From Hyphomicrobiales bacterium (GTDB taxonomy: Bacteria > Pseudomonadota > Alphaproteobacteria > Rhizobiales > Methyloligellaceae): 42,383 nt of DNA. Both the position numbers and the translations under genes were made by a program. The stretch spans positions 1,650 through 44,032 of the forward strand of contig PLBV01000110.1 of the NCBI GenBank assembly GCA_003135455.1, written 5' to 3'. Every line of letters starts with the position of its first letter. Position 1 is the stretch's first letter. Shown here piece after piece: positions 1-42,383 of this stretch. The notes under the pieces were generated by a model, which saw nothing but the letters and a program-made list of their open reading frames with translations, was not told where the DNA came from and made no database searches.

Positions 1-737
1 ACATCGGTGGCGTCGCGCCCGCGGGCCATGACGATACGCCCAATACGGGGGCGGTTGTGCCGCGCGTCGAAGGTGTACCACCGGTCGCCGAGATAGGCCT
101 CGAACCATGCGCTAAAGTCCATTGGCGCGTCATCGGGCGGGACGCCGATGTCGCCGAGATAGCCGGTGCAATAGCGGGCCGGAATGTTCATGCATCGGCA
201 GAAGGTAACGGCGAGATGGGCGAAGTCGCGGCACACGCCCCACCGCTCCGTAAACGCATCGAACGCCGTCCTGGTCGGATTGGCATGCGGGTAACCGAAC
301 GTGACGTGACCGTGCACGAAGGCGCAGATCGCCTTGACCAGCGGCCAGCCCCGCGGAATCGTCCCGAACATCGACCATGCGATTTCTGACAGGCGATCGG
401 TTTCGCAGTAGCGGCTGCCGAGAAGATAGACGAGCGTCTCGACCGGCAGCGTTTCAAGCGAGTGCTGCGCGGCCTCCGGTGCAATATCGTCGGCCTCGCC
501 GCTGTCTTGCACAAGGAAATCGGCGGACATCGTCAGTCGGCCGGCCGGCGCCTGGATGACATGGCAAATATTGCCGAACCCATCGCAATATTCCTTGGTG
601 GGGACCGGGGGACTAAGCAGCATCCGATCCGGTGTGAGCAGGCTGGGCCGCCGACTCGGATGGACGCTCAAGGTGAGGATCATTGGCGTCGGCTGCAGGC
701 AATCGTAGGAGATTTCGTAACCCGCCTGAATCTTCAT
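1..737 (-). CDS. Transglutaminase-like protein, C-terminus cut by window edge
   Basis: Reading the minus strand from 737 gives an open frame of 245 codons that runs off the left edge. It resembles the bacterial transglutaminase-like (cysteine peptidase fold) family: a beta-rich N-terminal half, then WGVCRDFAHL with the nucleophile-position Cys at residue 169, and WYTFDARHN with the Asp at about 224. An ATG at 743 is also in frame, but GGGGAGGG lies six bases before the ATG at 737, which is why I chose 737. The residue just before AWFEAYLG, where the family normally carries its catalytic His, is Ser (residue 209, codon 111-113). The protein is therefore either inactive as a peptidase or uses another residue. 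The substrate is unknown. No signal peptide is visible. The family call is confident; activity is doubtful. Confidence 0.85.
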   Translation of the reverse strand, partial: MKIQAGYEISYDCLQPTPMILTLSVHPSRRPSLLTPDRMLLSPPVPTKEYCDGFGNICHVIQAPAGRLTMSADFLVQDSGEADDIAPEAAQHSLETLPVETLVYLLGSRYCETDRLSEIAWSMFGTIPRGWPLVKAICAFVHGHVTFGYPHANPTRTAFDAFTERWGVCRDFAHLAVTFCRCMNIPARYCTGYLGDIGVPPDDAPMDFSAWFEAYLGDRWYTFDARHNRPRIGRIVMARGRDATD

Positions 738-743
738 CGTCAT

Positions 744-1141
744 CCCTCCCCGGCCCTTCCAACGGAGAGTTCGCCGGAAAAATTGCTATGACGGAGGGGA
801 CGACAAAGTTCCCCACCCTCCTGCAAAGCGGGACGGATCCCTTTGGCGTCCAGCGCCGGCCGTGCGGATGATCGCATGGCCGCGGATACAGGACGTTGCG
901 TCATCTTGCTCCGCGTTGCCTGTGACCTTTACCGTAACACTCATGCCAAGATAAATCCGTTTCAATATCCTCTTCCGGGTGCCAAGTTGACAGTGTCGAT
1001 AGTGCCCAAAACTTCGGCATTTGCCAAATGCGGACCGGGCTAGCGCCTTGGCGAGCCGGTGCAGCGCATCGGATCGCAATTATAAACCAAAGCGGAAGTT
1101 CAGCGCGTTGACCGCCACACGGCAAATAGCCGTTCGGATTG
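744..1141. other. Intergenic region, no convincing gene
   Basis: About 400 bases lie between the transglutaminase-like gene and the end of the desaturase gene. On the minus strand a perfect -10 hexamer TATAAT sits at 1079-1084 without a good -35, and a short palindrome GCATTTGCCAAATGC lies at 1017-1031. A possible 52-codon minus-strand frame (786-944) lacks a ribosome site and any family resemblance. The stretch probably holds the promoter and a long leader for the transglutaminase-like gene. Confidence 0.4.
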
Positions 1142-2341
1142 CTATGACCGCTGTTCGATGGGAGCAGCAAGCCGCGCGCCGACGGAAGCGAGAAGAAGCT
1201 CGTAGGCACGGTCGACGATCTCGTCCAGCGACCTGGTCCTCGCAAACATGGCCTTTGCCTGACGCACGAACTCCTCGCGGGCAGGCAGATGAGGCAGATG
1301 CACGTTCGCCAGCGCCTCGCTCGTGCGGTGCTGGGCACGGACAAGCGTTTCCTGCAGCGCCGACAGCTTCTCCTGCAGCTGCGACAACTCGGGCCCGTGC
1401 AGCGCCGAAATGATGGCAAGCGCGATCCGCTCAGGATTGAAATGCGCCGCGAGCTGCTCGGCCGCACGGTTGATAACCCGGGCGCCGAGAACCTGCTCGT
1501 TGCGCAGAACTTGCTCGGGCGGAGACTTCAGGTCCCACACGACGCCGAGCCAAGAGAGCGCCCGCAAAAAATAATAGGTCGGGTCGACCTCCCACCATTT
1601 GAAGCCTTGCCGGGCGCTGCTTTGGTAAGCGTGATGATTGTTGTGCCAGCCCTCGCCCATCGTGAAGATCGCCAAAAGCCAGTTGTTGCGCGAATCATCG
1701 CCGGTGACATAGCGCTTGCTTCCACTCACATGGGCGAGCGAGTTGATGCAAAAGGTTGCGTGATAAACCAGCACGGTGCTCCAGAAGAACCCGACCACCA
1801 AGCCAGGCCAACCGGCGACGAGAAAGCAGAGACCGGCAAGAGCAAGAGCTGGCAAAAGCTCGTATTTGTGCAGCCACATCAATTCCGGATAGCGCGCCCA
1901 GTCGGCAACCTTCACCAAGTCGACCTTGTCGTGCTTGCGGTCAAAAATCCATCCCATATGGCTGTAGACAAAGCCCTTGTGCCGGGGTGAGTGCACGTCG
2001 TGCCCGGTATCGGAGTGCAAATGGTGATGCCGGTGCTTTGCCGCCCACCACAGAACGCTCTTCTGAGCGGTACTCTGGGCGACGAAGGCGAGGATGAATC
2101 GAAACACCCTGCTAGTCGAGTAGGCGCGGTGCGAGAAGTACCGGTGGTACCCGGCCCCGATCGCGAAGATGCGCAGCCAATACAAGCTCACGCAAATTGC
2201 GATGGCCTGCCATGTGATGCCCGACCAGATCGCCGCGAAGCAGGCCAGATGAACCAAGACGAAGGGAACGGCGGACGGATACATGATGTCATCATGGCCG
2301 TCATCATCCTGCTCGCCATCAACGTCGATGTCGGGGGACAT
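1142..2341 (-). CDS. Acyl-CoA/acyl-lipid delta-9-type fatty acid desaturase
   Basis: A 399-residue integral-membrane di-iron desaturase that introduces a cis double bond into fatty acyl chains, adjusting membrane fluidity. The three histidine boxes are visible in order: HRYFSH, HRHHH and HNNHH, with hydrophobic segments between them. After the last box comes an extra helical, Leu/Gln-rich tail of about 120 residues that desaturases of this class often lack. A longer frame starts at 2482 but would run through the cspA terminator at 2417-2454. The ATG at 2341 is preceded by GGAGAAGG and is the better start. The gene lies directly downstream of a cold-shock gene on the same strand. The exact substrate cannot be told from sequence. 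Confidence 0.9.
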   Translation of the reverse strand: MSPDIDVDGEQDDDGHDDIMYPSAVPFVLVHLACFAAIWSGITWQAIAICVSLYWLRIFAIGAGYHRYFSHRAYSTSRVFRFILAFVAQSTAQKSVLWWAAKHRHHHLHSDTGHDVHSPRHKGFVYSHMGWIFDRKHDKVDLVKVADWARYPELMWLHKYELLPALALAGLCFLVAGWPGLVVGFFWSTVLVYHATFCINSLAHVSGSKRYVTGDDSRNNWLLAIFTMGEGWHNNHHAYQSSARQGFKWWEVDPTYYFLRALSWLGVVWDLKSPPEQVLRNEQVLGARVINRAAEQLAAHFNPERIALAIISALHGPELSQLQEKLSALQETLVRAQHRTSEALANVHLPHLPAREEFVRQAKAMFARTRSLDEIVDRAYELLLASVGARLAAPIEQRS

Positions 2342-2416
2342 ATCAGCGAATCCTTCTCCGCCTGCCTTTTTCGGACTCAAATGTAGCACGTTGCCGGCTT
2401 GCTTCGAGGGCTGGAC

Positions 2417-2454
2417 AAAAAAGAACCCCGCGACCTGGCGGACCAGACGCGGGG
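2417..2454 (-). terminator. Rho-independent terminator of the cold-shock gene
   Basis: On the minus strand a 7-bp GC stem (CGCGGGG at 2448-2454 pairing with CCCCGCG at 2426-2432) encloses an inner CTGG/CCAG stem and is followed by six T residues (2417-2422). It begins about 65 bases past the cspA stop codon and ends 76 bases before the chosen desaturase start. Confidence 0.9.
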
Positions 2455-2518
2455 CTCTCAACCACAAGCTTTGCCAGTACATCCGTGGTCAAAGCGGCAT
2501 GGCCATCAGCGCTGCCGA

Positions 2519-2728
2519 TTAGACGGCGCGCAGATTCTCGGCGGCAGACTTGCCAGACTTGCTGTCTGCGACAATGTCGAAAGTGACCGCCTGGCCCTCG
2601 TTAAGGCCGGTCATACCCGCGCGTTCCACCGCGCTGATATGAACGAAGACGTCGTTCTCGCCGTTGTCCGGCTGAATGAAGCCGAATCCTTTTTGGCTGT
2701 TAAACCACTTTACAGTTCCCTTGTTCAT
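2519..2728 (-). CDS. cspA: Cold-shock domain protein (CspA family)
   Basis: A 69-residue single cold-shock domain that binds single-stranded RNA/DNA and melts RNA structure. The RNP1 motif KGFGFI and RNP2 motif VFVHI are intact, with the usual N-terminal [10 protein letters not shown] start. GAGGAAGA lies seven bases before the ATG. It is monocistronic: a strong terminator follows, and the next gene on this strand is a fatty acid desaturase. Alphaproteobacteria carry several paralogues and not all are cold-induced, so the name means family membership only. Confidence 0.95.
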
Positions 2729-2957
2729 GGGAGGTCTTCCTCTAGATACGTGTGTAGTTAAGCCGCGCGATTATCGCAGCCGGTTCGTTCGAGATTTTGG
2801 AGAGATCGTCAGTCAGGCGCGCTTTCGCGGCGAGGCCAAGTCGTTCGGCCGAAACTCGAAGCCCCTTAGATAGGTGCCCCGCCTCTATTCCGCAAGAGCA
2901 AATCTCCCTATCGAGGCCGTTTATTCGCGGGCCAAGCCCAGCGATGGCGCTCATTCC

Positions 2958-3704
2958 TTAGGCGCTGAGCCGCTCCAGCAGCTCGTCGGCGATCTCGAAA
3001 TTGGCGTAGACGTCCTGCACGTCGTCGGAATCCTCCAGCGCATCGATCATGCGCAAGAGCTTCTGGCCCGCCTCCTCGTCGACCGGCACGCCGCTTTTCG
3101 GCCGCCACAGGATGCGCGCGCTGCGCGGCTCCCCGAAGCGGGCCTCGAGCGCCTTGGCGACCTGGTGCAGCGCCTCGGGGTCACAATAAAGCACATGACC
3201 CTCCTCGCTTGACTCCACATCGTCGGCGCCAGCCTCGATCGCCGCCTCGATCATGGCATCGGGGCTCGCTTTCTCGGCGGGAAACTCGATGGCGCCCAGC
3301 CGATCGAACATGAAGGAGACCGAGCCCGTCTCGCCGAGATTGCCGCCGAATTTGGTGAAGATCGAGCGCACCTCGCTTGCGGTACGGTTGCGGTTGTCGG
3401 TCAAGGCCTCGACGATGACGCCTACGCCGCCCGCGCCGAAGCCCTCGTAGCGCATGTCCTCGTAGTTGGCGCCGCCCGCCTCCTCGCTCTTCTTGATGGC
3501 GCGCTCGATATTGTCCTTGGGCATGTTCTGGGTGCGCGCCGTCTGGATGGCACCGCGCAGCCGCGCGTTCATGGCGGGGTCGGGCATGCCCATCCTCGCC
3601 GCCGCGGTGATCTCGCGGGCGAATTTGGAGAACAGCTTGGAGCGCTTCTTGTCCTGGGCGCCCTTGCGGAACTGGATGTTCTTGAATTTCGAATGGCCAG
3701 CCAT
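2958..3704 (-). CDS. yebC: YebC/TACO1-family protein
   Basis: 248 residues, the normal family length, beginning with the hallmark [18 protein letters not shown]. The three-domain YebC fold is apparent, with the basic helical N-terminal domain followed by the conserved [20 protein letters not shown] segment. Members were first described as DNA-binding regulators (PmpR) and more recently as ribosome-associated factors easing translation through proline stretches, as mitochondrial TACO1 does. In many relatives yebC is followed by ruvC; here the 229 bases to cspA hold no ruvC. The gene stands alone, with upstream DNA shared with the divergent small gene at 3906. Confidence 0.95.
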
Positions 3705-3814
3705 CGACCGTCCTGTTGGTTACCAGCGCTTCGTAAGGTGGGTGGCGACTTATAGGAGCGCCGCTACCCAAAATCCAGACCAGGGGGAAGCGCCGGGCTC
3801 CTCTGATGCTCTTG

Positions 3815-3830
3815 TTAACGAAGCCTTAAC
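3815..3830. promoter_or_regulatory. CtrA-type box (TTAA-N7-TTAAC)
   Basis: TTAACGAAGCCTTAAC matches the full CtrA recognition pattern TTAA-N7-TTAA exactly. It lies 76 bases before the small gene at 3906 and about 111 bases before the divergent yebC start, so either could be the target. CtrA binding is inferred from the motif only. Confidence 0.55.
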
Positions 3831-3905
3831 CCTTATGGCTCGACAACAGATGGTCGGGACCGGGGGTTCTCGCCCTATCCTTTCGGAAAGCCATAGGGGG
3901 CCATC

Positions 3906-4157
3906 ATGCCGCGCAAGATCAAAGCTTCATTAGCGCCAGTCCCGCAACCGCCGGAACGGACAGCTAAGCTCTCCGAGCTCTGCGCCGATGCTGCCGAGCA
4001 TGTGGCCAAAGCCCGCCTGGCGCTGTTCGACGAAGGCACCGACGCCGAGGCCGCGCTCGCCCATCTCGACGAAGCCATCTCCTGCCTGAAGCGGCTCTTG
4101 GCGAATGGCCGGGCCACCGGCCTCAACGGCTCGGGCCAATCCCTCCGCTCAGCTTAA
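3906..4157 (+). CDS. Small hypothetical helical protein
   Basis: 83 residues with a basic N-terminus (MPRKIK) and a predicted helical core rich in Ala, Leu, Asp and Glu, ending in a Gly/Ser tail. AGGGGG lies about five bases before the ATG, and a perfect CtrA-type box lies 76 bases upstream. I do not recognise a family. Opposite-strand frames of the same size exist but have no ribosome site. The gene is followed directly by a dispersed palindromic repeat that probably ends the transcript. It could be a small CtrA-regulated gene; that is inference. Confidence 0.6.
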   Translation: MPRKIKASLAPVPQPPERTAKLSELCADAAEHVAKARLALFDEGTDAEAALAHLDEAISCLKRLLANGRATGLNGSGQSLRSA

Positions 4158-4159
4158 GG

Positions 4160-4257
4160 CGCTATCGCGTGAAATAGAATCGCGACGGCACGTCTCGCCT
4201 TTTGTTGACGCATGATCTTTTCGGAAAGCCGGTTCCCACTTTTCCGGATCATGCTCT
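4160..4257. repeat. Dispersed palindromic repeat, copy 1 (both modules)
   Basis: Module one (GCGCTATCGCG...GAATCGCGAC) is followed by a 45-base near-palindrome at 4210-4254 that starts GCATGATCTTTTCGG, contains CCGGTTCCCACTTTT and ends GATCATGC. Related copies occur at 20937, 29295, 29349 and 32331. It lies between two convergent genes and probably folds into a bidirectional terminator-like hairpin. Confidence 0.85.
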
Positions 4258-5086
4258 AATCTGCCGGCAGCCAGAAGGCGGGCTCGGCCTGGGACAGCCT
4301 GCCGCCGAGCCGCAAGGGCGCGATGGCGCGCGCGAGCCCCGTGGCGTCGTCGATATCGATGCCAACCCCCGAGATCGTGGCTTTCCCGAGCGAAGGCTGG
4401 AAGCGTCCATTCGGGATCTTGGTGAGGAAGCGCGCGAGCGGCTCCTCCTTGCCCATGCCCAGCACCGAATCGTAGTCGCCGCACATGCCGGCGTCGGTCA
4501 TATAGCCTGTGCCCAGGTTAAGGATCTGCTCGTCGGCCGTCGGCACATGGGTGTGGGTGCCGACCAGCAAGCTCGCGCGCCCGTCGACGAAATAACCCAT
4601 GGCCTCTTTCTCCGAGGTCGCCTCGGCATGAAAGTCGATTAGGATGGCATCGGCGCCGCTTTTCAGCCCGCAGGCCTCGAGCTCCCGATCGACGGCCCGG
4701 AACGGGCAATCGAGATCGGCCATGAACACCCGGCCCATGGCGTTGATGACGAGCACGTCGGCGCCATTGGCGGCCTTATAGATGCCCGCCCCCCTGCCGG
4801 GCGCGCCTGGCGGAAAATTGATGGGTCGCAGCAACCGGTCGTGGCGCTCGATGAAGATGAGCGTCTCGCGCTGATCCCAGACGTGATTGCCGGTGGTGAC
4901 CACATCGGCGCCCGCATCGAGCAGCTCGGTCAGGATCGCTTCGGAGATGCCGAAGCCGCCGGCGGCATTCTCGCCATTGACCACGACAAAATCGGCGCGA
5001 TAGCGCTGGCGCAACATGGGCAGCTTTTCGACGACGGCGGTCCGCCCCGACCTGCCGACGACATCACCCAGAAACAGAAGACGCAT
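4256..5086 (-). CDS. ymdB: YmdB-family metallophosphoesterase
   Basis: 276 residues, typical for the TIGR00282/YmdB family. Metal-ligand motifs appear in order: GDVVGRSG near the N-terminus, VVNGENAAGG, TTGNHVWD, DFHAEATSEK and VGTHTHVPTADE. Characterised YmdB from Bacillus is a cyclic-nucleotide phosphodiesterase affecting RNA processing and biofilm; the function in alphaproteobacteria is not settled. It lies just downstream of the 6S RNA gene on the same strand, with zapA beyond. Its stop overlaps the edge of the palindromic repeat at 4160-4257. In many relatives a 5-formyltetrahydrofolate cyclo-ligase gene sits between 6S RNA and ymdB; it is absent here. Confidence 0.93.
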   Translation of the reverse strand: MRLLFLGDVVGRSGRTAVVEKLPMLRQRYRADFVVVNGENAAGGFGISEAILTELLDAGADVVTTGNHVWDQRETLIFIERHDRLLRPINFPPGAPGRGAGIYKAANGADVLVINAMGRVFMADLDCPFRAVDRELEACGLKSGADAILIDFHAEATSEKEAMGYFVDGRASLLVGTHTHVPTADEQILNLGTGYMTDAGMCGDYDSVLGMGKEEPLARFLTKIPNGRFQPSLGKATISGVGIDIDDATGLARAIAPLRLGGRLSQAEPAFWLPAD

Positions 5087-5137
5087 GCTTGACCACTGAT
5101 CCGACCAACCTGTCGGAGCCTACCTCGTTTGCTCGGT

Positions 5138-5319
5138 GGCGGACTGGATGCTCGAAAGTAGCGAGGCCGCGATGGCCGTCGGAGCGTCGACCCCTGGTTC
5201 CCTACGAGTGTAGGTGGGCGCCGAGTAACGGAGACCACGGTCCCCGCCAGGGTCAGCTCCCTTAGGATCTTATAGGGCCTGGGGAATAGTGCTCCTAACG
5301 CACCTCGCAGCCCGCCAAT
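5138..5319 (-). ncRNA. ssrS: 6S RNA
   Basis: 6S RNA mimics an open promoter and sequesters the housekeeping RNA polymerase. On the minus strand the conserved core GGGAGCTGACCCTGGCGGGGACC (5240-5262) pairs with CCAGGGGTCGACGCTCC (5181-5197), leaving the typical interrupted helix. The outer closing stem is GGCGGGCTG (5308-5316) with CAGTCCGCC (5138-5146), extended by GGTGC with GCATC. A -10 hexamer TATAGT at 5325-5330 places the transcript start at about 5318-5319, exactly where the outer stem opens. The position downstream of zapA is the usual one in alphaproteobacteria. The ends are good to a few bases. Confidence 0.9.
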
Positions 5320-5324
5320 TCCAG

Positions 5325-5330
5325 ACTATA
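5325..5330 (-). promoter_or_regulatory. -10 element of the 6S RNA promoter
   Basis: TATAGT on the minus strand, six bases before the inferred 6S RNA start. The -35 is poor: TTGGAG at 5351-5356 is spaced 20 bases away. The element lies in the DNA between zapA and the RNA gene. Confidence 0.55.
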
Positions 5331-5404
5331 GCGATTGAAGTAGGAAAGGGCTCCAACAAAAAGTGAGAAGCGCTGTCGCGACTAGAGCCTGACGCGCTAG
5401 CGCC

Positions 5405-5779
5405 CTAGTCCTCGCCGCTTGAGCCCTTGGCGAAGCGCTCGTGCAGCATTTCGAGCCGGTCGGCAGCGGCCCCGATCGTATCCGCGAGATCGGTGCGTAT
5501 GGATTTCGCCGTCTCATCGGCCGTCGACCGGTCGTGGCGCAGCTCCGCCATGGCCGTCTTCAGCTCCTGCATCTGGCGGCGCAGCTCCCACAGCTCGTCG
5601 GTTACCATCAGCGAGGCCATGAGAATCAGCCGGTCGTCGCCGACCTGGCCGAATTTCTGCTTCATGGTGTCGACATGGGAGCCGAGATATTCGGCGAGCG
5701 CGATGAGATGGGCTTCTTCCCCGGCCCCGCATTCGAGGCGGTAGGTACGGCCGTTCAAGGTGACGCTGACCTGTCCCAT
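5405..5779 (-). CDS. zapA: Cell division protein ZapA
   Basis: 124 residues. The N-terminal globular ZapA domain (VSVTLNGRTYRLECGAGEEAHL) is followed by a long helix (about residues 60-115) that forms the dimer/tetramer coiled coil. ZapA bundles FtsZ filaments at the division site. A DUF4164 coiled-coil gene lies 24 bases upstream on the same strand and a 6S RNA gene lies downstream; this grouping is normal for the order. A repeat-like sequence (GCGCTGTCGCGAC...GCGCTAGCGC, about 5370-5408) overlaps its stop codon. Confidence 0.95.
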   Translation of the reverse strand: MGQVSVTLNGRTYRLECGAGEEAHLIALAEYLGSHVDTMKQKFGQVGDDRLILMASLMVTDELWELRRQMQELKTAMAELRHDRSTADETAKSIRTDLADTIGAAADRLEMLHERFAKGSSGED

Positions 5780-5803
5780 GAAAAACCTCCGCCTATGGTT
5801 CGG

Positions 5804-6094
5804 TTATGCCTCCATACCGTTATCCGCCGGCGCCATCTCGCGCAACGTTCCCATCACGGCTTCAAGACGTCCGGAAACTTCGTCATTGGCGGCTTCGAGC
5901 CGCCTGGCGCGGCTGCGCTCGGCGTCGAGCTCCGACAACAGCCGGTCCCGCTCGTCGGTCAGGAAACACAATTTCTGCTTGAGGGTTGCGACCGAGTCCT
6001 CCTCGTCGATGAGAGGACCCAACACGTTTTCCAGGCCATCAACCGCTGCGCCGAGCCGCGCCGTCACCTGTTGCAGAGCGTCAGATTCGGCCAT
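5804..6094 (-). CDS. DUF4164-family coiled-coil protein
   Basis: 96 residues, almost entirely a predicted coiled coil with heptad Leu/Ala (for example ALQQVTARLGAAVDGLENVL and LTDERDRLLSELDAERSRA). It is encoded 24 bases before zapA, as in other Rhizobiales, so cotranscription is likely. No enzymatic motif is visible. By position and shape it may be a ZapA partner, analogous to ZapB, but that is inference. A consensus TTGACA at 6205-6210 on this strand, with a weak -10 at 6182-6187, could drive the pair. Confidence 0.8.
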   Translation of the reverse strand: MAESDALQQVTARLGAAVDGLENVLGPLIDEEDSVATLKQKLCFLTDERDRLLSELDAERSRARRLEAANDEVSGRLEAVMGTLREMAPADNGMEA

Positions 6095-6336
6095 CGCGAC
6101 CTAACCCCCCTTACCGCTCGCGCGTCGCCGCTCAATACGAGCGGCGAGAGTTCCAACTCCATCAACCGGTCGGTCGTGTGACAATGTGGTGACGGCGCTT
6201 GCGATGTCAACACGCCGACCCTCCTCTCTTAAATGATCGCCACGAAACGTTGACAGCTTCGTCGGGCCTGTGATTTGAGACAGGCGCCGTTAACGCCCCG
6301 TCAACACGCGGAGAGAGGACCGAAACTTCGAAAGCG
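6095..6336. promoter_or_regulatory. Divergent promoter region, zapA operon versus thiE-like operon
   Basis: Two perfect -35 hexamers point outward: TTGACA at 6250-6255 (plus, with a weak ATTTGA 17 bases on) and TTGACA at 6205-6210 (minus, with a weak ACATTG 17 bases on). A near-CtrA pattern TTAA-N7-TCAA lies at 6290-6304. No coding remnant is visible. Confidence 0.5.
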
Positions 6337-6969
6337 ATGGCCGCATCTCAGCCGCATTGCCGGCTCTACCTCAAGCTTCCAGCGAGGCCTCCGGCCGAGA
6401 GTTCCTTCCTGCTAGCGATCGCGCAACCCGTCGCTTATGCGGGTTGCGTCTTGCTCGGCGGCGGCGATTCCGCCGATCTCGATGCGCCGTGGGCGGAGCA
6501 TTTGGCACAGTTCGCCCATGATCGCAACGTCGCTTTTCTCGTCGAGGGCGACGTGGAGCTAGCGCTGAAAATCGGCGCCGAAGGCGTGCACATCCAAGCT
6601 GATCGGGCGCTCTACGCCCGCGCGCGGGAGCGCCTCGGGCCCGACGCCATTGTCGGCGCCGGTTGTGGACAGAACCGCCATGACGCCATGGTAATGGCGG
6701 AGCTCGGCGCTGATTACATCGCCTTCGGACCGGCGCCGCACAACCTGGACGCGAAGGACGACCTCGCCGAGCTTATTGCCTGGTGGTCGGAGATTTTCGT
6801 CGTGCCTTGCGTGGCCTTCGGCGCTTCCTCCGCGGAGGAGGCGAGCAGGATTGCGGCATTGGGCGCCGACTTCGTCGCCCCGGCCGATAGTCTTTGGCAG
6901 GCCCCTGACGGCGCCAAGGTCCTGGCCGAGATCGCGGCAGTGCTTGCAAAGCCACGGAGTGCTGCGTGA
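6337..6969 (+). CDS. ThiE/TenI-like thiamine phosphate synthase family protein
   Basis: 210 residues with the TIM-barrel layout of the family. EGVHIQADRALYARARERLG corresponds to the GVHLGQ strand of ThiE, and GADYIAFGP matches the family GADYvafGP motif exactly. ThiE would join the HMP-pyrophosphate and thiazole-phosphate moieties of thiamine. However, the usual TxTK segment after that motif is absent and the late phosphate-binding GGI strand reads AFGASS. Catalysis is therefore uncertain, and this may be a diverged paralogue. The stop overlaps the GTG start of the next gene by four bases, so the two are translationally coupled. Confidence 0.75.
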   Translation: MAASQPHCRLYLKLPARPPAESSFLLAIAQPVAYAGCVLLGGGDSADLDAPWAEHLAQFAHDRNVAFLVEGDVELALKIGAEGVHIQADRALYARARERLGPDAIVGAGCGQNRHDAMVMAELGADYIAFGPAPHNLDAKDDLAELIAWWSEIFVVPCVAFGASSAEEASRIAALGADFVAPADSLWQAPDGAKVLAEIAAVLAKPRSAA

Positions 6970-7886
6970 GGGTCGCCCGCGCCTCCACCCTGCGCCTCTG
7001 GCTCGCGGCGCTCATTCTGGGAATGGCCGCGGGGCCCGCTCTGGCTGCGGAAAGCCAGGCCTATGCGGCCTTTGCCCAAGGCCAGTACCTGACCGCGCTC
7101 AAGCTCGCCGAGACCGAGGCGGCGCAAGGGTCCAAAGAAGCCTACACGCTTCTAGGAGAGATTTATGCAGACGGCCTCGGCGTGGCCCAGGACTATGGCA
7201 AGGCCGCCGACGCCTATGCCAAGGGCGCCGATCTCGGCGACGCCAACGCGCAATTCTCACTTGGGAACCTCGTCGCCGAGGGACGCGGCGTAAAGAAAGA
7301 CCCCCGAATCGCCGCCGATCTATTCGAGAAGGCCGCCGCCAACGGCCACGCGGCGGCCCAATACAACCTCGCTCTGATCTATCTCGACGGCAAGGGCAGG
7401 CCGGCCGATGAGGCAAAGGCGGTGCAATGGATGCAGAAAGCGGCGGAGCAGGGCGTGGCCCAGGCCGCCTACGATCTCGGGGCCCTGTATCAATTCGGCC
7501 GCGGCGTGACCATCGACAAGGCCAAGGCCGCGGAATGGACAGGCCGCGCCGCCGACGCAGGGCTGCCCGAGGCCCAGGTCGAATATGGCGTCATGCTGTT
7601 TAAGGGCGAAGGTGCCCCGGTGAACCAAGAGCGCGCCGCCAAGCTGTTCCGGCTGTCGGCGGAGCAAGGCAACGCCGTCGCCCAGAACCGGCTCGCGCGC
7701 CTCTACGCCAATGGCGTGGCGGTGAAATCCGATCCGGTCGAGGCGGCCAAGTGGCACCTGCTCGCCCGCGATGCGGGCGCGAGCGACTTCTCCCTCGACC
7801 TCCTGCTCGCCAAGCTCACCAAGGAGCAGCGTGCCGCCGCCGACAAGGCCGCCGAGGAGTGGCGGAACGGCCGCCTCCCCGAATAG
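6966..7886 (+). CDS. Exported Sel1-like repeat protein
   Basis: 306 residues starting at a GTG that overlaps the preceding stop. Residues 1 to about 27 form a signal peptide (hydrophobic LWLAALILGMAAG, cleavage near ALA|AE). The rest is a run of about six Sel1-type repeats of roughly 36 residues, each with the pattern A-A-LG-Y--G-GV--D---A--W---AA--G. Such solenoids scaffold protein complexes in the envelope. The gene is coupled to the thiE-like gene and followed by efp, an order common in related genomes. The partner is unknown. Confidence 0.85.
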   Translation: MRVARASTLRLWLAALILGMAAGPALAAESQAYAAFAQGQYLTALKLAETEAAQGSKEAYTLLGEIYADGLGVAQDYGKAADAYAKGADLGDANAQFSLGNLVAEGRGVKKDPRIAADLFEKAAANGHAAAQYNLALIYLDGKGRPADEAKAVQWMQKAAEQGVAQAAYDLGALYQFGRGVTIDKAKAAEWTGRAADAGLPEAQVEYGVMLFKGEGAPVNQERAAKLFRLSAEQGNAVAQNRLARLYANGVAVKSDPVEAAKWHLLARDAGASDFSLDLLLAKLTKEQRAAADKAAEEWRNGRLPE

Positions 7887-7893
7887 CCCGCAC

Positions 7894-7922
7894 TTGACAG
7901 CAATAGCGCCCCACGTCTTAAA
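7894..7922 (+). promoter_or_regulatory. Sigma-70-type promoter for efp
   Basis: TTGACA (7894-7899), a 17-base spacer and CTTAAA (7917-7922) lie between the Sel1 gene stop and efp. Position and spacing suit a dedicated efp promoter with a short leader. Confidence 0.6.
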
Positions 7923-7959
7923 GGCGAGCGCGCCAGTTTTTCCTTAGGCCACACCTTCC

Positions 7960-8523
7960 ATGAAGATCAACGGCAACGAGATCCGGCCCGGCAATATCAT
8001 CCAGCACAAGGGCGCGCTTTGGATCACGGTGAAGACCCAGCACGTAAAGCCCGGCAAGGGTCCGGCCTATGCGCAAGTAGAGTTCAAAAACGCCATCGAT
8101 GGCACCAAGCTCAACGAGCGCTTCCGCTCCTCGGAGACGGTCGAGCGTGTCCGGCTCGAGCAGAAGGACTACCAGTTCCTCTTTCACGAAGGTGACATGC
8201 TCGTCTTTATGGATATGGACACCTACGACCAGATCTCCATCCGCCGCGAGTTCCTGGAGGAGCGCGCGGCCTTCCTGCAGGACGGTATGCAGGTGACGGT
8301 GGAGAGCCATGAAGGCACGCCGATCGCCATCACTCTCCCCGACCAAGTCACGCTGCAGGTGGTCGAGGCGGATGCGGTGGTGAAAGGCCAGACCGCCGCA
8401 TCCTCCTACAAGCCCGCCAAGCTGGAGAACGGCGTCCGCATCCTGGTGCCCCCCTTCGTGGGGGTGGGCGAGCGGGTGGTGGTCGACACCAACGAGCTCA
8501 CTTATGTGAGGCGCGCCGAATAG
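7960..8523 (+). CDS. efp: Elongation factor P
   Basis: 187 residues, standard for bacterial EF-P, which enters the ribosomal E site and rescues stalling at consecutive prolines. The N-terminal KOW-like domain carries the modification loop KPGKGPA. Lys33 in that loop matches the lysine that is beta-lysylated in E. coli EF-P. OB domains II and III follow, ending with [13 protein letters not shown]. The start is clear, as residues 1-12 match the family. The modifying enzymes (EpmA/EpmB) are not in this window. Confidence 0.97.
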
Positions 8524-8554
8524 TCGGCAGACCAACGTTCGCTTCTTAGTTTGA

Positions 8555-8695
8555 CGAATATCGATGAGTCATGGCCGGGCTCGTCCCGGCCATCCACGAT
8601 TTTTACATTGCCCGGTGAAATGCGTGGATGCCCGGCACAAGGCTTGTGCTCGGGCCGGCGAAGCCGGACCCGAGTGCCGGGCATGACGAGGCCTA
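8555..8695. repeat. Intergenic palindromic repeat cluster
   Basis: Two hairpin-forming units sit between efp and the inositol monophosphatase gene: GGCCGGGCTCGTCCCGGCC (8572-8590), and a larger imperfect palindrome (about 8628-8692) whose arms are GTGGATGCCCGGCAC and GTGCCGGGCATGACG. The GTGGATGCCCGG/CCGGGCATGACG arms resemble repeats frequent in Bradyrhizobium-like genomes. The cluster probably serves as an efp transcript end. Confidence 0.7.
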
Positions 8696-8714
8696 TTGAG
8701 ATGAGATCGTAAAG

Positions 8715-9548
8715 ATGCCCCCTTCCGCCCTGATGAACGTCATGCTCGGTGCCGCCCGCAAGGCCGGCCGGAGTCTCGCCCGCGACTTTGGCGAGGTCGA
8801 GCAGCTGCAGGTCTCGCTCAAAGGTCCCGCCAATTTCGTCACCGCCGCCGACACCCGCGCCGAGGAGATCCTGTTCACCGAGCTCACCCGCGGGCGGCCG
8901 GGCTATGGGCTCCTGATGGAGGAGCGGGGCGAGGTGGTTGGCGCCGACCGCACCCACCGGTTCATCGTCGATCCGCTCGACGGTACCACCAATTTCCTGC
9001 ACGGCATCCCACTCTTCGCCATCTCCATCGCGCTCGAGCGCGACGGCGAGCTGGTGGCCGGGCTCATCTACAATCCGGCGAGCAACGAGGTGTTCACCGC
9101 CGAGAGGGGCAAGGGCGCCTTCCTCAACGATCGGCGGCGCCTCAGGGTCGCCGCACGGACCGAGCTCGACGACTGCGTGCTGGTCACCGGCATTCCATAT
9201 CGCGGCCGGCCCGGCCACGAGCAATTCCTGCGCGAGCTTGCCGCCGTCATGGCGGTATCCGCCGGCGTCAGGCGCACCGGCGCCGCTTCGCTCGACCTCG
9301 CCTGGACCGCAGCGGGACGCTTCGACGGCTATTGGGAGCGGGGCCTGTTCCCCTGGGACCTCGCCGCCGGCATCGTCATCCTGCGCGAGGCGGGCGGCTA
9401 TGTGACAGACGGCGAAGGGCGCCAGTCCATGCTGGAGAAGGGCAGCCTCGTCGTCGGCAACGAGACCGTACACCGTAAGCTGTTGAAGCTACTGAAGGCA
9501 GCGGGTGCCGAGCGCGAAGTGGTCGCAACCGCCGACCCGTCATCCTGA
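8715..9548 (+). CDS. Inositol monophosphatase family protein (SuhB-like)
   Basis: 277 residues. The three metal-binding motifs of the family are present: LMEERGE (about residues 73-79), IVDPLDGTTNFLHGIP (about residues 88-103) and WDLAAGIVILREAGG near residue 220. It would hydrolyse inositol-1-phosphate or related sugar phosphates with Mg2+; SuhB homologues also join the rRNA antitermination complex. The family call is firm, the choice between these roles is not. It lies between efp and the ExbB-like/MotB-like pair, a common order in the group. Confidence 0.92.
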   Translation: MPPSALMNVMLGAARKAGRSLARDFGEVEQLQVSLKGPANFVTAADTRAEEILFTELTRGRPGYGLLMEERGEVVGADRTHRFIVDPLDGTTNFLHGIPLFAISIALERDGELVAGLIYNPASNEVFTAERGKGAFLNDRRRLRVAARTELDDCVLVTGIPYRGRPGHEQFLRELAAVMAVSAGVRRTGAASLDLAWTAAGRFDGYWERGLFPWDLAAGIVILREAGGYVTDGEGRQSMLEKGSLVVGNETVHRKLLKLLKAAGAEREVVATADPSS

Positions 9549-9757
9549 GAGCCGCCATCCTTCGAGGCTCGCCCCGTCATGGTGAGGCGCATAGCCTCGA
9601 ACCAAGCGCGAGCACCTCAGGATGACGGCTTGCGTCGAACCACGCGCTCCTATGATGTGCGTCGAACGACGCCGCCCTGAGGTTGCCGTTTTGCGTGTCA
9701 TAGTATTCGGCTAATCTCTGCCTGCTTCGCGCGACTCAGAACCAACGGCACCCTTTC
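9549..9757. repeat. Intergenic region with GGATG-type repeat
   Basis: The first 100 bases hold an imperfect inverted repeat with ATCCTTCGAGGCTCGCC on one side and GAGCACCTCAGGATGACGG on the other. Relatives occur at about 28660-28715 and 37555-37612. After it TTTTGC, a 17-base spacer and TAATCT (about 9690-9718) could be the promoter of the next operon. Confidence 0.6.
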
Positions 9758-10798
9758 ATGGCAGCAGCCACAGCAGCCACGACCTACCAGGCCAAGCTCA
9801 CGCGCCCGCGAGTCTTCCTCTGGCGCATGAGCCTGTTCCTCATCCTCGCCATCCTGCTCGCGATCATCGTCGACGGCCAGACCCAGCAGCTCCGCAAGAG
9901 CTTCTTGGCCAATCCGGGGCTGAACGGGCTGATCATCGGGGTGCTGCTGGTCGGCATCGTCTACGCCTTCCGCCAGGTATTGCGCCTTTACCCGGAGATC
10001 CACTGGGTCAATACCTTCCGCATCTCCGATCCCGGCCTCGCGGTCGACAAGCCGCCGGTGCTGCTCGCCCCCATGGCCACCATGCTGCGCGACCGCACCG
10101 GGCACCTGCAGCTCGCCACCGGCTCCATGCGGTCGCTGCTCGACTCCGTCGCCTCCCGTCTCGATGAGGCGCGCGAGACGACGCGCTATCTCGTTGGCCT
10201 GCTCGTGTTCCTCGGCCTGCTCGGCACCTTCTGGGGCCTGTTGCAGACGGTTGGCTCCGTCGGCAACACCATCGCCGCCCTCGACCCCAATTCCGGGGAG
10301 AGCGTGATGCTGTTCGACCAGCTGAAGGAGGGTTTGGCCGGACCGCTGAAAGGCATGGGCACCGCCTTCTCCTGCTCGATGTTCGGGCTTTCGGGCTCGC
10401 TGATCCTGGGCTTTCTCGATCTGCAGGCCGGGCACGCCCAGAGCCGCTTCTATAACGAGCTGGAGGACTGGCTCTCCGGCATCACCGAGCTGCAATCGGC
10501 CGAAGGCACCGCCGCTGCAGGCGTTGCGCCGCAGCTCCGCTTCGCCCTCCTCGACATGCAGCGCTCGCTGTCGGATTTGAGCGAGAAGGTCGAGATGCGG
10601 GTCCTCGGCGACAACAGCGGCGAGGCGGTGAAGGACTTGGCGCAAGGGGTGGAGAAGCTGATCAAGCAGATGCGTGCCGAGCAGAAGGTGGTGCGCGAAT
10701 GGGCCGACGAGCAGGCCCAGCAGCAGCATGAGCTCGCAAGCGTCCTCCGCCAGATCACCGAGAAGGCGAAGCTGCCGGCGCGCGAGGAGCGTAAATAG
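9758..10798 (+). CDS. MotA/TolQ/ExbB-like proton channel subunit
   Basis: 346 residues with four predicted membrane helices at about 21-38, 55-72, 144-166 and 198-220. The third carries GLLGTFWGLLQTV, the signature of ExbB/TolQ/MotA channels. A C-terminal cytoplasmic helix follows (about 240-346). The next gene encodes a single-pass protein with a membrane Asp and an OmpA domain, so the pair should form a proton-driven motor complex pulling on peptidoglycan. It is not the flagellar MotAB pair by length and no flagellar genes are near. The stop region contains a 14-base-period duplication (10787-10812). Confidence 0.85.
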   Translation: MAAATAATTYQAKLTRPRVFLWRMSLFLILAILLAIIVDGQTQQLRKSFLANPGLNGLIIGVLLVGIVYAFRQVLRLYPEIHWVNTFRISDPGLAVDKPPVLLAPMATMLRDRTGHLQLATGSMRSLLDSVASRLDEARETTRYLVGLLVFLGLLGTFWGLLQTVGSVGNTIAALDPNSGESVMLFDQLKEGLAGPLKGMGTAFSCSMFGLSGSLILGFLDLQAGHAQSRFYNELEDWLSGITELQSAEGTAAAGVAPQLRFALLDMQRSLSDLSEKVEMRVLGDNSGEAVKDLAQGVEKLIKQMRAEQKVVREWADEQAQQQHELASVLRQITEKAKLPAREERK

Positions 10799-10814
10799 TG
10801 GAGCGTAAATAGCC

Positions 10815-11843
10815 ATGGGGCTGGCACGCACGCGCCGGGGGCAGGCCGCGGTCAATTACTGGCCGGGCTTCGTCGACATGCTCTCCACCCTGCTGCTGGT
10901 GGTGACGTTCCTCATGTCAATGTTCATGCTCACCAACTACTTCGTCACCCAGCAGGCGAACGGCAAGGACACGCTGCTGTCGCGGCTGAACCGCCAGCTC
11001 TCCCAGCTCACCGAGCTCTTAGCGCTCGAGCACTCCAAGAAGCAATCGGAGGAGGACAGCCTGACCGCCCTGCAAGCCACGCTGCTCGACAAGGAGAAGG
11101 AGAACCAGCGCCTGACCGGGCTGATTGGCGAGCAGGGAGGCAAGACCGAGGGCGCCGAGAGCCGCGCCACCCAACTCGGCGGCGAGCTCGATCAGCAGAA
11201 GCAGATCACCACCGACGCGCTCGCCAAGGTCGAGATGCTGAACCAGCAGCTCGCGGCGCTGCGGCTCCAGCTTGCCGCACTGCAGGAGTCGCTCGATGCC
11301 TCGGAGGTGAAGGACCGCGACAGCCAGGTGAAGATCGCCGAGCTCGGCCAGCGGCTGAACGTGGCGCTGGCCAAGAAGGTGCAGGAGCTCGCCCGCTACC
11401 GCTCCGACTTCTTCGGCAAGCTCAAGGAAGCGCTCGGCAACCGGCCCGACTTCCAGGTGGTTGGCGACCGCTTCGTGTTCTCCTCCGACGTGCTGTTCGA
11501 CTCAGGCGCCGCCGAATTGAAGTCCGAGGCCACGGGGCAGCTCGACAAGCTCGCCGAGGCGCTGAAGCAGCTGGAGACCAAGATCCCCTCCGACATCGCC
11601 TGGGTGATGCGGGTGGACGGCCACACCGACGTCAATCCGATCGCCACCCCGCAATTCCCCTCCAACTGGGAGCTGTCGGCGGAGCGCGCGATCTCCGTGG
11701 TGCGCTATCTGATGGACAAGGGCGTGCCGGCGAACCGGCTGGTGGCAGCGGGCTTCGGCGAGTTCCAGCCGCTCGACACCGGCACCACCGACGATGCCTT
11801 GCGCAAGAACCGCCGCATCGAGCTGAAGCTCACCGAGCGGTAG
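10815..11843 (+). CDS. MotB-like OmpA-domain protein
   Basis: 342 residues: a short cytoplasmic N-terminus, one membrane helix (about 18-42) starting with FVDML, where Asp21 matches the proton-binding Asp of MotB/ExbD/TolR, then a coiled coil rich in Gln/Leu (about 50-200), and a C-terminal OmpA-type peptidoglycan-binding domain (about 215-342) with VDGHTDVNP and a terminal NRRIELKL. It is encoded 16 bases after the ExbB-like gene and surely works with it. A role in envelope integrity resembling Tol-Pal is inference. Confidence 0.88.
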   Translation: MGLARTRRGQAAVNYWPGFVDMLSTLLLVVTFLMSMFMLTNYFVTQQANGKDTLLSRLNRQLSQLTELLALEHSKKQSEEDSLTALQATLLDKEKENQRLTGLIGEQGGKTEGAESRATQLGGELDQQKQITTDALAKVEMLNQQLAALRLQLAALQESLDASEVKDRDSQVKIAELGQRLNVALAKKVQELARYRSDFFGKLKEALGNRPDFQVVGDRFVFSSDVLFDSGAAELKSEATGQLDKLAEALKQLETKIPSDIAWVMRVDGHTDVNPIATPQFPSNWELSAERAISVVRYLMDKGVPANRLVAAGFGEFQPLDTGTTDDALRKNRRIELKLTER

Positions 11844-11875
11844 CGCCTCCCCCCTTGAGCGGAGGGTAAAGAACG

Positions 11876-14818
11876 TCATTGCACGGTGGCGCCGCCTTCG
11901 CCCACCACAATGAAGGGCGCCCAAAAGGCGGGATAGGCGTTCCACTCGCCCGATGTGTCGTCGATCATAGCAACCATGGCGCGGCGCAGAGCCTCGGAGC
12001 GGCCGATGGAGGGGTCAGCCTTCAGCGCGTCGAAGGTGCCGGTGGTGAGCCTCGCCGCAGCCTCGGAGCCCACCGGCCAGTGCGACACGAGCAGCGCCCG
12101 GGCGCCGGCATAGAAGAAGGCGCGGGCAAGCCCGGACAGAGCTTCGGCCCCCGGCTTGTCCCCGGCCGCCGTGTTGCAGGCCGACAGCACGACCCAATTC
12201 GCATTGAGCTTGAGCTGGGCCACCTCTGAGGCAGTCAGTAGCCCGTCATCCTCAGACGTGGCTTCTTTGGGAAGGGTCAGCGCGAGCGCTGGCTCGGCGA
12301 GGCTCTTGATGTCGCCCGCGACCAGGCCGTGGGTGGCGAAATAGACGATGGCGTATTGGTCGAGTTTGGCTGTCTTGACCGCGCGCTCGCTTGCCGCCGC
12401 TCCTAGATGAATGTCGCTGTCGGAAACGCCGAGACGGCTCGCCACCGCCTTCAGCTCGTCGGCCGTCTCGGGCAGTTGCGGCAGGCCATTCCGAAGCAGC
12501 TCAAGATCGCTCTGACCGCCGCGAAAATAGGCCGAATAGGCACGCGTCTTTGCTCCGTCCTCGGCCTTTGCCCGCGTCCCTGCCTTGCCCGTCCCCTCCC
12601 CCTTGAACACCGGATCGCCATAGCCGGTGAGCGGCTGGTCGCCCGCGCCGCCCTTGACGAGCACGCGCAGGGCTTTCAGGCTGGCGACCGACGGCAAGAC
12701 GGTCACGGCGTGGGTCTTGGCGAGCCAGGCAACGTCCCGGTAGTCGGCAGGCCCGCTCGCGGGCTTCAGCGGCTTCTCCGTCACCAAGACATGGAACGGA
12801 AGGCTGGTGAGCGCGCCCGACGGAACCACGACGAGGTGCTTCTTGCCGGCAATAGTGCTCCCGACCGGTGCGAGCAGGGCGGCATAGAGATCGTTGGCAA
12901 GGCCGATGTCGAACAGCGCATCCTTCGCCTCTTTGCCTTCGCTCAACGCCTCTTGCACCTTGCTGATATCGAGCGCTCCGCGGAGCTTGGCAACCTTTTC
13001 CTGCAGCGCCTCGGCGCCGAGGTCGATCCTCTGCCACTCCACGCCTTCGCGCGTCACCGCAAAGACATAGCTCTCGTCCTTGCCGACGAAATAGGCGAGG
13101 AGAGCCTCGTCCGGACCGAGCAGAGCTTGGGCCTCCTTGATCGACAGAGGCCGGGGACTGGCGAGGACCGCATAATCGGGAAATTGCGAAACGAGCTGCG
13201 CCGCGGCCTGATTGAGCTTGCCCTCAACGTCCGTCTTCTGCTGATGGAGCTGCGCTTCGGCTTGACCATTGCGCTCTTGCGGCGGCTTGACGACGTCGTC
13301 GGCGAGCGCCTTGTCGAGCGCTTGGTACTGCTGCAGCAGGTCCTGCTGATCGCGCACCGCCTTCGCCAGCACCGAATCGCCAGCGCCGAATCGCGCCGCC
13401 ATCTGGGCCAGCGCGGCGCCCGCCGAGCTTTCCCCTGCCCGTTGCGCCGCGGCAAACGCCTCGTCGGTGAGCGCCGGCCTTTGCCGATCGTCTTGGCTCG
13501 CAACGGCAAAGTCATCGGAGACCAGGGCGGGAAAGATGCCGTATTCGTCATGCTCGCTCTTGGCGCCGGTGGCCGAGCCAACCACCTCGTCGGCCCTCTT
13601 GGCAAGGATCGCCGCCGCCTTCCGGCTATAGTCGAGTGCCTTAGCGGAATCGCCGCCATGGGCGTAGAGGTCCGACATGAAATAGAGCGTGGTCGCGACC
13701 GATGGGTGCTCCGGTCCAAACGCCTCTTCCCTAATGGCAAGCGCGCGCTCCAACAGGGGTGCCGCGTCGCCGATCCGGCCTTGGTCCTGGTAGGCAAGCG
13801 CAAGAATTTGGGCGCTCTCGGCCACGAGGGGATGCTGGGGCCCAAGCGTTTTTTCGCTTGTAGACAAGGCTCTCTCGGCCAGAGTGACCGCCTCGTTGGA
13901 GCGGTGCAGTAAATGGTAGTCGTAAGCGAGGCCGTTGAGGCTCAGGATCACGTCAGGGTGGTCTGGCCCGAGTGCCTTCTCACGGATGGCAAGCGCCCGC
14001 TCAAAGAGCGGCAGGGCATCGGCGTATTGCTTCTGCTCCACCGAGGCGACGGCCATATTGGCAAGCGCTCGCGCGAGCTCGGGATGCTCCGGCCCCAGCG
14101 CTTTCTCCCTGATGGCGACTGCCCGCTGATAGAGCGGCATCGCCTCATCGGCGCGGCCTTGCGCGGAATAGGTGTTGGCCAAGTTCTGCAGGGCGCTCGC
14201 GACGTCCGCGCTGTCCGCTCCGAGTGCCTTCTCGCGGATGGCAATCACGCGCTGATAGAGCGGGATGGAGTCGTTGTAGCGGCCGATGTCCTGATAAATG
14301 TTGGCGAGATTGTTCAGCGCCTTGCCAAGCTCGAGGTGCTTAGGGCCCGGCGCCTTCTCATACATGGCGAGCACCCGTTCTCTGAGCTGCACGGCCTCGC
14401 TATAGCGGCCTTCCGCCTCTTGGACGGTCGCGAGATTGGAGAGCGTGTTGGCCAGCCCTCCGCCGGCCTTCCCCGGGTATTGTTGAGCGAAGGCGAGCGA
14501 GTCCTGGTAGAGCTTCTCGGCCTCGGCATAGCGGCCTTCGAAGTAATATGCGCTGGCGAGATCGAAGCGGGCGGCGTCGTAGTTCGGGCTGGCGATGCCG
14601 AAATGCTGCTCGGCCCATTGCAGCAGCTGCTCGGCCGCATGCTCCGCGTCCTGGTACTGACCGGCGCTGATCGATTGGTGAAACTGCCGCTCGACGGCAT
14701 TGATATCCGTGTCCCGGGCCACGGCCGAGATGCCCGGTGCCAGCAACAGGCGGACGACAACGGCCACGGCAATCGCTAGCACCGGCAGCGTCATACGCAT
14801 CGCGCTATCCCCCTTCAA
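11876..14818 (-). CDS. Exported TPR-CHAT (caspase-like) protein
   Basis: 980 residues. A hydrophobic export signal occupies about residues 9-34 (M1, M7 and M9 are all possible starts). Eight consecutive tetratricopeptide repeats of exactly 42 residues fill 73-408, of the kinesin-light-chain type with LGPEHP and ALAIREKAL blocks. A charged Gln-rich helical linker (about 450-540) leads into a C-terminal CHAT domain, the caspase/separase relative. The catalytic pair is intact: YFATHG with His830 and VLSACNTAAG with Cys881. TPR-CHAT proteins include peptidases activated by partner binding. This one appears periplasmic, so its target should be in the envelope. An OmpA-domain gene lies upstream on the same strand with a 115-base gap. 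Confidence 0.9.
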   Translation of the reverse strand: MKGDSAMRMTLPVLAIAVAVVVRLLLAPGISAVARDTDINAVERQFHQSISAGQYQDAEHAAEQLLQWAEQHFGIASPNYDAARFDLASAYYFEGRYAEAEKLYQDSLAFAQQYPGKAGGGLANTLSNLATVQEAEGRYSEAVQLRERVLAMYEKAPGPKHLELGKALNNLANIYQDIGRYNDSIPLYQRVIAIREKALGADSADVASALQNLANTYSAQGRADEAMPLYQRAVAIREKALGPEHPELARALANMAVASVEQKQYADALPLFERALAIREKALGPDHPDVILSLNGLAYDYHLLHRSNEAVTLAERALSTSEKTLGPQHPLVAESAQILALAYQDQGRIGDAAPLLERALAIREEAFGPEHPSVATTLYFMSDLYAHGGDSAKALDYSRKAAAILAKRADEVVGSATGAKSEHDEYGIFPALVSDDFAVASQDDRQRPALTDEAFAAAQRAGESSAGAALAQMAARFGAGDSVLAKAVRDQQDLLQQYQALDKALADDVVKPPQERNGQAEAQLHQQKTDVEGKLNQAAAQLVSQFPDYAVLASPRPLSIKEAQALLGPDEALLAYFVGKDESYVFAVTREGVEWQRIDLGAEALQEKVAKLRGALDISKVQEALSEGKEAKDALFDIGLANDLYAALLAPVGSTIAGKKHLVVVPSGALTSLPFHVLVTEKPLKPASGPADYRDVAWLAKTHAVTVLPSVASLKALRVLVKGGAGDQPLTGYGDPVFKGEGTGKAGTRAKAEDGAKTRAYSAYFRGGQSDLELLRNGLPQLPETADELKAVASRLGVSDSDIHLGAAASERAVKTAKLDQYAIVYFATHGLVAGDIKSLAEPALALTLPKEATSEDDGLLTASEVAQLKLNANWVVLSACNTAAGDKPGAEALSGLARAFFYAGARALLVSHWPVGSEAAARLTTGTFDALKADPSIGRSEALRRAMVAMIDDTSGEWNAYPAFWAPFIVVGEGGATVQ

Positions 14819-14933
14819 GCAAGCCCGGCGACTTACGATGCCGCCGACAGGGACTTCTCCCGGGGACGATTGGGAGAGGCCTGGGCCGCCCGTAACAGCG
14901 CTGTCGGTCTCACATTCCGGGCAGCGCCCGCAC

Positions 14934-15566
14934 CTATTGCTGGGCGACGGGCGCCGCCTGGACGTTGACGATTTGCACCCGGCGGTTCTCGTCGGCGAAC
15001 GGATCCTGGGGGTTCTTCAGCTGCTCCTCGCCGAAGCCGATGGTGACCAGGCTGTCGGGATCGAGGTGGAAGCTATGCACCAGGAACTCCTTCACCGCAT
15101 CGGCGCGGTGCCCGGAAAGTGCGAGGTTGTAGCCGGCGCTGCCCTTGGCGTCGGTATGGCCCGCGATGAGGAAGCTCGTGCCCTTGAGCCTCGGATCGGA
15201 CAGCGCCTGGCCGAGCGTGTTCAGCTTGGGCAGGGTCTCGGGCTCAAGCGCCGCGGAGTCGTAGGCGAAGAACACCTCGACGTCGATCGTGGGCAGAGCA
15301 TCTTCCTTGACCGTATCGGCGATCTTGTTCCGCTGCTCCACGGTGATCTGCCGCGTCTTGGTGATCGTCTTCAGCTGGTCGGCGAGACCGCTCTGGGAGG
15401 GCCCCGACGCCGCTGGGGCCTGGAAGCTCCTGGTCTTGCTGCCTTGCAGGGACTGGATCATCTGCTCCTTGGTCATGTCCTCGGCGTGAACGGCAGCCAC
15501 ACCGAGCATCGCGATCGACCCAAGGAGCACGCCGCCAAGGGCGATACGTGCGAGCCTCATAGCCAC
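14934..15566 (-). CDS. Periplasmic OmpA-domain protein
   Basis: 210 residues with a signal peptide (cleavage near VHA|ED, residue 28), a disordered Ser/Gln/Pro region and a C-terminal OmpA domain (about 95-205) with AGHTDAKGSAGYNLALSGHRA and ENRRVQI, which binds diaminopimelate in peptidoglycan. No beta-barrel or lipobox is seen, so it is probably a soluble wall-bound protein. It precedes the TPR-CHAT gene on the same strand and may anchor or regulate that protein; this is inference from position. Confidence 0.88.
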   Translation of the reverse strand: MAMRLARIALGGVLLGSIAMLGVAAVHAEDMTKEQMIQSLQGSKTRSFQAPAASGPSQSGLADQLKTITKTRQITVEQRNKIADTVKEDALPTIDVEVFFAYDSAALEPETLPKLNTLGQALSDPRLKGTSFLIAGHTDAKGSAGYNLALSGHRADAVKEFLVHSFHLDPDSLVTIGFGEEQLKNPQDPFADENRRVQIVNVQAAPVAQQ

Positions 15567-15670
15567 TTTCCTCCGCTTCTCAAGAATGCATCATCGGCGC
15601 CATGATAGCCTGAGCGCAGCTGAACCGCACCTGAATGAGGCGCCGAAAATCGGAAGGCCAGAAATGGGGG

Positions 15671-17503
15671 TCAGACCACCGCCGCGTCGGGGGCGAATTG
15701 CAGGTCGGCCAAGCGCGCATAGATGCCGCCGCGGGCGATCAGGGTCTGGTGCGTCCCCTCCTCCACCAATCGCCCCTGGTCGAGCACCAGGATGCGGTCG
15801 GCACGGGTGACGGTGGAGAGCCGGTGGGCGATCACGAGCGTGGTGCGCCCATCCATGATGCTGTCGAGCGCCCGCTGCACCAGCGTCTCGCTCTCGGAGT
15901 CGAGCGCGCTCGTCGCCTCGTCGAGCAAAAGGATCGGCGCATTGCGTAAGACCGCGCGCGCGATGGCGATGCGCTGGCGCTGCCCTCCCGACAGCGTCAC
16001 GCCCCGCTCCCCGACCATGGTGGCGTAGCCCGCAGGCAGGGCCGCAATGAAGTCATGGGCGAAGGCGGCACGCGCCGCGGCCTCGATCTCCTCTGCACTC
16101 GCCTCATCCACCCCATAGGCGATATTGGCGGCAACGGTGTCGGCGAACAGCTCGGTCTCCTGCGGCACGATGGCGAAGCGCGAGCGCAAGAGCGCGAGGT
16201 CGGCCTGATCGACGGGGACGCCATCGACCCTGACGTGGCCCGCGCTCACGTCGTAGAAGCGGAGCAGCAGCGAGAAGATCGTGGTCTTGCCCGCCCCCGA
16301 CGGCCCGACGATAGCCACGCGCTCCCCTGTCGCCACATGAAACGTGACTCCGTCGAGCGCGCTGGTCTTGGGCCTGAGTGGATAGGAGAAGGTGACGTCG
16401 TCGAAGGCGATCTCTCCCTTCGGCGGTTGCGGCAGCGGCACAGGCTGCGCGGGAGACTTGATTTGCGGCTCGACCGCGAGCAGCTCGCCCAGACGCTCCA
16501 TGGCACCTGCTGCCTGGCTCACCTCCCCCCACACTTCGCTGAGCTCGCCGATCCCAGCCGCCGCAAGCAACGCATAGAGCACGAACTGCCCGAGCCGACC
16601 GCCGGTGATGGTTCCCGCCAGCACGTCCTGGGCGCCGTACCACAACACGCCCACGACACTGGCAAAGACGAGGAAGATGGTGAGGGCGGTGAGCCCGGCG
16701 CGGGCCTTGTTGCGGGACTTCGCCGCCGCGAAGGACCGCTCCACGGCGCTGGCGAAGCGGGCGGAAGCGGCACCCTCATGGGTGAAGGCTTGCAGCGTGC
16801 GCACCTGGCTTAAGGCTTCGCTCGCATAGGCCGAGGCGTGGGCGAGCTGGTCTTGCGCCTGGCGCGAGCGCGCGCGTACCGCCCGACCGTAGGCCACCAG
16901 CGGCAGCACGATGATGGGGATGGCGACAAGCACCAGCAGCGACAGCCTGGGGCTGGTCACGATCATCATCACCATGGCGCCCACCAGCACCACGAAGTTG
17001 CGCAAAGCTTGGCTGATCACCGTGCTCGCCGCCGCCTTGACCTGGGTGGTATCGGCGGTCAGCCGCGACATCACCTCGCCGGAATGGGCGGCCTCGTAAA
17101 AGGCGGGGCTGAGACCAGTCAGATGCTTGAACACGTCGGCGCGGATATCGGCCACCACCCGCTCGCCAAGCCAGTTCACGCAATAGAAGCGGGCAGCGCT
17201 GGCAAGCGCCAGCACGAGGCCGACGACGATGAGCGTGGCAAAATATTTGTCGACCAGGTCGGGCTCGATGCCGGTGAAGCCGAGATCGATCATCCGCCGC
17301 ACCGCAAGCGGCACCGCCAGCGTGGCGGCGGCGGAAACGAGCAGCGCCACCAGCGCCGCTCCGATCATGCCCTTGTGCCGGGCAAGATAGGGCTTGAGCG
17401 CGAGCAGCGGATGGAGCGACGCCCGCCGGTGCCGTTCGGTGTCGCTGGCGCGGGGCGCCGGCAATGGCGATTGCCGGTCCTGGCCGTTTGGCTTGACTGT
17501 CAC
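15671..17503 (-). CDS. ABC half-transporter (MsbA-like exporter)
   Basis: 610 residues with membrane domain then ATPase domain, as in lipid and peptide exporters that act as homodimers. About six membrane helices lie between residues 46 and 330. The ATPase has Walker A GPSGAGKT (400-407), Q-loop VPQET, signature LSGGQRQ (504-510), Walker B ILLLDEA and the H-loop VIAHRLS. The substrate is unknown; MsbA-type lipid flipping is only one possibility. The gene is divergent from rpmE, an arrangement seen in other Rhizobiales. Confidence 0.9.
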
Positions 17504-17600
17504 GTGATTAAAGGTCCGAAGCTATTTCTTAAGCGCCGGGAGAATGCGTCAGTGCGGAGGCCGGGCGCAAGGGCGCTTACCCGCGCCCTCCGGCGCAGCC

Positions 17601-17629
17601 TTGTGCACCCGCTCAACTTCCATTATAGG
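17601..17629 (+). promoter_or_regulatory. Sigma-70-type promoter for rpmE
   Basis: TTGTGC (17601-17606), a 17-base spacer and TATAGG (17624-17629), 55 bases before the rpmE start codon, in the gap shared with the divergent ABC transporter gene. Confidence 0.6.
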
Positions 17630-17683
17630 CTCGGGCCTAAAGCGACCCCGATTTCCAAGCCCGATTTCCAAGGCATTCTTGCA

Positions 17684-17905
17684 ATGAAGAAATCCATCCA
17701 TCCCGATTACCATCGGATCAAGGTGGTGATGACCGACGGCACCGAGTTCGACACCTATTCGACCTATGGGGCCGAAGGCGATACCTTGAAGCTCGACATC
17801 GATCCCAAGACCCATCCGGCCTGGACCGGCGGCAGCCACCATCTGCTCGACCGCGGCGGGAGGCTCACCCGCTTCAAGCGGAAATACGAGGGCTTCCTCA
17901 AATAG
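17684..17905 (+). CDS. rpmE: 50S ribosomal protein L31
   Basis: 73 residues starting [10 protein letters not shown] and containing the L31 core [14 protein letters not shown] and HPAWTGG. It is a protein of the large-subunit central protuberance that bridges to the small subunit. No cysteine is present, so this is the zinc-independent form usual in alphaproteobacteria. The frame is open far upstream, but the ATG at 17684 is the only start that fits family length, with AAGG about ten bases before it. It converges with rcdA with only 15 bases between stops. Confidence 0.95.
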
Positions 17906-17920
17906 GGCCTGTTGCCCCCG

Positions 17921-18457
17921 CTATTCCGCGTCGGAGCCGTAGGCCGCGCGCAAGAGCGACAGCTGCAATTTCAGCGGGTGATCGGTCTCGCCTGTGGCCG
18001 GCATTTGCCTGGAGCCCAGCATGGTATCGAGCCGGATGACCCGCTCCTGCAGCTTGATGCTCTGCTCGATCAGCTCCTTCAGCTTTTGCGGCAGCGCGCT
18101 CCACTCCTTGCTTGGCTGTTCGGCGCCCTTGACCGGGAGCTTGATCTTGCGCTGCTCCTCCACCGCCTGCTCGGCGGTCAGCTCCCCTTCGCTCACCGCG
18201 CGCCGGATGAGGAGCCAGGAGGCGAGCTGCATCAGCCTTGTGGTGAGCCGCATGCTTTCGGTGGCATAGGCCAGCGAATGGGGCGGGCGGAGCTTGCGCG
18301 CCTCTTTCCGTCCGTCGCCGTCGAGATAGGTGGCGGCGGCCTCGACCAGCGCCATGCCCTCGCGGAACACGATCCTGAACTGATCGGATCGCGCGAATTT
18401 CGCGCTGAAGGAGACCGTGACTCCTTCACGGTCCCCGCTCTTTGATCTCCCCGCCAT
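17921..18457 (-). CDS. rcdA: RcdA (DUF1465), ClpXP adaptor of CtrA turnover
   Basis: 178 residues, close to the 173 of Caulobacter RcdA. The conserved DUF1465 helical core is recognisable (FREGMALVEAAATYLDGDGR, TRLMQLASWLLIRRAV). In Caulobacter RcdA joins CpdR and PopA to deliver CtrA and other substrates to ClpXP at the cell pole. The C-terminus is a flexible tail (GETDHPLKLQLSLLRAAYGSD) of the kind used for cargo recruitment. The gene is transcribed toward rpmE; upstream lies the terminator and candidate small RNA region at 18557-18660. Function in this organism is by homology. Confidence 0.88.
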   Translation of the reverse strand: MAGRSKSGDREGVTVSFSAKFARSDQFRIVFREGMALVEAAATYLDGDGRKEARKLRPPHSLAYATESMRLTTRLMQLASWLLIRRAVSEGELTAEQAVEEQRKIKLPVKGAEQPSKEWSALPQKLKELIEQSIKLQERVIRLDTMLGSRQMPATGETDHPLKLQLSLLRAAYGSDAE

Positions 18458-18556
18458 CGGCCACTCCCGTCAACCCCGTGCCCGAGGGGCATACTATGCC
18501 AAGCGCGAGGCTCGTCGCCTAGCTTGCACCGAAAAGGTTAAACCTCTGAAAGAGGC

Positions 18557-18584
18557 AAAAAAAAGAGCCGCCATGCGGCGGCTC
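18557..18584 (-). terminator. Strong rho-independent terminator
   Basis: On the minus strand GAGCCGCC, loop GCAT, GGCGGCTC form a perfect 8-bp stem followed by eight T residues (18557-18564). It ends whatever is transcribed from the DUF1192 gene (18760-18948) or a small RNA between the two, and insulates rcdA. Confidence 0.93.
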
Positions 18585-18660
18585 AGGAAGTTAACAGGGA
18601 GGCGTCAAAACAGAGTGGACAGGCCACTCAGATCCAGAGGACTGGATAAGCCTCAAGCTA
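18557..18660 (-). ncRNA. Candidate small RNA or structured 3' UTR
   Basis: In front of the U8 terminator the minus strand forms two more perfect hairpins: ATCCAG-loop-CTGGAT (18632-18647) and GAGTGG-loop-CCACTC (18613-18629). Three tandem stem-loops ending in a U-tract are the build of an Hfq-type small RNA. About 170 bases separate the hairpin terminator from the DUF1192 stop, far longer than an ordinary 3' end needs. I see no clean promoter, so processing from the DUF1192 mRNA is equally possible. The 5' end given is a guess. Confidence 0.4.
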
Positions 18661-18759
18661 GTCCACAACTCCTAATAGCGGGTTAACGCTAAGGCGGAAT
18701 TTACCTAAAGGAAGGATTGCGGGGGCCCGTCACCCGAGAAGCGCCCTCCCATGGGAGTG

Positions 18760-18948
18760 TCAGCGCTTGAAGGCGGCCAAGGCTGCGCTTTTGGAGGACT
18801 GCTTGGCGGTGATCGCCTGCTCGACCCGCGCGATCTCGGCTTGCAGCACCGCCACCAGGACCTTGAGCTCGCCGATGGAGAGCTTGCTGAGGTCGGCGCC
18901 GAGCTCGTGCCGGTTCACCTTGCGCGGTTCGAGGTCCTCGATATCCAT
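18760..18948 (-). CDS. DUF1192 family small protein
   Basis: 62 residues, the typical DUF1192 length, beginning MDIEDLEPRK and with the conserved LSIGELKVLVAVLQAEIARV helix. Function is unknown; the family is restricted to alphaproteobacteria. The gene is divergent from the quinone oxidoreductase gene with 84 bases between starts, a pairing repeated in related genomes. A long structured 3' region ending in a strong terminator follows. Confidence 0.88.
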   Translation of the reverse strand: MDIEDLEPRKVNRHELGADLSKLSIGELKVLVAVLQAEIARVEQAITAKQSSKSAALAAFKR

Positions 18949-19032
18949 GGCTTCATCCTACCATCCCGCGCGATCCTGTCTAAAGTGACAGCTCGCGTGC
19001 CGCCCGATCAGATCGAATTCTTGGAGACATTG

Positions 19033-20040
19033 ATGCTGCCCAAGACGCTGCCCAAGACCATGACGGTGATCGAAATGCGAGAGACCGGCGGACCGGAGGT
19101 GCTCGTCCCTGCGAGCCGGCCGGTGCCGCAGCCGGGAAATGGCGAGGTGCTGATCGAGGTCGCGGCGGCCGGCGTCAATCGCCCCGACGTGCTGCAGCGC
19201 CAAGGCCTGTACCCCGCGCCCAAGGGCGCGTCGGACCTGCTCGGGCTGGAGGTGGCGGGTAAAGTCTTAGGCGTCGGACCGGGCGTGACGCGCTTTAAGC
19301 CAGGCGACGAGGTCGTGAGCCTCGTCAATGGCGGCGGCTATGCCGAATTCTGCCTGGCGCCGGAGACCGCCACCTTGCCCAAGCCGCAGGGGCTTTCCTT
19401 CGTCGAAGCCGCAGCACTCCCCGAGGCCGTCTTCACGGTGTGGCATAACGTTTTTGAGCGCGGGGACTTGAAGCCCGGCGAATGGCTGCTCGTCCATGGC
19501 GGCACCAGCGGCATCGGCACCACCGCCATTCCGCTGGCGCGCCTCTTCGGCGCTCAAATCATCGCGACGGCGGGAAGCGAGGCCAAGGTCGCGGCCTGTA
19601 TGGACCTCGGCGCTACCCGCGCCATCAACTACCATGAGGAGGATTTCGTCGAGGCGGTGCGGCAAGCGACAGGCGGCCGGGGCGCCAATGTCATCCTCGA
19701 CATGGTTGGCGGTCCTTACATCGAGCGCAATCTCCGCGCCGCCGCCGAGGATGGCCGCATCGTGCAGATCGCCTTCCAGCAGGGCTCCAAGGTCGAGCTC
19801 GACCTGATGCGGCTTATGCTGCGGCGGCTGACGCTCACCGGCTCGACGCTCCGCGCCCAAAGCCTCGAGGCCAAGGCGCGCATGGCCAAGGGCATCGAGG
19901 AGCGCGTCTGGCCGCTGATCTCCGCGGGCAAATTCAAGCCGGTGATCGATTCGACCTTCAAGCTTGAGGACGCTGCCGACGCGCACCGGCGCATCGACGC
20001 TCCCGACCATATCGGCAAAATCGTGCTGGTGATGAAGTAG
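19033..20040 (+). CDS. NAD(P)H-quinone oxidoreductase (medium-chain, zinc-free)
   Basis: 335 residues of the zinc-independent MDR superfamily, PIG3-like subgroup. The N-terminal GroES-like domain includes AAAGVNRPDVLQRQGLYP. The Rossmann domain (about residues 130-270) carries VHGGTSGIGTTAIPLARL, which binds NADPH. The family reduces quinones by one or two electrons. The frame is open from 18751, but GGAG sits six bases before the ATG at 19033 and the conserved sequence starts there. It is divergent from DUF1192 and upstream of trcR, from which a separate promoter divides it. Confidence 0.92.
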   Translation: MLPKTLPKTMTVIEMRETGGPEVLVPASRPVPQPGNGEVLIEVAAAGVNRPDVLQRQGLYPAPKGASDLLGLEVAGKVLGVGPGVTRFKPGDEVVSLVNGGGYAEFCLAPETATLPKPQGLSFVEAAALPEAVFTVWHNVFERGDLKPGEWLLVHGGTSGIGTTAIPLARLFGAQIIATAGSEAKVAACMDLGATRAINYHEEDFVEAVRQATGGRGANVILDMVGGPYIERNLRAAAEDGRIVQIAFQQGSKVELDLMRLMLRRLTLTGSTLRAQSLEAKARMAKGIEERVWPLISAGKFKPVIDSTFKLEDAADAHRRIDAPDHIGKIVLVMK

Positions 20041-20049
20041 GTTAAGCGT

Positions 20050-20078
20050 TTGCGTTGGGGCGCGGGCCGCCCTATATA
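20050..20078 (+). promoter_or_regulatory. Sigma-70-type promoter for the trcR gene
   Basis: TTGCGT (20050-20055), a 17-base spacer and TATATA (20073-20078), starting just after the oxidoreductase stop. It implies independent expression of the regulator with a leader of about 80 bases. Confidence 0.6.
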
Positions 20079-20164
20079 GGGCTCTTCCCCTTCATGTGGA
20101 TTGGTTTGGCTCTCGCGCCGGAAGGGGGCGAGAGATCGACCTCCTCTTACAGGTTTTCGCGCCC

Positions 20165-20920
20165 ATGGACCGTACCCCGTTGATGCCCAAAGCGACCGCC
20201 GTATGGCTGGTCGACAAGACCTCGCTGACCTTCGAGCAGATCGCTCAGTTCTGCGGCCTGCACGTGCTCGAGGTGAAGGGCATCGCCGACGGCGACGTGG
20301 CCCACGGGATCAAGGGCATGGACCCCATCGCCAGCGGCCAGCTCACCCGCGACGAGATCGCCAAGGCCGAAGAGAAGAGCTCCTATCGGCTGAGGCTCGC
20401 CGAGCCCAAGGTCGAGGTCCCCGAGGTGAAGACCAAGCGCGGGCCCCGCTATACGCCCGTGTCGCGCCGCCAGGACCGGCCGAACGCCATCCTCTGGCTG
20501 TTGCGCAACCACCCCGAGCTCAAGGACTCCCAGGTGATGCGCCTGGTCGGCACCACCAAGCCCACCATCCTCGCCATCCGCGAGCGCACTCACTGGAACT
20601 CGCCGAGCCTGACGGCGCAGGACCCGGTAACGCTCGGGCTGTGCTCGCAGATCGACCTCGACGGCGAGGTCCAGAAGGCTGCGGAGCGACTAGCGCGGGA
20701 GCGCAAGGAGTCGGGCATCGTCGAGCCGCCGCGCGCCGGCACGCTGATCCCGGCGGAAGAGAGCATCGCGCTTTCCGTCACGCCCCCGCGGGAAGCGCCG
20801 ATGGCGACCGCGCTTGCCCAGGAAGCGCGCGCGGCCATGGCGGCGGATCATGACGAGGAAGAGGACGTGCCCGACGCCGACTCCGTCTTCGCCAAGCTGA
20901 AAGACCTGAAGCGCGAATAG
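20165..20920 (+). CDS. trcR: TrcR-type cell-cycle regulator (DUF1013)
   Basis: 251 residues. The DUF1013 hallmark PLMPKATAVWLVDKTSLTFE lies at the N-terminus, followed by a helix-turn-helix-like segment FEQIAQFCGLHVLEVKGIADG and a second conserved block RPNAILWLLRNHPELKDSQVMRLVGTTK that resembles a DNA-binding helix set. The C-terminus is acidic and probably disordered. In Sinorhizobium the family member TrcR is reported as a conserved transcriptional regulator of the cell cycle. The frame is open from 20096, but family conservation starts at the ATG at 20165. A dispersed repeat follows the stop. Confidence 0.88.
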   Translation: MDRTPLMPKATAVWLVDKTSLTFEQIAQFCGLHVLEVKGIADGDVAHGIKGMDPIASGQLTRDEIAKAEEKSSYRLRLAEPKVEVPEVKTKRGPRYTPVSRRQDRPNAILWLLRNHPELKDSQVMRLVGTTKPTILAIRERTHWNSPSLTAQDPVTLGLCSQIDLDGEVQKAAERLARERKESGIVEPPRAGTLIPAEESIALSVTPPREAPMATALAQEARAAMAADHDEEEDVPDADSVFAKLKDLKRE

Positions 20921-20936
20921 AGGCGACGCCTCCAAA

Positions 20937-20983
20937 GCATGATCTTAGAAAAGTGGAAGCCGGTTTTCGCCAAAAGATCATGC
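20937..20983. repeat. Dispersed palindromic repeat, copy 2 (core module)
   Basis: A 47-base near-palindrome, GCATGATC at one end and GATCATGC at the other, with AAAAGTGGAAGCCGG inside; this is the reverse orientation of the copy at 4210. It sits 17 bases after the trcR stop and probably works as its terminator. Confidence 0.8.
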
Positions 20984-21069
20984 GTCAAAAAAGAGGCCTC
21001 GCCTCCTAGAGGCCTAAGTTCCGCTTTGCCCTGCTTCCCGGCAAGGCGCCGCTTCCCCCCGCACCCCGA

Positions 21070-21083
21070 TTGATCCAAATCAA
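21070..21083. promoter_or_regulatory. FNR/FixK-type operator
   Basis: TTGATCCAAATCAA is a perfect inverted repeat matching the consensus TTGAT-N4-ATCAA recognised by FNR, Anr and FixK. Its centre is 68 bases before the ATG of the 29-residue protein, which fits class II activation with a start near 21118. No other gene is in reach on the plus strand. Confidence 0.8.
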
Positions 21084-21144
21084 GGCGGCAGACGTCCCCG
21101 CGCCTTAAGGCTTGCATCTTCCGATCGACGGACGAGGTGTAGCT

Positions 21145-21234
21145 ATGACAACGGGCGGAATGCTTTTTCTCATCATGTTGCTCGTGGTGTTCGTGGTGTT
21201 TGCCGCGACCCTTGCCTATTACTCCGAGCGCTGA
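21145..21234 (+). CDS. 29-residue single-pass membrane protein
   Basis: ATG at 21145, GAGG eight bases upstream, stop TGA at 21232-21234. The peptide is a single hydrophobic helix (MLFLIMLLVVFVVFAATLAY) with a polar N-terminus and a SER C-terminus, like the small subunits attached to terminal oxidases. I do not recognise a named family; it does not match CydX or CcoQ by eye. The perfect FNR/FixK box upstream suggests low-oxygen induction, so a role with a respiratory complex is plausible but inferred. A repeat follows the stop. Confidence 0.7.
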   Translation: MTTGGMLFLIMLLVVFVVFAATLAYYSER

Positions 21235-21240
21235 CCCCTA

Positions 21241-21288
21241 GAGCGCTATCGCATTTCTGATTCACGCGATGGCGCTATAGAATCGCGT
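21241..21288. repeat. Dispersed repeat, copy 3 (first module only)
   Basis: GAGCGCTATCGCATTTC...GGCGCTATAGAATCGCG, the module that precedes the palindromic core in other copies, here without the core. It lies between the 29-residue protein gene and the acyl-CoA ligase gene. Confidence 0.7.
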
Positions 21289-21431
21289 TCTCGGGCCCCC
21301 GGCTGCCCCTATTTCTTGCCTGCTCGGACCCCGGCAGCTCAAATAAGCGGCGTCTTGGGTCCAAGAGGAATTGATTGGAGGGCTTGAGCCCAGCTAGGGT
21401 GCGGCAAGGAAACGCACCAAGAAGCAAGGCC

Positions 21432-23057
21432 ATGGCCAACCCTTACGACATCGGCCTCGGCAAGACCGCCGCCAACTATCAGCCGCTGACGCCGCTCGTC
21501 TTCCTCGCGCGCGCGGCAGGCGTGCATCCGCACCACACGGCCGTCATCTACGGCGGGCAGCGCTATAGCTACGCCGAGTTCTACACACGCTGCCGGCGCC
21601 TCGCCTCCGCTCTCGCGGGCCACCGCATCGGCGCGGGCGGCACCGTATCGGTGATGCTCGCCAACACCCCCGCCATGCTTGAGGCCCATTACGGCGTGCC
21701 CATGGCCGGGGCCGTGCTCCACACTATCAACACGCGGCTAGACGCTCCGGCGGTTGCCTTTATGTTGGACCACGCCGACACCGCCGTGCTCATCGCCGAC
21801 ACCGAGTTCGCGCCGGTGATCAGAGAGGCTCTGGCGCTGGCACGCGTGAAGCCCGTGGTGATCGACTATGCCGACGCCGAATGTGGGCTGGACGGCGAGC
21901 GGCTCGGCCAATTCGATTACGAGGCGTTCGTCGCCTCAGGCGACCCCGCCTATGCCTGGCAGATGCCGTCTGACGAGTGGAACGCCATCGCGCTCAACTA
22001 TACCAGCGGCACCACCGGCAATCCCAAAGGCGTGGTCTACCATCATCGCGGCGCGCATCTGATGTGCTACGCCAACACGCTTGCGACCGGCATGGGCCAG
22101 CATCCCGTCTATCTCTGGACGCTGCCCATGTTCCACTGCAATGGCTGGTGCTTCCCCTGGTCGCTGTCCCTCGTCGCCGGCACCCATGTGTGCCTCCGCC
22201 TGGTGCGCTCCAAGGCCATCTATGACGCCATCGCCGAGCACCAGGTGACGCATCTTTCCGGCGCGCCCTTCGTCATGGCCTGCCTGCTCAATGCGGGCGA
22301 GGAGGATCGGCGTCCCTTCGACCACCGCGTCGCCTTCAATCACGCCGCCGCCCCGCCGCCTGCCGCCGTGCTCGCGCGCATGGATGAGGCGGGCTTCGAG
22401 CTCACCCATCTCTACGGGCTCACCGAGACCTATGGCCCCGCCACGCTGAACGAGTGGCACGCCGCCTGGGACGAGCTCGCCCCTGAGGAGCGCCTGGCCA
22501 AGCGCATACGCCAGGGCGTGCGCTATCACGCGCTAGAGGATCTGACCGTGATGGACCCCGAGACCATGGCACGCGTGCCGGCCGACGGAGACACCCTGGG
22601 CGAGGTCATGTTCCGCGGCAATATCGTGATGAAAGGGTATCTCAAGAATGCCGAGGCCACGGAAGCGGCCTTCGCCGGCGGGTGGTTCCATTCCGGCGAT
22701 CTCGGGGTCATGCACGAGGACGGCTACATCCAGCTGAAGGACCGCTCCAAGGACATCATCATCTCGGGCGGCGAGAACATCTCCTCCATCGAGCTGGAGG
22801 ACGTTCTCTACAAGCACCCGGCCGTGCTGGCCGCCGCCGTCGTCGCCAAGCCCGACGCCAAATGGGGCGAGACGCCTTGCGCCTTCATCGAGACGCGGCC
22901 GGGGGCCACGGTGACCGCCGAGGAGATCATCGCCTGGTGCAAAGAGAAGCTCGCCCGCTACAAATGCCCCCGCTACGTGGTGTTCACCGAGCTGCCCAAG
23001 ACCTCCACCGGCAAGATCCAGAAATTCCGCTTACGCGAGATGGCCAAGGAGTCGTGA
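21432..23057 (+). CDS. Acyl-CoA synthetase (AMP-forming)
   Basis: 541 residues of the ANL superfamily, activating a carboxylic acid to its CoA thioester through an acyl-adenylate. Motifs: the P-loop-like YTSGTTGNPKG (about 180-190), YGLTETYG (about 335-342), HSGDLGVMHEDGY, and the C-terminal catalytic Lys in STGKIQKF. It resembles the medium-chain and methylmercaptopropionate-CoA ligase group, but the substrate cannot be assigned. The frame opens at 21375; MANPYDIGLGKTAANYQPL is where conservation begins. A tautomerase gene follows three bases after the stop. Confidence 0.92.
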   Translation: MANPYDIGLGKTAANYQPLTPLVFLARAAGVHPHHTAVIYGGQRYSYAEFYTRCRRLASALAGHRIGAGGTVSVMLANTPAMLEAHYGVPMAGAVLHTINTRLDAPAVAFMLDHADTAVLIADTEFAPVIREALALARVKPVVIDYADAECGLDGERLGQFDYEAFVASGDPAYAWQMPSDEWNAIALNYTSGTTGNPKGVVYHHRGAHLMCYANTLATGMGQHPVYLWTLPMFHCNGWCFPWSLSLVAGTHVCLRLVRSKAIYDAIAEHQVTHLSGAPFVMACLLNAGEEDRRPFDHRVAFNHAAAPPPAAVLARMDEAGFELTHLYGLTETYGPATLNEWHAAWDELAPEERLAKRIRQGVRYHALEDLTVMDPETMARVPADGDTLGEVMFRGNIVMKGYLKNAEATEAAFAGGWFHSGDLGVMHEDGYIQLKDRSKDIIISGGENISSIELEDVLYKHPAVLAAAVVAKPDAKWGETPCAFIETRPGATVTAEEIIAWCKEKLARYKCPRYVVFTELPKTSTGKIQKFRLREMAKES

Positions 23058-23060
23058 GCC

Positions 23061-23450
23061 GTGCCGCTCATCAGGATCGATCTGATCGAAGGCCGCAGCG
23101 AGGCGGAGCTTGCGACCCTGCTCGATGCGGTGCATCGGGCGATGCTCGCGGCGTTCAACGTGCCCGCGCGCGACCGCTACCAGATCGTGCAGGAGCACGC
23201 CCCCTGCCACATGATCGTGGAGGACACAGGGCTAGGCATCCCGCGCACCGACAAACTCGTGTTCATTCAGGTGACCACGCGCCCGCGCGGCCGGGAGGCA
23301 AAGGAGAGGTTCTACCGCCTGGTTGCCCAGGAGCTGGAAGCGGCGTGCGGGCTGGTCCCCTCCGACCTCGTGGTGACAATGGTGGAGAACGGCGACGAGG
23401 ACTGGTCCTTCGGACATGGCCGCGCCCAGTTCCTCACCGGCGAGCTGTAA
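23061..23450 (+). CDS. Tautomerase-family protein
   Basis: 129 residues from a GTG start. After Met removal the protein begins with Pro, the catalytic base of the 4-oxalocrotonate tautomerase/MIF superfamily (PLIRIDLIEGRSEAE). Length and the two beta-alpha-beta units fit the longer, fused-type members. It is encoded three bases after the acyl-CoA ligase stop, so the two probably act on the same substrate, perhaps a keto or unsaturated acid. That pathway link is inference. Confidence 0.85.
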   Translation: MPLIRIDLIEGRSEAELATLLDAVHRAMLAAFNVPARDRYQIVQEHAPCHMIVEDTGLGIPRTDKLVFIQVTTRPRGREAKERFYRLVAQELEAACGLVPSDLVVTMVENGDEDWSFGHGRAQFLTGEL

Positions 23451-23535
23451 GCCCCTTCCGGCTTGCGCCTGCGAGGCAGTCGCGCCAATCTTGGCCCAAG
23501 GCCTAACGGGAAGGCCTGACGGGGGAGAATCAGCC

Positions 23536-23913
23536 ATAACGCTCGACGAACAGTTCAAGCAGTTGGCCGAGCTGGTGGCACTTGTCATCCAGGCCGGCGC
23601 CGTGCTCGTCGTCACCTTCGGCGCGGTGCAGGCGATTGCGCTCGTGGCCGCAGCGATCTGGCAGCGCGAGGCCGACGCTCCGCGTGGGCGCGAGATTTGG
23701 CTCAAATTCGCAACCTGGATCCTGCTGGCGCTCGAATTTGCCCTCGCCGCCGACCTGGTGCGGACGGCCGTGGCGCCCACCTGGGACGACATCGGCAAGC
23801 TCGCGGTGATCGCCACCATCCGCACCATGCTCAACTACTTTCTTGCCAAGGACATCGCCTCCTTCGACCGGTCGCGGAATGAGGGCTCAAGGCGCCGCCC
23901 GGCGCGGGGCTAA
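23536..23913 (+). CDS. DUF1622 family membrane protein, start uncertain
   Basis: About 125 residues with membrane helices near FKQLAELVALVIQAGAVLVV, KFATWILLALEFALAADLV and VIATIRTMLNYFLAKDI, the conserved pattern of DUF1622. Function is unknown. No ATG suits the family start. GGGGGAG stands directly upstream of an ATA codon at 23536. Other in-frame options are TTG at 23563 and GTG at 23575, or a distant ATG at 23416 inside the tautomerase gene. I give 23536 as the position expected from the ribosome site. A 7-bp hairpin overlaps the stop (23910-23926). Confidence 0.7.
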   Translation: MTLDEQFKQLAELVALVIQAGAVLVVTFGAVQAIALVAAAIWQREADAPRGREIWLKFATWILLALEFALAADLVRTAVAPTWDDIGKLAVIATIRTMLNYFLAKDIASFDRSRNEGSRRRPARG

Positions 23914-24170
23914 ATCGCCGATTTAGGGCCCTAAGCACCCATATTGCGGCGCACCTATTCGTTGGACGCACCATCGATAATATGGTTGAGTTTGAGTTAA
24001 CGGCTGCCCTGAGGTCCACTGACGCTTGGGCAGCGATAAGGTGTGACGTTTCGGGGGAATTACCGCAACGCTTGCCGACGCTTCGGCTCAAGCCGGAGCC
24101 TCTCGCGGGCGGGCTAGAAGCCGATCCCCTTAAGCCCGGAACGCGGGCACCTCCAAGCAGGGGCCGACGC
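23914..24170. other. Intergenic region before the radical SAM gene
   Basis: 257 bases. The first 13 belong to a hairpin CTAAATC-GCC-GATTTAG (23910-23926) that may end the DUF1622 transcript. The rest is open in the radical SAM frame from 23982, but I see no clear promoter hexamers and no conserved coding upstream of 24171. Confidence 0.4.
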
Positions 24171-26045
24171 ATGTTGAGCAAAGCCACCGGTCGGCGTTTC
24201 CAGCTCATTCTCATCAAGCCATCCCATTACGACGCCGATGGTTATGTCGTGCAGTGGCTGCGCTCGACGATGCCGTCGAACTCGCTCGCCGCCGTCTACA
24301 GCCTGGCCAAGGGAGCGGCCGAGCGCCAGGTGCTCGGCCCCGACCTCCCCATCGACGTCATCGCCATCGACGAGACCAATGCCCGCGTGAAGCCCGGCGC
24401 GATCGCGCGGCGCATCGCCCGCAACGGTGGCGTGGGACTTGTCGGACTGATCGGGGTGCAATCGAACGAGTTCCCCCGCGCGATCGACATCGCCCGGCCC
24501 TTACGCGCCGCCGGCATCCAAGTGATGATCGGCGGCTTCCACGTATCCGGCTGTCTCGCCATGCTCTCCGAGACGCAGGCCGATATCAAGCTCGCCCAAG
24601 AGCTCGGCATCTCCATCTTCGCCGGCGAGGCCGAGGAGGGCTTCGACGAGGTGCTGGAGCACGCGGCCATTGGCGAGCTCAAGCCCCTCTACGACCACAT
24701 GAAGAATCTGCCGGCCATCAATGACGTCCCCTCGCCGCCTTTCCTTCCGGTCGACTTCGTCAATCGGACCGTGGGCAATGTGACGAGCTTCGATGCCGGC
24801 CGCGGCTGCCCCTTCCAGTGCTCCTTCTGCACCATCATCAACGTGCAGGGGCGGAAGTCGCGCTATCGCTCGCCCGACAGCGTCGAGCAGATCCTGCGCA
24901 TGAACTGGGACCAGGGCGTCAAGCGCTTCTTCATCACCGACGACAATTTCGCCCGCAACAAGGACTGGGAACCGATCTACGACCGCATCATCAAGCTCCG
25001 CGAAGTGGACGGCATGGACGTCCGCTTCATGATCCAGGTCGACACGCTCTGCCACAAGATCCCGAACTTCATCGAGAAATCGCGCCGGGCCGGCGTCACC
25101 CGCGTGTTCATCGGGCTTGAGAACATCAACCCGGCGAACCTGATCGCGGCCAAGAAGCGGCAGAACAAGATCACCGAATATCGCAAGATGCTGCTCGAAT
25201 GGAAGCGGGTCGGCATCATGACCTTCGCCGGCTACATCCTGGGCTTTCCGAACGACACGCCGGACTCGATCCGCCACGATTTGGAGATCATCAAGAAAGA
25301 GCTGCCGGTTGACGCGCTCGAATTTTTCGTGCTGACGCCGCTGCCCGGCTCCGAGGACCACAAGGTACTGTTCGAGAAGAATGTCTGGATGGACCCAGAC
25401 ATGAACAAATACGAGCTCGAGCACGTCGTCACCGGCCACGCCAAGATGACCAAGGACGAGTGGCAGGACGCTTACCGCACCGCCTGGGACATTTTCTACA
25501 CCGACGAGCATCTGGAGACGATCATGCGGCGCGCCGCCGCCACCGGCATCAACATCCGCTCGCTGATGCCCGTGCTGATGTGGTTCTCCAGCGCCGTCCT
25601 CATAGAGAATCTGCATCCCCTGCAATGGGGCATCTTCCGCGTCAAATACCGCAAGGACCGGCGCTCCACCTTCCCGCTGGAGCCGCGCCTCTCCTTCTAT
25701 GCGCGCTATGCCCGCGAGACGGCGGAGAAGGCGGTCAAGCTCGTGCGCCGCTGGCGGCATCTGAAGCGCATCGTTGCCAAGATCGAGGCCGACCCGCGCG
25801 CCGCGCTCTATATGGACGGGTCGCTCACTCCGGTGGCCGACGAGGACGCCGAGCATATGGACCTCTACACCCAGAACGAGGCGGCCCGCGTCGCAGTCGA
25901 GCGCGAGCGGCGGGTGGCCGGTGTTCGCCCCAACGGCCACAATGGCAATGGCCACGACGATGCCCGGCACCAGGCTCCCGGTCACACCCACGATCATCAC
26001 GAGACAGACGTGCGGCGGCCGGAGATCGTGTCCCCACCCGCCTAG
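24171..26045 (+). CDS. B12-binding-domain radical SAM protein
   Basis: 624 residues. An N-terminal cobalamin-binding-like Rossmann domain (about 10-160, with IGGFHVSG) is followed by a radical SAM barrel whose cluster ligands are CPFQCSFC (Cys213, 217, 220). The enzyme would cleave S-adenosylmethionine and perform a radical methylation or rearrangement, possibly with B12. A helical C-terminal region and a His-rich tail (about residues 588-612, NGHNGNGHDD and HTHDHH) follow. Hopanoid or bacteriochlorophyll-type modification are possibilities only. The frame opens at 23982, but AGGGG precedes the ATG at 24171 and similarity starts there. A hydrolase gene follows after 14 bases. Confidence 0.88.
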   Translation: MLSKATGRRFQLILIKPSHYDADGYVVQWLRSTMPSNSLAAVYSLAKGAAERQVLGPDLPIDVIAIDETNARVKPGAIARRIARNGGVGLVGLIGVQSNEFPRAIDIARPLRAAGIQVMIGGFHVSGCLAMLSETQADIKLAQELGISIFAGEAEEGFDEVLEHAAIGELKPLYDHMKNLPAINDVPSPPFLPVDFVNRTVGNVTSFDAGRGCPFQCSFCTIINVQGRKSRYRSPDSVEQILRMNWDQGVKRFFITDDNFARNKDWEPIYDRIIKLREVDGMDVRFMIQVDTLCHKIPNFIEKSRRAGVTRVFIGLENINPANLIAAKKRQNKITEYRKMLLEWKRVGIMTFAGYILGFPNDTPDSIRHDLEIIKKELPVDALEFFVLTPLPGSEDHKVLFEKNVWMDPDMNKYELEHVVTGHAKMTKDEWQDAYRTAWDIFYTDEHLETIMRRAAATGINIRSLMPVLMWFSSAVLIENLHPLQWGIFRVKYRKDRRSTFPLEPRLSFYARYARETAEKAVKLVRRWRHLKRIVAKIEADPRAALYMDGSLTPVADEDAEHMDLYTQNEAARVAVERERRVAGVRPNGHNGNGHDDARHQAPGHTHDHHETDVRRPEIVSPPA

Positions 26046-26059
26046 AGGCTTGCAGGTCC

Positions 26060-27073
26060 ATGCGCGTCCTGCTGTCGGCCCTGCTCGCGCTGCTGGTTTC
26101 CGCAGCGGCAATCGCAAGCGAGGACGCCCCCTATCACGCGGGCTTCATGGCGATGACTGTGCAGGGCGATCCGCCCTTCCAAGTCGGCGTCTGGTATCCG
26201 ACGCAAGCCGCCGAGACCATTTGGCGCGCCGGCATTTACGACATCACCGCAGCGCGTGATGCTCCCCTGGCACCCGGCAGCTTCCCGCTGATCCTGCTCT
26301 CCCACGGCAGCGGCGCCGACGAGTTTCATCACCGCGACTGGGCGACCACGCTCGCCCGTCACGGCTTCATCGTCGCCGCGATCCGCCATGCGGGCGACAG
26401 CCTGAACGATGTGGGCGGGCGGGGCAGCGACATCCAGCTCACCGGTCGGCCGTGGCAGGTCGAGCAGACGCTCGACGCCCTGCTCGCGGAGCCCCGGCTC
26501 GAGCCCGCCATCGATGCGACCCGCATCGGCATGGTCGGCTATTCCGCCGGCGGCTACACCACCATGACTATGATCGGCGGCAGGCCCGACTACGCGCTGT
26601 GGGGCGTGCACTGCAAGGCGCACCCCGAGGACGACGAGATGTGCCCCGCCGACGCAAGCTGGGTGCCGCCGCGCATCACCAAGCCAGGCTGGAAGCTGCC
26701 GCCCCCCGATCCGCGCATCAAGGCGGCGGTGGTCATGGCGCCGGCCGGCATCTTGTTCGATGCGCGCGGACTCTCAGGGGTGAGCGTGCCGTTGCGCCTC
26801 TACCGCGCGGCGGGCGACAGCCACGTGCGCAATGAGTGGAATGCCGACACCATCGCGGCGCTGTTGCCGGCGAAGCCGGAGGTGGTGACCGTGCCCGGCG
26901 ACCACTTCATCTTCATCGCCCCCTGCCCGGCGGAGCTTGCAAGCAAGTTTCCGGAATCCTGCGCCGACGCCCAAGGCATCGACCGCGCCGCAATCCATGA
27001 TCAGATCGGCGCCGAGTTCGTCGCCTTCTTCACCCGCACGCTTGGGGTGGGTGCTGCGCCGGAAACGCGTTGA
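26060..27073 (+). CDS. Exported alpha/beta hydrolase (dienelactone hydrolase-like)
   Basis: 337 residues with a signal peptide ([16 protein letters not shown], cleavage near residue 19). The alpha/beta hydrolase core shows LILLSHGSGAD (oxyanion strand), GYSAGG with the nucleophile Ser and GDHFIF with the catalytic His. Two or three Cys (WGVHCKAHPED, DDEMCPAD, APCPAE) may form periplasmic disulfides. It belongs with the predicted dienelactone hydrolase group (COG4188-like); the substrate is unknown. It starts 14 bases after the radical SAM stop and is probably cotranscribed. Confidence 0.88.
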   Translation: MRVLLSALLALLVSAAAIASEDAPYHAGFMAMTVQGDPPFQVGVWYPTQAAETIWRAGIYDITAARDAPLAPGSFPLILLSHGSGADEFHHRDWATTLARHGFIVAAIRHAGDSLNDVGGRGSDIQLTGRPWQVEQTLDALLAEPRLEPAIDATRIGMVGYSAGGYTTMTMIGGRPDYALWGVHCKAHPEDDEMCPADASWVPPRITKPGWKLPPPDPRIKAAVVMAPAGILFDARGLSGVSVPLRLYRAAGDSHVRNEWNADTIAALLPAKPEVVTVPGDHFIFIAPCPAELASKFPESCADAQGIDRAAIHDQIGAEFVAFFTRTLGVGAAPETR

Positions 27074-27098
27074 AAGGCCCGCGAGCGGAAAGGGTTGC

Positions 27099-27881
27099 CT
27101 AGAATCCGCCAAGCGCGCGGCGCACGAAGTCGCCGAAGCCGCCGCCCTGGCGGTGGCGCCTCTGCCAGCGCCAGTCGTCCTGCCGGTCCCCATCGTCGGC
27201 GTAGGCATCCTCGTTTGGGTTATCATAGCCGGGGCGTCCACCAGGTGCTGAACCAGGCGCGAGCACCCTCGCCTCGACCCAGCCGGTCGCGCCGCTTGAA
27301 GGATCCTGCACCTGCGCCCAGCCATTGCTGTGGGCAAGCACGCGGAGCTGACGCCCGGCGGGTAAGGCATAGATCATGGGCGCCTGAGCGGAAGGCTCGG
27401 AATGGACGGCGGCCGAGGCCACGACGTTTGCCCATTCGGCTTGCCCCTGGTCGGGCGCAGTTGCCTCCTGGCCTTGCGAATCATCCGGCAGCGGCGCTGA
27501 TTCGCTGTCCGGCGTCGCTGCACCCTGCTGCTCGGAGGCGTCGGGCGACGGCGATGCTGCGAATGGCTGCCGAGATGCGGATGGCTGCGGATCCTCACTT
27601 GATGGAAGCGAGGCGACGAAGCGGCTCTTTGGGGCTACCTGCGCGCCATCAGCGGCTTGCGCCGGTGCGGTTTCGGCCTTCGGTGCGCTCGCCTCATGGG
27701 CGGGGGCGCTAACCTGTTGGGGGCACTGCACTTCCGGCGCCGCGGCCGCGACGATCAGAGGCTTTGCTTTGTCCCCGGCCTGGGTTCCGCCGCCCAAGAT
27801 GGAATGGGCAAGGAAGATGGTGCTGCCGGCATAGAGCACCGCGCCCACCAGCCACAGCGAGAGAAGAAGCCTGTTTTGCAT
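27099..27881 (-). CDS. SH3b-domain envelope protein
   Basis: 260 residues: one N-terminal membrane anchor (LLLSLWLVGAVLYAGSTIFL), a long Ala/Pro/Ser/Gln-rich disordered region (about 45-150), a bacterial SH3 domain (about 155-212, with VHSEPSAQAPMIYALPAG and GWAQVQDPSSGATGWVEARVL) and a basic, Gly/Trp-rich tail. SH3b domains bind wall peptides. The frame opens at 27902, but GCGGAAAA stands before the ATG at 27881. It converges with the exported hydrolase gene. Function is unknown beyond likely wall contact. Confidence 0.75.
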   Translation of the reverse strand: MQNRLLLSLWLVGAVLYAGSTIFLAHSILGGGTQAGDKAKPLIVAAAAPEVQCPQQVSAPAHEASAPKAETAPAQAADGAQVAPKSRFVASLPSSEDPQPSASRQPFAASPSPDASEQQGAATPDSESAPLPDDSQGQEATAPDQGQAEWANVVASAAVHSEPSAQAPMIYALPAGRQLRVLAHSNGWAQVQDPSSGATGWVEARVLAPGSAPGGRPGYDNPNEDAYADDGDRQDDWRWQRRHRQGGGFGDFVRRALGGF

Positions 27882-27996
27882 GTGATTTTCCGCTGCCGCC
27901 AACCGCCTCGAGGTGAACCATGCCTACGGCTGTAAGGTTCCAGTTAACCAGGAACGCCCGAACCAGCCGTTAACTGACCCCTCAGTCATTCGCACG

Positions 27997-28570
27997 TCAA
28001 AATGGCGAGAGCGTGGGCGCGAAGAAGCCGAGCATAGCAAATATCAGCGACACGCCGCCGAGCCCCACGGCGCCCCAAGCGAGCCAGCGGACGCCCAAGA
28101 TGATCGAGGCGGAAGCCAGCACGATGGCCACCTGCAGCGCGGCGGAGGCATAGCCGAACAGATTGTTGGCGGCGAGCGCATCGTCGCGGTCGGCCTCTGC
28201 CTGCTTGGCACGGGCCGGTCAACTCCTTCTTCCCCTGATTGGTGGCGGGGTCGGAATCGTATTGGTCCATCTTGGCGCGCCAGGATTTGAGCTGCGCGTC
28301 GATGGCCGCCTGGCGCTCGGGGGTCGCGCCGTCGCGTTCAAGCGCCAGCGTCTCGCTGTCCCGCTCGAGGATGAACTGGCGCAGCGTCTTGGCCTGGAAG
28401 AAAGACCAGAGGTCGGAGGCGTCGATATTGCTCTTGGCGGCGTCCTGCGCCGTGTTGTCGTCCCGCATCTCGACCACGGCGAGCAGCGCCGCCAGCGCCG
28501 CGATCAGAAGCGCAAGCCGTCGCGTGCGCTTGTCCTAGATGGCGTCCTCGATGCCTTCCTGGGCTTCCAT
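27997..28570 (-). pseudogene. DUF4337 family protein, broken by a stop and a frameshift
   Basis: Read with two corrections this gives a 190-residue DUF4337 protein: MEAQEGIEDAI, then a membrane helix (RRLALLIAALAALLAVVEMRDD), a soluble helical part (LWSFFQAKTLRQFILERDSE) and two C-terminal membrane helices (LQVAIVLASASIILGVRWLAW; VSLIFAMLGFFAPTLSPF). Lesion one is an in-frame TAG at 28535-28537 (codon 12). Lesion two is one extra G near 28215 (ACCGGCCCGTGCC where ACCGCCCGTGCC keeps frame). Removing the base makes the length exactly 191 codons. Two independent lesions favour a true pseudogene over a sequencing error. Confidence 0.85.
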
Positions 28571-28654
28571 TGGATCCAAGGCCTGTCCCCCTATTCTGAA
28601 TGCGACGCTTTGAAAGCGCAAAGACGGGGTGTTTGTCCAGAGGAAGCGGCGTTT

Positions 28655-28715
28655 CACGCTACGACGATCATCCTGAGGAGCGAGGCACTGAAAGCGCCGA
28701 GCCTCGAAGGATGAG
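28655..28715. repeat. GGATG-type intergenic repeat
   Basis: GATCATCCTGAGGAGCGAGG is followed by CGAGCCTCGAAGGATGAGCGC, an imperfect inverted repeat related to those at 9549-9640 and 37555-37612. It lies between the cytochrome c gene end and the DUF4337 pseudogene and could end the cytochrome transcript. Confidence 0.65.
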
Positions 28716-28726
28716 CGCACGTTCGG

Positions 28727-29101
28727 CTATTTGACCTGGATGCTCTGCAGATACTCGATGATGGCCTCCACGTCGTGGGGGCCGAACACGAAGATCGGCA
28801 TGTCCGGATGGCCGGAGACGATGCCCTCGGCGAGCGCTTCGGCGAGGTCCTCGACCGGATATTTGCTCGACAACGTGCGGAAGGGAGGAGCCGGCGGGTG
28901 TGGGCTGTCGCCCTCTTTGCCGATGGCGTGGCAGCGTGAGCAATTCTCGCGCACCAGCACCTCTCCCTTGCCGGCGAGGCCCTTGTCCGCCGCCGCCGCC
29001 GCTGGCCTGACGGCGATAAACACCAGCGCCAGCACGAGGAGAATCGCCGCGGCGATCGCAACGAGAAGCCATGACGAATCGCGAACGGCCTTCGCGCGCA
29101 T
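28727..29101 (-). CDS. Membrane-anchored cytochrome c, class I
   Basis: 124 residues. An N-terminal membrane helix (about 11-32, LLVAIAAAILLVLALVFIAV) is followed by a single haem domain with CSRCH (Cys54, Cys57, His58) and the likely axial Met101 in HPDMPIF. It should carry electrons on the periplasmic face of the inner membrane. The frame opens at 29155, but the ATG at 29101 gives a sensible anchor and leaves the FNR/FixK-type box at 29155-29168 upstream, suggesting low-oxygen control. No oxidase gene is adjacent, so the partner is unknown. Confidence 0.9.
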   Translation of the reverse strand: MRAKAVRDSSWLLVAIAAAILLVLALVFIAVRPAAAAADKGLAGKGEVLVRENCSRCHAIGKEGDSPHPPAPPFRTLSSKYPVEDLAEALAEGIVSGHPDMPIFVFGPHDVEAIIEYLQSIQVK

Positions 29102-29154
29102 CAAGCTGACCCTCCAAGCCATACACGAGCTAAGCGAAACCGCCGCGGCCGGCA

Positions 29155-29168
29155 TTGACTTGGGTCAA
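29155..29168. promoter_or_regulatory. FixK/FNR-type operator
   Basis: TTGACTTGGGTCAA, a perfect TTGAC-N4-GTCAA inverted repeat of the FixK2/DNR kind, centred about 60 bases before the cytochrome c ATG on the minus strand. The distance suits an activator site near -41 with a short leader. Confidence 0.75.
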
Positions 29169-29294
29169 GATGGCCGCGCGCGGTGGACAGACGTGCCACA
29201 AACGACAAGGCCGCGAGGCGGCTTGATAAGCTCCCCCACGGCCTTGCAAAAAGCGAATCGCCGGGCTCGCCTGAGCCCCGTTCGCAACTCTAGA

Positions 29295-29449
29295 GTATGA
29301 TCCGGAAAAGTGGGAACCGGTCTTCCGATAAGATCATACGTCAAAAAAGCATGATCTCAGAAAAGTGGGAACCGAGTTTCGCAAAAAAGATCATGCTCAA
29401 ACAAAGGACTAGAGCGCTGTCGCGATACTATTTCACGCGGTAGCGGTCT
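29295..29449. repeat. Dispersed palindromic repeat, copies 4 and 5 in tandem
   Basis: Two palindromic cores lie nine bases apart, 29295-29339 (GTATGATC to GATCATAC, with compensating changes in both arms) and 29349-29396 (GCATGATC to GATCATGC). A first-module copy AGAGCGCTGTCGCG...GCGGTAGCGG follows (29411-29445) and abuts the DUF465 stop. Confidence 0.85.
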
Positions 29450-29624
29450 AATCGCTCAGCTCGAGCCTGAGCCGCTCCATCTCATCCTTGAGCCGCAATT
29501 TCTGACGTTTCAACTCCGCGATCTTGAGGTCGTCGGCGATCGGTCGGGCCAGCTCCTCTTCGATCTTGCGGTCCAATATACGATGCCTCTCAGATAACTC
29601 TGCGAGGTGTGCGTCAAGCGCCAT
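29448..29624 (-). CDS. DUF465 (YdcH-like) small protein A
   Basis: 58 residues, a two-helix hairpin with the family pattern HLAELSERHRILDRKI and LKRQKLRLKDEMERL. GGAGGT lies before the ATG at 29624; an earlier ATG at 29660 has no ribosome site. Function is unknown; related structures are antiparallel coiled coils. A second DUF465 gene points the other way at 29834. Paired genes of this kind before purEK are common in the order. Confidence 0.85.
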   Translation of the reverse strand: MALDAHLAELSERHRILDRKIEEELARPIADDLKIAELKRQKLRLKDEMERLRLELSD

Positions 29625-29833
29625 GTCGGACCTCCAGTTTGTTGGTCTCGGGCCGGTCATTGTGACAAATCGGCGATGCTTTGTCTAATGGGCGCGCGCC
29701 CGCGAGGGCATGGTTGCTCATTTTGACGCAACCGACGAGGGGCGCCTTCCAGGTGCAAGCCCTTGCGCGAGGCCAGGTTCGCCGCGATACTCGCGGCCGT
29801 CCCGGAGAGGGCAATGAGGACAGGGGACGTCCC

Positions 29834-30040
29834 ATGGAGAGCGAGGACATTCGCGAGCTCCGGGCGACGTTGCTCAAGCTCAAGCAGGAGCATCGCGATC
29901 TCGACAGCGCCATCAACGCGCTTGAGCTGTCGGGCCGCGCCGACCCCTTGCAGCTGAAGCGGCTGAAGAAGAAGAAACTGCACCTCAAGGACGAGATCGC
30001 CCGCATCGAGGACCAGCTCCTCCCCGACATCATCGCTTAA
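29834..30040 (+). CDS. DUF465 (YdcH-like) small protein B
   Basis: 68 residues, MESEDIRELRATLLKLKQEH with the conserved second helix KRLKKKKLHLKDEIARIEDQL. It is a paralogue of the protein encoded on the opposite strand at 29448-29624. The frame opens at 29681, but the ATG at 29834 has AGGGGACG just upstream and matches family length. It lies 101 bases before purE, so it may share its transcript. Confidence 0.88.
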   Translation: MESEDIRELRATLLKLKQEHRDLDSAINALELSGRADPLQLKRLKKKKLHLKDEIARIEDQLLPDIIA

Positions 30041-30141
30041 GGGCTTGAAAACCCGCGCTCCCGCCTTGCCAAGTCGGATGCAACCCTATAATCCCGCGCT
30101 TCCGAAAAGGGCCCGCGAGGCCTTTCCCCCAAGAGCGCCCC

Positions 30142-30639
30142 ATGAGCGAGCCTAAGCCCAGCGTCGGCATCATCATGGGCAGCCGCTCGGACTGGCCGAC
30201 GCTGCAAGCGGCAGCCAAGGTACTCGACGCGCTCCACGTGACTTATGAGACCCGCATCGTCTCCGCCCATCGCACGCCCGAACGGCTTTATACCTATGCC
30301 AAGGCCGCGCGTGAGCGCGGGCTGAAGGTGATCATCGCCGGTGCCGGCGGCGCCGCTCACCTGCCCGGCATGACCGCGTCGATGACCGAGCTGCCGGTGC
30401 TCGGCGTTCCCATCGAGAGCCGCGCGCTGAAAGGCCTCGACAGCCTGCTCTCCATCGCCCAGATGCCGGCGGGCGTGCCGGTGGGGACGCTGGCCATCGG
30501 CGAGGCGGGCGCCACCAATGCAGGGCTCTTGGCCGCCCAGATCCTGGCGCTCAGCGACGCACGGCTCGCGGTCCGGGTCGCGGCATGGCGCGCCAGCCAG
30601 ACCGCTGCCGTAGCCGAGGCGCCCCAGGATCATGCCTGA
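30142..30639 (+). CDS. purE: N5-carboxyaminoimidazole ribonucleotide mutase
   Basis: 165 residues. Class I PurE converts N5-CAIR to CAIR in purine synthesis. The active-site segments [21 protein letters not shown] and [13 protein letters not shown] are all present, including the catalytic His of SAHRTP. It overlaps purK by eight bases, so the two are translationally coupled and the products of PurK pass to PurE. The class I type agrees with the presence of purK. Confidence 0.97.
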
Positions 30640-31714
30640 CGCGCTGCTGCCCGGCTCCACCATCGGCATCATGGGCGGCGGCCAGCTCGGCCGCATGCTC
30701 GCGCTTGCCGCGAGCCAGCTCGGCCTCAAGGCCCACATCTATGCGGACGACGCGAACGCTCCCGCCTTCGACGTGGCCGCGGTCCGCACCTTAGGTGACT
30801 ATGGGGACTTGGCGGCGGTCGAGGCCTTTGCGGCAAGCGTCGATGTGGTGACGTGCGAGTTCGAGAACGTGGCCGCAGGCGCGCTCGAGGCCGCCAGCCG
30901 CGCCGCGCCCGTCTATCCGCCGCCGCTGGCCTTCGCCATCGCGCAGGACCGGCTCACCGAGAAGACGTTCCTGAGCGAGCTCGGCATCAGGGTCGCGCCT
31001 TTCGCCGCCGTCAGCGATGCGGGCAATCTCAAAGACGCGCTAGATCAGGTGAAGCTGCCGGCGCTGCTCAAGACGCGCCGCTTCGGCTATGACGGCAAGG
31101 GACAGGCGCTGGTCAAGACCGAGGCCGAGGCAAGTAAGGCGCTGGCGGAGCTTCAAGGTACCCCGGCGCTGATCGAGGGCCTAATCGCCTTCTCGCGCGA
31201 GCTGTCGGTGCTGGTCGTGCGCGGACAGGGTGGATCCACCCAATTCTACGACACGGTCGAGAACGTGCATCAAAACGGCATTCTCGCCGCCAGCCGCGTG
31301 CCCGCCCGGATCTCGGCAAGCGTCGCTTTCGAGGCGAGGACGATCGCAGGCCAAGTCGCCGACGCGCTTCACCATGTGGGGGTGCTTGCCGTCGAGATGT
31401 TCCATCGCGAGGGCGCAGAGCCATCGCTGCTCGTCAACGAGATCGCGCCGCGAGTGCACAATTCCGGCCATTGGACGCTCGACGCCTGCCTCATCAGCCA
31501 GTTCGAGAACCATGTGCGCGCCATTGCGGGCTGGCCGCTTGGCGAGACCTCCCGCCATAGCGATGCGCTGATGACCAACCTGATCGGGGCCGAAATGGAG
31601 CGCTGGCGCGCGCTCGCCGGCGAGGAAGGCACGGCCTTACATCTTTACGGCAAGGCCGAAGCCCGTCCCGGTCGCAAGATGGGCCACGTCACCCGCCTCT
31701 ATCCGAAGAGCTGA
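30632..31714 (+). CDS. purK: N5-carboxyaminoimidazole ribonucleotide synthase
   Basis: 360 residues, an ATP-grasp enzyme that carboxylates AIR with bicarbonate and [20 protein letters not shown] is the N-terminal Rossmann motif. The ATP-grasp core includes [16 protein letters not shown] and the metal-binding [13 protein letters not shown]. The start ATG lies inside the end of purE. Conserved residues look intact. Confidence 0.97.
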
Positions 31715-31718
31715 ATGA

Positions 31719-31950
31719 TCCCTCCCCCAGAAAGGGGGAGGGCGGCGCGACAGCGCCGGGTGGGGGCCTTCGGATCTAAGACCAAACACCGAACAAAGAG
31801 GAATGACCCCCTCCCCGGCCCTCCCCCTTGCAGGGGAAGGGAGACGAGATCGCAACGGAGTCCCCCTCTCTGGACAAGCAACGGCCCTTCTGTTAGAGCA
31901 AATCCGGATGCGGGACCGGCCGGTTCCGGTCGCGGCATGGTTTAGCCCTG
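31719..31950. repeat. Intergenic palindromes between purK and rpsU
   Basis: CCCTCCCCCAGAAAGGGGGAGGG (31720-31742) is a strong hairpin just past the purK stop. A second CCCTCCCCGGCCCTCCCCCTTGCAGGGGAAGGGAG block lies at 31809-31843. Such C/G-block palindromes are common intergenic repeats in the order. The remainder up to rpsU shows a GC-rich GGGACCGGCCGGTTCCGGTC palindrome (about 31912-31931) but no clear promoter. Confidence 0.65.
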
Positions 31951-31993
31951 CCGCTTGAAGCTTCCATCAACGGCCATTTGGAGAGTGAAGCGG

Positions 31994-32227
31994 GTGCAAG
32001 TCGTCGTTCGCGATAACAATGTGGATCAGGCCCTTCGGGCGCTGAAGAAGAAGATGCAGCGCGAGGGCATCTTCCGCGAGATGAAGCTCCGCAACTATTA
32101 CGAAAAGCCGTCGGAGAAGCGCGCGCGCGAGAAGGCCGAGGCCATCCGCCGCGCCCGCAAGCTCGCCCGCAAGAAGGCGCAGCGCGAAGGCCTCATTGCT
32201 GCCCCCAAGCCCCGCGCCCCTCGCTAA
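31994..32227 (+). CDS. rpsU: 30S ribosomal protein S21
   Basis: 77 residues from a GTG start: [20 protein letters not shown], then the very basic helical tail with [21 protein letters not shown]21 helps 16S rRNA contact the Shine-Dalgarno sequence during initiation. Alphaproteobacterial S21 starts MQVxVRDNN, so GTG at 31994, with GGAGAG upstream, is chosen over the ATG at 31955. The tail is longer than in enterobacterial S21, as usual in this class. A dispersed repeat follows. Confidence 0.95.
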
Positions 32228-32273
32228 AGCGAGCGTTCAGCCTTTCCCAGTTTGATGGCTCAGCCAGCGTCGC

Positions 32274-32376
32274 TTAGAGCGCTATCGCCTCAGGTTGGAA
32301 TCGCGACAGCGCTTCTCGCCTTTGGTTTGAGCATGATCTTTTCGGAAAACCGGTTCCCACTTTACTAAGATCAGGC
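32274..32376. repeat. Dispersed palindromic repeat, copy 6 (both modules)
   Basis: First module AGAGCGCTATCGCC...GAATCGCGACAGCGC (32275-32313), then the core 32331-32376 with CATGATCTTTTCGGAAAACC and CCGGTTCCCACTTT. It has the same order and orientation as copy 1 at 4160. It separates the convergent rpsU and hydrolase genes. Confidence 0.85.
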
Positions 32377-32386
32377 TCCAGGGCCG

Positions 32387-33313
32387 CTAGCTCTCCAGCG
32401 TAGCTCCGGTAGCCGCGTTTGCGCTTGCCGCCAGCACGGGCTCGGCAGCGAAGCGCTCGGCGGTGAGGCCCTCTTCGTCAGCAGCAAACTCCGCAGCCGC
32501 AACGTCCGCATGCTCTGCCGGCACGAGCGCCTCGAGAAATCCGTGCACCTTCTCCCAGGCGCCACGGTCGAACAGGTCGTTATGGTCGCCACGCGGGAGG
32601 ATGGCCAAGGTCTTGGGCTGCCGCGCCTTGGTATACAGGTGGCGGGCCTGACCCACGGGGATGACCCGGTCCCGCGCCCCATGCACGATGAGGAGCGGCA
32701 CGCGTAGCGTAGCGATGTGATCGATGGTGCGGTACTGGTCGACCATGACCAGGCTCAAGGGCAGGAAGCCCCAGGAGAGCTTGCCGACATCCACCACCGA
32801 CGTGAATGGCGCCTCCAACACGACCGCCCGCACCGGACGCTGAAGCGACAGCCGCGTCGCCACCGCCGTCCCGAGCGACTCGCCATAGGCCACGATGTCC
32901 TCGCGCGCCACCCCTAGGCTGAGCAGCCGGTCATAAGCGGCGACCGCGTCGGCGATGTTGTTCCTCTCGGAGGGCCAGCCGCCCGAGCCGCCATAGCGGC
33001 GATAGTTCAGAATGAACACCCCATAGCCGCTCGCTTGCATGCGCGCGATCTTCGACGCGCGCGTCGCTGCCGAGCCGCCATTGCCGGTGAAATAGAGCAG
33101 CGTTGGCTTGTCCCCCTTGGCCTGCGCGTACCAGGCGATGAGGATGACGCCGTCGCGGGTCTTGAGCGTGATCTCCTGCACGCCGGCAAGCCCCGCCTCT
33201 GCCGGGGCGATGCGCCTGCGATCCGGCATATAGACGAAGTATCGATGAAGCAGGAAGGCGCAAAAGCAAATGACGGCGTAAGCGCCTATGAGGGAAAGCA
33301 GGAGATCAACCAT
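32387..33313 (-). CDS. Membrane-anchored alpha/beta hydrolase (BEM46/ABHD13-like)
   Basis: 308 residues. One N-terminal membrane helix (about 4-24), then an alpha/beta hydrolase domain with the nucleophile elbow YGESLG, the Asp in HGARDRVIP and the His in RGDHNDLF. LLYFTGNGGSAATR forms the oxyanion loop typical of the BEM46/ABHD13/17 group, whose substrates are poorly known. The C-terminal 40 residues are Ala/Glu-rich and look disordered. It converges with rpsU, with a palindromic repeat between. Confidence 0.9.
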   Translation of the reverse strand: MVDLLLSLIGAYAVICFCAFLLHRYFVYMPDRRRIAPAEAGLAGVQEITLKTRDGVILIAWYAQAKGDKPTLLYFTGNGGSAATRASKIARMQASGYGVFILNYRRYGGSGGWPSERNNIADAVAAYDRLLSLGVAREDIVAYGESLGTAVATRLSLQRPVRAVVLEAPFTSVVDVGKLSWGFLPLSLVMVDQYRTIDHIATLRVPLLIVHGARDRVIPVGQARHLYTKARQPKTLAILPRGDHNDLFDRGAWEKVHGFLEALVPAEHADVAAAEFAADEEGLTAERFAAEPVLAASANAATGATLES

Positions 33314-33573
33314 GGCTATACAAATACCTTTCCGATCCTTCGAGCGAAAGTCAAAACCAACCTAGCCGATCCTTAATGAACCAAGCTTGAACGAGGCGTT
33401 CATTGGCTGCAAGCGTTGACTAAGCTCGCATCGTTCGTCCACGCACAACGGAATTTCCGTTCTGTCTCAAAGCTATGAGCGTGGGTTGGGAAGCCTCGTT
33501 GCACGGCCCATGCCATTGCCGAGGCGGTACTGGCATCGCCTATCCCAGCGGCGCTAGCAAGGCGTCGATGCGG
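33314..33573. other. Intergenic region, nothing recognised
   Basis: 260 bases between the hydrolase start and the DUF3574 pseudogene. Only a short palindrome AACGGAATTTCCGTT (33449-33463) stands out. I see no conserved frame. Confidence 0.4.
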
Positions 33574-33995
33574 TCAGAATGAGACGCAAGCGGGCCTGAT
33601 GATGACCGCCACCGACTGCTGCTGGAAGCGTTGCTTATAGGCGGCGACGATGGCGTCGATCTTAGGCGTCGCTTCCGCTCCGGCCGGCACGATGATGCGC
33701 ACGTCCTTGCTCGGCTCGCGCACGATGGTGTTGGCGTCGCTGTCGCGCCACTGACCGAGCGCGTCGAGCACCGTGAGCCCGTCCGGGAAACGGGGCGTGA
33801 TCTCGCTCGCCACGAAGTCCGACCAGGTGCCCTCGCTCACCCCCAACGCGCCGCCGATATGCGGCCGAACATCAGGTCGATCTCGAGCATCGCCTTGAGC
33901 GGCGCGCTGCAGGCGATGTCTTGTGCCGTGGTGGCGCCAATTTGCGCCAGCAGAAGCGCGATGCCGCCTGCGATCAAGAGCCGAAGCTTGCGCAT
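33574..33995 (-). pseudogene. DUF3574 exported protein with a one-base frameshift
   Basis: The first frame gives a signal peptide (MRKLRLLIAGGIALLLAQIGATTAQ) and CSAPLKAMLEIDLMFGR. The second frame continues GVSEGTWSDFVASEITPRFPDGLTVLDALGQWRD and a C-terminal part ending RPACVSF. The break lies at 33859-33860: CGCATATCGGCGGC where CGCAATATCGGCGGC would encode the expected GRNIGGALG. Adding one A gives a continuous 140-residue protein. It is either a real deletion or a single-base sequence error. Function of DUF3574 is unknown. Confidence 0.8.
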
Positions 33996-34010
33996 GGTCT
34001 CTAGCAATAA

Positions 34011-34046
34011 TCCCAGCGTCATTCCGGCGAAAGCCGGAATCCAGCG
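34011..34046. repeat. Short palindromic repeat after pntB
   Basis: CAGCGTCATTCCGGCGAAAGCCGGAATCCAGCG has an ATTCCGGC/GCCGGAAT stem, a common dispersed intergenic element. It lies three bases past the pntB stop and just before the DUF3574 pseudogene on the same strand, and may act as terminator. Confidence 0.7.
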
Positions 34047-34048
34047 TG

Positions 34049-35443
34049 TCACAGCGCCTTGGCGATCTCCTCGGTCATCTTCTTGGCGTCGCCCAGCACC
34101 ATCATGGTGTTGTCGCGATAGAACAGCGGGTTGTCGATGCCGGCATAGCCTGACGCCAGCGACCGCTTGTTGAACAGCACCGTGCCCGCCTTCCACACCT
34201 GCAAGACCGGCATGCCGTAGATGGGCGAGGACGGATCGTCCTCGGCGGCTGGATTGGTCACGTCATTGGCGCCGATCACATAGGCCACGTCGGTCTGCGC
34301 GAACTCGCTGTTGATGTCCTCGAGCTCGAACACCTCGTCGTAAGGCACATTGGCCTCGGCGAGCAGCACGTTCATATGGCCGGGCATCCGCCCCGCCACC
34401 GGGTGGATGGCGTATTTCACCTCGACGCCGGCCGCCTTCAGCCTGTCCGCCATCTCGCGCAGCGCGTGCTGCGCCTGGGCCACCGCCATGCCGTAGCCCG
34501 GCACGATGATCACCTTGCTCGCATTCTTCATGAGGAAGGCCGCGTCCTCAGCCGAGCCGAGCTTCACCGGCTTCTGCTCGGCGCCCGCAGCCGGGCCCGC
34601 CACCTCGCCGCCGAAACCCCCTAAGATCACGCTGATGAAGGAGCGGTTCATCGCCTTGCACATGATGTAGGAGAGGATGGCGCCGGAAGAGCCCACCAGC
34701 GCGCCGGTTACGATCAGCGCCGTGTTGCCCAGCGTGAAGCCGATGCCGGCCGCGGCCCACCCCGAATAGGAGTTGAGCATCGACACGACCACGGGCATGT
34801 CGGCGCCGCCGATGGGCACGATGATCAGCACGCCGAGCAAGAGAGACAGCGCCGCGATTGCCCAGAAATAGACTTCCGTCTGCTCGCGGCAGAACATCAC
34901 CACGCAAGCGACGAGCGCCAGCGCCAGCCCGATATTGAGGACATGGCGCCCCGGCAGCAGGATCGGCTTGCCAGACATGCGCGCCGACAGCTTGAGAAAG
35001 GCGATGACCGAGCCGGTGAAGGTGATGGCGCCGATGGAAACGCCGAGCGACATCTCCACCAGGCTCGCGGTGTAGATGGCGCCGGGTGTGCCGATGCCGA
35101 AGGCCTCGGGCGCATAATAGGCGGCGGCTGCGACCAGCACCGCGGCGAGGCCGACCAGCGAGTGGAAGGCCGCGACCAGCTCCGGCATCGCTGTCATCGG
35201 GATGCGGCGGGCGGTGACGGCGCCGATGCTGCCGCCGACCGCTATGCCGCCTAAGATCATCGCCCAGGTAAGCGGGCTTTCAGGTCGCGCCACCGCAAGG
35301 GTGGTCAGCACGGCGATGGCCATGCCGGTCATGCCGAGATAATTGCCCCGCCGCGAGGTCACCGGCGACGACAGGCCTCGCAACGCCAGGATGAAGAGGA
35401 CGCCCGCGACCAGATAAAGGAGCGGGACGAGATCGTGGATCAT
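34049..35443 (-). CDS. pntB: NAD(P) transhydrogenase, beta subunit
   Basis: 464 residues. About nine membrane helices (domain II) fill the N-terminal 270 residues. The C-terminal NADP-binding domain III (from about 290) shows IIVPGYGMAVAQAQHALREM, HPVAGRMPGHMNVLLAEA and YVIGANDVTNPAA. With the alpha subunits it couples proton entry to hydride transfer from NADH to NADP. The frame opens at 35554 inside pntAB, but MIHDLVPLLYLVAG at 35443 is the family start. It is the last gene of the pntAA-pntAB-pntB operon. Confidence 0.96.
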   Translation of the reverse strand: MIHDLVPLLYLVAGVLFILALRGLSSPVTSRRGNYLGMTGMAIAVLTTLAVARPESPLTWAMILGGIAVGGSIGAVTARRIPMTAMPELVAAFHSLVGLAAVLVAAAAYYAPEAFGIGTPGAIYTASLVEMSLGVSIGAITFTGSVIAFLKLSARMSGKPILLPGRHVLNIGLALALVACVVMFCREQTEVYFWAIAALSLLLGVLIIVPIGGADMPVVVSMLNSYSGWAAAGIGFTLGNTALIVTGALVGSSGAILSYIMCKAMNRSFISVILGGFGGEVAGPAAGAEQKPVKLGSAEDAAFLMKNASKVIIVPGYGMAVAQAQHALREMADRLKAAGVEVKYAIHPVAGRMPGHMNVLLAEANVPYDEVFELEDINSEFAQTDVAYVIGANDVTNPAAEDDPSSPIYGMPVLQVWKAGTVLFNKRSLASGYAGIDNPLFYRDNTMMVLGDAKKMTEEIAKAL

Positions 35444-35462
35444 GGTCTCTCTCGTCTCGCTC

Positions 35463-35882
35463 TCACTTCTTTTTCTTCTGATACATGCCGAGCATGCGCT
35501 GGGTGACGAGGAAGCCGCCGAAGATGTTGACGCACGCCATGGTGAGCGCCGCAAGACCCAAGCACTTCGCCAGCCAATGGCCAGACGAGGCCGCGGCGTC
35601 GGCCGCTTCCACCGAAACCGCGAGCAGCGCGCCCACCACGATCACCGAGGAGATGGCGTTGGTCACCGACATCAGGGGGGTGTGCAGAGCGGGCGTCACG
35701 CTCCACACCACGAAATAGCCGACGAAGATGGCGAGCACGAAGATGGAGAAGCGCGACACAAAATCGTGGCCCCCCTCGCTCGCCGCGGCGTCCTGCGCGT
35801 AGGCGCTGCCGGCAAGCAGGCACTCGGCCAGCATCGCCAGACCGACCAGCCCGAGCCCGAGCCAGGCGCTTCTACCCCTCAT
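35463..35882 (-). CDS. pntAB: NAD(P) transhydrogenase, alpha subunit part 2 (membrane)
   Basis: 139 residues. A signal-like N-terminus (LGLGLVGLAMLAECLLAGSAYA) precedes three membrane helices that form the alpha-subunit share of domain II, with the conserved SVTPALHTPLMSVTNAISS segment. In enterobacteria this is fused to the NAD-binding domain; the split form is normal in alphaproteobacteria. It overlaps pntAA by four bases and is followed by pntB after 19. Confidence 0.94.
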   Translation of the reverse strand: MRGRSAWLGLGLVGLAMLAECLLAGSAYAQDAAASEGGHDFVSRFSIFVLAIFVGYFVVWSVTPALHTPLMSVTNAISSVIVVGALLAVSVEAADAAASSGHWLAKCLGLAALTMACVNIFGGFLVTQRMLGMYQKKKK

Positions 35883-37159
35883 GCCTTGCCTCCCTTGGGG
35901 CGCTTGTTCCCCCCATTCTTGTCCGCGGCGGGCTTATTCCCGGGGGCCTTGAGCGCGGCGGGCTTGGGCGCGCGCGCGGCCTTGGCCGGCTCCTCGGTCG
36001 CCTTTGTTTTGGCGGCACCGCCGCCGATCCGCTCGGCGATCATCGCATTCACGATTTGACCGTCCCGGGCCAAGGCCGTGCCCTTGACGAGGTCGTCGTC
36101 CCAATTGATGGCGAGCGCCTGCTTGGTCTTGTCGATCAAGGGCTCGAGGAAGGCGAGCAGGTTGCGGGCGTAGAGGCTCGAGGCGTTGACCGGCACCCCA
36201 CCCGGCAGATTGAGCTTGCCCATGATGCGCACGCCCTTGTGCTCGACGATCTCGCCGGGCCTGGCGAGCTCGGCGTTGCCGCCGCGCTCCACCGCGAGAT
36301 CGACGATGATCGAGCCCGGGCGCATGCTCTCGATCATGGCCTTGGAGATGAGCCTCGGCGCGGGACGGCCGGGGATCAGCGCCGTGGTGATGACGATGTC
36401 CTGATTTTTCATGTGCTCGGCGACAAGCGCCGCCTGCTTCTCTTTATAGGCGTCGGACATTTCCTTGGCGTAGCCCCCCGCCGTCTCCGCCTGCTTGAAT
36501 TCCTCATCCTCCACCGCGATGAACTTGGCACCCAAGGATGCCACCTGCTCCTTGGCGGCGGGGCGCACATCCGTGGCGGTGACGATGGCGCCCAGCCGTC
36601 GCGCCGTAGCGACGGCCTGCAGGCCGGCAACGCCTGCACCCATGACGAACACCCGCGCGGCGGGAACGGTGCCGGCCGCGGTCATCATCATGGGCAGCGC
36701 GCGCTCGAAGGCGGCGGCAGCGTCCACCACGGCCTTGTAGCCGGCGAGGTTGGCTTGGCTCGACAGCACGTCCATGCTTTGCGCCCGGCTGATGCGCGGC
36801 ATCAGCTCCATGGCGAACAGCGACACGCCGGTCTTGGCGAGCGCGTCGAGGCCGGGAGCGTCGGAGAAGGGATCGAGCATGCCGATCAGGGCCGCGCCCT
36901 TCTTCATGGATTTGACCAGAGGGCCTTGCGGGCGCCGCACGGTCAGCACCACATCGGCATGCTTGACCGCGTCGGCATCCGATGTGGCGATGCTGGCACC
37001 GGCGGCGGTGTAATCGGCGTCGGAGAAATGCGACCGGAGCCCCGCGCCCGACCGCACCTTCACCGATGCGCCCAGCTTGACGAGCTTCTTCACCGTCTCG
37101 GGGCTCACCCCGATACGCGGCTCGTCCTCTCCTTCGGCCGGCACGCCAATCGTGATCAT
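35879..37159 (-). CDS. pntAA: NAD(P) transhydrogenase, alpha subunit part 1 (NAD-binding)
   Basis: 426 residues, cytoplasmic domain I. The alanine-dehydrogenase-like fold begins ITIGVPAEGEDEPRIGVSPE; the NAD-binding Rossmann motif is VMGAGVAGLQAVATARRLG and RGGNAELARPGE lies near the active site. The final 60 residues are a Lys/Ala/Pro-rich tail, longer than in many homologues. The stop overlaps pntAB. Upstream (37197-37247) are three 17-base tandem repeats, and the aa3-oxidase subunit IV gene precedes on the same strand. Confidence 0.95.
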   Translation of the reverse strand: MITIGVPAEGEDEPRIGVSPETVKKLVKLGASVKVRSGAGLRSHFSDADYTAAGASIATSDADAVKHADVVLTVRRPQGPLVKSMKKGAALIGMLDPFSDAPGLDALAKTGVSLFAMELMPRISRAQSMDVLSSQANLAGYKAVVDAAAAFERALPMMMTAAGTVPAARVFVMGAGVAGLQAVATARRLGAIVTATDVRPAAKEQVASLGAKFIAVEDEEFKQAETAGGYAKEMSDAYKEKQAALVAEHMKNQDIVITTALIPGRPAPRLISKAMIESMRPGSIIVDLAVERGGNAELARPGEIVEHKGVRIMGKLNLPGGVPVNASSLYARNLLAFLEPLIDKTKQALAINWDDDLVKGTALARDGQIVNAMIAERIGGGAAKTKATEEPAKAARAPKPAALKAPGNKPAADKNGGNKRPKGGKA

Positions 37160-37196
37160 CGTGGCTCCGTCGGCTGGTTAGGGCCGGGGCTCTCGA

Positions 37197-37247
37197 ACGC
37201 CCAAAGCGTCTCGACGCCCAAAGCGTCTCAACACCCAAGACGTCTCA
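37197..37247. repeat. Three tandem 17-base repeats in the pntAA leader
   Basis: Units at 37197-37213, 37214-37230 and 37231-37247 read ACGCCCAAAGCGTCTCG, ACGCCCAAAGCGTCTCA and ACACCCAAGACGTCTCA. They end 38 bases before the pntAA start codon on the minus strand. Just upstream, GACGGCGG/CCGCCGTC (37262-37282) forms an 8-bp hairpin. Confidence 0.85.
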
Positions 37248-37297
37248 TGGGGAATGGTGAAGACGGCGGCAGGACCGCCGTCAGGCAAGATGGCCGG

Positions 37298-37441
37298 TCA
37301 AGCGACGAAGATCGCCATGAACCCCATGATGGCGATGACGGTGACGATGACGACGATCGTCCCCTTCAGGAAAAGCTTATAGGTCCGCTCATGCTCGGAA
37401 TAGTCCATCGCCGGATGGCCCTCGGACGGATCGATGCGCAT
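37298..37441 (-). CDS. aa3-type cytochrome c oxidase subunit IV
   Basis: 47 residues with GGAG five bases before the ATG. The family hallmark AMDYSEHERTYKLFLKGT is followed by one membrane helix (IVVIVTVIAIMGFMAIFVA). This small subunit attaches to the aa3-type oxidase in alphaproteobacteria. It stands 138 bases before pntAA on the same strand, an association seen in related genomes; the oxidase's main subunits are not in this window. A GC hairpin and three tandem repeats separate the two genes. Confidence 0.9.
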   Translation of the reverse strand: MRIDPSEGHPAMDYSEHERTYKLFLKGTIVVIVTVIAIMGFMAIFVA

Positions 37442-37554
37442 TCCACTCCCCTCATGCTCTTGGACTTTCGTTCTGCCTGGCGAGATAGCACAAAGGCCGC
37501 GCGGCCTGCAATCCGGGGCTTCATCCCTCTTGTCTCGGCCCTTTGTGCAGAAGG

Positions 37555-37612
37555 GCCGTCGCCCGCCTTCGAGGGCCGCTTGCAGCGGCCACCTCGAAGG
37601 ATGAGATTTGCC
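37555..37612. repeat. GGATG-type intergenic repeat
   Basis: CTTCGAGGGCCGCTTGCAGCGGCCACCTCGAAGGATGAG contains a GGCCGCT/AGCGGCC stem with CTTCGAGG/CCTCGAAG arms (37569-37605). It lies just past the AarF-family gene stop and probably terminates that transcript. Confidence 0.7.
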
Positions 37613-37618
37613 TTAGGC

Positions 37619-38992
37619 TTAGCCCTCAGGCAGTGGGACGCCCGCGGCGGTGAAGGCCTCGCGCTGGCGCCCGGCCACGTCGGCGAGGTCAACGCCGGCG
37701 ATCGTCTCCTCGAACAGGCGGTGGAAGTTCAGCTCGGCGCCAAGATGCAGGAAGACGCCGCCAAGCCCTATTGCCGCGCGGTCCATGAACACGAATTCCC
37801 GCGGCACCTTGACCGGTCCATGATCGCGCAAGCCCTGATGCACGCGGAAGGCCTCGCGCCTTCCATACATGCCGGGGCTCACCTCATCGGCGATGGTGCG
37901 GACGCGGTCATCCAGCATCGGCCCGTAGATGAACTTCGCCCAGATGTTGAGGATGTCGATCAGCTCGTTGGAGAGCCCGCCAAAGCCCCAGGTGTCATAG
38001 GCGTGCACCACCAGCGCCCGGTCGCCCACCAGAAGCCCACGATAGAGATCGACCACCCCTTGAATGAATTTCGGCGCGAAGCTGCGCATGCAGCCATAGT
38101 CGAGCAGGTTGATGCCGGCGGCCTTCCCCGAGGCGTCCTCGAACACGGTGTAATTGCCGAGATGCGGGTCGCCATGGATCACGCCGTAGCGGCTGAACGG
38201 GTACCACCAGGCGCGGAATATGGCTTCCGCTATCCGGTTGCGCTCATCGAGGCTGCGGCCAGTGTAGTCGAGCAGCCGGCCGCCCGACAGCCAGGTCATG
38301 GTAAGGAGACGCTTGGTGGAGAGCTCAGGCACGATTTCGGGCACGCGGATCAGTGGGTCACCGGCAAAGATCGCGCCATAGAGGCCCATATGCCGGCCCT
38401 CGAGCTCGTAATCGAGCTCCTCGCGCAAGCGCGCGGCGATCTCCTGCATCATCTCCGAGGTCTCGATCGCCGGGCGCATGCGCCGATGCAGCGAGAAGAG
38501 CACGGCAAGCTGGGCGAGGTCGGCCTCCACGGCGGACTGCATGTCCGGATATTGCAGCTTGGCGGCGAGCAGGCGCCCGTCATGGCTCAGCGCTTTATGC
38601 ACCTGCCCGAGCGAGGCCGAGGCGGTCGCCTCATGCTCGAACGTCCCGAACTTCGCCTCCCATTCGGGACCAAGCTCGGCCGCCATGCGCCGGCGCACGA
38701 AGGGCCAGCCCATGGGCGGCGCCTGGCTCTGCAGCTGGCCGAGCTCGGCGGCATATTCGGCAGGCAAAGCCTCGGGGATGGTGGCAAGCAGCTGCGCCAC
38801 CTTCATGATCGGGCCCTTCAAGCCGCCAAGCGCCGCGGCGAGCGATGCCGCATCCTTGTCGCGCTCGGGGTCGAGCCCGAACAAGCGGCGCCCGGCAATG
38901 CGCGCCGCCACCCCACCCACATTGGCGCCGACGCGTCCATAGCGCCGCAGACGGCGGGTCAGGCGATTTCGTTCATCATCGTCAGCGATCAT
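37619..38992 (-). CDS. AarF/ABC1/UbiB-family atypical kinase
   Basis: 457 residues. Motifs of the ABC1/UbiB clan: PIMKVAQLLA (position of the KxGQ motif, here KVAQ), the Ala-rich loop ATASASLGQVHKA, AAKLQYP (ATP-binding Lys), VIHGDPHLGNY (catalytic loop) and LLDYGCM (the metal-binding DFG position). UbiB/COQ8 proteins support ubiquinone synthesis through ATPase activity. This shorter, soluble form without C-terminal membrane helices may be a paralogue with another lipid-linked role. It is divergent from the EEP-fold gene at 39100. Confidence 0.88.
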   Translation of the reverse strand: MIADDDERNRLTRRLRRYGRVGANVGGVAARIAGRRLFGLDPERDKDAASLAAALGGLKGPIMKVAQLLATIPEALPAEYAAELGQLQSQAPPMGWPFVRRRMAAELGPEWEAKFGTFEHEATASASLGQVHKALSHDGRLLAAKLQYPDMQSAVEADLAQLAVLFSLHRRMRPAIETSEMMQEIAARLREELDYELEGRHMGLYGAIFAGDPLIRVPEIVPELSTKRLLTMTWLSGGRLLDYTGRSLDERNRIAEAIFRAWWYPFSRYGVIHGDPHLGNYTVFEDASGKAAGINLLDYGCMRSFAPKFIQGVVDLYRGLLVGDRALVVHAYDTWGFGGLSNELIDILNIWAKFIYGPMLDDRVRTIADEVSPGMYGRREAFRVHQGLRDHGPVKVPREFVFMDRAAIGLGGVFLHLGAELNFHRLFEETIAGVDLADVAGRQREAFTAAGVPLPEG

Positions 38993-39099
38993 CCGGCCCT
39001 TCCGCTGGCTCGATCCAGGAAAATTAGACCGCCGACGCCAAATTGCCAGTGGAGCGGCTGCGGCGTCGTTGTCCCCCGTGTTGAGACCTTCCGATCCAG

Positions 39100-40083
39100 A
39101 TGAGCCATGCAGCGGCTTTCGTAAGCGTCCTTGCCGTCGCCGGCGTCATCGGCGGGGCGCTGCTGACCATGCTTGGCCTCTTCGCCGAGAAATGGCCCGC
39201 TCTCGAACTCGCCAATCAGGGGCGGCCGCTTGTCCTCATAGGCTCGGTCGCCGTCCTCGGCCTCGCGCTCATCCTAAGCGATGGCGCGCTGACCGCCGCC
39301 GCCATCCTGCTGTTGATCGCCAATGTCGGTCTATTCGTGCTGGGCTTGCAAGGTGCGGCGTCCCTTGGCAGGCCCGAAAGCCGGCGCTTCGTGCGGATGG
39401 TCACATTCAATGTGTGGCACGACAACGCCCGCGTCGAGGACGTCGCCGCCGTCCTTACCGAGGCCGACGCAGACCTCATCGTGCTGCAAGAGGTCACGAG
39501 CCAAAGGCGGAGCCGGCTGCACGACCTCACCAAAATGCGCTACCCCCATATTCTGGGTTCCAGCGGTCTGCTTATTCTCGCCAAGCACCCGGTCTGCGTC
39601 AGCGGACATATCGACGGACAGGTCGACAGATCGGCGAGCCACGGCCGGGCCCGCGGTCCCCTCCTGTTGTGGGCCCGCTTCGAGGTCGACGGCTTCGCTT
39701 TCGAGCTCGTGGGCGTTCATCTCACCTATCCTTTCAAGCCGCTGGAGCAGGCGGTCGACACGCGGGCCCTGATCGCATTCGTCCGCAGCCGCAAGGCCCC
39801 GCTCATCGTGGCAGGCGATTACAATCTGACGCCCTGGTCCTTGAAGCTGCAGCGCTTCACGCGCGAGACAGGACTGTTGCGCACCAACACCTTCCATCTG
39901 ACCTGGCCGATGCGGCGGGTGATCCCATTGCTACCCCTGGTCAGCATCGACAATGTATTCACGTCTTCTGAATTTGCGCCGCTCGCCGTCACGGCCGGAC
40001 CAAGTGCCGGGTCGGACCACCGCCCCATCATAGTCGACATCGCTTTGACGCGCCCCGATTCAATGTCCAAAGTGCCTCTCTAA
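39100..40083 (+). CDS. Membrane-anchored endonuclease/exonuclease/phosphatase-fold protein
   Basis: 327 residues. Two or three N-terminal membrane helices (about 5-27, 43-60, 64-85) are followed by an EEP domain with TFNVWHDN, IVLQEVTS (metal-binding Glu), VGVHLTYP, AGDYNLTPWS (Asp/Asn pair), SIDNVF and the final SDHRPI (catalytic His). Substrates in this superfamily range from DNA to phospholipids; the anchored bacterial form is uncharacterised. It is divergent from the AarF-family gene and 22 bases before the DUF411 gene. Confidence 0.88.
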   Translation: MSHAAAFVSVLAVAGVIGGALLTMLGLFAEKWPALELANQGRPLVLIGSVAVLGLALILSDGALTAAAILLLIANVGLFVLGLQGAASLGRPESRRFVRMVTFNVWHDNARVEDVAAVLTEADADLIVLQEVTSQRRSRLHDLTKMRYPHILGSSGLLILAKHPVCVSGHIDGQVDRSASHGRARGPLLLWARFEVDGFAFELVGVHLTYPFKPLEQAVDTRALIAFVRSRKAPLIVAGDYNLTPWSLKLQRFTRETGLLRTNTFHLTWPMRRVIPLLPLVSIDNVFTSSEFAPLAVTAGPSAGSDHRPIIVDIALTRPDSMSKVPL

Positions 40084-40105
40084 GTTCGACAGAGAAGTGG
40101 CTTTG

Positions 40106-40546
40106 ATGGCAAATCCAATCCCATTCATCTTGCTCGGTCTTCTTTTGGCATCGCCGGCTGTTGCCGCGCCAGAGACCATCGCGGTATGGAAGTCGGCGAC
40201 CTGCGAATGCAGCGGCAACTGGGTCAAGCATCTGCAGGCCAATGGCTCCGCCGTCAAGGTGAACGCCACCGAGCCCGGAGCGCTTCAGCGCCTCAAGGAG
40301 CAAGCCGGTATAGGCCGCAAGCTCGCCTCCTACCCCACCGCCAAGATCGACGGCTATGTCATCGAAGGCCACGTGCCCGGCACCGATATCAAGCGCCTCA
40401 TTGCTGAAAAGCCCGAGGCCATAGGCCTGGCCGTTCCCGGCATGCCCGTGGGCTCGCCCGGCATGGAGCAAGGCATGACCTTCGAGCCTTACCAGGTGCT
40501 GCTGCTCAAGAAGGACGGCACCAGCGAGGTCTTCGCCACCCATTAA
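40106..40546 (+). CDS. Exported DUF411 protein (putative metal-binding)
   Basis: 146 residues with a signal peptide (IPFILLGLLLASPAVA). The DUF411 core reads VWKSATCECSGNWVKHL, then YPTAKIDGYVIEGHVPGTDI and GMPVGSPGME. The family usually has CGCC at the first site and is linked to copper handling. Here the last Cys is Ser, leaving CxC. An alternative GTG at 40097 is less likely because GAGAAG is better spaced for the ATG at 40106. It lies 22 bases after the EEP-fold gene and may share its transcript. Confidence 0.88.
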   Translation: MANPIPFILLGLLLASPAVAAPETIAVWKSATCECSGNWVKHLQANGSAVKVNATEPGALQRLKEQAGIGRKLASYPTAKIDGYVIEGHVPGTDIKRLIAEKPEAIGLAVPGMPVGSPGMEQGMTFEPYQVLLLKKDGTSEVFATH

Positions 40547-40573
40547 GTGGCCTGCTCGGGTGGCAAAAGCAGC

Positions 40574-41299
40574 TCACTTGGAGCCTTTTTGAAGCGCCTT
40601 CCGCATGGCCTTTCGTGCGGTCTCCAACTCGTCCTCGATGCGCGTAGCCGCCGGCGGCTTGGGATCAGCTTTGGTCTGGGGGGCCTGGGGCGCCTTGGGC
40701 GCCAGGGCGGGTTCGATCTGGCGAGCCAAGGGCGGCTGGGCAACCGCGACGCCCGCCGGCAATCGAGCTTCCGCCCGGCGGCGAGGCGTGGCGAGCAGGA
40801 GCACGAGAATGACGATCGGGGTGAGGAAATCGGTGATCATGATCGGCCCGGCATTGCCCGGCGCGAAATTGCCCTCTTCCACGATGTCCTGGAGATGGCC
40901 GATGCCGGCCCCGACCAGGAAGCAGGCGGCGGCGACCGCCATCGCCGCCCGCGCCTGAAAACCGCTGAAAGCGGCATAGAAGGAGCCAAGCGCCAAGCCC
41001 AGATTGGCGACGCCCACCTCATATTGGAACGGGCTCGGCGCCCAGCCGATCGAGGCCGCCGCCTCTTCCGGCAAGAACACGTGGCCCGCGAAAGCCCATA
41101 GCCCCTGCAGACCGAGCGGGAAGAAAAAGAGATAGCGCAGGCCCTTGTCGGCAACGATCGCCCAATTCACCGGCCGGGCGCGCCAAACAGCAATGGCGGC
41201 AAAGATGAGCGCCGCGACCCAGACCAGGATCGGCACCAGCCAAACGATAGTGACGAGCCCCTCTCCGGCTGAGGGAGTCCATCCTTCCGAATCAGGCAT
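40574..41299 (-). CDS. DUF6790-type membrane protein
   Basis: 241 residues with about five or six membrane helices and the conserved block LGLQGLWAFAGHVFLPEEAAASIGW followed by SPFQYEVGVANLGLALGSFY. A basic, Pro/Ala-rich cytoplasmic tail (from about residue 180) ends the protein. Function is unknown. The ATG at 41299 overlaps the upstream peptidase stop by eight bases and has GAGG six bases before it, so translation is probably coupled. An ATG at 41311 has no ribosome site. Confidence 0.8.
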   Translation of the reverse strand: MPDSEGWTPSAGEGLVTIVWLVPILVWVAALIFAAIAVWRARPVNWAIVADKGLRYLFFFPLGLQGLWAFAGHVFLPEEAAASIGWAPSPFQYEVGVANLGLALGSFYAAFSGFQARAAMAVAAACFLVGAGIGHLQDIVEEGNFAPGNAGPIMITDFLTPIVILVLLLATPRRRAEARLPAGVAVAQPPLARQIEPALAPKAPQAPQTKADPKPPAATRIEDELETARKAMRKALQKGSK

Positions 41300-42383
41300 C
41301 CATCGCCTCAAGCTCGTCGATCAGGCCTTCGACGACTTTGAGTCCCATGGACCAGAAGTGAGGCTCCGACGCATCGAGGCCGAAGGGTTTGAGCAGCTCC
41401 TTGTGGTGCTTGGTGCCGCCCGCCGCCAGCATGTCGAGATAGCGGTCGGCAAAGCCCCTATCCGACTTCTCATAGACCGCATAGAGCGAGTTCACCAGGC
41501 AGTCGCCGAAGGCATAGGCATAGACGTAGAAGGGCGAATGCACGAAGTGCGGGATGTAGGACCAGAAGGTCTCGTAGCCGGGCTTGAGCTCGATCGCAGG
41601 ACCCAGGCTCTCGCGCTGCACCTCGAGCCAGATCTCCCCGAGACGCTCCGAGGTGAGCTCCCCTTCTCGCCGTTCGGTGTGCACCTGGCGCTCGAAGCTG
41701 TAGAAGGCGATCTGGCGCACCACCGTGTTGATCATGTCCTCGACCTTGGCGGCGAGCAGGGCTCTGCGCTCCCGAGGGGTGGGCGCCTGGTCGAGCAGCG
41801 CGCGGAAGGTCAGCATCTCGCCGAACACGCTCGCCGTCTCGGCCAGCGTCAAGGGCGTGGACGCCATCAGCGGCCCTTGGCAATTGGCGAGCACCTGATG
41901 CACGCCATGGCCGAGCTCGTGGGCAAGCGTCATCACGTCGCGCGGCTTGCCCTGGTAGTTAAGCAGGATATAGGGGTGAGCGCTCGGCACCGTGGGATGG
42001 GAGAAGGCGCCGGGCGACTTGCCTTCGCGCACGGGAGCGTCGATCCACCGCTTGGCGAAGAAGTCGCCCGCGATCCCGGCCATGCGCGGCGAGAAGTCGC
42101 CATAGGCCTTGAGCACCGTGGCCTCCGCCTCGTCCCAGGCAATGAACTGTGTAGGCTCCTCGGGCAGCGGCGCGTTGCGGTCCCAATGGGCGATCCGCTT
42201 CTTGCCGAGCCATTTAGCCTTCATCGCGTAATAGCGATGGGAGAGGCGCGGATAGGCCTCGCGGACGGCCGCGACCAGCGCGTCCACCACCTCCTTCTCC
42301 ACCCGGTTGGCGAGATGGCGGGAATCGGCCACGTCGACGAAGCCGCGCCAGCGGTCGGAGATCTCCTTGTCCTTGGCGAGCGT
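41292..42383 (-). CDS. pepF: M3-family oligoendopeptidase, N-terminus beyond window
   Basis: The C-terminal 363 codons of a zinc metallopeptidase; the open frame continues past the right edge. The active site is AHELGHGVH (HExxH) with the second-shell Glu in LAETASVFGEML. It resembles PepF/M3B oligoendopeptidases of about 600 residues, which cut short peptides in the cytoplasm. Its stop overlaps the DUF6790 start. The symbol is by family resemblance. Confidence 0.92.
   Translation of the reverse strand, partial: TLAKDKEISDRWRGFVDVADSRHLANRVEKEVVDALVAAVREAYPRLSHRYYAMKAKWLGKKRIAHWDRNAPLPEEPTQFIAWDEAEATVLKAYGDFSPRMAGIAGDFFAKRWIDAPVREGKSPGAFSHPTVPSAHPYILLNYQGKPRDVMTLAHELGHGVHQVLANCQGPLMASTPLTLAETASVFGEMLTFRALLDQAPTPRERRALLAAKVEDMINTVVRQIAFYSFERQVHTERREGELTSERLGEIWLEVQRESLGPAIELKPGYETFWSYIPHFVHSPFYVYAYAFGDCLVNSLYAVYEKSDRGFADRYLDMLAAGGTKHHKELLKPFGLDASEPHFWSMGLKVVEGLIDELEAMDA

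Follow-up and report, generated by a model that had tools for sequence, protein, structure and literature searches.

The window, the whole 42,383-nucleotide stretch of DNA analysed here, comes from a contig of a 2.68 Mb Hyphomicrobiales assembly (138 contigs, 84% complete). It contains a TPR-CHAT gene and, upstream of it, a gene for an OmpA-family protein, both lying between a MotB-like gene and an ABC exporter gene (Table 1). The open reading frame (ORF) at 11876-14818 on the minus strand, which the first-pass annotation had proposed to encode an exported caspase-like protein, is real and comprises 980 amino acids when read from TTG 14818. Judged by eye, ATG 14800, with aaggggga at 14815-14808 ahead of it, is the likelier start, and the dyad is therefore numbered His824/Cys875; the His830/Cys881 of that annotation is the same pair in TTG numbering. 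A gap of 133 nt separates the end of the OmpA gene from the ATG of the CHAT gene, and no promoter-like site was found for the pair.

Table 1. Features of the TPR-CHAT locus (positions within the window)
Feature	Coordinates	Strand	Basis or remark
MotA/ExbB-like protein, outside the cassette	9758..10798	+	PF01618 E 0.0033, below its cut-off
MotB-like core gene (PRK09039), cassette flank	10815..11843	+	in 192/199 genomes at 1e-40
Putative insertion of an OmpA + TPR-CHAT cassette between two convergent core genes	11844..15670		congener comparison
TPR-CHAT CDS	11876..14800	-	974 aa from ATG; longest ORF begins TTG 14818
CHAT caspase-fold domain (PF12770)	11897..12901	-	E 1.2e-58 and structure comparisons
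Cys875 codon (TGC), dyad; sole Cys in the protein	12176..12178	-	kept in 81/81 homologous rows
His824 codon (CAC), dyad	12329..12331	-	kept in 81/81 homologous rows
Helical linker joining TPR to CHAT	13121..13582	-	AlphaFold model
TPR superhelix of nine helix pairs, of which eight recur exactly every 42 residues	13583..14704	-	Pfam, sequence, model
Predicted signal peptide, residues 1-28 (AVA/RD cleavage by eye; exact site uncertain)	14717..14800	-	sequence; homologues
Shine-Dalgarno-like aaggggga ahead of ATG 14800	14808..14815	-	sequence reading
OmpA-family protein with signal peptide, upstream, co-directional	14934..15560	-	PF00691 E 5e-18; SD + ATG read; ORF-list start GTG 15566
OmpA-like domain	14991..15272	-	Pfam
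KTRSF, an instance of the recurrent TR[GSAN] motif, close behind the signal peptide of OmpA	15423..15437	-	row comparison
MsbA-related ABC exporter (TIGR02204), other cassette flank	15671..17503	-	profile match

A Pfam scan of the TPR-CHAT protein gave matches to TPR_12 (E 1.1e-93), TPR_10 and CHAT (PF12770, E 1.2e-58, 199 bits against a curated cut-off of 24), and no match to Peptidase_C14 (PF00656) at E 0.01. The AlphaFold model, built on a 38-row alignment drawing on 37 of the 80 named loci, has a mean pLDDT of 86.8 and shows a hydrophobic N-terminal helix, TPR pairs, a helical linker and the CHAT domain. Confidence is low directly after Cys875, at residues 877-881 and 883-887. Helix pairs begin at residues 72, 114, 156, 198, 240, 282, 324 and 366, which bears out the eight exact 42-residue TPRs described earlier, and one further pair at 33-67 brings the total to nine.

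In a Foldseek search with the full model, DdvA had the top E-value (3.9e-12), followed by separase and Csx29. Csx29 and the full model could be aligned across 593 residues (Z 26.4, rmsd 8.5), a score that TPR-only structures equal or exceed. The linker-CHAT part was modelled separately (pLDDT 80; alignment from 17 of the 80 named loci), and its closest solved fold was found to be Csx29 (Z 29.2, 363 aligned residues, 3.5 Å, 15% identity), with further matches to separase ctSPD (Z 24.8, 329 residues, 3.9 Å), DdvA residues 686-991 (Z 20.8, 293 aligned), gingipain RgpB (Z 16.5) and caspases (Z about 9). Gingipains are secreted caspase-fold cysteine proteases that lack TPRs and use another secretion route. 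Searching PDB sequences with the CHAT part, as a single sequence or a profile, returned no true match and hence no solved CHAT structure, so the assignment to CHAT rests on the fold and the Pfam profile.

The dyad was described in the first reading of the sequence as intact, and both residues are indeed present in every one of the 81 homologous rows from the best 80 of 564 loci. The loci used for the dyad and signal counts were found partly with a pattern (LSACN) containing the catalytic Cys; this conservation is not merely a selection effect, because all 11 rows lacking LSACN retain both residues. Both motifs are also visible in 20/20 CHAT ORFs retrieved by a protein search without the motif. 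The first ORF of locus L117, which has no CHAT domain, was excluded from the dyad and Cys-site counts. The Csx29 counterparts are H585 and C627, and the substitutions C627A and C627S each inactivate the enzyme, according to excerpts of PMC9729208. Since Csx29 needs the matching Cys627, proteolysis is likely for the TPR-CHAT protein as well, and by this analogy it is probably an active protease.

The signal peptide was read by eye as MRMTLPVLAIAVAVVVRLLLAPGISAVA/RD, with an Arg within its hydrophobic stretch. Both the TPR-CHAT protein and its OmpA neighbour pass a signal rule that combines a charged n-region, a 10-residue hydrophobic core and an A-x-A-like site, although the rule's own site in the TPR-CHAT protein lies earlier, at LLLA/PGIS. 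The rule was drawn up after the N-termini had been inspected, was controlled with ORFs rather than curated cytoplasmic proteins, and was applied to the best 80 of 564 loci. Once 7 of the 82 homologous ORFs had been set aside because contig ends truncate them, 67 of the remaining 75 showed a signal-like start; of the 312 other long ORFs at these loci, 46 did. In Bradyrhizobium, named in the titles of 31 of the 80 loci, 29/32 homologous ORFs pass, and 38/43 do so elsewhere in the same best 80 of 564. The eight signal-less ORFs include two partial ones, the second ORF of L117 and that of L118, as well as L104, which has signal-bearing close kin (L105, L120).

Cysteine content was compared over 83 rows, including the first L117 ORF and the window row: in loci from the best 80 of 564, Cys makes up 0.218% of matched residues in close homologues and 1.035% in other ORFs. 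The matched stretch of the homologues in these 80 loci has one Cys in 57/82, five in 12/82 and another number in 13/82. Extra Cys sites equivalent to positions 608, 624, 744 and 784 occur all together in 12/81 rows, not at all in 66/81 and partially in 3/81 (again the best 80 of 564 loci), a pattern that two disulfides would explain. All 12 four-Cys rows fall in one 16-row tree group, which indicates few independent events. When the signal rule was applied to 13 plasmid CHAT proteins of more distant relationship, 8 passed (mean Cys 0.49%) and 5 failed (0.62%; two from Streptomyces and one each from Deinococcus, Azospirillum and Sphingobium). Because these contents overlap, Cys depletion is not a clean export marker outside the close family, and our estimate for export was reduced on account of these controls. 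The export signal claimed by the first-pass annotation is nevertheless supported by the homologue comparison, and the protein is very probably exported, as judged from sequence. Given the Arg in its hydrophobic part, the N-terminal signal could be a membrane anchor.

The MotB-like ORF and the ABC ORF are convergently oriented, and in 5/5 congeners examined they lie only 7-10 nt apart, stop codons included; no window-type OmpA was detected at 1e-25 in these five genomes. In the window the two ORFs are 3.8 kb apart, and the OmpA and TPR-CHAT genes occupy this interval. Both flanking genes were in reach in 15 of 20 genomes examined, with gaps of 7 to 1489 nt. The simplest reading of this arrangement would be that a two-gene cassette was gained in the window's lineage, loss from the other congeners being less likely. 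GC content is 65.1 in the cassette versus 65.0 and 65.4 in the flanks. The GC3 of the CHAT gene is 79 versus 86-94, which is weak evidence of transfer. At a locus from a different family (L040, 8980-12240), a TPR-CHAT gene also stands between a MotB and an ABC gene, without this OmpA family; its product is far from the window's in the tree, but the branches concerned have support of 80-91. The MotB-ABC slot may be an insertion hotspot, and the two genes may have entered it independently. A link to Zorya was considered, as the MotA/MotB-like neighbours gave weak ZorA/ZorB matches in PADLOC, and was rejected because the MotB-like gene is a core gene of the order (192/199) outside the cassette. 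For the TPR-CHAT protein itself, PADLOC returned a generic TPR match alone.

The spread of the protein was surveyed in 199 sampled genomes of the order, its own genome included, with up to 4 candidates scored per genome. A match at 1e-20 was found in 34 of the 199, extending into the CHAT domain in 27 and confined to the TPRs in 7. All five sampled genomes of genus g36 have a CHAT-reaching match. Among 16 other genomes of the window's own genus, searched with the CHAT profile, 14 gave no match and 2 gave short weak ones (1.5e-13, 1e-8). The window's own genome holds a second CHAT gene (L002, G000:C129), a broken piece overlapping a serine-recombinase-like ORF. Plasmids of Rhizobium, Bradyrhizobium and Agrobacterium that are typed as conjugative carry related genes, and one plasmid copy has a pair of GH25 lysozyme genes close by. 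In one relative (G014; locus L042, 1249-7849), a signal-bearing TPR-CHAT protein carries a C-terminal SPOR domain (E 3.4e-9), and its gene is directly followed by an ORF for a PBP-OB, C14 caspase and M23 peptidase protein with a signal-like stretch discerned by eye. Nearby ORFs at L042 resemble, by eye, a phage terminase, a ParB/methylase and a recombinase. Since signal-bearing homologues are numerous, the window's protein is not a singular case and is, by sequence, one member of a widespread family of predicted exported proteins.

No conserved CHAT neighbour was found across 104 loci. ABC-type ORFs were the widest neighbour group (10 locus labels), which looks mixed, and the P-type ATPase, SDR and histidine kinase groups near CHAT look incidental. 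In 100 other TPR-CHAT loci, with some places counted twice and flanks of unequal length, a same-strand OmpA gene of the window's family is nearby, loosely, in one, an OmpA-domain ORF of any kind is present in three (one being the core MotB-like gene), and a C14 ORF is in reach in three. With 1/100 other loci, OmpA beside CHAT is unsupported as a family rule. The neighbourhoods of OmpA homologues, examined at 20 of the 44 other places listed, presented another association: a C14 ORF lies immediately upstream of the homologous OmpA gene in 6/20, four of the six loci being from one family (f35) and the C14 ORFs of L217, L218, L219 and L221 being detected with a two-sequence profile. Five of these six C14 ORFs have an altered dyad motif, DASR rather than DACR (L216, L217, L218, L219, L221); that of L210 retains FYYAGHG and DACR. 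OmpA beside an exported caspase-fold protein is thus a recurrent arrangement, whereas OmpA beside CHAT is rare. The motif TR[GSAN] is found between signal and OmpA domain in 16/22 OmpA rows; it was seen in homologues from L203-L222 and L129, twice in several rows. As it occurs also without a neighbouring caspase gene, it was dropped as a candidate caspase cut site except in the speculative module considered below. A functional partnership of the OmpA-like protein with TPR-CHAT is possible but rather doubtful.

Csx29 of the type III-E Craspase shares the TPRs, linker, CHAT domain and His/Cys dyad of the window protein. However, Csx29 works with Cas7-11 and crRNA, whereas the window protein has an export signal, a single Cys and OmpA, ABC and MotB neighbours. 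The Csx29 protease cleaves Csx30, and separase, a eukaryotic enzyme sharing the caspase-fold protease, reads P1-Arg through an acidic residue (both from excerpts of PMC9729208). No Cas7-11 or other CRISPR-type gene was found among the scanned neighbours (MotA-, MotB-, OmpA-, ABC- and EF-P-type). DdvA is a transmembrane anti-sigma factor (titles of PDB 8rot and 8rw5; excerpts of PMC4374960), and it shares the TPR-plus-CHAT fold; its CHAT-like part is presumably periplasmic. The TPR-CHAT protein has no anti-sigma domain, and no sigma-factor gene was found among the scanned neighbours. Probably exported metacaspases were reported in 2012, as was OmpA in 14 predicted metacaspase operons (excerpts of PMC3501461). 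These metacaspases share the caspase fold and possible signal peptides with the window protein, but they are C14 (PF00656) proteins whereas it is a CHAT protein. OmpA adjoins a caspase-fold gene in the window too; here it precedes the protease gene, while in the six OmpA-homologue loci the C14 ORF precedes OmpA.

The suggestion in the first-pass annotation of a different kind of caspase-like system is too strong, because exported metacaspases and OmpA-metacaspase operons have been reported and DdvA shares the fold; signal-bearing TPR-CHAT proteins are common, with CHAT-reaching matches in 27/199 genomes. The TPR-CHAT proteases found in the literature act in the cytoplasm, as effectors of CRISPR or cell-death systems, and no description of exported ones was found in the open-licence PMC literature, portions of PMC3501461, PMC10907252, PMC3355149, PMC9729208 and PMC4374960 being the sources used here. 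What is new is the family-wide evidence for export and the OmpA and TPR-CHAT pair between core genes that nearly touch in 5/5 congeners examined. If a large branch of the family is exported with its dyad intact, separase-type proteolysis would operate in the envelope too.

The favoured reading, with a probability of roughly 0.53, is that the TPR-CHAT protein is a cysteine protease of the separase/Csx29 type, that it is exported, and that its gene forms an accessory cassette with the one for the OmpA-like protein. Sec would deliver the TPR-CHAT protein, which would be released into the periplasm, where the TPR superhelix may serve as a docking surface for a partner or substrate. By analogy with Csx29, the CHAT site would be inactive until the linker moves, and the activated domain would then make a limited cut in an envelope protein. 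The envelope is favoured as the workplace because SPOR and M23 domains occur in one relative and GH25 lysozyme genes near a plasmid copy, and an accessory, conflict-like role because of the patchy spread, the plasmids and the insertion. The assignment to envelope surveillance or conflict, with phage, competitors or wall damage in view, is tentative, at somewhat less than even odds, an estimate lowered by the 5/5 presence in genus g36. That same presence would suit a stable role there as a housekeeping periplasmic peptidase or scaffold for protein turnover or wall maintenance with no part in conflict, and the OmpA-type neighbour and the SPOR and M23 context of the relative are consistent with it. 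Yet the gene is patchy elsewhere (27/199 genomes, with only two short weak matches among the 16 congeners), located on plasmids and, at L042, near phage-like ORFs by eye, so that a housekeeping function is unlikely.

An N-terminus that stays uncut would make the protein an inner-membrane-anchored signalling protease or receptor, its periplasmic TPR-CHAT part sensing a ligand and acting on a membrane partner, as DdvA may. The Arg inside the hydrophobic stretch and the standing of DdvA as the best Foldseek match, with its residues 686-991 matching the CHAT model, point this way; the lack of an anti-sigma domain and of a sigma-factor gene among scanned neighbours speaks against it, as does the A-x-A-like site in many homologues, though the signal rule requires one. 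Such an anchored receptor is improbable, on a par with the housekeeping peptidase. If the N-terminus were hydrophobic by chance, the protein could be a cytoplasmic protease comparable in action to the type III-E CRISPR enzyme. This would accord with Csx29 as the closest solved fold and its cleavage of Csx30, but signal starts are family-wide, the Cys pattern extends through the close homologues, one relative is fused to SPOR and the scanned neighbours include no CRISPR-type gene; this is very unlikely indeed.

An extension of the favoured exported protease is a mobile envelope caspase module, in which a peptidoglycan-binding OmpA-like protein with recurrent TR motifs in its linker would be the anchor, the sensor and either the substrate or the inhibitor of the separase-like CHAT protease, the same OmpA family serving exported C14 caspases in other bacteria. 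This extension is speculative and decidedly improbable; if true, the module would parallel, in the periplasm, the caspase-type immunity that bacteria have in the cytoplasm. The acidic residue with which separase recognises P1-Arg presumably corresponds to Ser912 here, judged from a motif alignment made by eye; the pocket thus seems non-acidic, which weakens the idea that the OmpA linker is cut.

Three further loci are of note. On a Nostoc plasmid (L244, 285-4531), a CHAT gene and the end of a gene for a ShlB/FhaC/HecB transporter overlap, which suggests two-partner secretion of the CHAT protein. On a Pseudosulfitobacter plasmid (L225), patatin, caspase, serine protease and CHAT genes stand in a row beside a CcdAB pair. 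A contig labelled Frankia sp. RB7 (L062) sits within the Bradyrhizobium CHAT clade, and its assembly is possibly mislabelled or contaminated.
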